Shown here piece after piece: positions 1-64,000 of a stretch of 64,000 bases of DNA (position 1 is the first letter of the stretch; the number at the start of each line of letters is the position of its first letter). A program made the translations under genes and the position numbers. The notes beneath the pieces are model-generated. The model ran no database searches, had not been told where the DNA came from, and worked only from the letters and a program-made list of their open reading frames with translations. The DNA is taken from the IMG/VR virus record IMGVR_UViG_3300036766_000194, positions 235,876-299,875 of that record; one strand, written 5' to 3'. The DNA comes from a virus.

Positions 1-36
1 CATAGCTCCTTTGTGTAAAAACCAAGCCTTAGCCAT
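1..36 (-). CDS. Small protein, N-terminal fragment at window edge (paralogue of 429-665)
   Basis: Only the first 12 codons lie in the window. They start at an ATG at 36 and encode MAKAWFLHKGAM, identical to the start of the gene at 429-665. An AGAGGT ribosome-binding site lies 5 bases upstream. This is probably one member of a tandem family of small minus-strand genes made by local duplication. The function is unknown, and whether the rest of the gene is intact cannot be seen. Confidence 0.45.
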   Translation of the reverse strand, partial: MAKAWFLHKGAM

Positions 37-83
37 TATTGACCTCTATAGTGGAGTGGAAATTAACTCAACTGAGGAAGAAT
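1..83. repeat. Direct repeat, copy 1 (83 bp)
   Basis: This segment is identical by eye to 630-712; the two copies diverge immediately after base 83 (or 712). On the minus strand it holds the upstream region, the ribosome-binding site (AGAGGT) and the first 12 codons of a small gene. The repeat has therefore duplicated a promoter plus gene start. The copy begins at or before the window edge, so its true length is unknown. Confidence 0.9.
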
Positions 84-98
84 GATTTGTAGTCCAAC

Positions 99-362
99 TT
101 ACGAAATCCCGTTTCTAGAATTTCGTAATCCCAAGTAACTAATAATATCACCATTCACCAAGCTCCGTGTATAAGGAGCAAGTTGAACTTCGTTCTGACC
201 GTATTCCCAAACCAAATGGAGAATTCGAGAGTCAAACTCATCATGATCACGACTCTGAATCCCACGAAGAAGTTCGACATCCTTATCTGGAATTTCGACT
301 ATGCGAAAGTAGTTCAAACTATCCCCTTGATACATTCCTCGAAGTTCAACTGGAATTCTCAT
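99..362 (-). CDS. Hypothetical small acidic protein (87 aa)
   Basis: The 87-residue reading frame opens with MRIPVELRGMYQG and is rich in Asp, Glu and Arg, with no membrane segment or signal peptide. The ATG at 362 is preceded by AAGGAG eight bases upstream, a good ribosome-binding site. The start overlaps the stop (ATGA) of a degenerate repeat copy upstream, so it may be translationally coupled. I do not recognise a family. It lies in a duplicated patch of small minus-strand genes that probably encodes host-takeover or accessory proteins, which is inference from position only. Confidence 0.6.
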   Translation of the reverse strand: MRIPVELRGMYQGDSLNYFRIVEIPDKDVELLRGIQSRDHDEFDSRILHLVWEYGQNEVQLAPYTRSLVNGDIISYLGLRNSRNGIS

Positions 363-372
363 TCAAAGTCTC

Positions 373-499
373 CTTGATAAGGAGTCGCAGCACGTTCATC
401 AAGAATTCGTCGGTACGCCAAATTCCAATCAGTATGCTTGATAAGGCCTCGCAGCATTTTCATCAAGAATTCGTCGGTACGCCAAATTCCAATCAGTAT
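373..499. repeat. Tandem duplication, two 63-bp copies with 64-bp period
   Basis: Copy A is 373-435 and copy B is 437-499; they differ at about four bases. On the minus strand both encode a version of TDWNLAYRRILDE. Copy B forms the C-terminus of the gene at 429-665, and copy A lies just after its stop. The 64-base period is not a multiple of three, so the second copy is out of frame with the first and reads as a leftover coding tail. Confidence 0.85.
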
Positions 500-665
500 A
501 CTGACCAAGTTCCTCGAAAGTAGTGACGGAACCGTCATCACCGACCCAACGAGTCGGCATACGACCAACAGAAGCAGCAACATATCCGTCGTTGCGACGC
601 CAGACATAATAAACGTCAGCATCCCTGTCCATAGCTCCTTTGTGTAAAAACCAAGCCTTAGCCAT
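429..665 (-). CDS. Hypothetical small protein (78 aa), duplicated locus
   Basis: The 78-residue protein starts MAKAWFLHKGAM and has a central Trp/Arg-rich segment (VYYVWRRNDGY) and a C-terminal TDWNLAYRRILDE motif. The ATG at 665 has an AGAGGT ribosome-binding site five bases upstream. A second copy of the 5' end lies at 1-83, and a second, out-of-frame copy of the 3' end follows the stop. It ends in TGA. No family is recognised. The Trp-rich WRRNDGY stretch could be a small ligand-binding motif, but this is speculation. It may belong to a fast-evolving tandem gene family. Confidence 0.6.
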   Translation of the reverse strand: MAKAWFLHKGAMDRDADVYYVWRRNDGYVAASVGRMPTRWVGDDGSVTTFEELGQYTDWNLAYRRILDENAARPYQAY

Positions 666-712
666 TATTGACCTCTATAGTGGAGTGGAAATTAACTCAA
701 CTGAGGAAGAAT
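630..712. repeat. Direct repeat, copy 2 (83 bp)
   Basis: This is the second copy of the repeat at 1-83. On the minus strand it supplies the upstream region and first codons of the gene at 429-665. On the plus strand it ends 17 bases before the start of the HMUDK_hel-type gene at 730. The divergent transcription start of that gene is therefore built partly from duplicated sequence. Confidence 0.9.
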
Positions 713-729
713 TAAGTACTTATACAATT

Positions 730-1743
730 ATGCAGATTCCTATTCCTCCTTCTGGAGTTATACCTAACCACATTTTTGAAACCTATTGGAATTTTGCCAG
801 TGAGCGTCAACGTGTGTTTTGGAAACGCAAGAATGGTGAACCAGGTCCTTGGAGTGAAGATCCTATTCTGCAAACCTATAAATTTACCAATACTTACCGG
901 GTACTGGATAGAGTCAGCCAGTACCTATTGAGGAATATCATCGTCTATCCGGAGTGTAGCGATTTGGATTGTACAGTCCACTCTTCTCCTGAGAACACAA
1001 TCTTCCGTATTATGTTCTTTAAGCTATTCAATCGTCCAGAAACTTGGGAAATGCTCAGCAGTGAATTAGGCGAAGAACCCCATATAGATAATTTTAACTT
1101 TACCATCTACGATGAAACTCTTACATCTGCTCAAGATCGTGGAGAGAAAATTTATTCCAACGCATACATGATGACAGCTGCGGGTAGTAACGGGGATCGT
1201 CGTCACCGGATGTATTTGCGATTGTATGAAAAGATGTTTCATGAGGATAAAATCCAGGACAAGATTTTAGAAGCCACTTCACTAGAGGCTCTCTACAATC
1301 TTATCCGTACATATCGGACCATGGGACCATTCCTCGCGATGCAGTACGCAATTGACCTCAATTATTCTCCGTTCGTAAATTTCTTAGAGACAGACTTCAT
1401 CATAGCCGGACCGGGAGCTAGAAGAGGAATCCTAAAATGTTTTGATAGCATAGGAAACCACAATGAAGCTGATGTTATAAGATGGGTTCAAGAAACTCAA
1501 GATGAACAATTTATGTCGCGAGGGTTAGAATTTAAAAAGATAGGAAATCGTCCTCTACAGTTAATTGATTGCCAGTCGTTATTTTGTGAGGTGGATAAAT
1601 TTACAAGAGCAAGTAACCCTGAAATCCAGGTTGAGACAGGATCCGGGGATGCTCAAAAACGAGCAAGGATTAAACAGAACTTCAAGGAAAACAGTAATAA
1701 GATTGAGTATGTGTTTCCCTCCAAATGGGGAGTTAAGATATGA
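730..1743 (+). CDS. 5-hmdU DNA kinase helical-domain (HMUDK_hel / thymine hypermodification) protein
   Basis: The 337-residue protein resembles the alpha-helical domain family (HMUDK_hel, related to the alpha-glutamyl/putrescinyl-thymine pyrophosphorylase group) found in phages that hypermodify thymine. Recognisable segments are FETYWNFASERQRVFWKR (residues 16-33), FTNTYRVLDRVSQYL (52-66) and FRIMFFKLFNRPETWEML (92-109). Known members act on 5-hydroxymethyl-deoxyuridine in phage DNA. The ATG at 730 is chosen over an in-frame TTG at 640: the family similarity begins right after 730, and the extra 30 residues would come from the duplicated upstream repeat. No strong ribosome-binding site is visible. 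The stop overlaps a downstream ATG. The nearby P-loop kinase at 2311 probably works with it. The family call is fairly sure; the exact reaction is inferred. Confidence 0.7.
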   Translation: MQIPIPPSGVIPNHIFETYWNFASERQRVFWKRKNGEPGPWSEDPILQTYKFTNTYRVLDRVSQYLLRNIIVYPECSDLDCTVHSSPENTIFRIMFFKLFNRPETWEMLSSELGEEPHIDNFNFTIYDETLTSAQDRGEKIYSNAYMMTAAGSNGDRRHRMYLRLYEKMFHEDKIQDKILEATSLEALYNLIRTYRTMGPFLAMQYAIDLNYSPFVNFLETDFIIAGPGARRGILKCFDSIGNHNEADVIRWVQETQDEQFMSRGLEFKKIGNRPLQLIDCQSLFCEVDKFTRASNPEIQVETGSGDAQKRARIKQNFKENSNKIEYVFPSKWGVKI

Positions 1744-1913
1744 TGACTTTTCTAGCCAGAGTATCTAGAGGACTTGTAGTTATCTTGAACCTTTATAGTG
1801 ACTTTTATAGTGTTATTAGGGTTGACGGTTTGGACTCTTCTAACAAAGCATCCCTACGGATTCTGGATTATTCTAGGAAGTACGGGAGGGTGTTATCTAA
1901 TGGGTTGGGCTGA
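1743..1913 (+). CDS. Hypothetical small protein (56 aa)
   Basis: The ATG overlaps the TGA stop of the preceding gene (TGATG), a typical translational-coupling junction. The frame runs 56 codons to a TGA at 1911-1913. The peptide is mixed, with a hydrophobic stretch LVVILNLY at residues 11-18 and a basic tail. No family is recognised. The case for a real gene rests on the coupled start and its place in the hypermodification cluster; it could also be chance. Confidence 0.4.
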   Translation: MTFLARVSRGLVVILNLYSDFYSVIRVDGLDSSNKASLRILDYSRKYGRVLSNGLG

Positions 1914-1936
1914 CGAACGCCTAGAATGGTTATGAA

Positions 1937-2308
1937 ATGATAGACCACAAAAAAGACTGGATTGGCGTGGACTTTGACGGTACACTAGCTTTCTATGACA
2001 AATGGCACGGTCCCACCCATCTGGGAGAGCCTCTACCCGAAATGGTGAGTCGGGTGAAGCAGTGGATAGCGGAAGATAAGAATGTTCGTATATTTACTGC
2101 TCGTTGTTATTCTCCTATTGATGATGCCATTGCTCAACGAGAAGCAGCAATGGCCTTACTTGCTATGCAAGAATGGTGTCTAAAGCATCTTGGTGCTGTA
2201 CTTCCTATCACTTGTGTTAAGGATTATGGTATGACCGAATTTTGGGATGATCGTGCCGTACAGATGGAAAAGAATACCGGAAAACCTATAAAATCGCGAG
2301 GTGAGTGA
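1937..2308 (+). CDS. HAD-superfamily phosphatase (phage type)
   Basis: This 123-residue protein has the HAD signature VDFDGTLA at residues 11-18, with both catalytic aspartates (D12 and D14). A middle motif VRIFTAR carries the second conserved hydroxyl residue, and the late acidic motif is FWDDRA. It has the size of compact phage HAD proteins related to the phosphatase half of polynucleotide kinase/phosphatase. The expected reaction is Mg-dependent phosphate-ester hydrolysis; the substrate is unknown. It sits between two predicted hypermodification genes, so it may act on a nucleotide or DNA intermediate, which is inference. The downstream kinase gene starts 2 bases after its TGA stop. Confidence 0.8.
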   Translation: MIDHKKDWIGVDFDGTLAFYDKWHGPTHLGEPLPEMVSRVKQWIAEDKNVRIFTARCYSPIDDAIAQREAAMALLAMQEWCLKHLGAVLPITCVKDYGMTEFWDDRAVQMEKNTGKPIKSRGE

Positions 2309-2310
2309 GA

Positions 2311-2940
2311 ATGTATCCCCAACGTATTATAATAAATTTGAGGTCTACAAATGGAGGCGGCAAAACTTTTGCCGTCAAAAGTCTAATAAAGTATATGCAG
2401 GGAATTCCTATGTTCAGGGATGGGAAGATCTGGGCATATAACCTACAAAATCGTGTCTTCGTTTTGGGTCGTTATGAAACTCCAACCGGAGGATGTGATG
2501 GTATACGGACTCAAGAAGAAATCTACGCAGGTATTCGTGAATTAGCAAAGCTAGGTAGCGTAGTATTTGAAGGTGTTCTTATATCCTGTATGTATGGGAA
2601 ATATCGGGAGCTAGAAGATGAACTCAAGCCCACCCATAACTGGATCTGGGCTTGTCTTGACACGCCGTTAGAAAAGTGTATTGAACAGACTCTAAAACGT
2701 CGGGCGGAGAAAGGTAATACAAAACCATTTGACCCAGAAAAGAGTCTTACAGGTAAATTCAGAGGAGTCATCACAACGCGAGCAACCTTAGAGAAGGAAG
2801 GTAGAGATGTCCGTACCCTTAACCACCAGTTCACTCTGGCGAGTCTCTTAGACTGGCTAGGAGAACGTCCTCTAATTTACAGGTCTGTAGAACGCAGAGA
2901 AGCTGTTAGTCCCATTGATATTATGGGAGAGGTAAAATGA
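2311..2940 (+). CDS. P-loop kinase, probable 5-hydroxymethyl-dU DNA kinase
   Basis: This 209-residue protein opens with a beta strand and Walker A loop, IIINLRSTNGGGKT (residues 6-19), matching the layout of P-loop kinases in thymine-hypermodifying phages. The first Walker A glycine is replaced by Ser. Later segments fit a small-molecule or DNA kinase: an acidic strand VVFEGVLIS, and an Arg-rich region with TLKRRAEKGN like a lid. The ATG at 2311 is chosen because GAGGTG lies seven bases upstream; an in-frame GTG at 2305 would be too close to it. In phages with modified thymine such kinases phosphorylate 5-hydroxymethyl-dU in DNA before amino-acid attachment. The role is inferred from motif plus neighbours. 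Confidence 0.65.
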   Translation: MYPQRIIINLRSTNGGGKTFAVKSLIKYMQGIPMFRDGKIWAYNLQNRVFVLGRYETPTGGCDGIRTQEEIYAGIRELAKLGSVVFEGVLISCMYGKYRELEDELKPTHNWIWACLDTPLEKCIEQTLKRRAEKGNTKPFDPEKSLTGKFRGVITTRATLEKEGRDVRTLNHQFTLASLLDWLGERPLIYRSVERREAVSPIDIMGEVK

Positions 2941-3055
2941 GAGTGATTAAGGAAACATTCGACACTAAATAGCTGCTTATGGCGTTAGACGACATATTGC
3001 TCTTCTTCCAACGTTTTCAAAGTCTTTACAGAAATCTTCCTATAAAGTCCCGACA

Positions 3056-3637
3056 TTACTGCACCAACTCGGGATGACGATACCCCGCCACCGTGAGAAC
3101 CTTGGTAGCATAATCATCCCCGCTAATAGTTCCGTCGTCAGTTCCCATTCCCAGATAGTGATGAAGTCCACCGCGCAATCCGTGAAGTCTTTTGTAAGAA
3201 GATAGAATCTTCGTTCCTTCTTCAATTCCGCGTTCAGGGTCCATAAGATCTTCACAAGGGATGTTCCAAACTCTACTGTTAACCTGCATGTATCCGCAAG
3301 AATAACGCTTAGAAGACGCCTGAGAATGACAACTTGACTCCACAAAAATGAGAGCAGACAATACTCTTGCCGGGATGTTGTGATCAACGGCCTTACGAGC
3401 CGTAATATAGATCAGATCCTCGTCTTCACAGCCATTAGCCGCATAAATATGACGAGAAACATCTTCAGCCATATGATATTTCTTCTGAAGTTTTTCCTGA
3501 GAAATTTGATTGATTATATCCTCAGGGGAGAAAGCCTTAACACGGAGGGGTTGGGGAACTTGAAACTCAGCGGTGATAAAGGACCCTGCTGTAGCTGAGA
3601 AAACTATAATTGAAGTTACAATAACCAATATTCTCAT
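3056..3637 (-). CDS. Secreted SLT-type lytic transglycosylase
   Basis: The 193-residue protein begins with a signal peptide (basic start, hydrophobic residues 3-20, probable cleavage near residue 23). A soluble-lytic-transglycosylase fold follows, with catalytic Glu in ALIFVESSC (E100) and the substrate motif CGYMQVN (114-120). It should cleave the glycan strand of peptidoglycan outside the inner membrane, either in lysis or as an entry enzyme. Two extra Cys pairs (C70 with C103; C114 with C128) suggest disulfides in the periplasm. The start has no ribosome-binding site; a TAGAAT hexamer lies six bases before the ATG (see 3643-3650). It is convergent with the modification cluster. Confidence 0.88.
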   Translation of the reverse strand: MRILVIVTSIIVFSATAGSFITAEFQVPQPLRVKAFSPEDIINQISQEKLQKKYHMAEDVSRHIYAANGCEDEDLIYITARKAVDHNIPARVLSALIFVESSCHSQASSKRYSCGYMQVNSRVWNIPCEDLMDPERGIEEGTKILSSYKRLHGLRGGLHHYLGMGTDDGTISGDDYATKVLTVAGYRHPELVQ

Positions 3638-3642
3638 ACAGG

Positions 3643-3650
3643 TATTCTAC
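3643..3650 (-). promoter_or_regulatory. GTAGAATA motif before lytic transglycosylase start
   Basis: On the minus strand this reads GTAGAATA, with TAGAAT resembling a -10 element and only six bases between it and the ATG at 3637. No ribosome-binding site fits between them, so the transcript would be nearly leaderless. The same octamer precedes the starts at 50439 and 61123. No -35 match is visible. Confidence 0.3.
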
Positions 3651-3699
3651 TGTAGAAAGCAGACTTCGGTTAGTTTGTAAACCTATGTAGATACTGTAG

Positions 3700-3939
3700 T
3701 TACTTGCTTAATTCAGCCTTCAAAGCATCGTGACTCTGGCCCTTATTAACTTTTCCATCAATAATGTGTTTCCAATTATCTCCCGGTCCAGTCCATACTT
3801 CTTCATTTCCTCTAGTGTAGTGATCCCATCCAGAAGGTTCAGCATGTTGGAATTCAAAACCTAAAGGAGTGAGCAACGCCATATCTTCATCACGATCGCG
3901 AGCATCAGCCCAACGGAATAAACGGGAAGTAAGTCTCAT
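3700..3939 (-). CDS. Hypothetical protein (79 aa), possible TGA-readthrough extension
   Basis: The 79-residue protein starts MRLTSRLFRWADARD; AGAGG lies six bases before the ATG at 3939. It is charged and has WDHYTRGNEEVWTGPGDNWKH in its middle, and I do not recognise the family. The reading frame is open upstream for another 36 codons to a TGA at 4048-4050. In the same frame 12 codons further up is an ATG at 4086 with a strong ribosome-binding site (AAAGGTGAG). A UCA-anticodon tRNA ends 12 bases upstream of that ATG. The product could therefore be 79 residues, or about 128 if the TGA is read through. Confidence 0.55.
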   Translation of the reverse strand: MRLTSRLFRWADARDRDEDMALLTPLGFEFQHAEPSGWDHYTRGNEEVWTGPGDNWKHIIDGKVNKGQSHDALKAELSK

Positions 3940-4097
3940 GGGTGCCTCTATAATGAAAGCGAAAAATTGGTGCCTGCAATAACGAATTTTCGAACGAATA
4001 GAGTATTCATAGATAGACGGACGCTCTGTTCGGCGCAACCCGTCAAATCACAAAAACCAAAAATATTCTTTTTGTTTTTCAGTCATAGTCTCACCTT

Positions 4098-4171
4098 TGG
4101 AACGCCCGACGAGACTTGTACCCGCAACCTTCCCTTTTGAAGAGGGCTGCTCTACATTGAGCTACGGGCGT
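4098..4171 (-). tRNA. tRNA with UCA anticodon (opal suppressor type)
   Basis: The minus strand folds into a 71-base cloverleaf plus encoded CCA. The acceptor ACGCCCG pairs fully with CGGGCGT, and the discriminator base is U. The D stem is GCTC/GAGC with a short six-base loop. The anticodon stem is CCCT/AGGG with an outer G-A mismatch, and its seven-base loop is CTTCAAA. The T stem includes two G-U pairs, and the loop is TACAAGT. Loop positions 3-5 give UCA, which pairs with UGA. The short variable loop rules out a selenocysteine tRNA. The unusual D and T loops could mean weak function. The charged amino acid cannot be told from sequence. Confidence 0.75.
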
Positions 4172-4177
4172 GTAGTT

Positions 4178-4327
4178 TTACCAAGATTCATATTCCGTTA
4201 CGTCTAAACTATCGTTACACTTGTTACAGCGGACTACAGTGTTTGGTCCAATTCCACTTGCCCCGCTCTGCGCTACAGTAATATTCTCTCCCTCACAATC
4301 AAACTGGTGGGTAAGAGGGATAAATGG
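4178..4327 (-). pseudogene. Start-less reading frame with Cys pairs (zinc-finger-like remnant)
   Basis: A minus-strand frame of 49 codons ends in TAA at 4178. It encodes a plausible small metal-binding peptide with HQFDCEGENI near the start and VVRCNKCNDSLDV near the end. It has no ATG, GTG or TTG of its own after the in-frame TGA at 4328-4330. A GTG three codons above that TGA (4339) would be the nearest start if the TGA were read through. Either it is a broken gene or it is translated by opal readthrough; the UCA tRNA lies directly downstream. Confidence 0.3.
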
Positions 4328-4389
4328 TCACGTTACCACTTCATGAGATCTGAACTTATAAAGATAGCAGGTTGGTTACAGGAACACCA

Positions 4390-4533
4390 TTACGAGAGAA
4401 ATAGGATCAATTCGTATGAGCATTCCAGCAAAAGTAAATTGATAGATGCTTGTTTAAGAATTTCGTTAACAGCAAGTTGTAAATCAAGAGGTAACGGCGT
4501 TAATTGCCGTAACTCATCATCCAGAGATGACAT
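4390..4533 (-). CDS. Hypothetical small protein (47 aa)
   Basis: The 47-residue frame starts with an ATG at 4533, five bases after a GGAGAG ribosome-binding site, and lies 18 bases below the stop of the upstream tail gene. The sequence opens MSSLDDELRQLTPLPLD and continues as an amphipathic helix ending in a Leu-rich tail. Compactness, ribosome-binding site and same-strand spacing suggest a real operon member. The overlapping plus-strand frame has only a GTG start and no ribosome-binding site. The function is unknown. Confidence 0.5.
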   Translation of the reverse strand: MSSLDDELRQLTPLPLDLQLAVNEILKQASINLLLLECSYELILFLS

Positions 4534-4551
4534 TGTAACTCTCCTTAAAGA

Positions 4552-5190
4552 CTAGAACGACAAAATCCAACTAAAAATTAAATTGACTCCAGGCGGTAGT
4601 AAAAGAGGGGGTAGGGTCTTATAATTTATTAGAGTAACTGAATTAGGACTCGGTCCTCCCCCATATGAAATGTCAGCGGGGTTCCAATAAGGAGCCGTAA
4701 GCATGTTGGTGGGAGTCTGCTTAGATCCTCCTCCAATTAAGCCCATTTCTCTTATTCCCACACCTGTGATGTTATCTGTGGTTGCGTTAACAAGTGTTTG
4801 AAAATCCACAAGATTGGTAAACTTTGTAACCGGAGTAAAATTTATATTGTCTGTGGTCGTAACGAAATTTACAGTACTAAGCTGCTTACGCAATACCTGA
4901 GCGATGAGAGCCGTCTGACCAGGGGTTTCTGTAGGCTGGGTATCAGGACTCCAGGTGGGATCTCCAGTTCCTAGAGCCAGTCCCCAAACCGCATAGAGAC
5001 AATCGCTTGATAGAACATTCGGTCCCGAAATGAGAGCCGTATTGGGGAGGTTATTCGCCATGAGTCTAGCAAACAAACTCTTAACTGTGTTGACTATAAC
5101 ATTGGGACTCTGCCACAGAATTTCTCCCGTATCTTGACGAATGATACGCGGTAGCCCCTTTACAACTGTGTTTTCGACATGCTCTAGCAT
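4552..5190 (-). CDS. Tail/baseplate-associated structural protein (212 aa)
   Basis: The protein has a helical N-terminus (MLEHVENTVVKGLPRI, residues 1-16). A core follows of the type seen in phage tail-fibre or baseplate accessory proteins: ALGTGDPTWSPDTQPTETP, then LRKQLSTVNF, and a late GIREMGLIGGG turn. That GIREMGL-like segment recurs in virion proteins encoded beside tail-fibre genes, where it lies in a small beta domain. The C-terminus is hydrophobic (VNLIFSWILSF), typical of a buried final strand. It is the last gene of the minus-strand virion cluster and ends in TAG. The role as a structural protein is likely; its exact position in the tail is unknown. Confidence 0.6.
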   Translation of the reverse strand: MLEHVENTVVKGLPRIIRQDTGEILWQSPNVIVNTVKSLFARLMANNLPNTALISGPNVLSSDCLYAVWGLALGTGDPTWSPDTQPTETPGQTALIAQVLRKQLSTVNFVTTTDNINFTPVTKFTNLVDFQTLVNATTDNITGVGIREMGLIGGGSKQTPTNMLTAPYWNPADISYGGGPSPNSVTLINYKTLPPLLLPPGVNLIFSWILSF

Positions 5191-5214
5191 AGTGCTCCTC
5201 TAAAATAATACCTT

Positions 5215-6180
5215 TTAGTCATTCCAAATAGTTATATTGGCTTTACAGTTAAGACATCGACCTATCCAGTGGGTTATGTTTTCTCCCCCTTGAGATCTTG
5301 GAAGAAAGTTCAGCCGTACTGGTGGCATGGGTCCGTTACATCCAGGGCATTTCTTTCCTCGTTCTCCAGAGTGTTGAAGATCTGAAGCGTCGGCTGAATA
5401 AGCGTTTCTTCCTTCTACATACCAAAGAGTTCCAACATCAGCAGTTTTATTTTCACCACATTTGCATCCTGGAGGACATTTGCAATTTGCGCCGCATTTG
5501 CAGTTGGGACCGCAATGACAGCTTGAACTGGCCTGAATCTTCTGTAGCAATCTACTTTTCCACTGTTGTTCCACGGGAAGTACTCCTGTCGGTTTACCCA
5601 TCTGGTCATACACAATTACATATAACGGTTTGGGTTGGGTTTTCAATTGTCTATTTCTATACATCTGGATGACCCGCTGAGCATCATTTATAGTCGGCTT
5701 GATCGGTATTGCTTTAGCAAACTCTATTTTACGGACCTGTGGAGCACGTTGTATATATGTTGCCGAGGTTATCACCCGTTCTTGTGTCTCTTGAACAAAC
5801 GTCTGGGGAAGTTTAAACAACCCCCTATAAGTTTGTAGAGTGGGATCGTGTCCTACGTCAGGTGTACTTGCCTGGGTTGAATTTTCCATAGACAAACCAG
5901 CAAAACAATTTAAAGCACGCGCATAAATGTCTGTGATAACATCTTTGTCATAGCGCAAACTAAGCATAAAAGTAGCGACTTCGTCAAGAAGAACTCCTAG
6001 AGCTTCTTGCGTAACCGTAACCATATTCTTTGGTTCGTCCACAACAAGTGGGAATTTTAAGGAGAATCTTGTGAAGTTGGGTATTCCTAAATCTAATTCT
6101 ATAACGACACAAGGGGTAGCATCACGGATAATCGTGATTTCTAATTCTCCAGCAACAGGCGAAATGTAGGAAATCTTCAT
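5215..6180 (-). CDS. Baseplate-region protein with metallothionein-like Cys array and zinc ribbon
   Basis: This 321-residue protein lies between a small tail protein and the gpI-like baseplate protein, 3 bases after the latter's stop. Residues 1-215 look like an ordinary alpha/beta structural domain. Residues 221-241 hold eight cysteines in strict C-x-C-x3 order (CHCGPNCKCGANCKCPPGCK), as in small metallothioneins. A four-cysteine zinc ribbon follows (CPGC at 278-281, CLNC at 309-312). Metal binding is strongly suggested; its purpose in a virion protein is unknown. It may be a tail component stabilised by metal, or a protein delivered with DNA. I do not recognise the N-terminal family. Confidence 0.6.
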   Translation of the reverse strand: MKISYISPVAGELEITIIRDATPCVVIELDLGIPNFTRFSLKFPLVVDEPKNMVTVTQEALGVLLDEVATFMLSLRYDKDVITDIYARALNCFAGLSMENSTQASTPDVGHDPTLQTYRGLFKLPQTFVQETQERVITSATYIQRAPQVRKIEFAKAIPIKPTINDAQRVIQMYRNRQLKTQPKPLYVIVYDQMGKPTGVLPVEQQWKSRLLQKIQASSSCHCGPNCKCGANCKCPPGCKCGENKTADVGTLWYVEGRNAYSADASDLQHSGERGKKCPGCNGPMPPVRLNFLPRSQGGENITHWIGRCLNCKANITIWND

Positions 6181-6183
6181 ATA

Positions 6184-7419
6184 CTATACCATCAAAAATC
6201 CGTTAAATATATCACCGCCGGAAATCTCCCATGCTTGATTGATACGTGGCGCAAGAACACCTGGTGGAACACCTCTATTAGTCCACACCACCGTACCATC
6301 GGTTGTTGTTCCGTCTACACTAGAAGAGAAAGCAAAGGCAGAAGTGTTAGTCCAGGTGATGTGGTTATCTACAACAGTTCCCGATAAGATACGACTGAAA
6401 GTTGGGACTCCTGTTCCCGATTTCTGGTCCCCTGTAACCGCTGTAACTGTCTGAATATTGTTATTCAAATCTCTTATCTTATCTCCAATATTGTAGACGT
6501 GAGAAGAGACCCAATAGGGGTAGGTGGTTCCTGCTGTCGTAACTTGCTGCACAAAACCATTTAAATCTAAGATTGAATCTCCTATGGCGGGACTTCCGGT
6601 AAATCCGTAAGCCTGACCACGGTTGTAGTAGGAGTTAATGGGCCAACCTGACACCATAGCTAATCCAGTATGAGGGGTGGTTGGTAGAAGGTCGGGAACC
6701 AAGAATAATTGAGGAGGAAAAGTATCTCCTTCAATTTGACGAACAAAAATGCGTAAAGTATCCTGTATGCTTAGGATGAAAGCATCAATGTCTTCACCCG
6801 AACCGAACACAGTGGCTAGATTTAGTCCCACATGGGCTGGTTTAGCTAAGTTTATAGCCCCTGATAAAGTCTGTGTTATAGCTTGAAGTTGATTTAAATC
6901 TGAAATACTATTTAAAGATCCTCCAACACTTATGCTTACGTTAAGACTGTTACGATCTGACTGATCATAAAACTGACCAATTAGCTTATACAGTTCTACT
7001 ATCTTGATATTGAGTCCTGTGTATGCTGAGATCACCCTTTCTATCCCGTCTACCTTGGACCCTTCCAAATAAGCCTGTATTAACTGAACTAACATAGTAC
7101 GATAAGCTATGTCAGACTGAGTGTCTTGAGGATAGATACGACTGATAGATAAGGGTTCTGACCAACGACGACGAATATCCGGAGGAGTAAGGTAACTTGG
7201 GTTTTTGTTTACCTGATCGTAGGCATAATTGTATTCCAATTGAGCCAATTCTATAGCCACAGCACGGAGAATCTCTCCCCATATACTTTGGTCATTTCTA
7301 GGTGTGTAGTAATTAGCAGTGGCTTGTAACAACGAGTTCATTAGAGCATCTTCATATTGAAGAAGATCTTCTCGTGTTCTTATGTAAAGATTATCTGCTT
7401 GTTGGGTAGGTACGCTCAT
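6184..7419 (-). CDS. Baseplate protein, gpI-like (tail protein I family)
   Basis: The gene lies directly after a baseplate J-like gene (3 bases apart), the usual J-I order of contractile-tail phages. The N-terminal 150 residues are helical (YTPRNDQSIWGEILRAVAIE), followed by a domain with AYRTMLVQLIQAYLEGSK, as in proteins that link the baseplate wedge to fibres. Residues from about 300 to 395 form a beta module with YWVSSHVYNIGDKIRD and TTDGTVVWTNRG, also found in the J-like protein and in the protein at 24248. The protein should sit at the baseplate rim. The family call is by context and layout; primary similarity was not tested. Confidence 0.6.
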   Translation of the reverse strand: MSVPTQQADNLYIRTREDLLQYEDALMNSLLQATANYYTPRNDQSIWGEILRAVAIELAQLEYNYAYDQVNKNPSYLTPPDIRRRWSEPLSISRIYPQDTQSDIAYRTMLVQLIQAYLEGSKVDGIERVISAYTGLNIKIVELYKLIGQFYDQSDRNSLNVSISVGGSLNSISDLNQLQAITQTLSGAINLAKPAHVGLNLATVFGSGEDIDAFILSIQDTLRIFVRQIEGDTFPPQLFLVPDLLPTTPHTGLAMVSGWPINSYYNRGQAYGFTGSPAIGDSILDLNGFVQQVTTAGTTYPYWVSSHVYNIGDKIRDLNNNIQTVTAVTGDQKSGTGVPTFSRILSGTVVDNHITWTNTSAFAFSSSVDGTTTDGTVVWTNRGVPPGVLAPRINQAWEISGGDIFNGFLMV

Positions 7420-7422
7420 GAA

Positions 7423-10400
7423 TTAACTCGTTTTGTAATCCAGCTGTATTCTTCCCGGTACGAAATATTCAGTGCTTGATATCTGTATATCCTTGGCTCC
7501 GCCTTCTCCAAAAACTTGATAAGTTACAAAATAGGACTGTAATCCTGGATTTGCTATAGTAGAAGGAATAGTGATTAGAATTTTCTGAGCATAAGAAGAG
7601 CTTAGGGATTGAGTACTGCTTATTTGATCATTTGTTCCAATTATGTAGAAACTAGGAACAGTACTATTTACTAGGAAATCTTGAACACTTGTAGCTCTAC
7701 GATACGCTTGTCCTTGATACAACAATCCTACATAAGCAGTTGAGGATCCTCCTCCGGGGATAGTCGCATCGGGGAGAACAGCAGAATTGGTTATAAATGA
7801 CTGTATGGGTAATTGTAAGTTTGTAAAAGAAGGATCCGAACTTAAAGGATTCCAGGTTGTCTGTGAAGGGACCACAATTCCTATGTCATAAGCTCCATCA
7901 CTCTTAGCAAACTTTATCAAAGGAAGCTGTACATTGGTAACTCCTGTTACAGACTTAACCTGACGAACAACTTCGGACATGACCAACTTATTACCGGGTA
8001 CATTGTCTAAAACAATGCTAATCATGCTACGGATCTTGGCATCTATAACATCCGGAGATACCTGGGAAGAGATCTCCACCACCATTGTTATATCAACGGG
8101 GTTAGCAATCATTGACTTAACCAGGACATCTGCTGCTGCGTGCTTTGTTACCGCAATTTGAGTTGCTAACTGATTAACAAAAGCAGGATATTGGGTACTT
8201 ATTGAAAATGTCTCATTGATGAAGTAGCTAACTTTCACCGTAGACCCCGTAGGGATCTGTCCTGTAAGAATTCTTGCTAGGCTTGCTATTCCACTGGTGG
8301 AATTATATACTAGAGAAAAGTCAATCCCTTCACGCATAACAACATCAATACCTGCTACGGTAAGTGTTACTTTTATGTATCGGTTATCGTGAGCAATTCC
8401 TGCTCCGGTTAACCCCGTTGCTAAGAGAGGATCGGTGTTAAAACCGTCCAAAGACAGTTGAGTGAAGTCATAAGACTCAGGCATCCACACGTTATGAATA
8501 AACCCCGAGTTTGCCAATTGGCTAGAAACAGTTCCATTAAGAGTTGTGTTTTCTTGATTTACAAATGTAACCTGTTCATATAGAGAATACTTGTAATATG
8601 AAACCACCAAAACAGGGGGATTGACACTGGCTGGGGCAGGAATGCTCCCTGTAGAAACCCTATTCAAACTCCAGTTGTTATAACGTCCAGTCCTAACCAA
8701 GGTGTAATCCACCCCATAAGTATACAAGGTAGAAAGGTCCCCACTACGAACAACTAAGGAAGGTAACACCTGACCGTTGATGGTTTTTTGTAGAACTACG
8801 TTTGCTCCCGAATCAACGTCAACGGACATTGCGTTATCAATAGAAACTATGGAAGAAGTTAACGAGACATTTTTAGTTGTCTGTAATAGGCTAGAAGACG
8901 GAATCAAAATCGTATCTCCTGCTAACTGAGAACCCCCATTCAATAGAAAATCTTGGGTGCGTACTAGTTGTATTGAAGTAGGAGAAACCACCCCGGTATT
9001 CTGATTTCCAGTTACGCTATTCACAGAAATAATGGGTTGTAGGGTAGGAACATTGTTCAAAGGAGTATGAATTCTAGCAAACATTCCTATGCTATAGGTT
9101 CCAGCAGAAGCGGATTGTAAGGCATTGACAGCCACTGAATTTGTAGCCGAAACACCTGCTATGACAAGAGGTTGCTGAGATACAAATACAGAATTTCCTA
9201 CCAGTTGATAGGCTAATTCGTTGGGATTCAAGAAAAGAAACCCATCTGTATTGTCAATGAAAGAATTCAAAGTACCTAAATAAAACGATTGACCACCTCG
9301 TTGTACAATAACTTCTACTGCCTGTTCTAAAGGAGAAGTTAGCTGAGAAAACCCACTTATAGAAAATTTCAAAATACTGCGATCCACAAGAGTCAAGGGA
9401 GTGTAAGCACTAAATGTCCCCTGAGGAGCAGTGTTTTGATATTGATAAATCGCGGTTTCTGTCTGCTGAGAATTGGACGAACCACGAACATATAAATCAA
9501 CTGTACCAAAGACGTGTTTCTGTCGAATAGGATCCCAATCACGCAGCATCTCTAGATCCCCAGCGGCCACAACATTAGCAGCAACAATAGAAGGAATAGC
9601 ACGAGCCTGAATTAAGTATCCATTCCGTGTTCCTGTATCAACTCCAGTAACAATACGGTCCTGAATCTGGGCTGCATAAACAGAATTGTTTTGGCTGTCA
9701 GTTCCAAAATTAGCCGGAACTAAGTTTGTTACACTCCAACCTTGAGGTCCCCCACTAACCACTGTAGTAATTGTTCCTACTCCTACATTTCCAATACTTC
9801 CAGTGGTTGTACACTGAGCGGGAACTATCACCTGGTATCTTCCATATTGGGAATCGAAAAAACTGGACGCGGAGGCAGGAGAAATAGACGCACTTCCTGT
9901 AGTTACAAAATTTAACGCAGGAGTCTGAGAGTTTGGGCTAGTTGCTACAATAGCTCCTTGAGGGATAACTATAGATTGTAGAGGTTTAGTGTATGTGTAG
10001 AAAGTAAGATTAACAACCGCTGTTGTAGATCCCCCTCTCACAACACCTGCCTGCTCACCCAACATATCAAACTGCTTATTGATGAATGCCTGTGTATCAG
10101 AAGCCTTCATTCCATAAGCTCTAGAAATCTGCTGTTTTATAGGAGAATCAGAGTAAGAGTCACTAATTCCATCATTATTAGCATCATCAATCTGAGTAAT
10201 AGCACTGATACTAGAAGCCATATGACTGAACCACTCTCGAACAGACATGTTAGATAGTTCTACTGCGATAGGATCAATAACTAAGTCACGCAATTCGGAA
10301 CGAGGAGTTAAGTCTAGTTGAGGATAGGCGCGAGTAATTTGAGAGATCATTCTCCCTGCTATATCCTCCTTACGCTGTAATCCTAAAAAGTCTGTAGGAT

Positions 10401-11340
10401 TTACCTTCTTTAGATTGACAAAACCACAAGTAAGAGGACCATTCTGCTGAGACTCAAACACCACGTTGGTAGTGGGGTCTTGAATAACTGTAGAAAATAA
10501 GGCATAAAACTTGTCCGAATTGATAGCTGAGGTAGGGACAAAAATAGAACTATAATTGGTTGTTTGGGTTGAAGTAACAGTGGTTGCTGTGGTAGTGTTT
10601 CCACTAACGACCGTGGTGGTATTAGAAGTAACCGGGTCGTTTGATGTCCTGCTGATGGTTGTTACCAAGTCTCCAAATTGAGTATAGGGTATCGTAACCC
10701 CGGAAGAATCTGTTGATAATACAGCTCTTACACCTAAAAATCCGGTGAAAGGGGGAGTTGCCCATTCTAATTGACAAGATTGGGAACCCTTATAAGCTCT
10801 TAAAGCTGATGGAGGACTAATCTTTAAAGCTAGTCCTGAATTGAAGAATAGAAGAGTAAACTTAGAAGTCGGTGTTATAGCGATGGGCCCTAAACACTTC
10901 CAAATAACTGTTCCATCTGTGGTAATAGAACTTGGTACAGTTCCCCAAGTAGGTGCTGTGAACCCCGTAATCCCTGCGATCAAAACTACCTGAACATTTC
11001 CATTGCTATCGGTAACTCTATAACCCACAGCAAGAGAAGTAGAAGTGGCCCATACTACGTTTGGGACATAATTTCTTCCCGTAATCTGTACAGTTGTTGA
11101 AGCTACACTAGTGTCTAGAGGTATGGTCCCAGAAAATGTGTTAAAAAATCCTGTAACAGGATTTGAAAATACCAGAGTCTGACTGTAGATAGAAATTTCT
11201 AAACGTATGGTATTAGCATCGGTTTGAACCTTAAAAGGTAAGATAGAAGTGTCAACAGACAGAGTGCTTACCCCTTCTGTAGAAGGTATGTAAGGCGACA
11301 AAATAGATATAGGTGTTAAGCTAGAAATCGGTGCTGACAT
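7423..11340 (-). CDS. Baseplate J-like wedge protein (1305 aa)
   Basis: A central region of about residues 340-640 has the features of baseplate J/gp6-type wedge proteins. There is a membrane-distal helix (DLTPRSELRDLVIDPIAVEL), an alpha bundle with QISRAYGMKASDTQAFINKQ, then RGGSTTAVVNLTF and IPQGAIVATSPN typical of the J fold. After this come DRIVTGVDTGTRNGYLIQAR and ARAIPSIVAANVVAAGDLEM, where J proteins describe ring assembly. N- and C-terminal extensions are Ser/Thr-rich beta domains. At 1305 residues it is much longer than P2-type J, as in large phages. An N-terminal module (about residues 92-153) matches a module in the two neighbouring tail proteins. Confidence 0.75.
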   Translation of the reverse strand: MSAPISSLTPISILSPYIPSTEGVSTLSVDTSILPFKVQTDANTIRLEISIYSQTLVFSNPVTGFFNTFSGTIPLDTSVASTTVQITGRNYVPNVVWATSTSLAVGYRVTDSNGNVQVVLIAGITGFTAPTWGTVPSSITTDGTVIWKCLGPIAITPTSKFTLLFFNSGLALKISPPSALRAYKGSQSCQLEWATPPFTGFLGVRAVLSTDSSGVTIPYTQFGDLVTTISRTSNDPVTSNTTTVVSGNTTTATTVTSTQTTNYSSIFVPTSAINSDKFYALFSTVIQDPTTNVVFESQQNGPLTCGFVNLKKVNPTDFLGLQRKEDIAGRMISQITRAYPQLDLTPRSELRDLVIDPIAVELSNMSVREWFSHMASSISAITQIDDANNDGISDSYSDSPIKQQISRAYGMKASDTQAFINKQFDMLGEQAGVVRGGSTTAVVNLTFYTYTKPLQSIVIPQGAIVATSPNSQTPALNFVTTGSASISPASASSFFDSQYGRYQVIVPAQCTTTGSIGNVGVGTITTVVSGGPQGWSVTNLVPANFGTDSQNNSVYAAQIQDRIVTGVDTGTRNGYLIQARAIPSIVAANVVAAGDLEMLRDWDPIRQKHVFGTVDLYVRGSSNSQQTETAIYQYQNTAPQGTFSAYTPLTLVDRSILKFSISGFSQLTSPLEQAVEVIVQRGGQSFYLGTLNSFIDNTDGFLFLNPNELAYQLVGNSVFVSQQPLVIAGVSATNSVAVNALQSASAGTYSIGMFARIHTPLNNVPTLQPIISVNSVTGNQNTGVVSPTSIQLVRTQDFLLNGGSQLAGDTILIPSSSLLQTTKNVSLTSSIVSIDNAMSVDVDSGANVVLQKTINGQVLPSLVVRSGDLSTLYTYGVDYTLVRTGRYNNWSLNRVSTGSIPAPASVNPPVLVVSYYKYSLYEQVTFVNQENTTLNGTVSSQLANSGFIHNVWMPESYDFTQLSLDGFNTDPLLATGLTGAGIAHDNRYIKVTLTVAGIDVVMREGIDFSLVYNSTSGIASLARILTGQIPTGSTVKVSYFINETFSISTQYPAFVNQLATQIAVTKHAAADVLVKSMIANPVDITMVVEISSQVSPDVIDAKIRSMISIVLDNVPGNKLVMSEVVRQVKSVTGVTNVQLPLIKFAKSDGAYDIGIVVPSQTTWNPLSSDPSFTNLQLPIQSFITNSAVLPDATIPGGGSSTAYVGLLYQGQAYRRATSVQDFLVNSTVPSFYIIGTNDQISSTQSLSSSYAQKILITIPSTIANPGLQSYFVTYQVFGEGGAKDIQISSTEYFVPGRIQLDYKTS

Positions 11341-11359
11341 TATGAGGTCGCCTTTTTCA

Positions 11360-12121
11360 TTATGACGTAGCCTTTAAAGAAAAATTTAACGGCATTGTTT
11401 GTCCTGAATACGATGACACGGTAGCTGAGATATTTACCAAAGTGGGATCGTTAGGATCCAAGTCGGCTGACACGCTGACAATGTCTTTTAAAATCTCAGG
11501 AAGATCTAGAGTTTGTATAGTACGTTGTGCTAATTGTATTTGTTTCATACTATCCAAGACCCTGGTTACTTCCGAAGCTATGTCCGAATCGGTTATCGTA
11601 AAACCGTATTTCTGACCAATAAAATCCTTAATTCTACAAGTGAAAGAAGGATAAAACGCGCAACGAGATGTTAAGATAAATTTCAATGCTCTCTGATATA
11701 GTTTCAAATTTCCACCTATCTTAGCCAGAACCCCCCCACTGTTCTGTTCGAAGTTGTTCAATCTACCTATTCCATTACACTTTAAGCAAAATAGTTTTTG
11801 TGTTAGATAGCTAACCTCGATGAGGGGGTTAAAAAGTCTAACTTCTCTATTGAAAACAATCTTGTAGAAAATTACTCCTGCTTCCAGGATACGATTTGTA
11901 TCCTTGATCACTTGATACCCATAAATAGAATCATTTATGTTAACTAGATTTCCTTGTATATAAACTTTCACTTGGTCTGTTCCATTAATTGGCGCACGTT
12001 GATTTATAGCCGTGTTTCCCACATAATTGAGGGTTCTCAAATCACTAGGACTTATGATATAGCGTTCATTGCTCTGAGAATGATCACAAACCATCAATGA
12101 TGTGTTAAAATCGTATGACAT
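11360..12121 (-). CDS. Baseplate-region structural protein, possibly gp25-like
   Basis: The 253-residue protein is encoded just upstream of the J-like gene in transcription order. The C-terminal half has helices SRCAFYPSFTCRIKDFIGQK and a long run ending TIQTLDLPEILKDI. A final ferredoxin-like strand pattern follows (VSADLDPNDPTLVNISATV), reminiscent of gp25/W-like baseplate proteins, where NP.D.R.V.V.V motifs occur near the end. The N-terminus (YDFNTSLMVCDHSQSNERY) is unassigned. A CxxC pair (CLKC at about residues 118-121) may bind metal. gp25 identity is tentative; a structural role is well supported by position. Confidence 0.45.
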   Translation of the reverse strand: MSYDFNTSLMVCDHSQSNERYIISPSDLRTLNYVGNTAINQRAPINGTDQVKVYIQGNLVNINDSIYGYQVIKDTNRILEAGVIFYKIVFNREVRLFNPLIEVSYLTQKLFCLKCNGIGRLNNFEQNSGGVLAKIGGNLKLYQRALKFILTSRCAFYPSFTCRIKDFIGQKYGFTITDSDIASEVTRVLDSMKQIQLAQRTIQTLDLPEILKDIVSVSADLDPNDPTLVNISATVSSYSGQTMPLNFSLKATS

Positions 12122-12781
12122 TTAAAATGTCCTATCCACGAATTTAAGGTCAATTGGAGCACCAGGTGTAGACCTGTTATGTTGCTCCAATTCCCAAGTA
12201 GTTGGAGTATCCAAAGGATGAACACGGAAGTAAGGTTCTTTACTATTCTGTGGGTAATTCTCCGTCTTATCCTTCACTAAGACTGCTTGGTATTGTTTTT
12301 GAGCAAATAGACTTTCAATTTCCTGCAACAGAATAGGAATTTGAGTAACAGCATCTTTAGCATATTGGGCTTTATCTTCGTTCTTTTCAATAAGATTACG
12401 AAGATGATTCATGTGAAAAACTGCCTCATCTTGACGATTCAACTGTTCCTTGTAATATTTCTTGATTTCTGATGTAACTACCATAGGCATATGATCATTA
12501 CGAGGAGCGGGGACGAAGTGCCCATGGGGACCCGGTTGCCAAGATGCTTTGTCAAAAGTAGGAGACAAAATTTCATCGTTAGAACTACGATACCATTCTT
12601 CTAAAACTCCTGCTGTTTTTCTTAGTTGAGTAGCTCGTATTTGATAAGCCTGTTGTATTGCTGGAAATTTTTTTAAACGAACATTTAACCAACTCTTAAA
12701 TACTTCTTTTTGAGTTTCAGAAAATGTCCCAAGGAAATTGAAGGGTGGACCTGGGTAAGAATATTTGAATGAATTAGCCAC
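12122..12781 (-). CDS. Hypothetical virion-cluster protein (219 aa)
   Basis: The 219-residue protein directly follows the giant Ig-like gene (13 bases) and abuts the next gene with no gap. It is mostly helical with many Lys, Glu and Gln residues. The segment ITEKKYYKEQLNRQ-like region near residues 105-120 and AVFHMNHLRNLIEKNEDKAQ form probable coiled coils. There is no signal peptide or membrane segment. It may be an assembly chaperone or connector for the large fibre protein, judging by size, charge and gene order. No family is recognised. Confidence 0.5.
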   Translation of the reverse strand: MANSFKYSYPGPPFNFLGTFSETQKEVFKSWLNVRLKKFPAIQQAYQIRATQLRKTAGVLEEWYRSSNDEILSPTFDKASWQPGPHGHFVPAPRNDHMPMVVTSEIKKYYKEQLNRQDEAVFHMNHLRNLIEKNEDKAQYAKDAVTQIPILLQEIESLFAQKQYQAVLVKDKTENYPQNSKEPYFRVHPLDTPTTWELEQHNRSTPGAPIDLKFVDRTF

Positions 12782-12794
12782 ACGTCCTCCTTCC

Positions 12795-15700
12795 TTACTT
12801 TACTGTCAGCAGCAGGTTATGAGAGAATACACGCTTCTTAGCATCACGACCTGCTGCGTAGTTTCTTCCTCCCACATACAGACGAGCAACTTGTTTCTTA
12901 CCGATACAGGTAAATTTGGCAAAAGACCATTCCAGTTTACCTTCTATATCAGTTAAGACCGAAGCTGAACCCATTTTATCAAACACCTCTTCTACAGTTA
13001 GAGGAGTGACCCGATTATCTTCTAATGCTTTTAGAGATTCTAGTGTAGGAATAGGAGTTGACCCAGACAATTCAACCTCAGCCCCATTTTCTGCTACGAT
13101 AAGATAGCAAACCTCTTCACTAGTTCCTGTCCATTCCACAGGGAACTTATCTACAGAAGAATTAATTGAAATAGTCTCTCCTGTCAAACAATCTAATAGA
13201 CTCCCCACAGCTACACTAGACACTACAACACCTTCTTGAACAAACATGTCTAGAGTTGGGCAACCCCCTCCTCCACCACCTGAAGAAGGAGCAGCAGGAA
13301 CCGTTAGAGAAACCGTAGCAACGTTCACATTGTTCATATAAGTGACATCGCTTGTCACGAAACTATCTCCACTAAGATAGGTAATTACTCCATGTAAAGT
13401 AAGATTTAGAGTAGACGAAGAAGCAGTACTTATTACAGGCGGAGTTGCTTGAACGGTGTAACCAGAAATTCCAGAATAATTAGGAACTGTAGCAGTAACG
13501 GGGTTCAACTTAAATGCAGCGGTAATACCTGAACCATTGAAGCTAGACCCTGTCCAAGTCGGGTTGTAAGTACCTGTTGAAGATACTTTCAAATAGGCAG
13601 CTTGAACAGTAGAAGCAGGGATAACCCCAGCAGGTATGTTTACCGTTCCTAGATTAGTATAACCAGAAGGAGCGGCCCCTCCCATATCAATGACTGAAAC
13701 AACTACATCATTTGCGTTGGAGGTAGTTACTGATCCTGTTCCGAATGTACTAGTTGTGGACCCGGTAAAATGTCCTTGAACATCTACCGATACTGGAACA
13801 AGCAGCCCACTTACTTCATTTGCTATCACTCCAATAAGAGAATTAAATTGAGTTCCGGTTACTGACAAAGTGATTGTTGTAGTTCCTGCAGAAGTAATAG
13901 GCGCTGTCCAAATAAAGTTACACCACTCAGAGGAAGGATCCACATACCCCACTTGACGAGTCCACACGTTACCACGTGTATCACTTATTGTAGGACTAAT
14001 CAAGGTTCCCGGTCCCGCGTAGTCAAAGAAGGTTCCTGTAACCATCAACTGGTTACCAGAAGTAGTAGCGGAATTTAGAGTTACAGATAGGGTTCCTGGA
14101 GATCCGTTTTCAACATACCCTGTCTTAAACTGAATTACGTTAAAACTATAAGTTGTACTCGTAGCAGGGATTCCGTTAGAATAAATCGGAGTTATGCTGT
14201 TGGTCGTCAAAACCGTACCACCCCAAATAATGGTTGCTATGGTATTACTCTGTAGAGGAGGCAAAGGTTTAATAAGAGAAATAGTGAACGTCTTTTGTGT
14301 TCCATCTCCTATGATAGTGAGAGGAGAAACTGATACATCAGAAGCTAGATGAGGATCTAGTAAGTAGTTAACTTGGGTAGCAATAGCCTGCACACCATAA
14401 ACCGTTCCCGTAATAGCTCCGTTGCTTACTCCTGAACCTACATAAATGTCCAAACTCTTGTTACTATCTTGGTACCAAGCTATATCAGCATCAGCCAATA
14501 CTAAACTAGTGCTTACAACGTTTGCGTCAATAGCTGCCCCGTTATATCCAAACTGAGAGTTTCCCCCACTGTAAGCAAAAGCCAAGCGACCGTTCCACTC
14601 TGTGTTGTTAGCGGACAGTCCTAGTACTCCCGTGGGGTAATTTTGTAAAACTGTCGTCTTATCTACCGCAAAACCATTGTAGGTTTGAAAAGAAAATATA
14701 TTTAGAGAAGGGTCATTGTAAATGTAGATATACCCAGAAGTGTTCTCCAGAACAGGTATGTATGACTGACCTGTTCCGCCATACTGAACGGACAGGGTAG
14801 GAAAGAACCCCGTTCCTGGCGCCAAACGTAGAGCCGGGTTAATGTACACTGTCCAAGTGAAAGTGGCACTTACTGTAACTCCTTGATCGGTTATGGTTAC
14901 AGTTAAATTGTTACTACCCAAAGTTCCATTTTGGAAAGGACCTGTAATTTGAATAGTTGCAACGCCAGAAGTTATGCTAAGAACCGTTGCTGTAGCCCCG
15001 GTTAGTCCTCCCAACTGTGCGGTTATTTGTGAGGTTTGTGTTGACAAAACTCCTGAAGCAATTACATAAAAGGAAAGATTTGGACGAGGATTTACAGACC
15101 CTACATTTCCATTGGATACATAACCCAAGGAATTTGTAACAAGACCATTTGTGTAATCAAGTCCTGTCTTCAAAACTACACCTGTTGTCACAGTAACACT
15201 CAGTGTTTTGTCATAATAAGCACCTATGTTATCTGTAACTCGGAAGGTTACTGAACGAGTACCCACTTGGGTAGTTGTGCCAGAAACAACCCCGGTAGAG
15301 GGAGACAAAGTAAGGCCAGAGGGAAGTGTAGTGCTACTTAAAGGAGATATGCTCCAAGTGTAGGGAGAAGTTCCCCCTGTAGCTGTTAAGGTTGTACCGT
15401 ATACCGATCCCGCCGTAATAGAAGGAAGAGAAGCGGTGGTAATAGTTAGAGTACTTGCCTGAATTAACAGGTTGAGAGTTTTTGAAGGAGCAGAATTTGT
15501 TGCAGAATCGGTACAGTTAAAAACTATACCTGCATTGAAAGCTGAACCTCCTGTATTTCCTGATAAAACTCCTGCGGAAGTAAGGCTTAGAGAACCAGGA
15601 AGAATAGAAGAAGTGCTAAATGTATAAGGAGCCACCCCTCCAGAAGCAGCTAGAGTAGTAGTATAGGATGTGTTGATGATACCAGAAGGTAATGATGCCG

Positions 15701-18185
15701 TTGTTATGGCAAGATCCGTTCCTGTGCTCAATAACATGTAGGCAAAAGCAGAGTTTCCTCCGCTATCTGTAACTTCTACTTCCACCGGACGATTTGTAAA
15801 TGATGTTCCCGAATAAACTCCAGATATAGTAGCCGTAACTCCCTGATTAGAAGAGTCAGCCGTGAGAACTAATCCAGCAGGAAGAGAATTAGGGGAAGCT
15901 GGGGGAATCTGCCAAGAAAAGGGAGCAGTTCCAGGACCCACCGCACGTAAAACTCCTTGATAAGCCACCCCGACATTAATTGTCCCCACGCCTGAGGTGT
16001 CTATCTGAAGCCCTGTTGAAGACCCTATTTGAAGAGTAAAGGTTCCGGTAGCAACAGTTGGAACAGCATCCTTAACCTTCATGGTTAAGGTTTGACTATA
16101 TGAAGTTGCTGAAGTTATTCCTGAAAACACTCCAGTACTTGAATTAAAAGAAATTCCAGAAGGCAGTGTCCAAGTAGCCGAAGGAGGCGTGAGACCATCA
16201 TCAGACCAAGTGTAGGGGGATGTTCCTCCTAAAGCAGACATAGAAAAGCTGTATGGCTGTCCCGGTACAATAATAGGAAGAATTGTTGTTGTAATGCGCA
16301 AAGTGTTGTTAACATTCACATTAAGAACAGCACTTGTGGAGTTACCCACAGAGTCCGTCAACACAAAGGTGTCATTATGATTAGTTCCATTAACTGCTGT
16401 AGTAGTCCCACTAAAATTTCCTGTACTGGAAAGAGTTATCCCAGTAAAAGCGGGAGATTCATTATTAGTTCCTCCCGGCCACTGAGAAGAAGACCATGTA
16501 TAAGGAGGAACGCCACCAAATCCCTGTAATGAAAAACCATACGATTGCCCTGTAACTATAGAAGCTATTTGTTGTGTTAAAATAACTAGGGGAGGTACAT
16601 AATTAGACGTGAATCTCTTATACAAATAAGCCTGCTGACCATTTGTGTTTGTAACTTGAAACCAGACATCAAAATACCCCGATTCAGTGGGAGTTCCTGC
16701 AACAGAAGAATTTCCAGTAGAAGCAATTTTAACCACACCATTGGGCGCATTTATAGTCGTGTCTACATATGCTTTAAGACCTGTGGGTAGAACTCCTTTA
16801 ACAACAGAAACGGAAGCCAACGGAGAAGGAGAATTACTGCTTATACAATTTGTGGAGGCTGTTGCCGTAGGATAAGGAGTTTGAATTTTGGCATCAACTA
16901 GGTTATCTGACAAAGTAAATTGAGAAGTAAAAATAGTCCAATTTATCGTTACGGTGCCATGAACAAGATTCTGTGAGTCAATATACTCTATAATAGAAGG
17001 AGTTGTTTGTCCTCCCGCAACAGTTCCATACAATAGACTAGTGTTAGCATCTAAAGAAATACCTGCGGGAAGTGTAGACCCGATCTGAACTCGAGCAGAA
17101 TAATTTACATTCTTTGATATGTTAGGAGAATTAAAATAGGGCTTTAAAGGATTCAAACCTATAGAATCTCCCACGATATATGGCTTAGGATAAGCTGTAA
17201 ATGAAAAACCCGAAGCTGTAGAATTCTCTGATAACAAAGTGTATTCACGAGAAACAGTAGCTACTTGAGTGGTTCCCTGTAATATGGGAAGAGGAATTCT
17301 AAGTTCTGAATTCCTAAAAGAAGTGGGTGGTCCTTGAACTTTCACAATTTTGTTGACTGAATCAACAGAAACTGTAAGCCCGTTACTAGGAGAAGATAGT
17401 GTAGGTGTTCCTAATGAAAAACCCTGGAAGTCTCCCAATACAGGGAACACTATAGCCAGGTTATCATTAGGACCCCAGTAATGATCAAAATATGCTTGAG
17501 AAACATGGATGCTACTTACTGGCTGTTTTGCTTGATAATAAAAAGACCCCGAAGCGGAGACAGGTGTAGGGGAACTATCTTTTATGGTAGCTGAAAAATT
17601 ATGTGTCCCCAGTGAACTGGTAGGTACATTTACGAGGGTTTCTAACTGTCCGTCAACGAGTGAAAATACAGTAGAAGAATTGATGCTATACGTAACCACC
17701 GTAGACACAGAATTACCTATACTATCAACCGCATTCAATCCCACGGTAAAGGAACCGTAACTTGTTAAAGTAAAATGTAACGTATTGTTTGAATCAATTG
17801 TAGGACTTGGAACAGTTGTTACGCTAGAAATTATAGACCAGGTGACATACCCGCTTCCTCCATTAGAAACAAGAGGAATAGAAAAAATTGCTGGAAAAGA
17901 ACTCGGAGCAAAAGATTGGCTGTTATTGAGAATACTAAAAATTGTGGGATCATCTACAACTACGTTTATCGTCAAAAAAGAAACATTCGTTGCAAAATCA
18001 ATAACCTTTAATCTTATAGAATATGTCCCCGAATTAACCGCAGTGGCATCAAGAAACATAGTCTGATTTGTATTGTCTAGGTTAATAGTTCCTGGAAATG
18101 TAGTAGAAATACCCGGAACCGTCTGATACAGATAAGGTGGTGTTCCTCCCACAGAAGTTATAGGTACTGTAATCGTAGTCGGCAT
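12795..18185 (-). CDS. Giant Ig-like tail adhesin with C-terminal Hint domain (1796 aa)
   Basis: The protein is a chain of beta-sandwich repeats of the putative-Ig (He_PIG, cadherin-like) type. At least five units show the GGxxPYTW signature (for example TATGGTSPYTWSISPL and SALGGTSPYTWSDDG), followed by LPSGL and SGT turns. A different module near residues 1370-1590 (containing DTRGNVWT and STGTYNPTWTGSSF) recurs in two other tail proteins. A polyglycine linker then leads to a Hint-like domain from C1642 to the end. Such proteins project from the tail and bind carbohydrate or protein on the cell surface. There is no signal peptide; it is assembled as a virion part. The adhesion role is inferred from domain type. 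Confidence 0.8.
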   Translation of the reverse strand: MPTTITVPITSVGGTPPYLYQTVPGISTTFPGTINLDNTNQTMFLDATAVNSGTYSIRLKVIDFATNVSFLTINVVVDDPTIFSILNNSQSFAPSSFPAIFSIPLVSNGGSGYVTWSIISSVTTVPSPTIDSNNTLHFTLTSYGSFTVGLNAVDSIGNSVSTVVTYSINSSTVFSLVDGQLETLVNVPTSSLGTHNFSATIKDSSPTPVSASGSFYYQAKQPVSSIHVSQAYFDHYWGPNDNLAIVFPVLGDFQGFSLGTPTLSSPSNGLTVSVDSVNKIVKVQGPPTSFRNSELRIPLPILQGTTQVATVSREYTLLSENSTASGFSFTAYPKPYIVGDSIGLNPLKPYFNSPNISKNVNYSARVQIGSTLPAGISLDANTSLLYGTVAGGQTTPSIIEYIDSQNLVHGTVTINWTIFTSQFTLSDNLVDAKIQTPYPTATASTNCISSNSPSPLASVSVVKGVLPTGLKAYVDTTINAPNGVVKIASTGNSSVAGTPTESGYFDVWFQVTNTNGQQAYLYKRFTSNYVPPLVILTQQIASIVTGQSYGFSLQGFGGVPPYTWSSSQWPGGTNNESPAFTGITLSSTGNFSGTTTAVNGTNHNDTFVLTDSVGNSTSAVLNVNVNNTLRITTTILPIIVPGQPYSFSMSALGGTSPYTWSDDGLTPPSATWTLPSGISFNSSTGVFSGITSATSYSQTLTMKVKDAVPTVATGTFTLQIGSSTGLQIDTSGVGTINVGVAYQGVLRAVGPGTAPFSWQIPPASPNSLPAGLVLTADSSNQGVTATISGVYSGTSFTNRPVEVEVTDSGGNSAFAYMLLSTGTDLAITTASLPSGIINTSYTTTLAASGGVAPYTFSTSSILPGSLSLTSAGVLSGNTGGSAFNAGIVFNCTDSATNSAPSKTLNLLIQASTLTITTASLPSITAGSVYGTTLTATGGTSPYTWSISPLSSTTLPSGLTLSPSTGVVSGTTTQVGTRSVTFRVTDNIGAYYDKTLSVTVTTGVVLKTGLDYTNGLVTNSLGYVSNGNVGSVNPRPNLSFYVIASGVLSTQTSQITAQLGGLTGATATVLSITSGVATIQITGPFQNGTLGSNNLTVTITDQGVTVSATFTWTVYINPALRLAPGTGFFPTLSVQYGGTGQSYIPVLENTSGYIYIYNDPSLNIFSFQTYNGFAVDKTTVLQNYPTGVLGLSANNTEWNGRLAFAYSGGNSQFGYNGAAIDANVVSTSLVLADADIAWYQDSNKSLDIYVGSGVSNGAITGTVYGVQAIATQVNYLLDPHLASDVSVSPLTIIGDGTQKTFTISLIKPLPPLQSNTIATIIWGGTVLTTNSITPIYSNGIPATSTTYSFNVIQFKTGYVENGSPGTLSVTLNSATTSGNQLMVTGTFFDYAGPGTLISPTISDTRGNVWTRQVGYVDPSSEWCNFIWTAPITSAGTTTITLSVTGTQFNSLIGVIANEVSGLLVPVSVDVQGHFTGSTTSTFGTGSVTTSNANDVVVSVIDMGGAAPSGYTNLGTVNIPAGVIPASTVQAAYLKVSSTGTYNPTWTGSSFNGSGITAAFKLNPVTATVPNYSGISGYTVQATPPVISTASSSTLNLTLHGVITYLSGDSFVTSDVTYMNNVNVATVSLTVPAAPSSGGGGGGCPTLDMFVQEGVVVSSVAVGSLLDCLTGETISINSSVDKFPVEWTGTSEEVCYLIVAENGAEVELSGSTPIPTLESLKALEDNRVTPLTVEEVFDKMGSASVLTDIEGKLEWSFAKFTCIGKKQVARLYVGGRNYAAGRDAKKRVFSHNLLLTVK
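12798..13262 (-). other. Hint (hedgehog/intein-like) domain at C-terminus of adhesin
   Basis: The last 155 residues begin with Cys after a polyglycine run (GGGGGGCPTLDM), which fits intein block A. A middle STPIPT resembles block B (TPxH, but the His is Pro). The end has FSHNLLLTVK, matching the HN of block G. Polyglycine followed by a Hint domain at the end of phage tail proteins is a pattern I recognise. The domain could self-cleave or form an ester or amide at the Gly-Cys junction. The lost block B His and the missing C-terminal nucleophile argue against protein splicing. Confidence 0.6.
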
Positions 18186-18231
18186 TAGGGTGTCCTACTG
18201 AGTATTTCTGTATTTTCAATGTGTATAATCA

Positions 18232-21200
18232 TTAGGATATAACCACGTTCACATCACCACTTCCCGTGCTTGTAATTCCCTGAGAATCAATGACTTGGTA
18301 ACTAACACCTATCGTATAAGATCCTGCTAATCCAGATGTGCTAATAAACGGTACTGAAAAACTTCCCGAAGTCTGCAAAGAAGAATTTACATCATTGACC
18401 GAAGAATTCGCCAAATTGGTATTTATGGATATAACACGACTAGTTGGAGAAACAGTGACTTTTCCAGTCAGACCTCCCGGTATGGTAACTGATGTTACGT
18501 TATACTGAACGGGAAGGTGTGCTAATTGGACCGTTACTCCTGCTACAGGAAGAGTCAATGAATATACTCCCGGAGTTGACGCAGCAACTATACTCCAGGA
18601 TTGCGCATTGTATAGAACCGTTATAGTTGTTTCTGCTTTAATCTGAACTGTTATGACGCCGGAAGTGGTTGATGTTTGAGGACTTACTTCCGTATCGGTA
18701 ACTGTCATATTAGAAGAACAAACATATGTTCCCCCAGGAGAAAATTGATTAACTGTGATTCCTAATTGAGCATTAGAAGAGTTATTATTTTGAGGAACAA
18801 ATCTAGCATCACTTTCTCCTGTTATGTTTATGCTGTAAGGTTGATTACCTCCAACAACAGAGACAGGAGCCGCAAAAGATGCTGTAGCTGCATATTCACT
18901 TACCACAGCTGTTATGTTAGTTCCAGTTGCCACCAATGTGGGATAGACAACAGATATGATAGATAATCCGGCTATAGGATTAGCCGTTGTGTGCCCAATA
19001 GTATCAGTTCCTACAGTATTGTTCTTATAATCATAGGCCATATTGAAACCGTCAAAAGTTAGGTTAGTAACTTGAGTTGTGGGCTGACCACCGTTAAGTG
19101 TCCCTGGCGCTCCAACAGTTCCCGGAGGCGGAGATCCTACACTTGTTAAGAGAGGAAGGTCAGAGTCATTGGGTTGATATCCTATGTAGGCAACATTTAG
19201 GATTGCGTTGTTATTTACGGAACGATAAGAAACTCCTACAACAGCTGAGGTGGGGAATCCAACCATAGTTGCGCTACGTGCTTTTATTTGAAGAGAGAAA
19301 GATTGCGAAGCTGTTGTCCCGAATGAAGCAGAAGTAGCCGTCACAACAACACTATTAATACCAGTTACCGTGGGTGTTCCTTGTAGATACGCTCGTGTTC
19401 CCGTAGCCCCTGTTAAAGTTACGCCTGTGGGAAGACCTGTGGCAGTCCAGTTAGCTACCAAATCCGACTGAACATAGTAGGTGCTTGCTGGAATAGAACG
19501 ACCTGCGTACATATATGCAGGTAAATTATTGTTCAATATGTGGATAGGTTGTTGAACGGACTTGTTAATTGTGACACTGATAGTGGTGTCAGTGGTGGAC
19601 TGAATGCTATTAGAATCTGTAGCTCGTACAACAACTTGATATGTTCCTGTTTGTTGAGTAGAAGAAGTGAAATAAATTGTGTTATCGGCTCCTGTGGTTA
19701 AGGAGATGTTAGGTAAGGTGGTCCCACTTCGTACCTGGAATGTATATGGACCAGTTCCTCCCTCTGCTACAAGAGGATAAATCCAACTAGGAGTGGTTGC
19801 CAAGTCAATCGTAAAAGCGGAAGAGTATATAATAGAAACTACCGCAGCATTGGTTGGAGAAGGAAATGTACCTGAAGCCTCCACCGTTATAGATTCACGC
19901 TTAACAGCAGTTGCTGTAACGGATAGAGAAGACTGAACAATGCTTGTAAATTGTGCTAGAACAGAAGTGGACCCTACATCTCCTGCTGCAGGTGTAGAAC
20001 CTCCTGTTTGATTTATAAATACAATTCCAGGAGCAGGACGAGTAAGTGTTCCACTAGGAGCAGCTACACTCATCCAAGCAGGGAGAGATCCTTGTAGAAG
20101 GCTGAAAGTAGCACCTCCGTCACCTGCTGTACTTGTTATCGTAGCGTTACAATAGGGACTACCGCTCTGGTATAAAGCAAATCCATAGAATTGACTTGCC
20201 CCTGGTATGTAAGCAGAACCCACAACAGAGTCAGGTAGAACTCCCCCAGAAATTTGAGTAATTGTCCATGCTGCGGGGTTGGTTCCAGGAACAGTGACCA
20301 CAACGGGGTATATGGTGTAAGTTGTAGAATTTTGCGCTTGAACCGTAACTTGGATAAGTTTTGTGGTAACGTGTCCCACCGCATCAACGGCCTTGATGCC
20401 TACTTGATAGGTTCCATTAGCTTCTGGGATGCCTATGACTTCCGTTCCATAAACACCCACACCTAGCAAGGTGTTTGTGGCAGTAAGATCTAAAGAATAT
20501 TGAATTGGAAGAACACCCCCGGTAGAACTTATCGGGAAGGTTATAGCAACCCCAATTCCCGGAGTAGGCCAACCAGTTGGAGCTTGAGGATAGAAAGACT
20601 GATTTCCTGTCGTGATGATTAGAGTAGGAGGAGCAACTCCAACCACAGTAACCGCAGAAGGGTTGACTATTTGAAGTCCGCTGCCAATAATCCCATCATC
20701 TGTGAAAGCTGTCAGTGTGTAGGGAGACTTACCACCAAAAACAGGTACTGATAATTTAAACTGATCTGATGCATATACCGTTGATTGACTTACTACCCCA
20801 AATCCTAAATCAGCTGGACTTAGAGCCACAGTAAACACCTTAGAAACTCTAGCTCCAATAGCATCTGAAACCTGTATTGTTCCACTGTAGGTTAGATTGA
20901 AGTCGGTGGTGCTGTTGTACGTTACTGGGATACCGTGTAGCAAACCTGTGGAAGAATCAATCATTATTCCCAGAGGCAATGCTCCCGATACGATAGCCCA
21001 AGCATAAGGAGGAAGACCTCCAGTGTTAGTCATTTGAACACTGTAAGGAGTGTTGACCTTAGCTGCTGGTAGAGAAGAAGTTGTAATCACCAAATCAGTT
21101 TGAACTGAGAAAGGAAAAGAAGCACTGGCAATTGAGCCGTTAGCATCTGCTACAGAAAAATTGACAGTGAAATTTCCTAAAGCTAAAGGAGTTCCGCTTA

Positions 21201-24200
21201 AAGTACCGTCAATACTTAAAGTTAAACCAGAAGGCAAAGAAAAGTCAGTGTACCAAGAATAGGGGGGGTTCCCACTGATTGCCTGAAGTTTAAATTCCGT
21301 CATAGGTTTACCCACAATAACGGTGGGTAAGGTTACGGTACTTATCTTTACCGTACTGGTTTGAAGAATAGCCCCTGGAGAAAGAAGATCAGGGAGATTT
21401 AATAATTCCTTTGAAAGAGGACGGCCTTGTAAAGGAAACACGTCCAATGCCATAGTATCTAAGAGAGACGAAGCATTATTAAAACGTGAAGTAGCAACTA
21501 ATAGTTTAAGTTCATTTGTTACCGTATCACGGACCAGGCTGCGAGAAGCAACTTCCCAAGGTTCCGGTTTAACAAGAGCAGCCGTGGCATCCACTATTTC
21601 GAACCCTTGATCACCAGAAATACCCAGGGTGCCTGTTAGGTCTCCTGCTCCTGTTTGCGCCGTACTAAACTGTTGATTCGTAACGAATAGAGACAACACA
21701 TAGGTTCGACGCAGTTTAACCGGAGGATTACTATTGCTAAAGTCGTTTTGAGAAGTGATTGTAACTGTCTGAGTACCTGGAGTACTGAAAGATTTAGCAA
21801 ATGAACGAACAGATAAAGGTACAAATCCAGTGGTTGTATTGTCTTGGTAAGTTACACTCCAAGAGTCTGCTCCTGCATAAGCGGGGTTCAAAGAAATAAC
21901 TACAGGTTGCCCAAGCATTGTGGTCGCTATAGACAGACTAACCGAACTAGATGTTAATTCGGTAGGAAATTTATGACTTTGATCCCACGGAGCAGAATTC
22001 GTTGCTAAAGAAGGATTAGTAGTCAGGGCCGTCATATTGACGGCATAGTCACCCGAAGCTAACACCGTTTCATAGATTCTATTAGAAAGAGTAGAACCAG
22101 GGAATTCTAGACCTGTAGGCAAACTACCATTCAAAGTCTGTAATTGAGGAGTTCCTCCTGGAATCTTAGTTAGATAAATGTCCCAGGCTCTATAGGCAGT
22201 GTATCCACCACTTACCACATAAGGCTGCCAATTCAAGGTCAGATTGTAGCCGCTATCAAGGGTACCAATTGTGAGAGATCCTAACAATTGAGAACTTGCT
22301 TGTATAGAACTGGACAGTACGATTATAGGAAGACTGTAAGAAGTTCCATAATAAGAAGATCCGTAAACAGATATAACAGAAGTAGTAGGTTGAGAGGTTG
22401 CTGCCTGAGTTACTCCTAGAACGTTTCTAGATCCGCTAGAAGAGGTGCTCTGTAGGAACTTGAGGGTAACTGGCGTACCTGTTAAACTCCACTGTATGTT
22501 ATAGTTTGTGTTGTCTGGTTCCGATGCTGGGTTCACAGCCACTCCAACAACGGTAGGAGTGGTGATCATTAAAGGCGCGGCATTTTGAGTAACTGTCAAC
22601 GTAACTAACCCACTTTGACTAGGAGCATATCCGGTACTGGAGGCATATACATGAAAAGTATAAGTCCCTGCCGTCAAAGCATTTCCAATAATCTGGTTAC
22701 TGGAAATAAACACTCCATCCGGTGCTCCAATCAAAGAGTATGTTGCAGAAATTGGGCTAGCCGTAACCACATCAGTGGAAGTTAGAGTTACAGGAGTCAT
22801 TGTGGCTCCTGTTTGAGTGCTTATGGGGATGGCAGAACCCCCGTTAATTACCAGTGTTCTCTTGCCATAACTACGCACGGTTGCTTCGGCAAAACCTGTG
22901 CGAGTTGTTGGGCTACCGTTATTTGCTGAAATCTTTATTCCCCATTTTTGACTAGGATCCGCCGTAACTGGGATGACAACGGGAATAGTGGCGGTCAGAC
23001 TGGAAGATGTTAAACTGTAAGGACCCAACGCCGATAAACCCGCTTCAAGACTACTTCCCGTCTCGGATGTTATAGCAAGAGTAAATGTTTCAGCATTAAA
23101 TTCCCCCGCAGCGACGGCTGAAACAACTACGTTAACCGTATCCCCAGCATAGCCTTGATATAATCCTGCCCCTCCGGGAGCAGTGCTCAATTGTAGTTTT
23201 ATGGCATTTGTAGCTGCCCAAGTGGTACTACCTGTGGAAGTTTGAAAGGATCCCAGAGTCTTTGTAGCATAGACTGTATGAGGAACAGCTTGATCCGATA
23301 CCGTGAGAGTAAAAGTTACCGATCCTCCCCCAGACGGAGTCCATTGTGAAGAAACTAATCCTGTACTGGTTACGTTACCCGATGCCCCTGTAAAACTTCC
23401 TGTAGCAGTTCCTGACATGACCCACAAATACTGAAGAGACTTGTTTTGACCTTGTAGATAATTTACCGCAAAATCCAACTGAAATCTAGAATTAGCGTTG
23501 TCATAATAAACGTCAGCTATCACATCGATAGTTCCAACTTTACTGGTCAAAGAAGAAACTTGGAAAGTTTTAGTGAAAGCACGATCGGGAGAATCATAAA
23601 ATGACCCTGGACGATAGGCTGAAAGTGTCAAAGGCGCTGATACCGGAGTTACGAGTTGTAACCCCCCCGAAACAGTTGTCATGCTGGTCGGAGAAGGGTC
23701 GTTAACATGTAAAATTGCTGTGGTACCATCTTTATCAATGAAATTCAAACCAGAAGGCAGACTAACCGGAGGGATAAAATTCACTCCACTAACAATAGTA
23801 CCATTAAGACCCACACCTACAATGGTCGTATCAGTTACCGTGGAATCATAACTTGGTATGATAAGAGTAGTGAGATCTGATGAGGATTCTTTGATGTAAA
23901 AAGGTTCTTTTACTTCCAGAAGAATGGGGAAATAAAGGGTGGTTACACCATCAGTAGCTGTTACATAAAATTCAAAAGGATCAGTTCCAGGGAGAGCACT
24001 AGAAAAGGATAGAGTAAGAATACTTCCAGTAGAATCTACAGCACTGGTTAAAAAACTAGGTGCAGACGGGGAAACAGTGTATACCGTAGTCCCTGCCGCG
24101 CCCGAAGCTGTTAGAGTTCCTAGTATTCCTGACGACAGAGAAGCGACACGAACGGATAGTCCCGGTATCCCAGCAGTTTGAACCAAAATCATTACGTTGT

Positions 24201-24240
24201 TTGTTTTTGCAACAAAATTGGGTTGTAGTGATAGACTCAT
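18232..24240 (-). CDS. Giant Ig-like tail protein (2002 aa)
   Basis: This is the largest protein in the window, again built of He_PIG/cadherin-like beta sandwiches; typical signatures are GNPPYSWYTDFSLPSGL and TGGLPPYAWAIVSGALP. A repeated phrase of the form I-T-T-x-x-L-P appears before several units. Composition is dominated by Ser, Thr, Gly and Val with few charges, as in extended fibres. It lies 46 bases upstream of the other Ig-like gene, and the two are probably paralogues; it lacks the Hint tail. It likely forms a whisker or side fibre binding the cell envelope or polysaccharide. No trimeric coiled coil or receptor-binding tip is evident. Confidence 0.75.
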   Translation of the reverse strand: MSLSLQPNFVAKTNNVMILVQTAGIPGLSVRVASLSSGILGTLTASGAAGTTVYTVSPSAPSFLTSAVDSTGSILTLSFSSALPGTDPFEFYVTATDGVTTLYFPILLEVKEPFYIKESSSDLTTLIIPSYDSTVTDTTIVGVGLNGTIVSGVNFIPPVSLPSGLNFIDKDGTTAILHVNDPSPTSMTTVSGGLQLVTPVSAPLTLSAYRPGSFYDSPDRAFTKTFQVSSLTSKVGTIDVIADVYYDNANSRFQLDFAVNYLQGQNKSLQYLWVMSGTATGSFTGASGNVTSTGLVSSQWTPSGGGSVTFTLTVSDQAVPHTVYATKTLGSFQTSTGSTTWAATNAIKLQLSTAPGGAGLYQGYAGDTVNVVVSAVAAGEFNAETFTLAITSETGSSLEAGLSALGPYSLTSSSLTATIPVVIPVTADPSQKWGIKISANNGSPTTRTGFAEATVRSYGKRTLVINGGSAIPISTQTGATMTPVTLTSTDVVTASPISATYSLIGAPDGVFISSNQIIGNALTAGTYTFHVYASSTGYAPSQSGLVTLTVTQNAAPLMITTPTVVGVAVNPASEPDNTNYNIQWSLTGTPVTLKFLQSTSSSGSRNVLGVTQAATSQPTTSVISVYGSSYYGTSYSLPIIVLSSSIQASSQLLGSLTIGTLDSGYNLTLNWQPYVVSGGYTAYRAWDIYLTKIPGGTPQLQTLNGSLPTGLEFPGSTLSNRIYETVLASGDYAVNMTALTTNPSLATNSAPWDQSHKFPTELTSSSVSLSIATTMLGQPVVISLNPAYAGADSWSVTYQDNTTTGFVPLSVRSFAKSFSTPGTQTVTITSQNDFSNSNPPVKLRRTYVLSLFVTNQQFSTAQTGAGDLTGTLGISGDQGFEIVDATAALVKPEPWEVASRSLVRDTVTNELKLLVATSRFNNASSLLDTMALDVFPLQGRPLSKELLNLPDLLSPGAILQTSTVKISTVTLPTVIVGKPMTEFKLQAISGNPPYSWYTDFSLPSGLTLSIDGTLSGTPLALGNFTVNFSVADANGSIASASFPFSVQTDLVITTSSLPAAKVNTPYSVQMTNTGGLPPYAWAIVSGALPLGIMIDSSTGLLHGIPVTYNSTTDFNLTYSGTIQVSDAIGARVSKVFTVALSPADLGFGVVSQSTVYASDQFKLSVPVFGGKSPYTLTAFTDDGIIGSGLQIVNPSAVTVVGVAPPTLIITTGNQSFYPQAPTGWPTPGIGVAITFPISSTGGVLPIQYSLDLTATNTLLGVGVYGTEVIGIPEANGTYQVGIKAVDAVGHVTTKLIQVTVQAQNSTTYTIYPVVVTVPGTNPAAWTITQISGGVLPDSVVGSAYIPGASQFYGFALYQSGSPYCNATITSTAGDGGATFSLLQGSLPAWMSVAAPSGTLTRPAPGIVFINQTGGSTPAAGDVGSTSVLAQFTSIVQSSLSVTATAVKRESITVEASGTFPSPTNAAVVSIIYSSAFTIDLATTPSWIYPLVAEGGTGPYTFQVRSGTTLPNISLTTGADNTIYFTSSTQQTGTYQVVVRATDSNSIQSTTDTTISVTINKSVQQPIHILNNNLPAYMYAGRSIPASTYYVQSDLVANWTATGLPTGVTLTGATGTRAYLQGTPTVTGINSVVVTATSASFGTTASQSFSLQIKARSATMVGFPTSAVVGVSYRSVNNNAILNVAYIGYQPNDSDLPLLTSVGSPPPGTVGAPGTLNGGQPTTQVTNLTFDGFNMAYDYKNNTVGTDTIGHTTANPIAGLSIISVVYPTLVATGTNITAVVSEYAATASFAAPVSVVGGNQPYSINITGESDARFVPQNNNSSNAQLGITVNQFSPGGTYVCSSNMTVTDTEVSPQTSTTSGVITVQIKAETTITVLYNAQSWSIVAASTPGVYSLTLPVAGVTVQLAHLPVQYNVTSVTIPGGLTGKVTVSPTSRVISINTNLANSSVNDVNSSLQTSGSFSVPFISTSGLAGSYTIGVSYQVIDSQGITSTGSGDVNVVIS

Positions 24241-24247
24241 CTTTATC

Positions 24248-27200
24248 CTAATTCAAGTTAGACGTTTGGGAGGAAGAACTATCTAGTGTAACTCCCCCCA
24301 ATAACGGATTAATTGAAACCGTGCGCTGAAATACCGAATTAGATGTCAGCGAAGCAGAACCCGCTGATTGAAACGACCCCAGGCAACTTATGCTGCTATT
24401 CAAACTAGCACTAGCAATCCCCGTTGAAGCCACCAAGTTATTCTCTGATACTGTATCTGTTCCATGATTCTCTAATGTCAGAGAGGAAGAACGATTAGCA
24501 ACATAGAATATTCCTGGATCGGTATTTACTCTAACAACTAGGTTATTTCCAGAAACAACCATCTCCGACTGCACCATAACATGTCCCATTCCTCCATCAG
24601 ATAGTGTTAAAGCTCCTCCGGTTATGGTAACGATACATGCTTGCTCATAAGACCCTGCCTGAATATTATCCGTAAAGTTACAGTTCACATATTCAATAGC
24701 GGAAGCAACACCTTTCACAGCAGGATCCACAAAATTATTAAATGTGATTTTGTTAAAAATAACTCGAGTGTTATCAACAAAGAAAGCCGAAGTTGGCCCA
24801 TCTCCAAATCCTGAGTATCCAGTAGCATCAATAACCACATTGTTTTGAGATCCTGTTTGAGCAGAAATCACAAGACGACCTGAATCTTGTATTGTATAGG
24901 CTATGTTTCCAACAGCATAATGCTTTGCGGTTATGATAGTACCATCCCCCAAAGCCACTACAACAAGACTAGTTTTTATAGCAGACATGAGAAAAGGAAC
25001 ACCTGTATCAATAAGTTGAATGTTACAAGGGTGGCGCAATACAGGGGGTAGGGTAGCTAAAGCAGAAGCTACACCTAACTTCGCCGTAGTAACAGTTAAA
25101 CCGTCATTTGTGTCAACTCCACTTACATTGTTTACATACAAAGTAATAGGTGCTTGGGTGGCTAACAGATTATTTCCTAGAACAGTCTTAGGAGTAACAG
25201 GAACAATAGCGTATCCAATGTGAGGGGTGGCTCTATTAAACCCTCTAGAACCTCCTTGAGAAATAAATTGTATAACTTTACGCTTGTCTTTATTGAAAGG
25301 ATCTATGTAATCGTTTGTGTGTAAAGGAACCTCAAAAGTGTGCTCTACATTTTGAAATTTCTTAGCTACATAATTGCTGTCAAAGAAGGAAGAAACGGCT
25401 CCATTTACAAGTGAACTATCCGACCAAGTTATTAGAGAAGGTAATGTCATACAGATAGGAAGTTCCCTATTATAAGGATAGACATCCTGTAATCCTACGA
25501 TCGGGGCTGAACCTGTTCCATTAGTTGTAACCAACCCAAAATCATCTGTATGGAGAAATTCATAATTACGATTTAAGATCCCTTCTCCCTGATAAGGAAT
25601 GTAATTTTCCACAACAGTCAATTGAGTGTTTATAGAGAACGCAGGGAGTATAGCCGCTCCAAAAAAGAATTTTTGAGTAGTCAAATTGGAGGGTCCCGGG
25701 ACGTTAATAATAACCAACCCATTTTGAAACGAAGCACTAGCAATTTGAACCGCAGTAAACAAAATAGGATCTATAGTGTCCTGCACCCAAATTAGTTTAT
25801 TTACATCATCTCCACTCAACCCCTTCAAAACACAATCAGAAGAAGCTAAAACTAGAACGTTATTATTAGAAGAATAGGTGTTAGAAACTACGGTAATTCT
25901 ATTATCCATAGGAAGACTTAAATTAGAGACGTAATTGCCCACTAAAACGGTTTCTTCTATACGAGTAATTCCCTTAACTGGAGCATTAAATAGAAGCTGA
26001 CAGGTTTGATGCGCCAAATAAGTGATCAACACTGTAGAAGACGGGGGAACCGCACCAGAAACAACTACGATAGCATTAGAACTTTTAATGCTACGAGAGA
26101 TAACAGTATACGCATTTCCAGAAACACTATCGGCAGCAGAAACAATGTAAAGACCATCCATACCCGCGTCTAATTGTGTACGGTTCAAAGTAAAAGTTGT
26201 AACGGTAGAACCTGAAACAACTGATTGTACTCCGGTAGAACCAGCCACAGATACAACAATGCGGGTACCAAAAATGGTATTAGAAAACTTATTGTTTATG
26301 GCTGTAACCTTTGTTGCTGTAAGAACAGGTTGATCTGCAAAGGGAGCAAATTCGGATACCCCGAATACAGGAAGAGTTCTTCCTGTTGCTCCATCTATTA
26401 ATTGTCCTCCTTCCACAAATGTAGGAACAATCTTTAAATCTATTCCTGTTCCTGCTGGATACTTAGTTCCTAATGTCACAAATATGGGGTTTGTTCCAGG
26501 ATCAAAACTGGTATTTGTAAGATTAGCTGTGAGGGTGATAAAAACTGTCTTTGTTCCTAATCCTGATACACTAATTTGTCCTGGGAGCAAGAAAGCTGGA
26601 ACATTAGAGCCATTAGTCTGAGACACTAATATTTGAACCTGAGCAGAATCTATAGTAGCTAAAGACTGAGCAGGAAGAGAAATTGAAAAAGCGTCATTTT
26701 GAATCCATGGACGGCCAGAAATTCCAACATTCTTCTGATTTATAGTTATCTGTTTAGTGGTGTAATAAGTACGCTGATCGGAACTAAACCCGTTGGAAAA
26801 TCCATCAAATGATCCTACTGTGTCTGTATTTAAAAGAGCAGTAGAAGACATAGATACATAATATTCCAGTTTTGAACCTAGTGCTAAAGGACTATTACCG
26901 GGAGACTTGCCTCTACCTATAGCACATTGAGTGGCTCCTGAAACAAGATCAGCAAATCCTTGGCTACAAAGTAGAGAGTTATCAAATCCTTCTAAAGCTA
27001 TGGTTTGTCGTGTGTCAATAACATGATCTTGATAGACAATGTCAGCAAATTTAGAATCAAATCTTCCACTATCTTTAGAACTCAAAAGACCAGAATTAGG
27101 AATAGAGGACGAGGGATTACTTGTTCCAAAAATGTTAGATTGCACAGAAAATGGTCCAGAATTCAATTGAAAACATACCGCAACAGGCATAGCATAGGAG

Positions 27201-28186
27201 TATCCATCCATAGTATTTAGAGAGTTGTTTGTATTCCCATCTCCGGAACGCCATAGGCCCGTATCTCCATTTATAGAACCCATGTTGGTAAATTGGTAAA
27301 TAGAAGATTCTACTGGGGTACTGGAAGAACCTCTTCCGTACACAATTTCATCGGTTCTTGCCCCTGGATCCAACCCAAAACGGTACTTTGTAAAATCATA
27401 TCCAAGCCCTATAGATTGACCTCTTATAGCCCACTGAATTTGAGCACGTTCTGTGGTAAATAATCCTTGGAAGGGGTCTATACTATCATCCGGGATCATG
27501 TTTGCTAGAGAAGCATAGTAACATCCATAAGGGAAGAAATATTTTTGATTTACTCCTCCTATTTGTCCCAATGTATCAACAAAATATCCTGCACCAGAAA
27601 CAGGATTAAGAGCAGCATACCAAAATTCCAGATAAAATACATAGATTTGAGCGGGTTTATTTGTAGACCCTTGGGTGTAAAATTGAGGAGGAGGAAGAAA
27701 TACGTTATTGCTTTTTGGGTCATAAACCCCCTTATTTATCCACACCACAGAACTGTCAGTTGTTGAAGCTCCTAAAGTGGTATTAAATGTGGGAAGTGTC
27801 AACCCGGTGGTTCCTGTAGTGGTTACTCTATAGACAAATCCCCCCGAAGTTATCTGACTTCCTAGATTGAAGGTTGTACTTGCTTTCCATATACTAGGAG
27901 CATTGTTTCCCGCAATAGTTACCACTTCTCCATTAAAGAGAACATCAAAAGTTGGGAGGGTAAAGATGTTGGATATGTTATTCTTGAATACAAATGGACT
28001 CCAAGACAATACTCCAGAAGTTGTTTGGCTTTCTAGTAAACGTTGTCTTTTAGAATCTTGTAAGTCCTGAATCAGGTTTACGTCGGCATCGGAAATTTGA
28101 CGATCATGTTGTCCTACAACAGTTACCAATGACTTCTTAGCAGGATCCAAAGTACGACTTATTGAAGTGGGATACAATTTAGGCAT
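24248..28186 (-). CDS. Large tail-fibre or baseplate protein with beta-helix-like C-terminus (1312 aa)
   Basis: The first gene of the leftward block starting at 28186. The N-terminus (LDPAKKSLVTVVGQHDRQISDADVN) is of a type found in phage virion proteins that anchor to the baseplate. Residues about 95-155 carry the W...GxxI module (APSIWKASTTFNLGSQI ... VVWINKG) shared with the J-like protein. The middle has KDSGRFDSKFADIVYQDHVID. The last 300 residues have repeated short strands (NVVIDATGYSGFGDG, IEYVNCNFTD, SLTLENHGTD) resembling a right-handed beta helix, as in tailspikes. It is likely an adsorption or anchoring protein; enzyme activity is not indicated. AAGAGA lies 3-8 bases upstream of the ATG. 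Confidence 0.6.
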   Translation of the reverse strand: MPKLYPTSISRTLDPAKKSLVTVVGQHDRQISDADVNLIQDLQDSKRQRLLESQTTSGVLSWSPFVFKNNISNIFTLPTFDVLFNGEVVTIAGNNAPSIWKASTTFNLGSQITSGGFVYRVTTTGTTGLTLPTFNTTLGASTTDSSVVWINKGVYDPKSNNVFLPPPQFYTQGSTNKPAQIYVFYLEFWYAALNPVSGAGYFVDTLGQIGGVNQKYFFPYGCYYASLANMIPDDSIDPFQGLFTTERAQIQWAIRGQSIGLGYDFTKYRFGLDPGARTDEIVYGRGSSSTPVESSIYQFTNMGSINGDTGLWRSGDGNTNNSLNTMDGYSYAMPVAVCFQLNSGPFSVQSNIFGTSNPSSSIPNSGLLSSKDSGRFDSKFADIVYQDHVIDTRQTIALEGFDNSLLCSQGFADLVSGATQCAIGRGKSPGNSPLALGSKLEYYVSMSSTALLNTDTVGSFDGFSNGFSSDQRTYYTTKQITINQKNVGISGRPWIQNDAFSISLPAQSLATIDSAQVQILVSQTNGSNVPAFLLPGQISVSGLGTKTVFITLTANLTNTSFDPGTNPIFVTLGTKYPAGTGIDLKIVPTFVEGGQLIDGATGRTLPVFGVSEFAPFADQPVLTATKVTAINNKFSNTIFGTRIVVSVAGSTGVQSVVSGSTVTTFTLNRTQLDAGMDGLYIVSAADSVSGNAYTVISRSIKSSNAIVVVSGAVPPSSTVLITYLAHQTCQLLFNAPVKGITRIEETVLVGNYVSNLSLPMDNRITVVSNTYSSNNNVLVLASSDCVLKGLSGDDVNKLIWVQDTIDPILFTAVQIASASFQNGLVIINVPGPSNLTTQKFFFGAAILPAFSINTQLTVVENYIPYQGEGILNRNYEFLHTDDFGLVTTNGTGSAPIVGLQDVYPYNRELPICMTLPSLITWSDSSLVNGAVSSFFDSNYVAKKFQNVEHTFEVPLHTNDYIDPFNKDKRKVIQFISQGGSRGFNRATPHIGYAIVPVTPKTVLGNNLLATQAPITLYVNNVSGVDTNDGLTVTTAKLGVASALATLPPVLRHPCNIQLIDTGVPFLMSAIKTSLVVVALGDGTIITAKHYAVGNIAYTIQDSGRLVISAQTGSQNNVVIDATGYSGFGDGPTSAFFVDNTRVIFNKITFNNFVDPAVKGVASAIEYVNCNFTDNIQAGSYEQACIVTITGGALTLSDGGMGHVMVQSEMVVSGNNLVVRVNTDPGIFYVANRSSSLTLENHGTDTVSENNLVASTGIASASLNSSISCLGSFQSAGSASLTSNSVFQRTVSINPLLGGVTLDSSSSQTSNLN

Positions 28187-28341
28187 GGTGTCTCTTAGCG
28201 CATTCCCTCTATACTGTGTTCAGAAATATGTTTAACATACTACAGAAAGTCATTTGTCCTCTTTAAGAGGATGAAAGTTTTTAACTATGAAGTTCTAAAG
28301 GTAGAAGGCTACAAAGGGATTACCCGTAATGGGGAGGATAC

Positions 28342-28758
28342 ATGGCAACAACTGCTGCTGTAACAAATCAGTTCAAGCAAGACATACTAAACGGAGTTCA
28401 CCAACCGGGCGACACCTACAAGGTGGCTCTCTACACGAGTGCGGGCGCAACTCTGAACAACTCCACCACGGCTTACACCGCCACGGGTGAAATCACGGGG
28501 ACGGGATACACAGCGGGTGGGGTAGCTATGGCTGGATTCACCGTGAGCATCTCCACCAACACAGCTTACATTGACTGGTCTACTGATCCTTCCTGGGCGA
28601 GTTCCACAATAACAGCGGATACGGCTCTCATCTATAACAGCACCCGCACCAATAAAGCCATTGCTGTTTTGACGTTCTCTTCTACCTCGTCCACGGCGGG
28701 GACATGGACATTGGTATTGCCCGCTCCGGGCGCAACAGCAACCGTTACCTTGGCATAA
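28342..28758 (+). CDS. Small phage structural protein (138 aa)
   Basis: This 138-residue, Thr/Ala-rich protein opens TNQFKQDILNGVHQPGDTYK and continues KVALYTSAGATL and GEITGTGYTAGG, a combination I recognise from a widespread family of small phage virion proteins found near tail-fibre or decoration genes. It has no Cys and no Trp-rich tip, and is predicted all beta. GGGGAGG precedes the ATG by about six bases. It starts a three-gene plus-strand island within the minus-strand tail region. It may be a fibre cap or decoration subunit; the location is unproven. Confidence 0.6.
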   Translation: MATTAAVTNQFKQDILNGVHQPGDTYKVALYTSAGATLNNSTTAYTATGEITGTGYTAGGVAMAGFTVSISTNTAYIDWSTDPSWASSTITADTALIYNSTRTNKAIAVLTFSSTSSTAGTWTLVLPAPGATATVTLA

Positions 28759-28762
28759 TCCT

Positions 28763-28779
28763 CCTCCGCCTATAGGAGG
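28763..28779 (+). promoter_or_regulatory. Hairpin covering the ribosome-binding site of the 28785 gene
   Basis: CCTCC at 28763-28767 can pair with GGAGG at 28775-28779 across a seven-base loop. GGAGG is the ribosome-binding site of the GTG start at 28785. The hairpin could keep that gene off until ribosomes finishing the upstream gene, whose stop lies four bases before the stem, open it. No poly-U tail follows, so a terminator is unlikely. Confidence 0.4.
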
Positions 28780-28784
28780 GCATA

Positions 28785-31001
28785 GTGGCAATCGCACTCG
28801 TACAATCTAAGGCTGGTGGGAGTAGTAGTGATGTACCAAACTCTACAACTTCAACTGCTGTGGGATATACTTCTAACACAACAGCGGGGGACCTTCTTGT
28901 ATTGGTAGCTATAGCTGCTGCTGATGGCACGAATTGTAGTATAAGTACTCCTGTTACCAGCGGATTTACTTGGACATTAGCGTCTAGCTCAACATTCTCA
29001 GACTCTACCTTACCCCAAAGAGGTAGAGTTTCAACTTACTACATAGCAAATGCCTCAGCTATGTCTAGTGCTACAACCACAACCGTGGCGGCTAGTACTA
29101 CGGGAATAGCTGCGACCTTTATTGATGTAGCTTTCACTCTATATGAGTTTTCTGGTGTTGCTATCCCTCAAATCGCAACCTTCAGCTATGTTCAAGGAGG
29201 AGCTACTTCTACAGCATACCCCACGACGACAACAACCTATACTTTTGCTAGTTCCGTTACTAGTGGAAACACGATCCTTGTTGGTATATGCGTTTTTGAT
29301 CAAGCAATTTCAACAATCACAGATAATCATTCCAATACTTATAACCTAGTCACGTCTATTGTCAACGGGGGGTTTACAGAATACTTTTATTATGCTAATG
29401 TTGGGACAACAGCCAGTACCACTATAACGGTTACAATGACTGGTTCGGTGACTAATTGCTGGGCAGGTATGAACTGTCATGAAGTCTCTGGATTAGCTAC
29501 CAGTCCTGTGAATGTATCTAATAAAAGTACAGGGTCTGTTTCTGGGGGTTCTTTTAGTACAGGTAGCGTTACCACAACAAATGCCAATGATATTATCTTC
29601 AGTCATGCTGCTACTTACGCTTCTACCAAACCTGCTTCGTATACCGCAGGCACGGATGTTATTTTCTCGGGAGCGGGAGCAACACAGGAAACAAAGTCTT
29701 GTTATTTACAGGTTAGTTCAACAGGAGTTTATAATCCTACTTGGACATCTACAGGGGCTTCTTACTTAGGCGTTACAGTTGCTTTACAGCTAGCAACTTT
29801 GACTAGTGCTGTTGATGTTTCTTCAACGGGTTCCAACAGCACAGCAACCCCCACAACTATAGGAGCAGGTTCCTTAACAACAACTGCTTCTGATTTAATT
29901 TTAGTGGGTATGACAGCAGAGTCTACTGCAGGCACAGCTGGTTCGGGGTATACGTTAGGTGTTTCTCAACCCCTAGATGTAGGAAGAACACAATATATTC
30001 TAAATCAAGCTGCTGGATCTATTGCTACAGCCTTCGGTAATACGGCAGCATATTGGGCTGCTAACGCGGTAGCGTTTAAATCAGGTGCAGTTAGCGGGAA
30101 CGCTTCTCCCTCTGGAGTCTCCATGACTTCAGTCCAGAATGCTCCTACCGTTAGTGTCAGCGTTAACGCTTCGCCTTCTGGTGTCTCTATGACATCGGTA
30201 GAAAACGCTCCTACCATATTAGGTATCAACAATGTTTCTCCCTCCGGGGTGAGTGCGACATCGGCGCAAAATGCGCCTACTCCCGCTGGTGCTGGGAACG
30301 CTTCTCCCTCTGGAGTAGCCATGACATCGGCAATTGGAACTGCCATAGTAGCTTCTCAAGGAAATGCGGCGGCTCTTTTTAATGGAGTAAATGTTCTATC
30401 TTCTGTAGGTACTTCTATTCCCACAGGAACTGCTAACGCATTTCCAAATGGGGTTAGTCTAGCTTCTTCTACAGGGACAGTTACTCTAAGTGTGTCGGTA
30501 CCCAGCTACCCATATGAATATCTACACCAATATATACGAGCTTCTACATTAATTCAACCTTTTGATAATGAGAGTTTCTTTCATCCTACAACTACTGGGC
30601 ATACAGGATTCGCTTTTGATGGAATTCACTATACGAGCGGGGTTAAGGGTAATGTGTATGCTTCTTGGTACTCCGAACCTTTTAGTTCCTACCGAGGGTC
30701 TACCCAGAATTTTCCTACTTCTGCTATAGTTCTTCTTTCAGACGTAGCTCTGACTATCATGGATGAAACAGCTCCAAATCTTCCTCTTTGGATGCAGTTC
30801 TTAATTCAAGATAACTTTATGATGGGAAACAACATAACAAGTGGTTTAATAGGGTTTACCCCAACTTACTTGACATATTCTAATGGAGTTCTGTCCGTGA
30901 TTGCTATCCCGGATTCAGGGTCTACAATGACCACTAATTTGGTGATAACTTTTGACTTTGTAACGGATTCAGGATATGCCTATTTATCAGTAACACCTTA
31001 A
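28785..31001 (+). CDS. Repeat-rich tail surface protein (738 aa)
   Basis: GTG start with a strong AGGAGG ribosome-binding site. The first 350 residues contain two copies of a beta module also found in the proteins at 12795 and 32810; signatures are TNANDIIFSHAA and SSTGVYNPTWTSTGASYL. Residues about 440-560 are a Pro/Ser/Gly linker of short repeats (NASPSGVSMTSVQNAP and variants, about five copies). The C-terminal 170 residues (YPYEYLHQYIRASTLIQPF, then HTGFAFDGIHYTSG) form a distinct globular domain. The layout (anchor modules, flexible linker, terminal domain) suits a receptor-binding or display protein. No enzymatic motif is visible. Confidence 0.6.
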   Translation: MAIALVQSKAGGSSSDVPNSTTSTAVGYTSNTTAGDLLVLVAIAAADGTNCSISTPVTSGFTWTLASSSTFSDSTLPQRGRVSTYYIANASAMSSATTTTVAASTTGIAATFIDVAFTLYEFSGVAIPQIATFSYVQGGATSTAYPTTTTTYTFASSVTSGNTILVGICVFDQAISTITDNHSNTYNLVTSIVNGGFTEYFYYANVGTTASTTITVTMTGSVTNCWAGMNCHEVSGLATSPVNVSNKSTGSVSGGSFSTGSVTTTNANDIIFSHAATYASTKPASYTAGTDVIFSGAGATQETKSCYLQVSSTGVYNPTWTSTGASYLGVTVALQLATLTSAVDVSSTGSNSTATPTTIGAGSLTTTASDLILVGMTAESTAGTAGSGYTLGVSQPLDVGRTQYILNQAAGSIATAFGNTAAYWAANAVAFKSGAVSGNASPSGVSMTSVQNAPTVSVSVNASPSGVSMTSVENAPTILGINNVSPSGVSATSAQNAPTPAGAGNASPSGVAMTSAIGTAIVASQGNAAALFNGVNVLSSVGTSIPTGTANAFPNGVSLASSTGTVTLSVSVPSYPYEYLHQYIRASTLIQPFDNESFFHPTTTGHTGFAFDGIHYTSGVKGNVYASWYSEPFSSYRGSTQNFPTSAIVLLSDVALTIMDETAPNLPLWMQFLIQDNFMMGNNITSGLIGFTPTYLTYSNGVLSVIAIPDSGSTMTTNLVITFDFVTDSGYAYLSVTP

Positions 31002-31011
31002 AGGAGAAACT

Positions 31012-31431
31012 ATGAACTACGATCAGAATGATTTACACAGCGTTGCTCTTTGCGTTTGGAAAGAAGCTAGAGGAGAAGGTAATGACGGTATGCGAGCGGT
31101 CATGCATGTTATCGTTAACCGTGTCGGACATCCGGGTTTTGCTCATGATTTACACAGAGTTGTGTACGGGAAGAATCAGTTTACCAGCATGAGTGTTCCG
31201 AGCGATCCAGAATTTAATCTACAGCCCAAAGATGGGGATATTCAATTTGCTTACTGTCAGGGATTAATTGAACCTGTATTAAATGGTTCCGACTCTGACC
31301 TTACAAACGGCGCTCACTATTATGCCAACTTGAAGTATTCAACAAGTGGTTGGTTCTTTAATCACATAGTGAAAGACACCGTTAATCATCCTCTAACCGT
31401 GACTATAGGTCATCAAAATTTCTATGTCTAA
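31012..31431 (+). CDS. SleB-like cell wall hydrolase (endolysin candidate)
   Basis: This 139-residue protein matches the cell-wall hydrolase family of SleB/CwlJ. The catalytic Glu lies in VWKEARGEG (E18), followed by VIVNRVGHPGFAHDL and a KNQFTSM segment, all typical of that fold. The family cleaves peptidoglycan glycan strands as lytic transglycosylases or related activities. There is no signal peptide, so export needs a holin or it acts within the tail. AAAGGAG precedes the ATG. It is the last gene of the plus-strand island, and its end overlaps the convergent gene by four bases. It is a good candidate for the lysis endolysin. Confidence 0.85.
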   Translation: MNYDQNDLHSVALCVWKEARGEGNDGMRAVMHVIVNRVGHPGFAHDLHRVVYGKNQFTSMSVPSDPEFNLQPKDGDIQFAYCQGLIEPVLNGSDSDLTNGAHYYANLKYSTSGWFFNHIVKDTVNHPLTVTIGHQNFYV

Positions 31432-31706
31432 ATAGGAACTATGTCTGGGACGCGTGAGGGTTCTCCCGGATCGGGTTCTATAGAAATAGCAACATTCTGG
31501 GGATTAAGAGTATCCATCTTAACTTTCCCGAGTTGACTAAAGTCAATCTTGGGAGCGTTTTTTATGCGGTTCCACAATTCAGAACCCGCTAGAAGTTCAT
31601 CTGTATCCAAACCTTTACCACAATGAGCCTGGAACACAAATAGAAGATATTCGTAAAGTTTCTCAGGTAACAATATAATTCTAACATCTTGTTCTGTAGA
31701 AGCCAT
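31428..31706 (-). CDS. Hypothetical protein (92 aa)
   Basis: The 92-residue soluble protein starts MASTEQDVRIILLPEKLYEY, has a helical N-terminal half and a Pro/Asp/Glu-rich tail (ISIEPDPGEPSRVPDIVP). It sits five bases downstream of the RlpA-like gene on the same strand and converges with the SleB-like gene. The position suggests a lysis-region accessory protein. It has no membrane segment, so it is not a holin. No family is recognised. Confidence 0.55.
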   Translation of the reverse strand: MASTEQDVRIILLPEKLYEYLLFVFQAHCGKGLDTDELLAGSELWNRIKNAPKIDFSQLGKVKMDTLNPQNVAISIEPDPGEPSRVPDIVPI

Positions 31707-31711
31707 GTTTA

Positions 31712-32170
31712 TTAAATACTCCCAAACTCAACCAAATTATTATTTAACTCAGCTTGTTCTGTTTCGACTCGATAAATGGGCTGTATGAGGACCTTAGTAG
31801 TTCCTGTTATTAAGAAATCTAGTTGACTGGCGGCTGCTTCAGAAAGGTCAATGATACGATTTAATCTAGAGGAAGGTCCCCGGTCTGTCACCGTAACTAT
31901 AATTTCTTTACCATTATCTAGATTTTTAACTCTCACCTTAGTTCCAAAGGGTAAAAACCAACAAGCCGCCGTCAGTTGATGACGATCAAACCGTTCCCCG
32001 TTTGCCATTTTTCTACCCTGATGATGTTTTCCGTACCATGACGCAGTTCCGACATATCGTGCTTTTACCGGAGTTATATTTTGCGCCTTATGTTTGTGAG
32101 TTGCCGCAGACATTAGTGATGTCCACAACAGACCTACCGTAAGCAGTGTCGCTTGAAGTTTTATCTGCAT
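31712..32170 (-). CDS. RlpA-like secreted double-psi beta-barrel protein
   Basis: A signal peptide (MQIKLQATLLTVGLLWTSLMSAA, here residues 1 to about 22) precedes a double-psi beta-barrel of the RlpA family. The signatures are YVGTASWYGKHHQGRKMANG (40-59), FDRHQLTAAC, LPFGTKVRVKN, and VTVTDRGPSSRLNRIIDLS with the conserved Asp (D96). Bacterial RlpA cleaves naked glycan strands at the septum. A phage version could weaken the wall during lysis from the periplasm. AAGGAG lies six bases before the ATG. It forms a short operon with the 92-residue gene below it. Confidence 0.85.
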   Translation of the reverse strand: MQIKLQATLLTVGLLWTSLMSAATHKHKAQNITPVKARYVGTASWYGKHHQGRKMANGERFDRHQLTAACWFLPFGTKVRVKNLDNGKEIIVTVTDRGPSSRLNRIIDLSEAAASQLDFLITGTTKVLIQPIYRVETEQAELNNNLVEFGSI

Positions 32171-32246
32171 GTGTTTCTCCTTAGTTTGTAGTTTTCTCCC
32201 AAAGTTTGGGGCTTACTTCCTATTGTTTCCCTCCTATAAAACACGA

Positions 32247-32286
32247 AAGGCGCTAGACCCTTTAACTTACTGGATCTAATCGCCTT
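32247..32286 (-). terminator. Probable terminator hairpin after the 32333 gene
   Basis: Inverted repeats AAGGCG (32247-32252) and CGCCTT (32281-32286), with inner TAGA/TCTA pairing, can form a hairpin. On the minus strand it is followed by GTGTTTT. It lies in the 162-base gap between the gene ending at 32333 and the RlpA-like gene, where a transcription break is plausible. The inner stem has mismatches and the T run is short. Confidence 0.35.
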
Positions 32287-32332
32287 ATCGTTCAAGACTG
32301 TAAACTACTACCTTATATCCTATAGTAGGTTT

Positions 32333-32563
32333 TTACTCTGCGGTAGGTGCTGGGTCCTCAACAGGTGTAACAGGTTGAATCTCTATGAATGAATGTAGAT
32401 CTTGTGAAATGCCATATTTGCTAGGATCCAATCCATGTTGCTTTAGAACCTGAAGTAAATAAGATCTAACATTTTCATTCGCCTGTTCACGAGCAATAAG
32501 CAAATTGCGCAAAATATCGGTTTCATAGGACTGCAAGAACTGTAATACGGATGTCGTTGACAT
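32333..32563 (-). CDS. Hypothetical protein (76 aa)
   Basis: The protein is a small helical polypeptide (VLQFLQSYETDILRNLLIAR, then a second helix) with a Pro/Glu tail. A GGAGGAATAAATG start context gives good support. It lies 25 bases below the 73-residue gene in the same direction, at the end of a leftward unit of tail proteins; a hairpin follows. It might be a small tail accessory or an assembly factor. No family is recognised. Confidence 0.55.
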   Translation of the reverse strand: MSTTSVLQFLQSYETDILRNLLIAREQANENVRSYLLQVLKQHGLDPSKYGISQDLHSFIEIQPVTPVEDPAPTAE

Positions 32564-32588
32564 TTATTCCTCCATAGTTCTAATACTG

Positions 32589-32810
32589 TTACAATGTTAT
32601 GGTTGATGGAAACTGACCAGACAAATCTTCTGGCTGCGGAGGTAACTGCGCGAGCATCAACCCCGCCACGAAAACCACTTTCTCAGCATCCGTCATACTG
32701 GCTGCGGCACTCGCCCAGAAACTGACGGTGACCGCTACCCCATCTACGGTTCCTTTTACAGTCACTTGATCGTCCAGTTTGGTTATGGATTCCTGTGTGT
32801 ATGTATGCAT
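32589..32810 (-). CDS. Hypothetical protein (73 aa)
   Basis: A 73-residue protein that begins MHTYTQESITKLDDQVTVKG and ends LPPQPEDLSGQFPSTITL. The N-terminal half looks like a short beta hairpin (VTVKGTVDGVAVTVSFWASA), and the centre is a helix (MTDAEKVVFVAGLMLAQL). Its start codon overlaps the stop of the upstream 570-residue gene by one base, so it is probably translated by coupling. Unknown function; likely a small virion-associated protein. Confidence 0.55.
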   Translation of the reverse strand: MHTYTQESITKLDDQVTVKGTVDGVAVTVSFWASAAASMTDAEKVVFVAGLMLAQLPPQPEDLSGQFPSTITL

Positions 32811-34522
32811 TACTCCTCGGTTCCTATAGTAATGGCGTTGACCTGACCCGTTGCCAAAGCGCCGTTGCCAAAGTTATCTGCTACAGCCAGAGCGCCTTGA
32901 GTAGCAGTGAATGCCGCACCACGCAAAACAAAGCTACTTGTTGGCTGCGAAGTCAGGGATGCTGCTGTAGCAAAGAAACTCAAAATCAAATCTCCCGCTG
33001 TTCCCGGCGTATAATTTCCAGAGGCTGGAGCGGTGCTATTCCCTGTCGCGCTGACGAGAGCAGCATCGATCCCACCTGTACCCATACCAGAATATTCCAG
33101 ATAAATAAATTCTATCTGGCTGGCGAGATTGACCGATGTTGTGAGGGTGACGGTATTTGTTGCCAGGCCTGTTACGTTTGTACAGTAAGCGATTCCTAGG
33201 GAGCTGCCGTAGGTGCCATCCGTAGCATTTGTAGTTAGGGCGGAGGTTGTGTAAGTGTTCGCTGCTGTATCTGTTACCACCACTGTTGGAGCACCGCCTA
33301 CCGTATTCGTCGTGCGGAAGATGACATAGACAGCATTACCTTTGACCGTCTGTAGTACTGCAGCACCTATAGACGCAACAGAGGATGTTATCGCCCACGT
33401 AAGCTGCTGCACCAGTTTGAAATTTCCTGTGGCGTTATTCGTCTTAAAACCAATTGTCGCTGCCTCCCATTGGTTTGCGGCAATCGTCCACGTGGGATTG
33501 ACTGCTGCGGTTGTTTGGGGAACTTGAATCCCCGCTATCAGTGAAGCGCCAGCGGATGTTAGAAGCTGCCCGTTCCCTAAGTCTACCCAATCTGATTCCC
33601 AAAGCTGACCAGATGTAGCTAATACTGAGGCAGGGAGGACTACTCGGTGGGTATATCCAAATCCAGGATAACTCAATGCAGCAGAATTAGCTGTCCCTAA
33701 CGCCTGGGAGAAAGCCAAATTGACTGGCAGAGGTCCTCCGGTAATTGTGGCGTCTTCTGATATTTCAAACTTGTACTTCATCAAACGAACTTTCTTCGTT
33801 GATGGCGGAGTCCAAACTACGTTAGCTCCTCCACTGAATTGATTACCGCGCCAGATACTCGGGGTGCGCTTACGGTCCCAGGTGACTCCGTTGAAAGCGG
33901 CTGGAGCTACTCCATAATATGCTTGAACACCGTTGCTGGCGACGGAACTTTGCGCACTTTGTGCATCTGCGGAAACTACGTTACCTAGAGGAGATACAGG
34001 AATTATATCACCTACTGCAAATCCAGCGGAGTAAACACCGCTTCCAGTGACAGTCAATTCCATTGGAGTATTGCTAGTATTAAAGGAAATTTGAAACACT
34101 GCTGTCTGAGCAGTTGATCCGTTGATGAAGACTATTCTCCAATATCTTTTCCTTAGACGGCAGGCTTGAGAAGTAGCAGTGTTGGGGGTAGAGGCATACA
34201 TCTGTGCCATGATGGCTTGAGTTCGAGTATTTGTTGTGTCATCTGTGCCGTATATCAGGAAACCACCCGATGTGGCCCCCTGATCCGCAAACACAGTAGC
34301 GTAAACATGAGTATCTCCCGTGATATTGGTGTCATACCACGGACCCGTATAAGTAGCATTTGCTCCTAAGAGAGTTGGGTTGAGAACAACAGTATTTCTA
34401 CGGAAAAGAGGCTTAACAACAGGAGCAATTTCACTACCCGTGGCGGGAATACCCGTAGCGGGAGGCGCGGAGACGGCGGTGCCGCCCCATTGTTGGATGT
34501 TGTCAGACGATGCTATAGGCAT
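32810..34522 (-). CDS. Tail structural protein with shared beta module (570 aa)
   Basis: A 570-residue, low-charge beta protein. The N-terminal half contains HVYATVFADQGATSGGFLIYG and RLRKRYWRIVFINGST, as in phage proteins encoded next to fibre genes. Residues about 380-540 form a module (TDTAANTYTTSAL, IEFIYLEYSGMG, GTAGDLILSFFA) also recognisable in the proteins at 12795 and 28785. It lies 11 bases below a 226-residue structural gene that often pairs with such proteins. Probably a surface-exposed tail or fibre part. Binding target unknown. Confidence 0.55.
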   Translation of the reverse strand: MPIASSDNIQQWGGTAVSAPPATGIPATGSEIAPVVKPLFRRNTVVLNPTLLGANATYTGPWYDTNITGDTHVYATVFADQGATSGGFLIYGTDDTTNTRTQAIMAQMYASTPNTATSQACRLRKRYWRIVFINGSTAQTAVFQISFNTSNTPMELTVTGSGVYSAGFAVGDIIPVSPLGNVVSADAQSAQSSVASNGVQAYYGVAPAAFNGVTWDRKRTPSIWRGNQFSGGANVVWTPPSTKKVRLMKYKFEISEDATITGGPLPVNLAFSQALGTANSAALSYPGFGYTHRVVLPASVLATSGQLWESDWVDLGNGQLLTSAGASLIAGIQVPQTTAAVNPTWTIAANQWEAATIGFKTNNATGNFKLVQQLTWAITSSVASIGAAVLQTVKGNAVYVIFRTTNTVGGAPTVVVTDTAANTYTTSALTTNATDGTYGSSLGIAYCTNVTGLATNTVTLTTSVNLASQIEFIYLEYSGMGTGGIDAALVSATGNSTAPASGNYTPGTAGDLILSFFATAASLTSQPTSSFVLRGAAFTATQGALAVADNFGNGALATGQVNAITIGTEE

Positions 34523-34533
34523 TTACTATTCCT

Positions 34534-35214
34534 TTATAGCGGAACTTCTTCCCAGAGCAATGAAGTGGACGCAGACAAGGCGACTGGGTTGTTAGTTGTT
34601 GCCAATAGGGCTAGAACTCCACCGGGGGGTATGATTATAGCACCATTTATGTCATCTATAGCAACTGCCGGAGCAGGAGGAGCGCCTACAGCAGTGCCAA
34701 CAAAGGAGGTGTTATATGGTGTCCCACCAAACAAAGCGGAGCCTTCCATAACAACTAGGTTATTCGTAAGACCAGTCAAGGCGATGTTTGATAAGCCCTT
34801 ACATTGAGAACCCGTCTGTATTAAAGTCTTGCGATTGAAAGGCAAAGTGCCAGTTGAGATAACCCCGTTTCCTGTAGACACACACCAAGAGAAACTTGTT
34901 CCAGTAGCAGTCAGTGAGGACATGATAATAGCAAGTCTCGCCTGTAAGATTACCGCGTTAATGGTTGAGGATGACGGGTTCCATATACCTAGAATCGGTG
35001 TTGCTGTTGCGCCTAGAGTTGCGGTAGAGTACGTGGCGGCAGCGGTTGTGAACGGAGTTCCAACACCACTAGAGTACATGTTACCATTGTAAGTTTGCTC
35101 ATAAAACTTACCATGTAGCTCACTTATGATTACGTCGCCAAGGTTTCCACCTCGCATAGGTATGTTGGAACCCTTACTTACTTGTTGTTGACCAACCTGT
35201 GTTTGTACTAACAT
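34534..35214 (-). CDS. Structural protein (226 aa) of the SELHGxxYEQ type
   Basis: The protein opens with a helical lead (MLVQTQVGQQQVSKGS) and the motif GDVIISELHGKFYEQTYNGN. I associate this motif with a family of phage virion proteins of about 200-240 residues found upstream of large low-charge beta proteins. The rest is a beta sandwich-like sequence ending LWEEVPL. Its neighbours on both sides are tail structural genes on the same strand. It lacks catalytic motifs. It may be a fibre base or decoration protein. The family is recognised only by pattern, and no function is known to me. Confidence 0.55.
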   Translation of the reverse strand: MLVQTQVGQQQVSKGSNIPMRGGNLGDVIISELHGKFYEQTYNGNMYSSGVGTPFTTAAATYSTATLGATATPILGIWNPSSSTINAVILQARLAIIMSSLTATGTSFSWCVSTGNGVISTGTLPFNRKTLIQTGSQCKGLSNIALTGLTNNLVVMEGSALFGGTPYNTSFVGTAVGAPPAPAVAIDDINGAIIIPPGGVLALLATTNNPVALSASTSLLWEEVPL

Positions 35215-35255
35215 ATTTTGTTTCTCCTAGTATTGGAACTAAAAGTCAAGAAAAC

Positions 35256-35969
35256 TTAATTTTGGAGACCAATTTCAGGTGTTGCCTCAGCAGTGTTTTG
35301 AGGATCAAAGTCCGATGCTCTTGCTTGTCCCGTTTCTTCCGCAAAGATAGCAAACATTCTTCTCATTGCTCTTACTTCTGCTAGAATCTGCATCAGTATA
35401 TCCTGTTGTGTTACATCAGACTCAGAGACTTTTAAACTAGTAAGCAAATTTCCAGAAGCGTCCACATGTAAATTTTGAAGAAGATTCGTAGGATCTTGAG
35501 CACCAATAAGAACCGGATTAATTGGAACAGCAGGAGAACCTACAGCGGTTACGTTTGTACCTGGCACATAAACGCCCTGAACAAACGGATCCGCCCAAAC
35601 AGCTTCGGTATTTCCCGGTTGAGAAATTAGAAGTTGCCCCTCATGAACGGGAAGATTTCCTGAAACGTTTATGGTCCCTATTTGATTCGCGTTTATAACA
35701 CCTGTTCCAGAATAAGAAAATATGGAACTATTTCCCACGGTTAAAACTTGATTTGTATTCGTTCCTGTGGTTACAGCACTAAAACTCGCAGATCCACCAC
35801 CCCCAGGAATGACTGAAGGATCAAGCTGTCCAGTAGGTCCTAGATAGGGGTATGAACCCGCAGAAGTAACCCCACTAGAAGTTAAGACTCCTGCTACGTC
35901 CTGTTCAAAATAGAGAAGAGAACTGGTATCTAGAACAAATTGGCGAACTTTAATAGAGGGTTTTGCCAT
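35256..35969 (-). CDS. Tail fibre-like structural protein (237 aa)
   Basis: A short N-terminal anchor (IKVRQFVLDTSSLLYFEQDV) leads into a Gly/Ser-rich beta shaft (GPTGQLDPSVIPGGGGSASF) and a helical C-terminus (TQQDILMQILAEVRAMRRMF). The last helix is heptad-like and could trimerise. GPTGQLDPSVIPG resembles fibre shafts with a collagen-like or turn segment. It is preceded by only one base from the upstream gene. Likely a minor fibre or connector protein. No receptor-binding domain is evident at this length. Confidence 0.5.
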   Translation of the reverse strand: MAKPSIKVRQFVLDTSSLLYFEQDVAGVLTSSGVTSAGSYPYLGPTGQLDPSVIPGGGGSASFSAVTTGTNTNQVLTVGNSSIFSYSGTGVINANQIGTINVSGNLPVHEGQLLISQPGNTEAVWADPFVQGVYVPGTNVTAVGSPAVPINPVLIGAQDPTNLLQNLHVDASGNLLTSLKVSESDVTQQDILMQILAEVRAMRRMFAIFAEETGQARASDFDPQNTAEATPEIGLQN

Positions 35970-35970
35970 G

Positions 35971-36234
35971 TTATACGAATATCGCGTCTATGTCTGCTAT
36001 GAACGCTATAGCATCGGACCCTTTAAGAATCAAATCAGGGTCTTTATCCAACCTACTAGTGTCAAACCATAGCCACACATAATTCTGTGACGAAGTTTGA
36101 GCATTACGAATGATCTTCATCTTTTTAACAGAAGCAAGGTTGAGTATCTCATCTTGAATGACAACATTCGTAGAGTCTAGGACTTGATGACGCCAAAATG
36201 CGGTGTTAACACTAGCCGCTGGTTGGAAGGGCAT
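35971..36234 (-). CDS. Hypothetical virion-cluster protein (87 aa)
   Basis: The 87-residue protein has an alternating beta pattern (KKMKIIRNAQTSSQNYVWLW) and ends with DAIAFIADIDAIFV. It lies between the 974-residue structural gene (40 bases away) and the fibre-like gene (1 base). Size and position suggest a small connector or chaperone for fibre assembly. No family is recognised. An RBS-like AGAGG lies upstream of the start. Confidence 0.5.
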   Translation of the reverse strand: MPFQPAASVNTAFWRHQVLDSTNVVIQDEILNLASVKKMKIIRNAQTSSQNYVWLWFDTSRLDKDPDLILKGSDAIAFIADIDAIFV

Positions 36235-36274
36235 ACGCAGACTCCTCTCTATTTGAAAACGAGAAGTCTACAAA

Positions 36275-39199
36275 CTAAAATTGAGGCAACGAGCGAAGCG
36301 GCAGCTGAGGCTGAAATAGGATAACCGTGGAAGATACAGCCTTTCCTACCACAACAATCCAATTAACCTGACCCACGAGATTGGAATAATTCTGAGTTAG
36401 CACTCCATTAGGTCCCGCGTAGACAATTCCACCTATTGTAAAATTCGCTCCTGAGATCACATACTCAGATCCATAATTTGTAACAACTTCGGCCATAAGT
36501 CCGGATATCACTGCTGTAGTAACCAATCCATCTACAAAAGGAATACTAGTTGCCGTAGCGGAGACAGGGTCAATAGGAACAACTTGTCCCGCAGAATTAA
36601 TCCTAACAGCCTGTCCTGAAACTAAGTTAGTTCCTGCTATAATTTTAGTGGTAGAACTACTTCCTGAAGGAGTAGCATCGGTGAAGGCTGGAGAGCTATA
36701 CGCCTCAGGAACTATGGAGGCCGATAATTCTGTTCCTACTATTAAATTCTGAACATCAGTCGTCTGGTTAGAAACGACCACTTGTAAGGTATCTCCTATC
36801 TTCAAAACTACAACAGCAGAAAAGTTTTGAGCAATGGGTCCTGTAGCTAAACTGGTGGTGGAACCCATAAATAGACTAGTTGTATTATTCAATAACAGAT
36901 TTACACTGCGAATCCCTGCTATCCCCGTACCCCATTGAATGGTGCCTGAGACCACATATGTTCCAGCCGTTTGAATTGTAAACAAAGTAGGAGAAGTTAC
37001 ATTGTGAGTTATGTCATAATCTATTTTTTGAAAATTTGCTAAGTAAGAACCACCACTAGGAATAGGAACAGGAGAGTCCACCAACACATGAAATCCCGCT
37101 GCTTCTAACCCGGTAGCTGCAGCTTGGGCCTGTTGTATTGTGTCCGCTATCGTGGCTTGTAAATCACTCTTTGTGCTGAGTAAAATACTATAACTAAGAT
37201 TCGTCCTCAACATAGCCGTCTGGACGGGGATAGGTAGAGCTTGAATATCGGGACGATTAATGAAATCGGCGGGGTTGAAAACATCTCCGTTCCAACCGTT
37301 ACTAATGGTGGGAGTGGAGTTGTTTTGATAAGTTACAATGGGAGCTTTGGGTATATTTAGGAGAGGAGTTCCTATCTCCCAATTTCTATTACGGGAAGCT
37401 GAGTCCGACTTAACCTGATTAAAAATAGCAGCATCAGCTAAAGGGTCTATAGCAGAATCCAAAGCCAGCACATAAGAAACCACTCTACTTACAAGATAAG
37501 AATCCTGTAATAATAGCTGCTGGAAATTGTAGTTGAATGTGCGCCAAAATTGGGTGAATCTGTCTACGGCGGTAGCCTGAGCAAATGGATCATAAATAAA
37601 CCTAAAACGAGTCAAATTGGTTTGATAATTAGGCGCTCCGAAAATGTTAACTGCCGCGAGTTCTACAACCTTGTTAAATACATTTAAAATAGCTTTTGGA
37701 ACAACGGCTGTGGTGGGGTACTGAGATGTTGAAGCCCCTAAGATAACTTCTTGAGTATCTAGAGGATCAAACACAAGAGGAACATAATCCGCATCTGTTC
37801 CTGTGAAACCAGCAGTAAAGGTAGCATCTGCTCCCGAGTCATAAGCCCTACTTCTTGTATATCCTAGCAATCCGCTTTCTATGTAAGAGAGTTTCCAGAG
37901 CATATTTTCACGATTTGTGGAAGAGGCACTCAGAAGCATTGAGATAAGCGGAACTTGTGGAGCGTTTACTACCCCTGTTCCTCCCAGAACGTTGTTATAG
38001 GGGACCGAGGTTGCCGTTAATGCTGTAATAGAAGGTTGTACAAGCTGATCGTAGGCAGTTTGAAGGCTGTTTATCCATTGACCCCCTCTTCCTACACGAG
38101 TGAAGTTTAGATAAAGCAACCAAGTAGCCGTTAACGTAGGATCAAAATTAGAAATTACTATCTTATCCAGATTCACAAAACGAATCAAATATTGTCTAAG
38201 AGTCAAAGAACGACTAAGGTCAGGAGTAGTGTTGTAATCGGGATCTCCTGGTACGATAACTATAGGAAGAAGACTAGGATTAAGTGAGATTATATTATCC
38301 CGATAAGTAGCAGGAGGAAGTTGGTAAGCGGATATAATGGTAGCCGGGTCAGGCAGACTTCCAATCATAGAAGAATTAGGATTGAATGTGAGAGGATCAT
38401 AAACAGGCTGTAGTGTAGTGGCCTGCATTGTTGCTATGTAAGTGGGAAAAGTGTACTGACTAGCATCCCCAATAATTCCTCCCAACGGTGGATTAAATAT
38501 GGCTGTTCCGTAGCTGAATTGATTACCAGGTACTTGAGAAGGATAATTACGAAATATATTCAAATTTGGGATGCGAATTTGACATTGTCCAAACGCAAAA
38601 TTCTTATCAAATGACAAATGAGGTTTAAAAGATCCTGTAGGAAAGAAATTAAATCCATTCCAATTCCAGATACTGTCACTGAATAGATTAGGAATAGCTG
38701 GGAGATCAGGCAACCCCCAGTTGCACACTTCTCCAATTAAATTTGCTAGAGCATTTATATTAGATTGTATCATTTGTAGCATATTTTGCTCTATGCTTTG
38801 CAACATTCCAATGTTTTTTATTATGGCTGCTTGGAGTTCACTTATACTCTGAACATACTTATGAACTTTTTGTATAAAGTGAATAGAATTAGCAGCATAC
38901 TTAAATGCTCTAGGTTTATCAGGAAATTGCCCATCCACAGCTAGGGTATTTAAATCCATATAAGTTAAGATGCTGTTTAAAATTTCTTCTTTTTTGGCCT
39001 TTATGGCAAAAGTAGCATCCGTTATGGATGACTCTAAGCGGCGACCCTGTTCTAACGCTTTGTGCCACTTCTTTTCAATAGAAGGGGGTCCGGCAATAGT
39101 TAAGCGTTTAGCCTTACCTTTTTGTTGAATAGGCCAGAGTTTGTTTATCTCTACAATAGCCTTATCAATGATGTTTGGGTCGTTAGGTCCGTTTGGCAT
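36275..39199 (-). CDS. Large baseplate/tail structural protein (974 aa)
   Basis: The N-terminal 180 residues are strongly helical with coiled-coil character (IQKVHKYVQSISELQAAIIK, then NMLQMIQSNINALANLIGEV), followed by Asn/Pro-rich loops. The middle is mixed, and the C-terminal 250 residues are beta-rich and Thr/Ser/Val-rich, like a C1q/TNF-type or fibre-head sandwich (TAGTYVVSGTIQWGTGIAGI). The layout suggests a structural protein anchored by helices and displaying a beta head. The start codon overlaps the stop of the GIY-YIG gene by one base. No enzymatic motif is seen. Position beside spike and hub genes favours a baseplate location. Confidence 0.55.
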   Translation of the reverse strand: MPNGPNDPNIIDKAIVEINKLWPIQQKGKAKRLTIAGPPSIEKKWHKALEQGRRLESSITDATFAIKAKKEEILNSILTYMDLNTLAVDGQFPDKPRAFKYAANSIHFIQKVHKYVQSISELQAAIIKNIGMLQSIEQNMLQMIQSNINALANLIGEVCNWGLPDLPAIPNLFSDSIWNWNGFNFFPTGSFKPHLSFDKNFAFGQCQIRIPNLNIFRNYPSQVPGNQFSYGTAIFNPPLGGIIGDASQYTFPTYIATMQATTLQPVYDPLTFNPNSSMIGSLPDPATIISAYQLPPATYRDNIISLNPSLLPIVIVPGDPDYNTTPDLSRSLTLRQYLIRFVNLDKIVISNFDPTLTATWLLYLNFTRVGRGGQWINSLQTAYDQLVQPSITALTATSVPYNNVLGGTGVVNAPQVPLISMLLSASSTNRENMLWKLSYIESGLLGYTRSRAYDSGADATFTAGFTGTDADYVPLVFDPLDTQEVILGASTSQYPTTAVVPKAILNVFNKVVELAAVNIFGAPNYQTNLTRFRFIYDPFAQATAVDRFTQFWRTFNYNFQQLLLQDSYLVSRVVSYVLALDSAIDPLADAAIFNQVKSDSASRNRNWEIGTPLLNIPKAPIVTYQNNSTPTISNGWNGDVFNPADFINRPDIQALPIPVQTAMLRTNLSYSILLSTKSDLQATIADTIQQAQAAATGLEAAGFHVLVDSPVPIPSGGSYLANFQKIDYDITHNVTSPTLFTIQTAGTYVVSGTIQWGTGIAGIRSVNLLLNNTTSLFMGSTTSLATGPIAQNFSAVVVLKIGDTLQVVVSNQTTDVQNLIVGTELSASIVPEAYSSPAFTDATPSGSSSTTKIIAGTNLVSGQAVRINSAGQVVPIDPVSATATSIPFVDGLVTTAVISGLMAEVVTNYGSEYVISGANFTIGGIVYAGPNGVLTQNYSNLVGQVNWIVVVGKAVSSTVILFQPQLPLRSLPQF

Positions 39200-39489
39200 T
39201 AACCCTTTGTCCAGCCTTTATAGGGCTGCTCTCCATTTGCTGCTCCGCACATACGTGGATAATGAAATTTTCTTTCCCTACAAAATTGTTTAAGATTCAC
39301 AACAGTTATACGTTCATTCTGAGAACTCAATAGTGTATAAGTCTTTACAGCAGCTGAATGAGCCTGATCATCAGAAAGATGGGCTTTCCAACGAGTTAAA
39401 CAATCATAAGAACTACCTACATAGATCTTCTCATCTACCTGAGAAGTTATGATGTAAACTCCTTGTCTAATTTTCTTAAGTGTTCTCAT
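39199..39489 (-). CDS. Reduced GIY-YIG protein with DNA-binding tail (96 aa)
   Basis: From an ATG at 39489 the protein reads RQGVYIITS (the GIY strand), IYVGSSYDCLTRWKAHL (the YIG strand plus the helix with the conserved Arg, R33), then a C-terminal KQFCRERKFHYPRM ... YKGW segment typical of the small helix-turn-helix tail of phage homing endonucleases. The middle, where the catalytic Glu helix belongs, is almost absent: 96 residues against about 200 in full enzymes. It may be inactive or a DNA-binding remnant. It overlaps both neighbouring virion genes (14 bases and 1 base), a typical site for a free-standing homing gene. In-frame ATGs at 39510 and 39534 lie upstream. Confidence 0.7.
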   Translation of the reverse strand: MRTLKKIRQGVYIITSQVDEKIYVGSSYDCLTRWKAHLSDDQAHSAAVKTYTLLSSQNERITVVNLKQFCRERKFHYPRMCGAANGEQPYKGWTKG

Positions 39490-41785
39490 CGGAAAAATAT
39501 AATCCCTCATTATGACAAATGTCAGTTGACTCATCTGTTATTCTAGCTAACCCTTTACGAATAAACTTTTGTGCTGTAGTAATGTTATCAGTTTTGGAAT
39601 CATGGCGAAAAGCGGCGTCTTCTAAAATAAAATCTCCAGTTATATTCCAATGTACGTTCCCCTTCACTGTCCAGTCAACGTCTCCATTAATTTCTAAACG
39701 AAGTCCCTTCTTCTGGTTGTTATGCCCGATGACCATCTCAACTCCACCATCAAGGGTGGCTGTTATAGAACGACCTTGAGTAGAATCTTTTCCAATCCAG
39801 GCTACAATTCCCCCAGCTAAATCCAAAAGTAATGACTGATTATTAACCTCATCAGCACCTATTCTTAGAAGAACATCTCTAACAGTATGAAAATCTATAG
39901 ACAACCCCTGTTGATCCATATTAGCTACAGGCATACCAGACCAATTATAAGGGAACATGTTAAGTTTTGGTTTACCTGCCTGAGTCAGATCATGAAAAGC
40001 ATAAGTTGAATCACCCGATCCATAGGTTGGACGGCCTGCTGTTTTAGAATCTTTACGACTAGGATCAGATATGGAATAAGGATGTTGCCCCTTAGCATCT
40101 TTGTAACCATTTACTAAATGACGACGTTTTGAGTTAGGATGACGGGCACCAAAACGAATAACGGCTCCTCCATCTAAAGCAGCCCGAAGAGAGATATTCT
40201 CGGCTCCCTTCTTATTCTCAAGATCTATAGCATCACCAGGAGACAGATTAGATTTTGACCAATATTGAAGAGAACGTGAAACCACCTTGTCAGACTGTCC
40301 ACGTTCTTGATAAAGAGTTTCATGACGGTCATTGGGAAGAGAAGTGTCATCCGAACCCAAGCGCATCACTGTTTGACCTAAAGCGGTGAGGTCAATGGAT
40401 TCTTCTTCGTCACGATTCTTACCCACCACGAGCTTTAGAGACCCCGTTAAATTTCCTTCTAAAGATCGCCCCGCTCCATGAGGATGCTCATAAGGAGTGC
40501 CCAGATTGAAAGGATTCTTTTCATAAGGAAGAGTGCTACCTATCTCAAAAGTAGAAAAACCTTCTTTGGTGATGTCAAAACGAGTGGTATTGTGTTCGGA
40601 AGGAAATTTAAATGAAAATGTGGAAGCTGCTACTTGCGCTTCAACTTTAAAAGGGTCATTTTGTACCGGAATATAGGAAGACTCTACGTCAGCACCAAAA
40701 CGTCCTAATCTTGTGTAGGGGAAAACCACAGGTTTTAGAACCAAACCATAGGTAGTCTGGTCAAATTGGTTGTGTCCTACGAGAGTACCTTCTGTCTTTT
40801 CGATAATCCAACCGCGACGACGAGGTGTGGTTCCTTCACCCGTAATAGGCCCAACTGCTTTTGTATCTCGGCTGTAAGGATGATCGGAATCTTGAGAAAC
40901 TAAAAAAGTTTCGTCATCTACATAGATTTTCCCATCGGCACTGAGATTAACTTTCGTTCTTTCTGCTGGAGGTCGAGTGGTTCCTAAGATAGTATCTAAC
41001 AACTTGTCTTGTAAGATTTCTTGGGGAACCGCATAATCTAAAGCAAATTCTTGAATCTTTTCTGTCTTTTCAGAGAAAGCAATTATGTCAGAAGTACCCA
41101 CTCCTTCTAAATAGCGGTGAGAAAGTATGGTATCAAAAAGATGAACTATGTATTGCTTAGAACCATCGGGGAGTATAGAAGGGTGTATACCTACCGCTCC
41201 AGGGCGATTGACAGGTCCAGAAAATTCTAAGCCAGCATCGGTGTAACGGACTTGACGAGAAGTGGTTTCTGTATGAGTACGGGAGTTTACATCTAGTTTA
41301 TCCCGGCTAAAATCCGAAGCTAGGTGATCCCACCCTTCATCTGTCTTCTGAGAATATCCCCCGGTGAGAACCGTGGTATGTTGACCAGGGTATGTTTTAC
41401 GATAAGTCCCGCGAGTGCGTTCTCTCCAGCCGGGAATACCTTCAATAGTTCTATGTGCGATAGCATCAATTCCATTTACAGTATTATCTACAAGGTAAGA
41501 TACAATGGCTACTTCGGCAAATCCGTTATTGTAAGCGATCTTTAAAGCCAAACAAGCTGCTCCCTCTTCGGGCATGTTAACATCAGTAGCGGTTACGGAT
41601 GAATAACTAGCTGGCAGGATTCTTACTTCAGAAAATACCATCTGATTTCTGTCATCCTGTATCGTACATACTTTCCGTTCATAGTCTACAGACAGAATAT
41701 GGGCCAGAAACGGTTGATATTTATCGTCTAAACGAGAAAAATCATCCGGGGCAGGAAGATAACCATGTGAGTTATCGTTTATCAT
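39476..41785 (-). CDS. Baseplate central spike (OB-fold plus beta-helix, 769 aa)
   Basis: The N-terminal 120 residues form an OB-fold-like domain as in gpV/gp5 spikes (YERKVCTIQDDRNQMVFSEV, then NMPEEGAACLALKIAYNNGF and EVAIVSYL). After a mixed middle region the C-terminal 250 residues show short repeated strands (SLRAALDGGAVIRFGA, LDLAGGIVAWIGKD, TLDGGVEMVIGH, DVDWTVKGNVHWNITG) that suit a triple-stranded beta-helix. It should form the puncturing tip below the hub protein encoded upstream (one-base overlap). No lysozyme motif is seen in it, unlike T4 gp5. Confidence 0.72.
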   Translation of the reverse strand: MINDNSHGYLPAPDDFSRLDDKYQPFLAHILSVDYERKVCTIQDDRNQMVFSEVRILPASYSSVTATDVNMPEEGAACLALKIAYNNGFAEVAIVSYLVDNTVNGIDAIAHRTIEGIPGWRERTRGTYRKTYPGQHTTVLTGGYSQKTDEGWDHLASDFSRDKLDVNSRTHTETTSRQVRYTDAGLEFSGPVNRPGAVGIHPSILPDGSKQYIVHLFDTILSHRYLEGVGTSDIIAFSEKTEKIQEFALDYAVPQEILQDKLLDTILGTTRPPAERTKVNLSADGKIYVDDETFLVSQDSDHPYSRDTKAVGPITGEGTTPRRRGWIIEKTEGTLVGHNQFDQTTYGLVLKPVVFPYTRLGRFGADVESSYIPVQNDPFKVEAQVAASTFSFKFPSEHNTTRFDITKEGFSTFEIGSTLPYEKNPFNLGTPYEHPHGAGRSLEGNLTGSLKLVVGKNRDEEESIDLTALGQTVMRLGSDDTSLPNDRHETLYQERGQSDKVVSRSLQYWSKSNLSPGDAIDLENKKGAENISLRAALDGGAVIRFGARHPNSKRRHLVNGYKDAKGQHPYSISDPSRKDSKTAGRPTYGSGDSTYAFHDLTQAGKPKLNMFPYNWSGMPVANMDQQGLSIDFHTVRDVLLRIGADEVNNQSLLLDLAGGIVAWIGKDSTQGRSITATLDGGVEMVIGHNNQKKGLRLEINGDVDWTVKGNVHWNITGDFILEDAAFRHDSKTDNITTAQKFIRKGLARITDESTDICHNEGLYFSDENT

Positions 41786-44286
41786 TATAGAGATTCACCT
41801 GTTTCTGTAAGGGTCGGAATGTTTTTTAGTGCTAAGGCATCCTGTACAGATGTCTTAGAAGCGCTAGGAGACCCACTTAAAAATACGGATATTTTTGCCT
41901 TTTCAGAAGAATCAGTCTTTTGTATAAGTTGGGTATCTAACTTTTGAATATTGTCAGGTTGAGGTTTCTGGGTCAGTGAATTTTCGTAAGAAAGTTCTAT
42001 TATGGTTTTATTGTTAGGGCTTGCAGACCCACTCTTGATGCTATTCAAAGTGTTTGTGAGATCGGAAGCCGCTGTAGAACCTGAAGAACTAGGAGTTTCT
42101 AGACCCGCAAATAAGAAAACATCGGTACCTTTAATAATTTGAGAACTTTCATTATCTTCTGCCGAAGCGATTATGTACCCTTCTTGGGTAAATTCCCAGA
42201 GTGCTGTCTTTAAATCCGTGTATCGTCCCCAAGGAAAGGGAGCCACGACTTCATACCCTTTACCATCAGTAAACGGCAGGGTTCCAGGGTCTTGAAGAGC
42301 GTGGTAGTAACTAGAATCAACAATTCTAGGATTGGAAAACACCTTATCAGAGTCTTCCTGTATATTCCAATTAGACGTCTTGGTATCTGGGTGAGGTGAC
42401 ATATGAAGACCCAAAGCCGACTGCCTATAGTTTATGACTTTTATATCATCATCAGAAGTAGTATCTTTGGCATCTTTTGTTATTGAACTTGCCTGTCCTA
42501 TTAACGAACCATCAACATTTTGTACTCTACTAGTAGCTAGTGTAGTGTTGGGTGCTGCTTCTTTTGGGGTTAAAAAGGTAGTCCATTTATGTACTAGATT
42601 GGGTTGAGTGGTGTATACTATTCTCTCATTATTCGTTCCCTCTTTGTTTTCTGTACTACGAGGAAACATAGGACGTTTACGGAGAGTATCCATGGTAATT
42701 GTCATGGTAGCTTCTCCACCTATTTGATAGTTCAGAGAAATATTGTTGATGTAACCATACATGTCTTTATGAGGTATGAAACATGGAAATCCTAGTCTTA
42801 TCTCTGGGCGCATAGGAATAGTAACAGCGTAAGTCCTGTATCCCCTATTAGCACGAGTAAGATCCATAACTGCGTGAGCAAAAATTGCTTCGTGATCACT
42901 ATCTTGTAACCAGTGACGTTGTTGCATTGGAGATTCTCTAAGTCCAAATTGAGCTAATTTTGGTAAATCAACATACTCCGCAGAAGCCAACAGAGAACTA
43001 TTTGTATCTACTTGAAACTTTACACTAAGAGTTCCTTGCAGAACTACACGAGTCGCTCTTACCGCCGCTTGATCTTCTGTTTCATGTTCACTTCTAATTT
43101 CTGATAAATTTATGATAAAAGGGTTGTTGTGAGTGTTTATATCTGTGCTAGGAGTAGAAGCAAACTTTTTGGAAGCATTACTACTCTCACTTCCCAGATT
43201 AGTGACATCCAAATTATACATAGGTGGTTTTATTATAATCTGACCATCAATGTCCTGGTATCCTTCAAATAAAATTGTGCTAACTACAGAACGAAGACGA
43301 TCTAAACGATTAACGAAATTTCCGTTAACAAGTTGAATCGCAGCCACCGACATTTCTGGCGTGTATTTACGGATGGCATCATAGTTAACATTAGAAATAG
43401 AATCCGATTCAGTCTGCACTCCTTGACGCATGTTTCTTACAGCCTGAAGATTCCTAGCTTGAGTTCCTTTAAGTCCAGGTTTAGTCGTGGCGTTTATTGC
43501 TATTATGGTATCATTGACTTCTTTTTCTGTAAGCCCATATATATGAACGTCTTGACCCAAGCTCTGGGATATAGCTTGCCATCTTGCTATGTATCCCTCT
43601 TTTATGGCATCAAAATAGGGGCTATTGGTTTCTTGAGTGTATGTTCCTCCCGAACCTCCCGCTGTACTCGCTCCTGCTACGGTGTCTGTTTGAAATCCAT
43701 CAGTATAGATAGAAGTCAAGAACACTGCTGCTGCTTGTTGATAAGGATTTAGGTTAGAATGTGTTGTAGTTAATGGAGTAGTTGCCATTATTGAATTTGT
43801 TTGAATAGTAGGATGGAGTTCTATCTGCATCTTCTCTAAGAACTGTAAAACTCCCATACATTGTACAGAAATTTCTAGAGACTTTCCATCATCCTGATGA
43901 CTTATATGGGATACAAGACCTTTAAATACTCTACGATACAAAGTATTACCATTGTTGGCTAGGTAGTATCCCTTAGCATAAACCTGTACTTCCATCATAG
44001 ACTTAATTAGATTTGTTCCACCCGGCACTTGATACAGATATTTGAGATGGTTGGGGACTGAAATGGAAACAGTAGCTCCAGGAACCCAGTTATCTACAGC
44101 GTAAGAAGAATTGAACCCCGTAACATGGTCATTGAAGTTCACTAGAGATACTGGATCATTTTCTGAGGTAGCTAAGAAGGGATTTATTAGATAAGGAAGA
44201 CCGTTAAAATACACAACAATATCTGGGGATGTTTTAACAATCTCACGTTCTTGAGCAGACTGCGATACATTTCGTATCATTCCCAT
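41785..44286 (-). CDS. Baseplate hub protein, gp27/gpD-like (833 aa)
   Basis: The gene directly precedes the spike gene (one-base overlap), the usual hub-spike pair. The N-terminal 450 residues contain FNSSYAVDNWVPGATVSISV, TLYRRVFKGLVSHISHQ and ISVQCMGVLQFLEKMQI, like the first beta-barrel of gp27/gpD hub proteins. Residues about 470-545 include RTYAVTIPMRPEIRLGFPCF and EATMTITMDTLRKRP, matching the second barrel. The C-terminal 250 residues are Ser/Thr/Asp-rich and disordered-looking. The trimer should join the tail tube to the spike. The C-terminal tail is unassigned. Confidence 0.7.
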   Translation of the reverse strand: MGMIRNVSQSAQEREIVKTSPDIVVYFNGLPYLINPFLATSENDPVSLVNFNDHVTGFNSSYAVDNWVPGATVSISVPNHLKYLYQVPGGTNLIKSMMEVQVYAKGYYLANNGNTLYRRVFKGLVSHISHQDDGKSLEISVQCMGVLQFLEKMQIELHPTIQTNSIMATTPLTTTHSNLNPYQQAAAVFLTSIYTDGFQTDTVAGASTAGGSGGTYTQETNSPYFDAIKEGYIARWQAISQSLGQDVHIYGLTEKEVNDTIIAINATTKPGLKGTQARNLQAVRNMRQGVQTESDSISNVNYDAIRKYTPEMSVAAIQLVNGNFVNRLDRLRSVVSTILFEGYQDIDGQIIIKPPMYNLDVTNLGSESSNASKKFASTPSTDINTHNNPFIINLSEIRSEHETEDQAAVRATRVVLQGTLSVKFQVDTNSSLLASAEYVDLPKLAQFGLRESPMQQRHWLQDSDHEAIFAHAVMDLTRANRGYRTYAVTIPMRPEIRLGFPCFIPHKDMYGYINNISLNYQIGGEATMTITMDTLRKRPMFPRSTENKEGTNNERIVYTTQPNLVHKWTTFLTPKEAAPNTTLATSRVQNVDGSLIGQASSITKDAKDTTSDDDIKVINYRQSALGLHMSPHPDTKTSNWNIQEDSDKVFSNPRIVDSSYYHALQDPGTLPFTDGKGYEVVAPFPWGRYTDLKTALWEFTQEGYIIASAEDNESSQIIKGTDVFLFAGLETPSSSGSTAASDLTNTLNSIKSGSASPNNKTIIELSYENSLTQKPQPDNIQKLDTQLIQKTDSSEKAKISVFLSGSPSASKTSVQDALALKNIPTLTETGESL

Positions 44287-45344
44287 TACACACCCACCGA
44301 ACCACTTAGGATTGCTGCCGGAGCAGCTGAAGTAGATGTTCCAGAAGTCAAACTAGTATTGGATGTAGAACTCTGTTCACTAGCTACCGCAGGAGGGACA
44401 GGAACAAGAGAAACAGAAGGTGTTCTTGGAGTAAGTGGCAAGTTATCTGTGTTTGACAATTTAGCCGCTTCGGCAGCAGCTGCCGCAGGAGGGACAGGAA
44501 CAAGAGAAACAGAAGGTGTTCTTGGAGTAAGTGGCAAGTTATCTGTGTTTGACAATTTAGCCGCTTCGGCAGCAGCTGCCGCTAACCGACCGTACACACT
44601 GTAAGAATGCCCGCGTTGAACATTGTTTTCTATGTTGTTCCAGTAGGGAGACGTTTTACGGAAACGTTCTTTCCAAGCGGTAAACTCTATAGAAAATCTA
44701 GCAAGGAAGGGATTCTCTGCGTCCTGACTAACCTGTAAACTATCAAAGCAACCATACCAAATAAAATCCCCTACTGTTAACTCTACATCATTATGCATCT
44801 TTATACGACGCCGGGTAGCACTAGCTGCTAATGGACCTTCTCCTAATTCTTCTCCTTCAAACCAATAACCATTGTTTTCAAAAACTATCTGTAACTGAGC
44901 TAGATTGCGGTAAGATTTAGAATATTCAGCATATTGATCGGTCACTCCCCCTGAAAAATACTGCCCCGCTGTGGAACCATTCATAGAAATCCTAACTAAA
45001 TCTTCTCCCCACAAACCGAATTGCCAACCTCCACGAGTAAGAGTCTGAGAATCTAGAGTGGAATGAGATATGTTTACTGTCTTAGGATTTATAAGAAATC
45101 GGTAAACTAAAGGTTGTGTAGAATCTGCTTCTCCAGAAGTTGTTAATCCTCGGTTAAGAATCCGTATTGTGACATAGTCTACAACAGTGCCTACAGCTGC
45201 CTCTATGTTAAATCCAGAAGTGTCCTTTCCAGATATTGGAGAGGGAATAATTCTCTTTTCTCCTCGTATAGGAAGTGGTACCACAGAAGTATTAACTCCG
45301 GGATTCTTTACCTGTAAGTCACTTATGTTGTTCTGATCGCTCAT
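44286..45344 (-). CDS. Tail hub-region structural protein with C-terminal repeat tail (352 aa)
   Basis: The main domain (residues 1-240) contains YRFLINPKTVNISHSTLDSQ and FDSLQVSQDAENPFLARFSI. The second of these has a counterpart in the next gene (KSLSWSMDADNPFRWTFSFV), so the two share a domain. Such proteins lie between tape measure and hub genes in large phages, comparable to T4 gp53/gp48-like or LysM-bearing tail proteins. The C-terminus is an Ala/Pro-rich tail encoded by an exact 96-bp tandem repeat and a Ser/Thr stretch. The repeat unit contains KLSNTDNLPLTPRTPSVSLV. A tube-end or wedge-attachment role is inferred. Confidence 0.6.
   Translation of the reverse strand: MSDQNNISDLQVKNPGVNTSVVPLPIRGEKRIIPSPISGKDTSGFNIEAAVGTVVDYVTIRILNRGLTTSGEADSTQPLVYRFLINPKTVNISHSTLDSQTLTRGGWQFGLWGEDLVRISMNGSTAGQYFSGGVTDQYAEYSKSYRNLAQLQIVFENNGYWFEGEELGEGPLAASATRRRIKMHNDVELTVGDFIWYGCFDSLQVSQDAENPFLARFSIEFTAWKERFRKTSPYWNNIENNVQRGHSYSVYGRLAAAAAEAAKLSNTDNLPLTPRTPSVSLVPVPPAAAAAEAAKLSNTDNLPLTPRTPSVSLVPVPPAVASEQSSTSNTSLTSGTSTSAAPAAILSGSVGV
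44391..44582. repeat. Exact tandem repeat, 2 x 96 bp, inside a tail gene
   Basis: Copies 44391-44486 and 44487-44582 are identical by eye. Each encodes 32 residues of an Ala-rich helix followed by a Pro-rich linker (about AAAAAEAAKLSNTDNLPLTP and onward). The perfect identity suggests very recent duplication or ongoing gain and loss. Because the unit is in frame, the copy number changes only the linker length. Confidence 0.95.
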
Positions 45345-45345
45345 G

Positions 45346-46284
45346 TTAACCCACTATCTGAGGATAGTAAAGCAGTGTTAAGGTACGTTCCACCTGAAAA
45401 ACAAAAGAAAATGTCCAACGAAAGGGGTTATCTGCATCCATGGACCAGGATAGTGATTTAAAAAATCCCAGGTAACTAGAAGAACGGAAGTTCATAACCA
45501 CATATCCTCTAGTGTAAACGTCATTATTTCTAGCCTTCATTTCATATGTGTTTATCCCCGATTTAGAAGAAAAAGTACTCTCATAGTTTGAACTAGCAGG
45601 TGTGGAAGCCTGATCCGGAGCAGTGTCGGTGACACCTGAAGGGTGATACCAAGTGACTCCGTTGTTCTTGAATAGAGATAAGAACTCCACAAACGCATCT
45701 TGAGCTGCTATGCGAAGATCGTCAGGACCAACACTTACTGCGTCGGTTTGAACCAGAACAGATGCTGGGGTACTAGAATTAGGATAGATAGCTGCTGCAA
45801 TAACTTCTTTTACACTATCATCAGCATTCGCTATGTTTAAGAAATTGGTTATTCCATACTGGTTCATGAACAAACCTGTGGAACATTCACCACTTAGCAT
45901 GTCAGCGTTCATACCCCAAAAAGTTAAGTGAACTCCTGTTCGGGAGGGGGCTTTGTTAACGATATGACTAGACTGTACGTGGTAAGACTTCATAGAAGCA
46001 TTTAATTTCACGCTTATTGGTTTATTGTTTTTATCGCTAAGTCTAGCTTGAGTATTTCTATCGGTTATAATCTCAAATGTAACAGGGTACCCCCTTATGT
46101 GAGAAGAAATTTTGTTGTTGTAACTATTTCTAACCCCAGTAATTCCCGATATTTCCTGGGGGTTATTGTACCAGGGAGTTTCATCAAGACCCGGTAACAC
46201 ATGAGTCACCGAGTTCAATTGCGATCCTTTATAAGGAATTACCGAATTATCAAGAACCTCTGGTGAATTTTTGTCTATCGGCAT
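45346..46284 (-). CDS. Tail hub-region structural protein (312 aa)
   Basis: The protein sits between the tape measure gene (one-base overlap) and its partner at 44286 (one-base gap). The C-terminal part FFKSLSWSMDADNPFRWTFS and FVFQVERTL matches a segment of the 44286 protein. The N-terminal half has ISSHIRGYPVTFEIITD and THLTFWGM-like strands, giving a mostly beta structure. Proteins at this locus usually cap the inner tail tube at the baseplate. No peptidoglycan-binding LysM motif is clearly visible. Family unassigned; structural role likely. Confidence 0.55.
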   Translation of the reverse strand: MPIDKNSPEVLDNSVIPYKGSQLNSVTHVLPGLDETPWYNNPQEISGITGVRNSYNNKISSHIRGYPVTFEIITDRNTQARLSDKNNKPISVKLNASMKSYHVQSSHIVNKAPSRTGVHLTFWGMNADMLSGECSTGLFMNQYGITNFLNIANADDSVKEVIAAAIYPNSSTPASVLVQTDAVSVGPDDLRIAAQDAFVEFLSLFKNNGVTWYHPSGVTDTAPDQASTPASSNYESTFSSKSGINTYEMKARNNDVYTRGYVVMNFRSSSYLGFFKSLSWSMDADNPFRWTFSFVFQVERTLTLLYYPQIVG

Positions 46285-49200
46285 TAGGGTTTACTCACAA
46301 CAGAAGGTTTTGCTGGCGTATGACGAACACGAAGAGATTTATTAGGAGGAATGGCAGATGGATCCTGCTGTGAAGTAGTGGCTGGACCATGAACATTTGT
46401 TGTGTTAATGTAGAAAATTTGATTTCCTTCTTTGTCTTTACTCAACGTTCCTGCTACACCTTCAATTCCAGGGGTTTTAAGAATATTTATCATGCTATCT
46501 TTTTTATCCCCAGTTATGGCATATCCGTTTCCTTCTTTTGTCGCTCTTAAGTTTTTTAACATACTTTCTACAGACATTGTATTCTCTAGGATACCCTTCT
46601 TATAGGCTTCTTCAAAATTTTTGTTATCCTTGTAAGCTAGATACTCTTCTACTCTTCTACCTACGTCCCCACCAGAAATATCAATTGCTGACCCCTCTCC
46701 CCACTTAGCCATTTCCTTTTTTTTAGCTGATAGAGGATCAGTAGCAAATTTAACCAGCATATTTATTCCTGAAGCAGTCATTTCTGCGGCGGGAACTAGT
46801 CTTCTAAAAAAAGCGTCCACAAGATTCTTAAGCATGTCCGAGGTGGTACGAGTATTCAATTCTATATTTTCTGCTGCTTTTTGTGCGTCTGTTTTTTCAT
46901 TTGCAGAAGGAAGCATTGAATACATAGTCATCACATTACCAAGACTTTCAGTGTGTTCCGCTATAGCGTCCGTAAGCGCAGTGCTCAGTTTTCCTGGTTG
47001 CTCTTTTTGTGCTTTTTGTATTTCTATCTGTTTTTCTCTCTCTGAAGTTACTTTCTTTAATCCCAATTTTTCAGAAACCATGTCATAGACTTTTGCAGCG
47101 GCAGAATCTCCTAAAGTTCCTTGTCCTACTGCTTGGGCTACTGATTTACCCGCTTCTCCAATACTTCCCACATAAGTTTCTAACCCTTGTTGATCGTTTA
47201 CCCCCAGTTTTTCGGCCATTTTATGAGCTAAAAGACTTCCATATGCTATTGAAGGTTCTCTACGGGCAAGTTGTATAAAAGTTTCTGATTCCTTTAATTC
47301 CCCACTTCCTCTCAGAGCTTCATTTATTTTGTCCAGGGCAGATCCCATAGTCTGGATGGTATCCTGCATATCCGACCCAGTGGCTTGGGTAAATTGAGCA
47401 TATCCTACGGAAGACAGCTTGCCGGACATCCAGTCCGCCATTCCTTTTCTCTTAACAAGTCCCTTTGATAGTTGCTTCATGGGCTGGGATATATCTTGTA
47501 CAACTTTGGGATCCAAACCCTTGTTGAGTACATGTTCTGACATCCAGGCATCAAGTTGTTCAGGATTAATAAGTCCTTCAATTCCACGAGTACTTATTCC
47601 ATGAGTTGTAAGGGCTTTTTCTACGGCCTTCTTCTGAAGTTTCACCGAAAATTCGCGCTCATTCATCATTTCTTTCTTACGTTCAGGACTCATATCTGTC
47701 ATCAAGTAAGCTCTAGTAGGAAGATCTAATTGTTGTTTTACCCCAGTTAAGGACTCAACATAAGTCTTAATATCTTCGGATGAATTAGCGCCTGTTCTTC
47801 CTAATAATTGCATAGCGTTCATAGATTCATTAAAAGATTTATTCAGACGGCCAAACCCCGAAGTAATATCGTCAAGTAAAGATACATACTTTGTAGTGCT
47901 CATCCCAGCTGCCTTAGCAGCTTTATCAACATTTAGGAAAAAGTCTCCTGAAGCGGATATGGATTGGCGATACTGTTGTAAGAGTTTTATGGTGGTTTTA
48001 ACCGTATCAACATCACTAAATCCAGCTACACGACCTGCCCCATAAGCAGTCCTTTGAAATTCTCCGGTTATCCCCTGAGTAAATCCCCCCTTCATCTCTC
48101 CACCCTTAGCAAGATCTGACACACTAAGCCCACTCTCTACCATAGCCTGGGCGATTTTCAAATTTCTTTCGGTTGAAAATGCTCCAATGGATTTAGCCGC
48201 CCCTGCCTCTGTAGGAGTTAAAGCTTCTCTTACTCCAGCAAAAGAACCTCTACCTGCTGAAATAATTCCTCCGGCTCCTAATCCTGCTTCATATTTTTTG
48301 TTTTGTTCTTGAACCTTGTCAAAGGTTTCTCTTATCATTTCTAGAATAGCCAAAGGAATTGCCGCACCTCCAATGGCTTCTCCTACACCCGCTGCTCCTC
48401 CTTCCATAAGTCCCCCGAGTTTAGAACCCAATCCTCCTACACCCGCTGCTCCTCCTTCCATAAGTCCCCCGAGTTTAGAACCCAATCCTCCTACACCCGC
48501 TGCTCCTCCTTCCATAAGTCCCCCGAGTTTAGAACCCAATCCTCCTACAAAACTTCCTCCTCCTGCTTTGACAAAACCCCCAGCTACGCCACCAGTTCCC
48601 CCCGCTGCTCCTCCTTCCATAAGTCCCCCGAGTTTAGAACCCAATCCTCCTACAAAACTTCCTCCTCCTGCTTTGACAAAACCCCCAGCTACGCCACCAG
48701 TTCCCCCCGCTTCTTGTGCAGCCTTTACACGACCTCCTACAAATTTATCTAGAAGTCCTGCAATCCCTCCGCCACCACCCGCTTGGCGTGCCATACCTCC
48801 TGCGGCTTCTCTAGAACTAATTCCCATCGTCTGCATACGTTCCAAAGCAGAAGCTCGGTTACGTCTAAAGGCTTCTTCATTACCTGCTACTCTAGCTTCT
48901 TTTGCTTCACGAATGTAGGCTGCGGCTTGACCATATCTTTTATATTTTTCTCCAATAATAGGGAGTTGGAACCCCGTTCCTGTGGCCTTCAATCCTTCAC
49001 GGATGTTATTTATTGCTCTTTGAGTTTGCCCCAACTTTTTTGTGTTATTCAAAAGGTCCATCATACTACGATTTATGTTTAAAATGCCTCTCTCATAACG
49101 TTCTGCAGTTGTGGGGTCGAGGGCATCTTTTGAAGATTTCCCTAACTTTTTCATCGTACCTGTTAGGTCTGTTATTTCACGGTCTAGCATTCCCACATAT

Positions 49201-49688
49201 TGACTTAAAGCACGCTGAGTAGTGGAAGACATAAATCCACTCTTTGTAATATCCTGAGCCTGCTTTTTCATCTTTTCAAGAGTATTTTTCATACTCTCAA
49301 AGTCTTTAGCACTTTTAGTTTGATAAACGCTGTTTTTCTTGTAGAGATCTAGAAGAATCTTAAAACGATCTTTGACATCGTCCGACTGATTCACTATTTT
49401 CTTTAATTCTGTATCTAAGGTTTCTGCCCCTCTTCCTAACTCTTCTAAAGGTTTTAGAGCTTCTTTTAAAATATCTGCTAATTGACTGGTGCTACCTACA
49501 AGGGAAGCCATCTTGTCGGACATTGAAGACAGTTTGTCGTTTAACTGTTGATATACATGAGGGTCCATTGTAGACCCTGGATTAGCAGGAGTTTGTGAAC
49601 GTGATTCTGAGAAGTCAGCAGTTCCGAATTGCCCCGGATTGCCTTCACCTTCTCCCCCGCCTGGAGGTCCGCCTGGAGGAATACCCAT
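46284..49688 (-). CDS. Tail tape measure protein (1134 aa)
   Basis: The length, position and composition fit a tape measure protein: long helical N-terminal part (LEKMKKQAQDITKSGF, KELKK-type heptads), then a Gly/Ala-rich hydrophobic centre, then a helical C-terminal half. The glycine region (about residues 310-440) is built of repeats of SKLGGLMEGGAAG. By the usual ratio of about 0.15 nm per residue the tail would be near 170 nm. It acts inside the tail tube to set its length and is ejected with DNA. The large Gly/Ala hydrophobic centre could also insert in the inner membrane. It lies just downstream of the two to three probable chaperone genes. Confidence 0.82.
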   Translation of the reverse strand: MGIPPGGPPGGGEGEGNPGQFGTADFSESRSQTPANPGSTMDPHVYQQLNDKLSSMSDKMASLVGSTSQLADILKEALKPLEELGRGAETLDTELKKIVNQSDDVKDRFKILLDLYKKNSVYQTKSAKDFESMKNTLEKMKKQAQDITKSGFMSSTTQRALSQYVGMLDREITDLTGTMKKLGKSSKDALDPTTAERYERGILNINRSMMDLLNNTKKLGQTQRAINNIREGLKATGTGFQLPIIGEKYKRYGQAAAYIREAKEARVAGNEEAFRRNRASALERMQTMGISSREAAGGMARQAGGGGGIAGLLDKFVGGRVKAAQEAGGTGGVAGGFVKAGGGSFVGGLGSKLGGLMEGGAAGGTGGVAGGFVKAGGGSFVGGLGSKLGGLMEGGAAGVGGLGSKLGGLMEGGAAGVGGLGSKLGGLMEGGAAGVGEAIGGAAIPLAILEMIRETFDKVQEQNKKYEAGLGAGGIISAGRGSFAGVREALTPTEAGAAKSIGAFSTERNLKIAQAMVESGLSVSDLAKGGEMKGGFTQGITGEFQRTAYGAGRVAGFSDVDTVKTTIKLLQQYRQSISASGDFFLNVDKAAKAAGMSTTKYVSLLDDITSGFGRLNKSFNESMNAMQLLGRTGANSSEDIKTYVESLTGVKQQLDLPTRAYLMTDMSPERKKEMMNEREFSVKLQKKAVEKALTTHGISTRGIEGLINPEQLDAWMSEHVLNKGLDPKVVQDISQPMKQLSKGLVKRKGMADWMSGKLSSVGYAQFTQATGSDMQDTIQTMGSALDKINEALRGSGELKESETFIQLARREPSIAYGSLLAHKMAEKLGVNDQQGLETYVGSIGEAGKSVAQAVGQGTLGDSAAAKVYDMVSEKLGLKKVTSEREKQIEIQKAQKEQPGKLSTALTDAIAEHTESLGNVMTMYSMLPSANEKTDAQKAAENIELNTRTTSDMLKNLVDAFFRRLVPAAEMTASGINMLVKFATDPLSAKKKEMAKWGEGSAIDISGGDVGRRVEEYLAYKDNKNFEEAYKKGILENTMSVESMLKNLRATKEGNGYAITGDKKDSMINILKTPGIEGVAGTLSKDKEGNQIFYINTTNVHGPATTSQQDPSAIPPNKSLRVRHTPAKPSVVSKP
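48387..48711. repeat. In-frame tandem repeats in the tape measure gene (54 bp and 105 bp units)
   Basis: Three 54-bp units (48387-48440, 48441-48494, 48495-48548) encode 18-residue blocks with SKLGGLMEGGAA. A longer 105-bp unit begins at 48549 and recurs from 48654. The units are almost identical, all in frame. Since tape measure length sets tail length, gain or loss of units could change tail length in steps. It is not a CRISPR array: the repeats are contiguous, with no spacers. Confidence 0.9.
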
Positions 49689-49691
49689 TTA

Positions 49692-50339
49692 TTAACTCTT
49701 TTCGTTTAAATCTTTTTCTACTTGTTTAACTACTTCTTCCCCATCTACCTTGAACAGATTAGTAACTTCTTCTGCTATCACCGCTTTGTTTACCTCTTCA
49801 ATCTCTTTCATAGCCTGGTCAAAAAACCGACGTTCTACATCCGTCATTACAGATGATTCTGGGAACGAGGCAATCAAACGATCTTCAATTTTCTGGCTAT
49901 GAACCATCAATACTTTCCAAAGAATGTTAGTGATTTCTTGACCCCAACCGGAAAGAATATTACGCAGAACAACTTGTATATCTTTCTTTACCGAAGACTT
50001 ATCGGTGGGATCCTTTACCATTCTTTGAGCAGGACTCAAGTCTCTAATCTTTATCCCATCGATATAAGAAAGAGCACGGGATAAAATTTCTATCTTAACT
50101 CTCTGAACCCAAGCATATCCCTTAGAATCTTCAACCGCAAGAAGAGACATCATCTCGTCTTCCGAAGGAATATTACTAATACGAAGAACATGTTCCCTAC
50201 CACTTGCCTTTATAGTAAGAATCTCTTCACAATCTTCTAATCCAAATCCTTTTAGACCAGAAATAATATCATCTATAGATTCAGGAATACCTTGATCCTG
50301 TTTTTCTTGTAGTAGTTCCATGTTATCTCCTTCAATCAT
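49692..50339 (-). CDS. Probable tail assembly protein upstream of tape measure (215 aa)
   Basis: This 215-residue acidic, helical protein is encoded three bases upstream of the tape measure gene, the standard position of tail assembly chaperones (gpG/gpGT) or tail-tube-associated proteins. Segments include RVKIEILSRALSYIDGIKIR and VLRNILSGWGQEITNILWK. There are two in-frame start codons, ATG at 50339 and ATG at 50321, each preceded by the identical GGAGATAAC ribosome-binding site, so two products differing by six residues are possible. No slippery-sequence frameshift is evident. Family unassigned; role inferred from position. Confidence 0.5.
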   Translation of the reverse strand: MIEGDNMELLQEKQDQGIPESIDDIISGLKGFGLEDCEEILTIKASGREHVLRISNIPSEDEMMSLLAVEDSKGYAWVQRVKIEILSRALSYIDGIKIRDLSPAQRMVKDPTDKSSVKKDIQVVLRNILSGWGQEITNILWKVLMVHSQKIEDRLIASFPESSVMTDVERRFFDQAMKEIEEVNKAVIAEEVTNLFKVDGEEVVKQVEKDLNEKS

Positions 50340-50425
50340 GTTATCTCCCTCTTACTGTAACCACGTATATCTGAAGATTAATTCTATTACTCAATCTAAT
50401 CATTAACCTTTTTTCATCTCATCTA

Positions 50426-50433
50426 GTAGAATA
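50426..50433 (+). promoter_or_regulatory. GTAGAATA motif before membrane protein gene
   Basis: The octamer GTAGAATA occurs with TAGAAT ending six bases... specifically AACTAC separates TAGAAT from the ATG at 50439. As at 3643-3650, the gene has no ribosome-binding site, so a leaderless transcript is plausible. No -35 match is visible in the 20 bases upstream. Confidence 0.3.
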
Positions 50434-50438
50434 ACTAC

Positions 50439-50939
50439 ATGAGAGACCAAAACACCTTCAATGAGGAAGAAAGGTTCTACGGTAGGGCCAACGACTTGGT
50501 AGACCGCAACAGCGGAAAGCTAGAAGTTTTGGAGGCTTACGCGGAATATTCTTTTTGGAAGGCTATTTTTGGTAGCTGGCCTGGTGTGTTTATTATAGGT
50601 CTTTCCATGATGGGTTTCTTTGACCCCAAATCTCCCTTTGTACACTTCTTTCATTTCTCTCCCGCAAAAACTATTGTTATCCTTCTATTTTTGATGTTCT
50701 TGTCTATGTTGTCAAAACCTCTCAACATCATAGCTTTTCTACTAGTTTTTACTGGAGCAGGTTTTGGACTCTACCTCGTATCTCCAGCATGGTTTTGGTT
50801 TGTGATTGTAATGGGTATTTTCCTTGTGTTTGCAGTTGTATTGTATTTAATTTTCGATATCCTAAAAATTCCTTCGACTGTAACTGTTGTTGTTGTGGCA
50901 ACTCTTGCCATCTTTGTTATAACTATTTATATTTCTTGA
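50439..50939 (+). CDS. Multi-pass membrane protein (166 aa), holin candidate
   Basis: After a charged N-terminus of about 40 residues, four to five hydrophobic segments follow: about residues 45-60, 72-90, 93-112, 116-140 and 146-165, with few charges between them. The final segment is all Val, Ile, Ala and Thr. A holin is possible, but the gene lies 19 kb from the endolysin candidates and is larger than most holins. An alternative is an exclusion or membrane-remodelling protein. It is one plus-strand gene between minus-strand blocks, ends in TGA, and its 3' end overlaps the convergent gene by 17 bases. Confidence 0.55.
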   Translation: MRDQNTFNEEERFYGRANDLVDRNSGKLEVLEAYAEYSFWKAIFGSWPGVFIIGLSMMGFFDPKSPFVHFFHFSPAKTIVILLFLMFLSMLSKPLNIIAFLLVFTGAGFGLYLVSPAWFWFVIVMGIFLVFAVVLYLIFDILKIPSTVTVVVVATLAIFVITIYIS

Positions 50940-51981
50940 TGCGTTCCTGAGGATTTTCGGGTTTATCGTCCTGATCTCTAGGAACGGGGACTATCTTTCC
51001 TTTCTTTAACTTATCACCCCGTTCTCTCACTTCCTTATCGGTGAGTATTTCTATCTTCTCTTCAACTATACCTGGACCGCCGCGCTTCTTTACAAGAGTA
51101 TCGTACTTGTTCTTGTAAGAATCAGCTTGATCCCTCTGTTGCTTTTCAAATGTTTCAATAAGTCTCTCATGGCGATCATTAGACATCATACCCTTCAATT
51201 CACGTTGTAATCCTTCTAAAGAGTCATCCGCATGTGCCCACCCGTCATTAACATCTACAGTACGATCTAACCTAATGACATCTTCCCAAGGCTCTATGTT
51301 ATCAAATTTTAAAGACTTAGCTATATTATTAAGTTCTGAGGTTAGTCCATCAGCATTCTTTCCAACCCAAGGTCGGATAATCAAAGCTGCGTTCAAATTA
51401 TTCTCTATTTTCACAACATTGTTTTCATGTTGTTTACACATAGTTGCCCAGAAACGAGCATGGTCAGAAGCAACTAAAATCTTCATCTTAGAATTATCTG
51501 GTAGGGTGACTTCACGATTCTCAAATCCTGCTATCTGTGTCCCCCGACTAACCCATAGACGATTAGAATCTGAGGAAGTAGAGAAGGCAAAAAGATAGGA
51601 GAATAGGCTGAAATCATAGTCAGACATTTCCTTTAACAACCGAATAATACTATGAATTTCATTACCGGATAGAGAATCCACATAATCAGGAGGCAAGGTT
51701 GTTCCTGTACGAATCATGTTATTTATGAATTCCTCTAAATTTATACTCCAGCGCTGTAAAATTTTACGTTCAGAAAGATGAACTCCTCTAACCCATCCCA
51801 TCCTTTTACCTTCTAAGATTAGGGGGCGTATACGAGCACCAGTCTCTAGTAATTCACTGATGGCTTCGGATATTTGGAATCTAACAGTTTCCACATATTC
51901 AGAGGGAAGTTTCTTCAACTCCCCCGAATTAATGCGGCGCATAATCTCTATTCCAGAGTATCCCTTATTCATTGGATTCAC
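50923..51981 (-). CDS. Virion-associated protein upstream of tape measure (352 aa)
   Basis: The 352-residue protein is helical: IMRRINSGELKKLPSEYVET at the start, and a charged C-terminal quarter (KKRGGPGIVEEKIEILTDKE). It starts within the end of the upstream gene (17-base overlap), so translation is coupled. In large phages, genes between tail tube and tape measure genes encode tail assembly chaperones or tail-completion factors. The central segment NSKMKILVASDHARFWATMC has no recognised motif. The C-terminal half with Lys/Glu/Asp could be disordered. Unknown family. Confidence 0.5.
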   Translation of the reverse strand: MNPMNKGYSGIEIMRRINSGELKKLPSEYVETVRFQISEAISELLETGARIRPLILEGKRMGWVRGVHLSERKILQRWSINLEEFINNMIRTGTTLPPDYVDSLSGNEIHSIIRLLKEMSDYDFSLFSYLFAFSTSSDSNRLWVSRGTQIAGFENREVTLPDNSKMKILVASDHARFWATMCKQHENNVVKIENNLNAALIIRPWVGKNADGLTSELNNIAKSLKFDNIEPWEDVIRLDRTVDVNDGWAHADDSLEGLQRELKGMMSNDRHERLIETFEKQQRDQADSYKNKYDTLVKKRGGPGIVEEKIEILTDKEVRERGDKLKKGKIVPVPRDQDDKPENPQERIKKYK

Positions 51982-52432
51982 CCTTTACAACTGCTCCGCG
52001 TTTGTTGGACTTATCCAATATCTCTTTTTCCAAATTCTGTTGTTCTTGTAATTCCTTCCTACCGAAAGTAGACTCCATCTGTCTGTGTATAACATCGATA
52101 ACTTCTTCTTTTTGTTCTTCATCTTCAAACACTTTCTTATTGTGAGTCAAGGGGTCAGGAGCTTTATACAGGTATGTAGTGGAAAAGATTTTTGACTTTG
52201 GCAGTTTGTAGCGGTATATAATATATGCACGCTCTAACACGGCTGTAGGAATGCTCTTTAGGATCTTCAAAGCATCGGAGAAGGATGAGATTTTCATCCC
52301 ACTCACATTATCCAAAGAGGCTGCTAAAGTAACCCGACGAGGATCTTCTTTGCCGAATTTAAGAGCAAATTCTTCCTTCCAGGATAATCGTCGGAACTGA
52401 AATGTATAATGGAGTAGCTTAACTTCTATCAT
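51965..52432 (-). CDS. Probable tail assembly chaperone (155 aa)
   Basis: From the ATG at 52432 the protein begins MIEVKLLHYTFQFRRLSWKE, then LAASLDNVSG and LKSIPTAVLERAYIIYRYKL, which is the pattern of phage tail assembly chaperones that bind the tape measure N-terminus (short beta start, helical body, charged tail). A TTG at 52468 would add 12 residues but has no ribosome-binding site. The C-terminal 50 residues are strongly charged. It is the first gene of the leftward tail block and is divergent from the helicase gene. Its 3' end overlaps the next gene by 17 bases. Confidence 0.5.
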   Translation of the reverse strand: MIEVKLLHYTFQFRRLSWKEEFALKFGKEDPRRVTLAASLDNVSGMKISSFSDALKILKSIPTAVLERAYIIYRYKLPKSKIFSTTYLYKAPDPLTHNKKVFEDEEQKEEVIDVIHRQMESTFGRKELQEQQNLEKEILDKSNKRGAVVKGESNE

Positions 52433-52508
52433 GTTTAGGGGATGTGGAGTTCCTCTCTGTAATTTCAATACCGGATATATCTTCGCTTAGGAGTATTAGA
52501 GTCATACA

Positions 52509-53999
52509 ATGACTGACGCATTTCCACTAGAGCTTCTCTCCTTAATCAAAGAATTGTGTAGAGTAGACCACTACCAAGATGTAATCAAACACAAGAAGAA
52601 CCTAAAATGGGCTTCTGAAATATTTGATGCCTCTAAAGGAGGTAATGACTTTGATTTAATGAAGCTGTTCCTTGTCTACACAGAAAAGTTTTCTAAGACT
52701 CCTCCCGACATAAAGGCTTTTAGAGATTTTATAAGCACCGAACAACTTTCAGAGGGTTCCCTTGTTACCCTTGACAAAATCAGTAGTCTTACAGATGAAA
52801 ATTCTTCCCAAGATATTGAGTACCTTGTAGATGCCTTTGTAAAACACGTCCGTAACATATTTCACATAACAAATTACCAAAAAGCTGCCGCAAATGTAGA
52901 AGGAAAGACAGTTGATTTTGTAAAAAACTGGCTTCATAAGCGTTGGACTCTAGATCTTCCTGATGAAGGTCCCCGAGCGGCGGGGTTGTTAGAAGACAAC
53001 ACCTTAGCCGTTTACAACTATGTGGCTAAGAATTTCAAAGAAGATGCTGAAGAAAACACCTTAGAAACAGGTTTTCCTTCTATTGACAACAATGTAATTT
53101 TAGGATTTGGTCAACTTTCTTATGTAGGAATTGCGGGTCAGTCGGGTCATGGTAAAACAATGCTCTTGAACACCTTGGTGTACAACTGGTTAAGGGCTGG
53201 AAAGAATATTCTTTATAATTCTCTAGAACATAGTCCTGAGAATATATGGACAAAGATTACTTTTTTACATTCGGAATACTACCGCGAACACTTCAAACTA
53301 CCCCCATTCAATTATTGGCGTATGGGTAAAAAAGCTCCTATTCCTATTTCTTCCGAAGACTGGGATCACTTTAGGATGATCCGTGAAGATGCTGAAGATC
53401 GCGGTGGATTGAAGGGTCACTTAGATGTTCAAGGATTTCGTACTTGGGATGAGATCAATTCTCATGCTAAGATGAATCATGGGCGTCTAAAATATCATGC
53501 CATTGTCATTGACTATCTTGAACATCTTGATCTTCCTGGTGATGCTAGGTTTGCTGAAGCAGAGTATAAAAAGCTAATCAAATCTGCCGCAACTATGTCT
53601 AGAACCTTTGACAACAACAGGGGAATTGTTGTGGTTACTCCTCTTCCTATTAATAAAGCCGCCGCAGAAGGGGCTGGAGAATTCAATCATGAAAACCCAG
53701 AACAACCCTTTGGTTTGACTGGGATTAGAGGATTGTCTCAGATTAACTACGACATGGATCTTATTTTAGGAGTTCATAGTGATGATGCTATGAAGCTAGA
53801 TGGTGAAATGGTAGTATTTGGTTTAAAGGCCCGTGAGGGACTTCAAGTTCCTATTACTCTATGTAAAGTAAATTTAAGCAACTTCTTAGTTGGAGAACGG
53901 GGATCCATTGTAAGAAAACAACAAGAACAGGCAGCAATGGGAGAAGTAAATGCTGAAAACGTTCCTAAGGATCTATTCAATTATGCGGACGAGTTATAA
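52509..53999 (+). CDS. DnaB-like replicative helicase (SF4)
   Basis: The 496-residue protein contains a RecA-type core: Walker A AGQSGHGKT (209-217), the NSLEHS element (237-242) and Walker B IVIDYLEHL (332-340). Later elements are VVTPLPINK (the DnaB Q/N-loop region) and GLTGIRGLSQINYD, which carries the motif 4 arginine. The N-terminal 160 residues are helical, fitting the primase-interacting domain. As a hexamer it would unwind DNA at the phage fork. The start is ATG at 52509; the site lacks a strong ribosome-binding site. Its TAATG end couples it to the replication gene at 53999. Confidence 0.88.
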   Translation: MTDAFPLELLSLIKELCRVDHYQDVIKHKKNLKWASEIFDASKGGNDFDLMKLFLVYTEKFSKTPPDIKAFRDFISTEQLSEGSLVTLDKISSLTDENSSQDIEYLVDAFVKHVRNIFHITNYQKAAANVEGKTVDFVKNWLHKRWTLDLPDEGPRAAGLLEDNTLAVYNYVAKNFKEDAEENTLETGFPSIDNNVILGFGQLSYVGIAGQSGHGKTMLLNTLVYNWLRAGKNILYNSLEHSPENIWTKITFLHSEYYREHFKLPPFNYWRMGKKAPIPISSEDWDHFRMIREDAEDRGGLKGHLDVQGFRTWDEINSHAKMNHGRLKYHAIVIDYLEHLDLPGDARFAEAEYKKLIKSAATMSRTFDNNRGIVVVTPLPINKAAAEGAGEFNHENPEQPFGLTGIRGLSQINYDMDLILGVHSDDAMKLDGEMVVFGLKAREGLQVPITLCKVNLSNFLVGERGSIVRKQQEQAAMGEVNAENVPKDLFNYADEL

Positions 54000-54925
54000 T
54001 GGCTGAAGATAAAACAACGACTACACTGGTATGGATGAAGCTGAATGTTCAATCCTTTCTAGATTCTGAAGATGTAGATATGATGACTGATTCGGAGGTA
54101 GGTCAGTATTGTCTGCTTTTGTTCTGGGCATGGAAACTAGGAAAGAACTGTACTCTACCTAATGATCCAAAATGGCTAGCCAAAAAAGCTCATTGTGATG
54201 AAGTCTCTACACGAGTTATGTCAAAATTTTTAACGGATGAAAGTGGGCGTATTTTTAACAAAGTGGAGCAAGATACTTTTGTTTCTCAACTGAACATCGC
54301 CATGAAGAAGATAGATAATTCTCCTCAGAGAGTGAGTGCTTCTCGTAATAATGGTCAATTAGGTGGTCGTCCAAGAAAAACTCAAGAAGAACCCGAAGGG
54401 AAACCTAGGAATAACCCGAGAGAAACCCGAGAAGAACCTGAGAAACCTGAAGGTTTAGGTTTAGGTTTAGGTTTAAATAAAGAAGAGTATAGTATAGATA
54501 ATTCTCTAGATGCTAATGTTGATTCTAGGTATTGTGATCATGGACTCCGTTCAAAGTGTTTTAACGAAGAATGTAAGAACCCATCTATAAAACCTGTCCG
54601 TTCTAATAAAATTGGTTTCAATCCGTATGAAGTAGAAGTTCCTGGGTTTTCTACTGAAGAAGTTAAATTTGTAGTGAATTACCATTGGAATTATTCTCAA
54701 AATCCTTTCTGGCGTGATAGGAGAATTTCTGACGCCAATTTTTTCATTAGAAATTTCCCTAAGATGGCCGCCGCAATTCCCTATGACTGGAAACCCCCAG
54801 TTTCTAAAAATAAGGTAAAACCTAACCCAAAATGTGAAGTTTGCTCTGGTGAAGGAGGAACTTGGAAGGAACCCTTCCCCGGTAAACCAAAGGTGTTTGA
54901 AGATTGTTCTTGTATTTCAAAATAG
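53999..54925 (+). CDS. DUF1376-like replication initiation/helicase-loading protein
   Basis: The N-terminal 100 residues match the DUF1376-like domain of phage replication proteins (SEVGQYCLLLFWAWKLGKN and LPNDPKWLAKKA), a winged-helix type fold. A low-complexity Glu/Pro/Arg linker follows, including GLGLGLGL encoded by four copies of GGTTTA. The C-terminal half holds two Cys clusters (YCDHGLRSKCFNEECKNP and CEVCSGEGG ... CSC), probable zinc sites. Its start overlaps the helicase stop (TAATG), so the two are co-translated. It would bind the origin and load the helicase, as replisome organisers do. Origin site not identified. Confidence 0.68.
   Translation: MAEDKTTTTLVWMKLNVQSFLDSEDVDMMTDSEVGQYCLLLFWAWKLGKNCTLPNDPKWLAKKAHCDEVSTRVMSKFLTDESGRIFNKVEQDTFVSQLNIAMKKIDNSPQRVSASRNNGQLGGRPRKTQEEPEGKPRNNPRETREEPEKPEGLGLGLGLNKEEYSIDNSLDANVDSRYCDHGLRSKCFNEECKNPSIKPVRSNKIGFNPYEVEVPGFSTEEVKFVVNYHWNYSQNPFWRDRRISDANFFIRNFPKMAAAIPYDWKPPVSKNKVKPNPKCEVCSGEGGTWKEPFPGKPKVFEDCSCISK
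54452..54475 (+). repeat. Hexamer microsatellite, four copies of GGTTTA
   Basis: Four perfect tandem GGTTTA units encode Gly-Leu repeats in the linker of the replication protein. Copy number changes would lengthen or shorten the linker by two residues without a frameshift. Confidence 0.95.
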
Positions 54926-55003
54926 GAAAAATTTAGTATTAATAAGCGAGGAATGAAAAACCTATGATTTAGATCCTTTTCTTACTATGATTTCTTTAAC
55001 GTG

Positions 55004-55015
55004 TTTGTATACAAA
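55004..55015. promoter_or_regulatory. Perfect 12-bp palindrome upstream of the RNR gene
   Basis: TTTGTATACAAA at 55004-55015 is a perfect palindrome about 31 bases upstream of the -35 element of the promoter at 55046. It could bind a dimeric regulator. AT-rich palindromes of this length can also occur by chance in a 227-base intergenic region. Confidence 0.3.
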
Positions 55016-55045
55016 GGGTTAAAAAGAAATAAGAAATTTTCGCTT

Positions 55046-55074
55046 TTGAACTGTTCGGGAAATTTCTGTATCAT
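55046..55074 (+). promoter_or_regulatory. Sigma-70-type promoter for the ribonucleotide reductase gene
   Basis: TTGAAC (55046-55051) and TATCAT (55069-55074) are separated by exactly 17 bases and match the -35 and -10 consensus at four to five positions each. Transcription would begin near 55081, giving a leader of about 70 bases with AAGGGGAAGG before the ATG at 55153. The leader is too short to hold a cobalamin riboswitch. Confidence 0.5.
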
Positions 55075-55152
55075 ACCGTTAGGACTTTTGTAAGCGCAAA
55101 AATCCAACGACAATTAAACACTACACAATAATCAAAAGGGGAAGGTTTGTCT

Positions 55153-57069
55153 ATGAGTAGTACGCAGAAGTTGTCTCCATATCAATCCTATATTCATAAA
55201 TCACGTTATGCGAGATGGTTACCCGAGAAGAAACGTAGAGAAGAATGGGAGGAGACAATTGATCGCTACTTGAAATTTTTTGCCCCTCGTATACCAAAAG
55301 CTGAGAGAATAGATGTTTTAGCAGAACTTAAAGAAGCTATTCTAAGTCTCAAAGTCATGCCTAGTATGCGGGCTATGATGACAGCTGGTGAAGCTCTAGA
55401 GAAGGACAATGTAGCTGGATATAACTGTTCCTACATAGCTATTGATGATCCTCGCGCCTTTGATGAAGCAATGTACATTAGTATGTGTGGAACTGGGGTA
55501 GGATTCTCCGTTGAGCGTCAATATGTAAACAAGATGCCCACGATTGCAGAAGAATTCTTTACCACTAACACAGTCATCAAGATAAAAGATTCTAAGATTG
55601 GTTGGGCTTCTGGTTTTAAAGAACTCATCCAGCTTCTTTATGTAGGATTGATTCCTTCTTGGGATCTAAGTTTAGTTCGTGAAGCGGGTGCCCCTTTAAA
55701 AACTTTTGGTGGTAGGGCATCAGGACCTGCTCCTCTAGATAATCTTTTTAAATTCACTGTGTCTGTATTCAAGAAAGCAGCGGGAAGAAAACTAAATTCA
55801 CTTGAATGTCATGACTTGATGTGTAAGATAGCTGATGTTGTGGTAAGTGGGGGTGTTCGTCGTTCGGCTATGATTAGCCTTTCTAACTTATCGGATGACC
55901 GTATGCGTAACGCCAAAAACGGTCAATGGTGGATAGAAGATGGACAACGTGCTTTAGCAAATAATTCCATAGCTTATACAGAGGGTCGTCCCGAGCCTGT
56001 AATATTCTTCCGTGAATTTGGCACTCTCATTGAATCTAAATCTGGTGAACGTGGTATGTTTAGCCGTGTTGGAGCCCAAAATCAAGCTAAGAGAACAGGT
56101 CGTCGTAAATGGGAGAATGTGGAATTCGGAACAAATCCTTGCGGTGAAATTATTCTTCGTCCTATGGGATTCTGTAATTTAACCGAGGTTGTCGTTCGCA
56201 CTGAGGATACCCTAGACTCTCTTAAGAATAAGATTCGTCTAGCAACTATTTTAGGAACACTTCAGTCCACTCTGACAGAATTTCGTTATCTCCGTAAGGC
56301 TTGGCAGAAGAATGCCGAGGAAGAACGGCTTCTTGGAGTGTCTCTTACTGGTATCATGGACCACCCAACACTCTCGTCGTTGAAGGAACCAGAAGTCTTG
56401 GGCAAAGTACTTCGTCAATTGAAACAAATGGCTATTGACACAAACATAGAATGGGCGGACAAGCTGAGTATCAATCCCTCCGTTTCCATTACTTGTGTTA
56501 AGCCTTCAGGAACGGTTTCTCAGCTGGTAAACAGTTCCAGTGGCATTCACACTAGATGGAGCCGTTACATCATGAGAAGCGTCCGTAATGATAAGAAGGA
56601 CCCATTAGGAGCCATGTTAAAGACCCTTGGGATACCTTGGGAGGCCGATGTTACAAAACCCAACGATGTAGATGTTTTTTATTTCCCTCTTGAATCCCCA
56701 GAGAAGTCCGTTACACGCACGGAACGTAATGCTATTCAACAGTTGGAACTTTATCTCATTTATAAGCAGAATTGGTGTGAGCATAATCCCTCTTGCACCA
56801 TATATGTTCAGGATGATGAGTGGGTCGATGTTGCTGCCTGGGTGTATAGGAATTTTGCGGAGATTGGTGGAATCAGCTTCCTCCCTCATTCCGAGCACAT
56901 CTATCGGCAAGCTCCCTTCCAAGAACTTACGGAGGAGGAGTACAGGAAAGCTCTAGAAACATTTCCCAAGGACATTGACTGGAGTCGTTTGCCAGAGTTT
57001 GAAAAAGAAGACCACACAACTTCAACGAAAGAATTGGCCTGTTCTGCAAATGCTTGTGAGCTAATTTAG
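55153..57069 (+). CDS. nrdJ: Class II (adenosylcobalamin-dependent) ribonucleoside-triphosphate reductase
   Basis: This 638-residue protein has all five functional cysteines of the Lactobacillus-type enzyme. C92 lies in AGYNCSYIA; C330 (FGTNPCGEI, radical site) and C341 (GFCNLTE) are spaced 11 apart as in C408/C419. The final pair is CSANAC near the end, spaced five apart. It reduces ribonucleoside triphosphates to deoxyribonucleotides for phage replication, using adenosylcobalamin rather than an iron cofactor, and would need host thioredoxin. The ATG at 55153 follows AAGGGGAAGG by seven bases; an in-frame TTG two codons upstream is less likely. An HNH gene follows it closely. The class assignment is secure. 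Confidence 0.92.
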   Translation: MSSTQKLSPYQSYIHKSRYARWLPEKKRREEWEETIDRYLKFFAPRIPKAERIDVLAELKEAILSLKVMPSMRAMMTAGEALEKDNVAGYNCSYIAIDDPRAFDEAMYISMCGTGVGFSVERQYVNKMPTIAEEFFTTNTVIKIKDSKIGWASGFKELIQLLYVGLIPSWDLSLVREAGAPLKTFGGRASGPAPLDNLFKFTVSVFKKAAGRKLNSLECHDLMCKIADVVVSGGVRRSAMISLSNLSDDRMRNAKNGQWWIEDGQRALANNSIAYTEGRPEPVIFFREFGTLIESKSGERGMFSRVGAQNQAKRTGRRKWENVEFGTNPCGEIILRPMGFCNLTEVVVRTEDTLDSLKNKIRLATILGTLQSTLTEFRYLRKAWQKNAEEERLLGVSLTGIMDHPTLSSLKEPEVLGKVLRQLKQMAIDTNIEWADKLSINPSVSITCVKPSGTVSQLVNSSSGIHTRWSRYIMRSVRNDKKDPLGAMLKTLGIPWEADVTKPNDVDVFYFPLESPEKSVTRTERNAIQQLELYLIYKQNWCEHNPSCTIYVQDDEWVDVAAWVYRNFAEIGGISFLPHSEHIYRQAPFQELTEEEYRKALETFPKDIDWSRLPEFEKEDHTTSTKELACSANACELI

Positions 57070-57098
57070 AGCTTTCCCCTACCAGTGGAGAAACCCAT

Positions 57099-57503
57099 TT
57101 GGTTGACAAAGAGAACATCATCTACGGTTACAGTCAGGGGTGTTTGAAATGTCTGGGAAAACGACACCGAGGTCAGAATAATGGCAATTGGAAGGGATAT
57201 AGAGAAATTCCCGTATCATACTTCTATTCTCTCAAAGAAGGAGCATTGGCTCGTGGCATTTCGTTTGAGGTACTAATAGAAGAGATACAGAATCTCTGGG
57301 AGAAGAGCGGCGGATATTGCGCTTTGACTGGTTGGAAGATTGAAATAGGTAAAACCGCTTCTCTAGACAGAATACAGAGTGAGGACTCCTATAAGAAAGA
57401 GAATCTTCAGTGGGTGCACAAGGATATAAACCGTATGAAAAATAACTATTCCCAGGATCGGTTTATTGAAGTCTGCCGTGCGGTTGCGGAAAGGACGAAT
57501 TAA
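57099..57503 (+). CDS. HNH-type homing endonuclease (134 aa)
   Basis: The C-terminal region carries the HNH pattern of phage group-I-like free-standing endonucleases: CALTGWKIEIGKTASLDRIQ, then ENLQWVHKDINRMKNNY. The N-terminal QGCLKC and NWKGYREIPVSY match the usual WKG linker. A start at TTG 57099 is supported by GGAG eight bases upstream; no ATG or GTG start exists in the frame after the TGA at 57057. The N-terminal zinc half of the family appears shortened. It lies 29 bases after the RNR gene, a classic homing target. It could nick or cut the RNR gene of related phages. Confidence 0.72.
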   Translation: MVDKENIIYGYSQGCLKCLGKRHRGQNNGNWKGYREIPVSYFYSLKEGALARGISFEVLIEEIQNLWEKSGGYCALTGWKIEIGKTASLDRIQSEDSYKKENLQWVHKDINRMKNNYSQDRFIEVCRAVAERTN

Positions 57504-57506
57504 GGC

Positions 57507-57785
57507 ATGAAACAGATACTTGTTTTCAAGGGCCGTCGTAAGAGCGATGGCAAGATTATCGAGCAGCCATACCCGGTGGAGATGGAGCAACCCTCCCACG
57601 CCCCGGCCATCGCCGCCGCGTTACTCCAGAAGATGTTCGCCCTGACTGGAGTAGTGGGCATGGATTCCGATGCGACAGACCGGGTGATACTGATCCCTGC
57701 TCATTCTTGCGATCAAATTTGGTGTGATATTCCGAGCATCATCCTAGTAGATGCTCTCGAAGGACAGGAACTTATCAGACCATGA
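57507..57785 (+). CDS. Hypothetical protein (92 aa), higher GC
   Basis: The 92-residue soluble protein starts MKQILVFKGRRKSDGKIIEQ and has a central alanine-rich helix (APAIAAALLQKMFALTGVVG). Codons such as GCC, CGC and GCG are far more frequent than in the virion genes, indicating a different origin. It begins three bases after the HNH gene stop and overlaps the next gene by four bases (ATGA junction), so the two form a unit. No family is recognised. It ends in TGA. Confidence 0.55.
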   Translation: MKQILVFKGRRKSDGKIIEQPYPVEMEQPSHAPAIAAALLQKMFALTGVVGMDSDATDRVILIPAHSCDQIWCDIPSIILVDALEGQELIRP

Positions 57786-58396
57786 AGATTGCGTTCTGTG
57801 GAACGTCTTCCGTGGGGAAGACAACCCTTGCCAAACTCGTTGCTAAGAAATTGAACCTTCCCATTCTAACGGACAAGGATCTTCATCGTGAGGTCTTCAC
57901 CCTCATGGCCGAGCAGGGGCACCCGGTTTCCACAGAATATTTTCCTGGAATGACGCGTCAGGAGCACGTTGATTTTGAACGCCATGTTTGGCTCTGTCGT
58001 CAGGACGCCCTGCGCCGCTTAGGAAATGACTGGATCACCGACGAATCACCCATCGATTTCATCAATTGGTTCTACATCGTCTGTGGCCCGTACCCGGAGC
58101 ACATGAGTGCCGACGAGTTCCGCTTCTTCAAGAACTGTTTTCTGAAAGAACTCCCACATTATGATCTGATCGTGTATCTCCCGGTGGGTGTTCTCCCCGT
58201 TGAAAATGACAATCGCCGCTTCACCAATAGCGTGAGCCTGGAGTTCTGGGACAATGCTATCCGCGGACTGCTTTTCAAGCTCTCGGATGATTTGGGGAGT
58301 CGTCTTCTAATCGTCCCGCGTGAGACCACGGACCTTGAAGCGCGTGCTGCTTTAGTTGTTGAGACCGTTGAGCTTCTTGTAAAGCACTGCGTCTAA
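57782..58396 (+). CDS. P-loop kinase/AAA-28-type ATPase (NadR-like fold)
   Basis: The 204-residue protein has a Walker A motif at the N-terminus (IAFCGTSSVGKTT, residues 3-15), then a long helix with HVDFERHVWLCRQDALRRL, and the acidic motif ITDESPIDFINW. This is the plan of small AAA_28/NadR-like kinases. In phages they are often annotated as nucleotide or nucleoside kinases, with substrate unknown. The higher GC of the neighbouring gene continues here. It is coupled to the upstream gene by a four-base overlap. Its 3' end overlaps the convergent minus-strand gene by 45 bases. Confidence 0.7.
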   Translation: MKIAFCGTSSVGKTTLAKLVAKKLNLPILTDKDLHREVFTLMAEQGHPVSTEYFPGMTRQEHVDFERHVWLCRQDALRRLGNDWITDESPIDFINWFYIVCGPYPEHMSADEFRFFKNCFLKELPHYDLIVYLPVGVLPVENDNRRFTNSVSLEFWDNAIRGLLFKLSDDLGSRLLIVPRETTDLEARAALVVETVELLVKHCV

Positions 58397-58768
58397 CGGC
58401 GTCCAGAATTGAAACCAATCAGAAACGGTATCATATCTTACGGGATTTTCTTCGTCTTCTTCTATGTGTAAACTATATCTTTCTTGCTTGTAAGTGTAGA
58501 CATGAAGACCTACAATTAGACAATCTTCTACGTGTGAATTAGGAGTGAGTTTCTCCGGAAGCCCTAAGTAAGCAACGATAGGAAAAGTAAAGATAATACA
58601 GTTGAGGTTATCTTTATCGTTGTTAAAACTAATCCTGACCTTCTTACTATCTTGGGTGAAACTATCTAGAACAGAATATTGGTAATCTCCAGTGGAAAGC
58701 TCTTTACATATAGTTTGAAGGTCTGACACCGATACAAGGTAGGCTTGGTCTACTTCCATTTTTACCAT
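58352..58768 (-). CDS. Hypothetical protein in the AADT operon (138 aa)
   Basis: The 138-residue protein is mostly beta with alternating polar and hydrophobic residues (VRISFNNDKDNLNCIIFTF and TYKQERYSLHIEEDEENP). Its ATG overlaps the stop of the 37-residue gene upstream, so it is translated by coupling in the same operon as AADT and the PLP enzyme. Its 3' end overlaps the convergent kinase gene by 45 bases. There are no catalytic motifs I recognise. It may be an accessory or structural partner of the modification enzymes, judged only by operon position. Confidence 0.6.
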   Translation of the reverse strand: MVKMEVDQAYLVSVSDLQTICKELSTGDYQYSVLDSFTQDSKKVRISFNNDKDNLNCIIFTFPIVAYLGLPEKLTPNSHVEDCLIVGLHVYTYKQERYSLHIEEDEENPVRYDTVSDWFQFWTPLDAVLYKKLNGLNN

Positions 58769-58875
58769 TCCAAAACATTCAGTAAAGCCACGGAATCGGT
58801 TTTAAGAAGAGAGCGAAACACATTCTTTATTCTATGAACAGAATAATTACAATTAGGAATTTCCGGTTTTGTCAT
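58762..58875 (-). CDS. Small protein in the AADT operon (37 aa)
   Basis: A 37-residue reading frame starts with ATG at 58875, preceded by AGGAG at about 10 bases, and lies 16 bases after the AADT stop. It reads MTKPEIPNCNYSVHRIKNVF and then a short Leu-rich helix ending in EW. Its stop is overlapped by the next ATG in the same direction, typical of translationally coupled phage genes. Function unknown; it could be a small regulatory subunit. Confidence 0.55.
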   Translation of the reverse strand: MTKPEIPNCNYSVHRIKNVFRSLLKTDSVALLNVLEW

Positions 58876-58891
58876 TTTGTACCTGCTCCTA

Positions 58892-60055
58892 TCAGTCATT
58901 TACTCTCCCGTAAATCCTGTCATTGTATCTGTTTTTGAATACCGGATCCCACTCATCCATCATTACTGGGCAACCTGTTTCTCTAAAGTGATTCTGTTTT
59001 TCTGCTTTCACCCCAATATCTGTGGGATTAAATTCTAATAATAAATGAGCAGGAAGATTTTCTTTTCTGGCGTCCCAAAATTCAGAAAAATCATTCTCTG
59101 GCCAATCTGACTCTGCCTTCTTAATACGGTTGTATAGCATGTCTGTATAAACATTAGGATAACGACGGTTGGGGCGGTACCAACTCTTATAGGTACAGAA
59201 CGTGCTCTCTAAGGTGAAGTAGGAGACATCATGGAAGTAAGGCTTATCCTTCATACGTTCTTTTGCTTCCTTCAAAAGCTCTGCAGCTTCCTTCTCTAAC
59301 CAAGATAGCATCTCGGGAGTATACTTCCCGTCAAACCTAGTGGTGTTTGAATCGTGCCAATCCAAGTCATCCCTTCCTAAGACTTTTGCCAAACCATTAC
59401 GATGAGATTTACTGCCGCTCATATCATCTAGAAACAGCTGATCACAATCTATGTTAAAACGCATGGCTCGTAGATACTCTAGATACGAGAAGGAACTCAA
59501 TCTTCCAAAACTGTAAAAGTTCTTTCTGACCTCTTCCCAGGCTTTACGGAAATTTTGGTAAGGATCAGAAGTTCCCATGAAAGTTGAAAAATATTCTTCC
59601 TGACTATCCTTACAATGATGTTTGTACTCAGTCACAGCTTTGATGAAGTTCCTCTTATTTTTAACCCTGTCCATGTCAAATGCTAGACGTTTCCATTCAG
59701 CATTGAACCAAGTGGTGAGAGCAGAAATATCCAGGGTAGATAAATCAGGGAAGTGATTGAAGATTATCTTAGAGGTTAAAGGATTTTGTGTATGCCCGTT
59801 TAAGTAGGCAAACCAGAGTCGTTGCTCCGCATCCCAATTGTATTTCTTATAAAGAAATGGCATTAGTAGGTAGACCAGGCCAGGGTGGAGATGATATTTG
59901 CAATGAAATTCGTAGAAGCGGAGGAAGACTTCGCGGCGGTAACGAGGATGACGGAAGTCCATCCCGTATTCAAGATCCGTAACTTCGGGCACGTAGTTTA
60001 GGTCAGACCAACGTCCTATAGTTGTGTGAGAAACATCGGGATAAAAATTAAGCAT
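58892..60055 (-). CDS. Amino acid:DNA transferase (AADT) for thymine hypermodification
   Basis: The 387-residue protein has the signature blocks of AADT proteins of phages with modified thymine: WFAYLNGHTQNPLTSKIIF, DPYQNFRKAWEEVRKNFYSF with FGRLSSFSYLEYLRAMRF, GSKSHRNGLAKVLGRDDLDW, and NRRYPNVYTDMLYNRIKKAE. AADT attaches an amino acid to activated 5-methyl carbon of 5-hydroxymethyl-dU in DNA. The ATG at 60055 (five codons into the longest frame) is preceded by GGGAG. It overlaps the end of the PLP gene by eight bases. It ends in TGA. I recognise the family with good confidence; the amino acid used (Gly or Ser in studied phages) is not determined. Confidence 0.82.
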   Translation of the reverse strand: MLNFYPDVSHTTIGRWSDLNYVPEVTDLEYGMDFRHPRYRREVFLRFYEFHCKYHLHPGLVYLLMPFLYKKYNWDAEQRLWFAYLNGHTQNPLTSKIIFNHFPDLSTLDISALTTWFNAEWKRLAFDMDRVKNKRNFIKAVTEYKHHCKDSQEEYFSTFMGTSDPYQNFRKAWEEVRKNFYSFGRLSSFSYLEYLRAMRFNIDCDQLFLDDMSGSKSHRNGLAKVLGRDDLDWHDSNTTRFDGKYTPEMLSWLEKEAAELLKEAKERMKDKPYFHDVSYFTLESTFCTYKSWYRPNRRYPNVYTDMLYNRIKKAESDWPENDFSEFWDARKENLPAHLLLEFNPTDIGVKAEKQNHFRETGCPVMMDEWDPVFKNRYNDRIYGRVND

Positions 60056-60962
60056 GAGGCCTACTCCCAATTATCCAGTATAAACTCTTGTCATTCAGAT
60101 ACGGACGAAACTCGTCCAGATGGTCTTTCATGTAGCACCACGTTTTCGCTTCATATCTTGGATGGAATTTCAAACCATCATAGTTAAATTCTTTCAGATC
60201 TTCATACGAGGTGTAGCCCGAATCTATCAAGTCATGTTCAATGAAATTGTAGGGAAGAGGGAGGGCATCCCCAGTCACCTTGCGAATTATGTCTAGACGT
60301 TCATTTGTCCAACGTTGGTGCTTTGCTATGTTACCCATGATGCGGAATAAGATAATGTTTTTCAGGGAAGCGGGACGGAACCTTGCAATGCCATAAAGAA
60401 TAGATGTAAGAGAATTACAACTACCCGCAGGGATTAGAAGATTTTCAATGTGGGAGGGTATGTTGCGAACTTGTTCACTTCCCACTCTATGAAAGCCCTC
60501 CACCCGCGCCGGGTCATTAACTTTGTGTTCTACTGTGATGTTGGTTTCTATATGAAGCCATCCACGTTCGTTGGCAAATTTCTTTGCCTGTGCGTTGAGA
60601 TTGCCCGCGTAGCCAGGATTAACGTGTTGTATGACGGCACCACTTGCTTTGGCCGATTCGATGCTCTCATATTTAGAGGGAGCATCGGTATTCTTCCCGC
60701 CTGTAAATTGAACACACTTCATCCCGTAGTGCTTGGCGCAAGCCGCAACCATTGCGTGTTGGGGAGACCCGCCAACGGCTCCTGATGAAACCCCAGGGAA
60801 GGGACGTTCGTTAAAAAGCCAGATCAATTGTCGGAATTTGCTGCCGTTGTTGACCCCGTCAGGACTGTATAAGTCGTCTCTTTTGAACCACATTCCGCCA
60901 ATGCTTTGAACGGGAGTAAGGTCCAGTAAGTAGTCTTCCCATTTGGCTATGATGTTGTTCAT
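60048..60962 (-). CDS. Fold-type II PLP-dependent enzyme of the hypermodification pathway
   Basis: The 304-residue protein shows the fold-type II pattern. The PLP lysine should be in GVNNGSKFRQL (K42), followed by GAVGGSPQHAMVAACAKHYG, which resembles the substrate/phosphate loop of ACC-deaminase-like enzymes. A later glycine-rich loop is LLIPAGSCNSLTSILYG. In phages with thymine hypermodification, PLP enzymes modify the DNA-bound amino acid, for example by decarboxylation. It is the first gene of the operon with AADT and overlaps it by eight bases. No ribosome-binding site is obvious; TATAGT lies five bases before the ATG. The family is well supported, the reaction is inferred. Confidence 0.75.
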   Translation of the reverse strand: MNNIIAKWEDYLLDLTPVQSIGGMWFKRDDLYSPDGVNNGSKFRQLIWLFNERPFPGVSSGAVGGSPQHAMVAACAKHYGMKCVQFTGGKNTDAPSKYESIESAKASGAVIQHVNPGYAGNLNAQAKKFANERGWLHIETNITVEHKVNDPARVEGFHRVGSEQVRNIPSHIENLLIPAGSCNSLTSILYGIARFRPASLKNIILFRIMGNIAKHQRWTNERLDIIRKVTGDALPLPYNFIEHDLIDSGYTSYEDLKEFNYDGLKFHPRYEAKTWCYMKDHLDEFRPYLNDKSLYWIIGSRPHA

Positions 60963-61101
60963 ACTCTACTATAATACTAGAAGTCCATCAATTCCACCTA
61001 TTTCCCCAACTGGGAGAAAACATTGGGAGATACAAATCGCTAATTAATACCCTACTCAATCTAGCAAAGATTTTAATCCTAACCTATTCTAGAGTATTAG
61101 T

Positions 61102-61109
61102 GTAGAATA
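61102..61109 (+). promoter_or_regulatory. GTAGAATA motif before nuclease-helicase gene
   Basis: GTAGAATA at 61102-61109, with TAGAAT as a -10-like hexamer. Unlike the other two copies (3643, 50426) it is followed by a GAGGAAAC ribosome-binding site before the ATG at 61123. The upstream bases show no clear -35 element. Confidence 0.3.
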
Positions 61110-61122
61110 CCACTGAGGAAAC

Positions 61123-63531
61123 ATGCCCACTATTTACCCCTATACATTTCCAGCATATCGAAATCTTCGTTACTGGAAAATTGGAGACACCGACCACGAT
61201 CCTATTGCTCGTATCATTCAACAAAGAGGTACTTCCAACCCTGAACTTTTTTATGTTCTTCCTCCTTGGTTTGATCTTCCTTTTGGAGATAAACATCTTC
61301 ATGAACATCTGATTCGTAATTGTGGAGTCTTGCGAGTTCCCCCAGGCGAGATCAAGGATCCGTATCCTGGTTCTATTGAATTAAAACCTACTGCTGAGGA
61401 ATGGTTTACTCATCCTAGTTGGGTTTCAGATACAGCATTTATTGATTTTTTGTCTCGTGAGATAAATGGACTACGTTTCGGTAAAGTCCGAGAAGACACA
61501 TTTCCTTTGCGGAAAGAGCAAGAAGGCTGCGTAAGCCGTTCTCTTACAGCATTCGAAGAAGGTGCAAAACAAATTCTCTGGGATTTGAAGCCGCGCTTCG
61601 GAAAAACTATTACTGCTTGCGAACTGGCGCGGCGCGCAAAGTACCAGAAGGTGCTTGTTCTCACTTGGCACCCGCAAGTGAAAGATGAATGGGAAAAACC
61701 AGTCAGACGGCACGTAAACTTTGTGGACCATGAGTTGGTTGTATTGGCTGAAGAAGACCGGACCCAACCCGGTTTTGAGAAACCCACCTTTGTCTTCTTA
61801 TCCTTTCAGCTTCTTACGAACCTCAAAAACGTTGAGATTTTGGCGTGGGTCAAGTCGGTGTCCTGGGACCTTATCATTCTGGACGAAGCCGATTATGGGA
61901 TGACGACCTCCAACTCTCTTCAAGTTTTGAACAGTGTACAATACGCCCGTAGGCTGGATCTCACCGGGACCGCCTTCCGCATAACACAAGCATATGATCA
62001 CACCGAACGTTGGACCTTGATTGATGAACGCAAGGCCCACCCGGAACTGCCGAAAGTTGAAATTTATCTGCTGAATTTGGCGGCGAAGGTTGCTGAGGAC
62101 GTCGAACTTAACAAGTTCACCACAGAGGAAGGATACACGGCGCTCAAGTTCTTCAGTGATTCAAAATGGGTCCGTCATTTCCTTAACTGGCTGGCGGCCT
62201 CTAATGACAGGAACTATGGACTGAACGGCCCGTTGATTGAAGGTGGGGATCATATGCTTTGGAAACTCCCCGATGTCCGTAGCTGTGACACAGTAAAGAA
62301 GGAACTAGAAAAGCATCTTCGTTTTCGTGATTATGTGCCGATCCCTGCATATGATGATAACCGGGGGATGGGGGATGACACTCTTTTTGAAGCAAAGCAA
62401 CTCATCGCGGGGGCTGAACTTGCTGGTGAGAAAAGCATCATTCTCACCTGCGGGAAACTGCTGCGTGGAGTAACCGTTCCCGAACTTACCGACATTCTAT
62501 TTCTTGACGACGGCAGTTCGGCGGCGGAATACATCCAAACCGGGTATAGATCACAGAGTCCCTGGGACAGTAAACACAAACCCGTTTGTCGCTGGTGGGA
62601 CTTTAACCCCAACCGGGGATTGACTGTCTTCGATCGTCTTCGGGATGAATATTGTGCACCGGGTGGACAGGATGTTCAAGAGTTTCTTGATTGCTTCAAT
62701 GTATTTGACTTCTTTGGCACAGGTTATAGGAAACTTGATGGAGTTGAATTTCAACGGCAATTGGATTCTTTGTTTGCCTTGGAAGCTACACGCGGCTTCC
62801 GTGCGAGTTCCTTGGCTAATCTTGAAGAGATCTCTAATCTCACCGCCGATGACTTGGCTATTCTTAGTGGGCTGCCAGAAGGGAATTTTGTAGATCCAAC
62901 TCTGTCCTTGAACGAAGCCGAAGTTGAAAATGGGAAAAACTTCGAGTCGCGTACTCAGCAAGAGAAAGAGAAAGAACAGAAGGAAAAAGTCGAGAACTTT
63001 GAAAAACAGTTGGAGACTTTGTGTCAGCAACTTCCCGTTCTTTTGTATTTCGGGAAACGAGGCGGCAATTTCCGCTCATTGATTACGGAACTTGACTCTG
63101 TTCTTGTTAGGGATTCTATGGGGTTTAACGTGGCCTTCATACTCCGTCTTTTGAATAGCGGGGTTTTGCGTGAGGAGAGGCTAGACCGAGCGGTACGTCG
63201 CTTTAAGGAAACCCCCACCGCTTTGTTGCCTTACATCACGAAAGTTAGTGGGGAAGTTGTAACTCCTCAAGGAGTTGCTGAGGATATGTTAGCGATGTTA
63301 GACCCCGCCGTTTGGTCTGACGACACGGTGTTTGTTGACCCTGTTTGCAAATCTGGGGTGTTTCTGGTTGGTTGTTATGAGAGGATGGTAAAGGCGGGAC
63401 AGACTCATGACCAAGCAATCTCTAGGCTTCGGGCGGTTGTTCCTGAAAACAGCCTATTCTTCAAAGTTACTTGTCGAACTTTAGAACTCTTTTGTGGGAT
63501 TGAACATCCCGAAAGTATTATGATCTTATGA
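61123..63531 (+). CDS. T5orf172 (GIY-YIG) nuclease + SF2 helicase + methylase N-part (802 aa)
   Basis: Residues 1-105 form a T5orf172/GIY-YIG-like nuclease domain (YWKIGDT, RGTSNPELF, LHEHL, EEWF). A superfamily-2 helicase follows, with motif I PRFGKT (157-162), DEAD box IILDEAD (251-257), TGTAF (281-285) and an arginine-finger-like QTGYRSQ. A coiled coil lies near residues 600-630. The C-terminus has the adenine-methylase SAM motif VDPVCKSGVF (738-747) after VTPQGVAEDM, as in Eco57I-type restriction-modification proteins. Its end overlaps the next gene (ATGA). The composition suggests a type ISP/III-like restriction-modification enzyme. Residues 150-802 are GC-richer than the first domain. 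Confidence 0.75.
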   Translation: MPTIYPYTFPAYRNLRYWKIGDTDHDPIARIIQQRGTSNPELFYVLPPWFDLPFGDKHLHEHLIRNCGVLRVPPGEIKDPYPGSIELKPTAEEWFTHPSWVSDTAFIDFLSREINGLRFGKVREDTFPLRKEQEGCVSRSLTAFEEGAKQILWDLKPRFGKTITACELARRAKYQKVLVLTWHPQVKDEWEKPVRRHVNFVDHELVVLAEEDRTQPGFEKPTFVFLSFQLLTNLKNVEILAWVKSVSWDLIILDEADYGMTTSNSLQVLNSVQYARRLDLTGTAFRITQAYDHTERWTLIDERKAHPELPKVEIYLLNLAAKVAEDVELNKFTTEEGYTALKFFSDSKWVRHFLNWLAASNDRNYGLNGPLIEGGDHMLWKLPDVRSCDTVKKELEKHLRFRDYVPIPAYDDNRGMGDDTLFEAKQLIAGAELAGEKSIILTCGKLLRGVTVPELTDILFLDDGSSAAEYIQTGYRSQSPWDSKHKPVCRWWDFNPNRGLTVFDRLRDEYCAPGGQDVQEFLDCFNVFDFFGTGYRKLDGVEFQRQLDSLFALEATRGFRASSLANLEEISNLTADDLAILSGLPEGNFVDPTLSLNEAEVENGKNFESRTQQEKEKEQKEKVENFEKQLETLCQQLPVLLYFGKRGGNFRSLITELDSVLVRDSMGFNVAFILRLLNSGVLREERLDRAVRRFKETPTALLPYITKVSGEVVTPQGVAEDMLAMLDPAVWSDDTVFVDPVCKSGVFLVGCYERMVKAGQTHDQAISRLRAVVPENSLFFKVTCRTLELFCGIEHPESIMIL

Positions 63532-64000
63532 AGTTGAAGGACTCAATCCGAGAACAACTGGCCACGCCGCGTAAGGTGATTGCGGTTGGAAATCCTCCGG
63601 TATCAGATCGGGTACCACCATCGCCTCGTACTCTTTATCACAAGTTCATAGAGACGGCTCAAAAGTTCGCAGATGAAATTCTCTTTGTGATCCCCTCCCG
63701 TTGGTACGCCGGGGGCAAGGGATTAGACGGATTTCGCAAAGCCACGCTCACCGAAGGCCACGTATACCAATTACGTGACTTCCGGGATTCTCAGACCATC
63801 TTCCCAATTATTTCTGGCGGCGTTTGTTTCTTTCACTGGAAGAAGGACTACACGGGGCTGTGCAACTGGTCCAATGACCAAGGGAACAAAGTTCAGCGTG
63901 ATCTGGCTGAATACGATGTTTTGGTGCGGGACTTAACCGGGCGGGAAATTCTCAAGAAGGTATTGGCGAAACACCCAGGACCGTTCTTAAACTCAACGAC
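63528..64000 (+). CDS. Eco57I-type adenine methylase C-part (partial, cut by window)
   Basis: The frame begins with ATG at 63528, overlapping the stop of the upstream gene by four bases, and runs off the window end. It encodes VIAVGNPPVSD, the methylase motif IV normally NPPY/F/W, here with Val. It then has LYHKFIETAQKFADEILFVI, IPSRWYAGGKGLDGFR and ISGGVCFFHWKKD, all typical of Eco57I-family methylases. The upstream gene carries the matching SAM motif, so one methylase is split over two chains. The frames differ by one base: this may be coupled translation, or a frameshift fusion. The remainder is outside the window. Confidence 0.72.
   Translation, partial: MKLKDSIREQLATPRKVIAVGNPPVSDRVPPSPRTLYHKFIETAQKFADEILFVIPSRWYAGGKGLDGFRKATLTEGHVYQLRDFRDSQTIFPIISGGVCFFHWKKDYTGLCNWSNDQGNKVQRDLAEYDVLVRDLTGREILKKVLAKHPGPFLNST

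Follow-up and report, generated by a model that had tools for sequence, protein, structure and literature searches.

A UCA-anticodon tRNA, and its amber- and opal-anticodon relatives, in jumbo phages that keep the standard genetic code

Background

Phage-encoded tRNAs with stop anticodons are usually explained by recoding. In code-15 phages, crAss-like and others, CUA amber suppressor tRNAs go together with in-frame TAG in many genes (PMC13037316, PMC9523058), and CUA tRNAs are also known from recoded jumbo phages (PMC13037316). A suppressor tRNA in a phage without recoding is not new in itself, given the precedent of the Agrobacterium jumbo phage Atu_ph07 (MF403008), which encodes a UCA suppressor tRNA and has 267 UGA stop codons (PMC6102473). 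A third point of reference is Tunturi_5 (PP885688), a 309-kb phage of Tunturiibacter (Acidobacteriota) with 42-43 tRNAs (PMC11924767).

The DNA analysed here (the window) is a stretch of 64,000 nucleotides, bases 235876-299875 of the 299,875-base IMG/VR record IMGVR_UViG_3300036766_000194. Judged by sequence, its source is a jumbo phage of ~300 kb related to Tunturi_5: a search with its baseplate protein (window 7423-11340) matched Tunturi_5, at 47% identity and hence in the same jumbo clade, and 25 metagenomic loci. The host phylum is probably Acidobacteriota, a placement drawn from the kinship with Tunturi_5 and from nothing else. Like Atu_ph07, the window phage is a jumbo phage with a near-complete tRNA set (47 ARAGORN calls in the whole record, covering all 20 amino acids), a single UCA tRNA and UGA as an abundant stop. 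The UCA tRNA of Atu_ph07, however, has G1-C72, A73 and normal D and T loops, a dissimilarity that makes an independent origin probable, and no CUA tRNA is reported for that phage (PMC6102473), unlike the clade described here. With the code-15 phages the window phage shares a phage-encoded stop-anticodon tRNA but not the recoding, and its CUA-carrying relatives keep TAG stops. Tunturi_5 differs in that no stop-anticodon tRNA, tmRNA or RNase P RNA was found in it and, as a cultured relative without stop tRNAs, it offers a laboratory comparison system.

Set against the open-licence literature, what is new is the apparent common lineage of opal and amber tRNAs, their altered elbow and their tmRNA neighbourhood. 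A family of stop-anticodon tRNAs kept under the standard code, and apparently changing the stop codon that it reads, raises the question of what purpose is served by a suppressor without obvious targets; its position in a module adjoining a phage tmRNA suggests a role in controlling termination and rescuing ribosomes.

The tRNA gene and its neighbourhood

The features discussed below are as follows (window coordinates).

4098..4171, minus strand: tRNA gene with UCA anticodon (reads UGA) and encoded CCA (ARAGORN; Rfam RF00005; ten-sequence alignment with other stop-anticodon tRNAs)
4138..4140, minus strand: anticodon TCA (UCA), U33 before it and A37 after it (ARAGORN anticodon at position 32; plus strand TGA)
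4114..4120, minus strand: atypical T loop TACAAGT, A55 replacing U55 (ARAGORN cloverleaf; clade T-loop comparison)
4153..4158, minus strand: short D loop AATGTA without the G18-G19 pair (ARAGORN cloverleaf; clade D-loop comparison)
4552..5190, minus strand: tail/baseplate protein whose gene closes the baseplate operon and directly precedes the tRNA on its strand (PF25691 BW3TFN, 24.7 bits, below the cut-off of 27; homologs in six relatives)
7423..11340, minus strand: baseplate J-like wedge protein, the query for relatives (PF04865, E 2e-10; phrog_6)
3056..3637, minus strand: lytic transglycosylase-like gene downstream of the tRNA (PF01464 SLT, 25.9 bits)
3700..4038, minus strand: small ORF adjoining the tRNA (ORF only), with no Pfam or PHROG match

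The original prediction had read a minus-strand cloverleaf from the letters alone, with a UCA anticodon in the loop CTTCAAA between CCCT and AGGG, and ARAGORN makes the same assignment in an exact call (4098-4171, minus, anticodon TCA). The full-length match to RF00005, at 54.8 bits (E 4.8e-9) against a gathering score of 29, indicates that the tRNA fold is no accident. In the ARAGORN cloverleaf the acceptor stem ACGCCCG/CGGGCGT pairs perfectly at 7/7 positions, the discriminator is U73 and CCA is encoded, just as had been claimed for stem and CCA. The D stem is GCTC/GAGC, the anticodon stem carries a G27-A43 mismatch above CCCT/AGGG, and the variable loop has 5 bases. The seven-base anticodon loop holds U33, a UGA-complementary anticodon and A37, as befits an opal suppressor. 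Bacterial tRNA-Sec is defined by an 8-bp acceptor and a long variable arm, so that the 7-bp acceptor and 5-base variable loop rule out this identity with near certainty; the ARAGORN label 'tRNA-SeC' arises from the anticodon alone.

Outside the D and T loops, the molecule is built like an ordinary elongator tRNA. Those two loops had been singled out as short and atypical, and they are: the D loop AATGTA has 6 bases with a single G and no GG, and the T loop TACAAGT carries A55. The canonical elbow (G18-G19 with U55-C56), usual in tRNAs if not strictly defining of suppressors, is thus absent, and the G18-U55 contact of tRNA structure is gone from both sides. Such an altered elbow could lower folding, modification or charging of the tRNA. 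As a separate observation, the T loops of three sense tRNAs of the phage start with ATC, namely Gly(UCC) at L002:9878-9952, Arg(CCU) at L009:6427-6502 and Lys(UUU) at L009:7667-7742; two of the three carry U58, and here the usual U54-A58 pair may have been swapped for A54-U58.

The predicted location in a virion-side cluster is borne out, the tRNA lying directly downstream of the baseplate/tail operon on the same strand; no promoter or terminator for it was found above chance. A sister phage (L017/G001) matches the window phage at ~99.9% identity over a span that starts at window 5213 and reaches at least 14000; below 5213 its genes differ, and its 27.6-kb contig has no tRNA. This comparison (window 1-5212 against L017) places a recombination boundary at position 5213, by the end of the tail operon. 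A 5-hydroxymethyl-dU DNA kinase helical domain is encoded at window 640-1743 (PF18723, E 5e-98), which suggests hypermodified phage DNA.

The genetic code is unchanged

A phage that has recoded UGA (code 4/25) has many in-frame UGA codons and few UGA stops, and the window phage shows no such pattern. Structural ORFs of 1305, 1796, 2002 and 1312 aa run under the standard code without an in-frame UGA, and the 179 homology-supported genes end in TAA (94), TAG (43) and TGA (42). Reading the whole genome under altered codes gave no TGA-specific gain, long-ORF coverage being 0.716 with TGA as sense against 0.730 with TAA as sense. No phage release factor gene was found in the genome, and a codon-usage search of the gaps for UGA-split genes, of little power, returned no hits. 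The anticodon alone speaks for recoding, in that recoded phages carry such tRNAs (PMC13037316). Genome-wide UGA recoding, present or very recent, is contradicted by the long UGA-free ORFs and the 42/179 UGA ends; it is highly improbable and, barring a large number of overlooked split genes, this genome refutes it. Since UGA ends about a quarter of genes, the code is unchanged and the UCA tRNA must do something subtler.

The original prediction, partly borne out, was that the phage may read some UGA codons as an amino acid, or did so in a recent ancestor. Present reading of some UGA codons is a slender possibility to which one in-frame UGA at a cysteine position and the fewer TGA ends of late genes (see below) now lend a little substance. 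Frame-aware comparison of stop contexts with relatives yielded one convincing internal UGA, at record position 112567; other hits for homology across in-frame stops were mostly antisense shadows or same-frame adjacent genes, and were removed by the frame filter. The UGA lies outside the window in a zinc-ribbon-like ORF of 56 codons (L007:12513-12683, record 112513-112683) that reads MSYEVFIKRTIYVAKCVT[UGA]EESDIKTGNPPRERFCNTCQVWVPYKEESYIGPDLKK, with an ATG start, an RBS-like AAGGA upstream and a TAA end. It takes the place of the second Cys in a CxxC knuckle, C-V-T-UGA here against CPHC in the homolog of one relative (G030).

This UGA could be decoded as cysteine, or it could be a plain nonsense mutation, and a single case cannot decide. 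That the tRNA reads UGA as cysteine at a handful of sites like this one, programmed or tolerated, on the tRNA-Cys-like identity of U73, C35 and A36, seems decidedly unlikely. The case is single, the one homolog shares 44% over 48 residues and no synteny, the ORF has no match in cultured phages, and ordinary nonsense mutation may suffice. Moreover, C2-G71/G3-C70/U73 recalls the tRNA-Gly of the clade equally well, and CysRS normally requires G34. Isotype prediction trained on the tRNAs of 15 phages (70% right overall) gave Lys and Arg as top guesses, which were set aside because the classifier was worst on these classes (2/12 and 4/20).

A proposed family of stop-anticodon tRNAs in related phages

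Pattern scans of IMG/VR found dozens of tRNAs with a CUA anticodon and, beyond the window tRNA, four intact ones with UCA. Most other viral UCA hits seem to be tRNAs whose anticodon loop is interrupted, and not UCA tRNAs; the same holds for all 18 bacterial hits (85k genomes), with group I introns as the probable cause.

When about 370 tRNAs of 15 clade phages (the window phage and 14 related) were compared with their anticodons masked, the best match of the window tRNA was the UCA tRNA of one relative, G019 (56/76), followed mostly by CUA tRNAs; five of its six best matches were stop-anticodon tRNAs. The nearest neighbours of the G019 tRNA were in turn the window tRNA and the CUA tRNA of G012, tied. 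G019 has 57% GC against 43% in the window phage, and its UCA tRNA has the identical acceptor stem, U73 and an A55 T loop, and lies beside the same Thr-Thr-Thr-Gln-Cys tRNA cluster; an A55 T loop (TAAAAAT) also occurs in the CUA tRNAs of G012 and G021. From these mutual matches and the shared T loop, CUA and UCA tRNAs seem to form a single lineage, in which the anticodon has apparently changed between amber and opal without any recoding of whole genomes. The surmise that the gene is maintained is in keeping with its intactness, the second UCA copy in G019 and the sister CUA tRNAs of relatives, and 'opal-suppressor-type tRNA' holds as a description of a real, intact gene of a kind conserved in the clade.

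A place near the tmRNA and Thr/Gln tRNAs is, beside the masked match to another stop tRNA, the second mark of the proposed clade-specific family, and the window tRNA shows both. The phage has a permuted tmRNA (RF04321, 51.6 bits; L013:14274-14654, record 234274-234654) a little beyond the window, at 5.3 kb from the UCA tRNA on its downstream side; ARAGORN also found permuted tmRNAs in G012, G014, G021, G026, G028 and G030, and an ordinary tmRNA in G005. In the window phage the order is UCA tRNA, tmRNA, then Gln/Thr tRNAs; in G012, G014, G021, G028 and G030 a CUA tRNA lies between the tmRNA and Ile/Thr/Gln tRNAs and, in contigs that include the baseplate operon, adjoins that operon. In all six phages the stop tRNA is 2.5-5.5 kb from the tmRNA and near Ile/Thr/Gln tRNAs, a neighbourhood that the window phage shares with its relatives. 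The exception is G026, with its CUA tRNA in another part of the genome, far from its own tmRNA. The modules of G028 and G030 also contain tRNAs of unassignable anticodon.

The altered elbow recurs in several stop tRNAs of the clade. Among the 15 phages the T loop begins with TTC in 8/15 stop tRNAs against 318/351 sense tRNAs, and GG is present in 9/15 D loops of the former against 333/351 of the latter; non-canonical D and T loops are thus enriched in stop tRNAs at p of about 1e-4 and 4e-4, values inflated by related sequences.

Possible roles

The reading that we tentatively prefer is that of a functional stop-anticodon tRNA acting as a partial, late nonsense suppressor and forming no part of a changed code. 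From an intact UCA tRNA under the standard code, with kin UCA and CUA tRNAs and a mostly shared location by tmRNA and baseplate genes, we infer every step beyond the existence and conservation of the gene. The tRNA would be transcribed along with the late genes and charged by a host synthetase, and late in infection, competing weakly with release factor 2, would place its amino acid at some of the UGA codons. Late phage genes, mostly UAA-ended, would be little affected, whereas UGA-ended messages of the host and of early genes would suffer readthrough, and ribosomes running off message ends would be freed by the phage tmRNA. The gain might lie in disturbed host termination with tmRNA recycling, or in decoding a few phage UGA codons; decoding of the latter, for example at record position 112567, may be a by-product or an extra use. 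Extended to the jumbo phages of this soil clade, the same idea would make stop tRNA and tmRNA a dedicated module, in which an altered-elbow lineage reads UAG or UGA by anticodon switch, late host stops are read through, UAA-ended late genes are spared and ribosomes are recycled by tmRNA; this larger scheme is quite unlikely to hold in full.

Stop usage hints, without proof, at active stop tRNAs. In the window phage TGA ends 9/80 supported genes of the late half against 28/85 of the early half (p=0.0013, kinship ignored), 'late' being defined by position (150-300 kb) and not by expression. Late TAG ends number 31/297 in CUA carriers against 76/302, though carriers also use more TAA overall. These tests are post hoc and ignore phylogeny, and the pattern is uneven: orthologs in Tunturi_5 and G015 show no late/early TGA contrast, G005 and G007 have a late UGA deficit although they are without a UCA tRNA, and the UCA carrier G019 has no deficit of TGA in late genes (5/19).

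The main rival, itself somewhat unlikely, holds that the tRNA does not decode at all and serves as a decoy or sink, for instance for a host anticodon nuclease, or as a tRNA-like RNA with another role. The non-canonical loops of the clade's stop tRNAs and the presence of both stop anticodons in one lineage would then reflect absent selection for efficient decoding, and there is literature support for phage tRNAs as answers to tRNA-targeting defences (PMC10264068). Against this, U33, A37, CCA and a 7-bp acceptor are kept in the window phage, G019, G012 and G021. Nor should an anticodon that drifts at random be confined to stop anticodons, an argument that is not decisive because members were chosen for CUA or UCA and because G028 and G030 have tRNAs of unassignable anticodon. 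Very doubtful is a relic, a decaying pseudogene that no longer has a role, made visible by the G019 copy and chance: it would account for the odd elbow, and it fits the sister phage G001, which is 99.9% identical in the baseplate genes and differs downstream. A clearly degenerate tRNA does exist elsewhere in the genome, a UUA (ochre) gene at L002:9571-9641, the second 'stop' tRNA of the record, which looks degenerate with G33 for U33, no CCA and 34.9 bits. The UCA tRNA, by contrast, has its perfect acceptor, U33, A37 and CCA, and G019, at its different GC content, retains the same acceptor and anticodon, which speaks against a relic.

Other RNA genes

Outside the window the record carries a full-length class A RNase P RNA (RF00010, 255 bits; L004:1519-1894, record 41519-41894). 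RNase P RNAs also occur in G003, G014, G015, G028 and G030 (165-267 bits), several of them amid tRNA genes; no description of RNase P RNA in jumbo phages was found in the open-licence literature searched. A further match, to the CyVA-1 RNA (RF02965, 54 bits), lies at L006:18828-18905.
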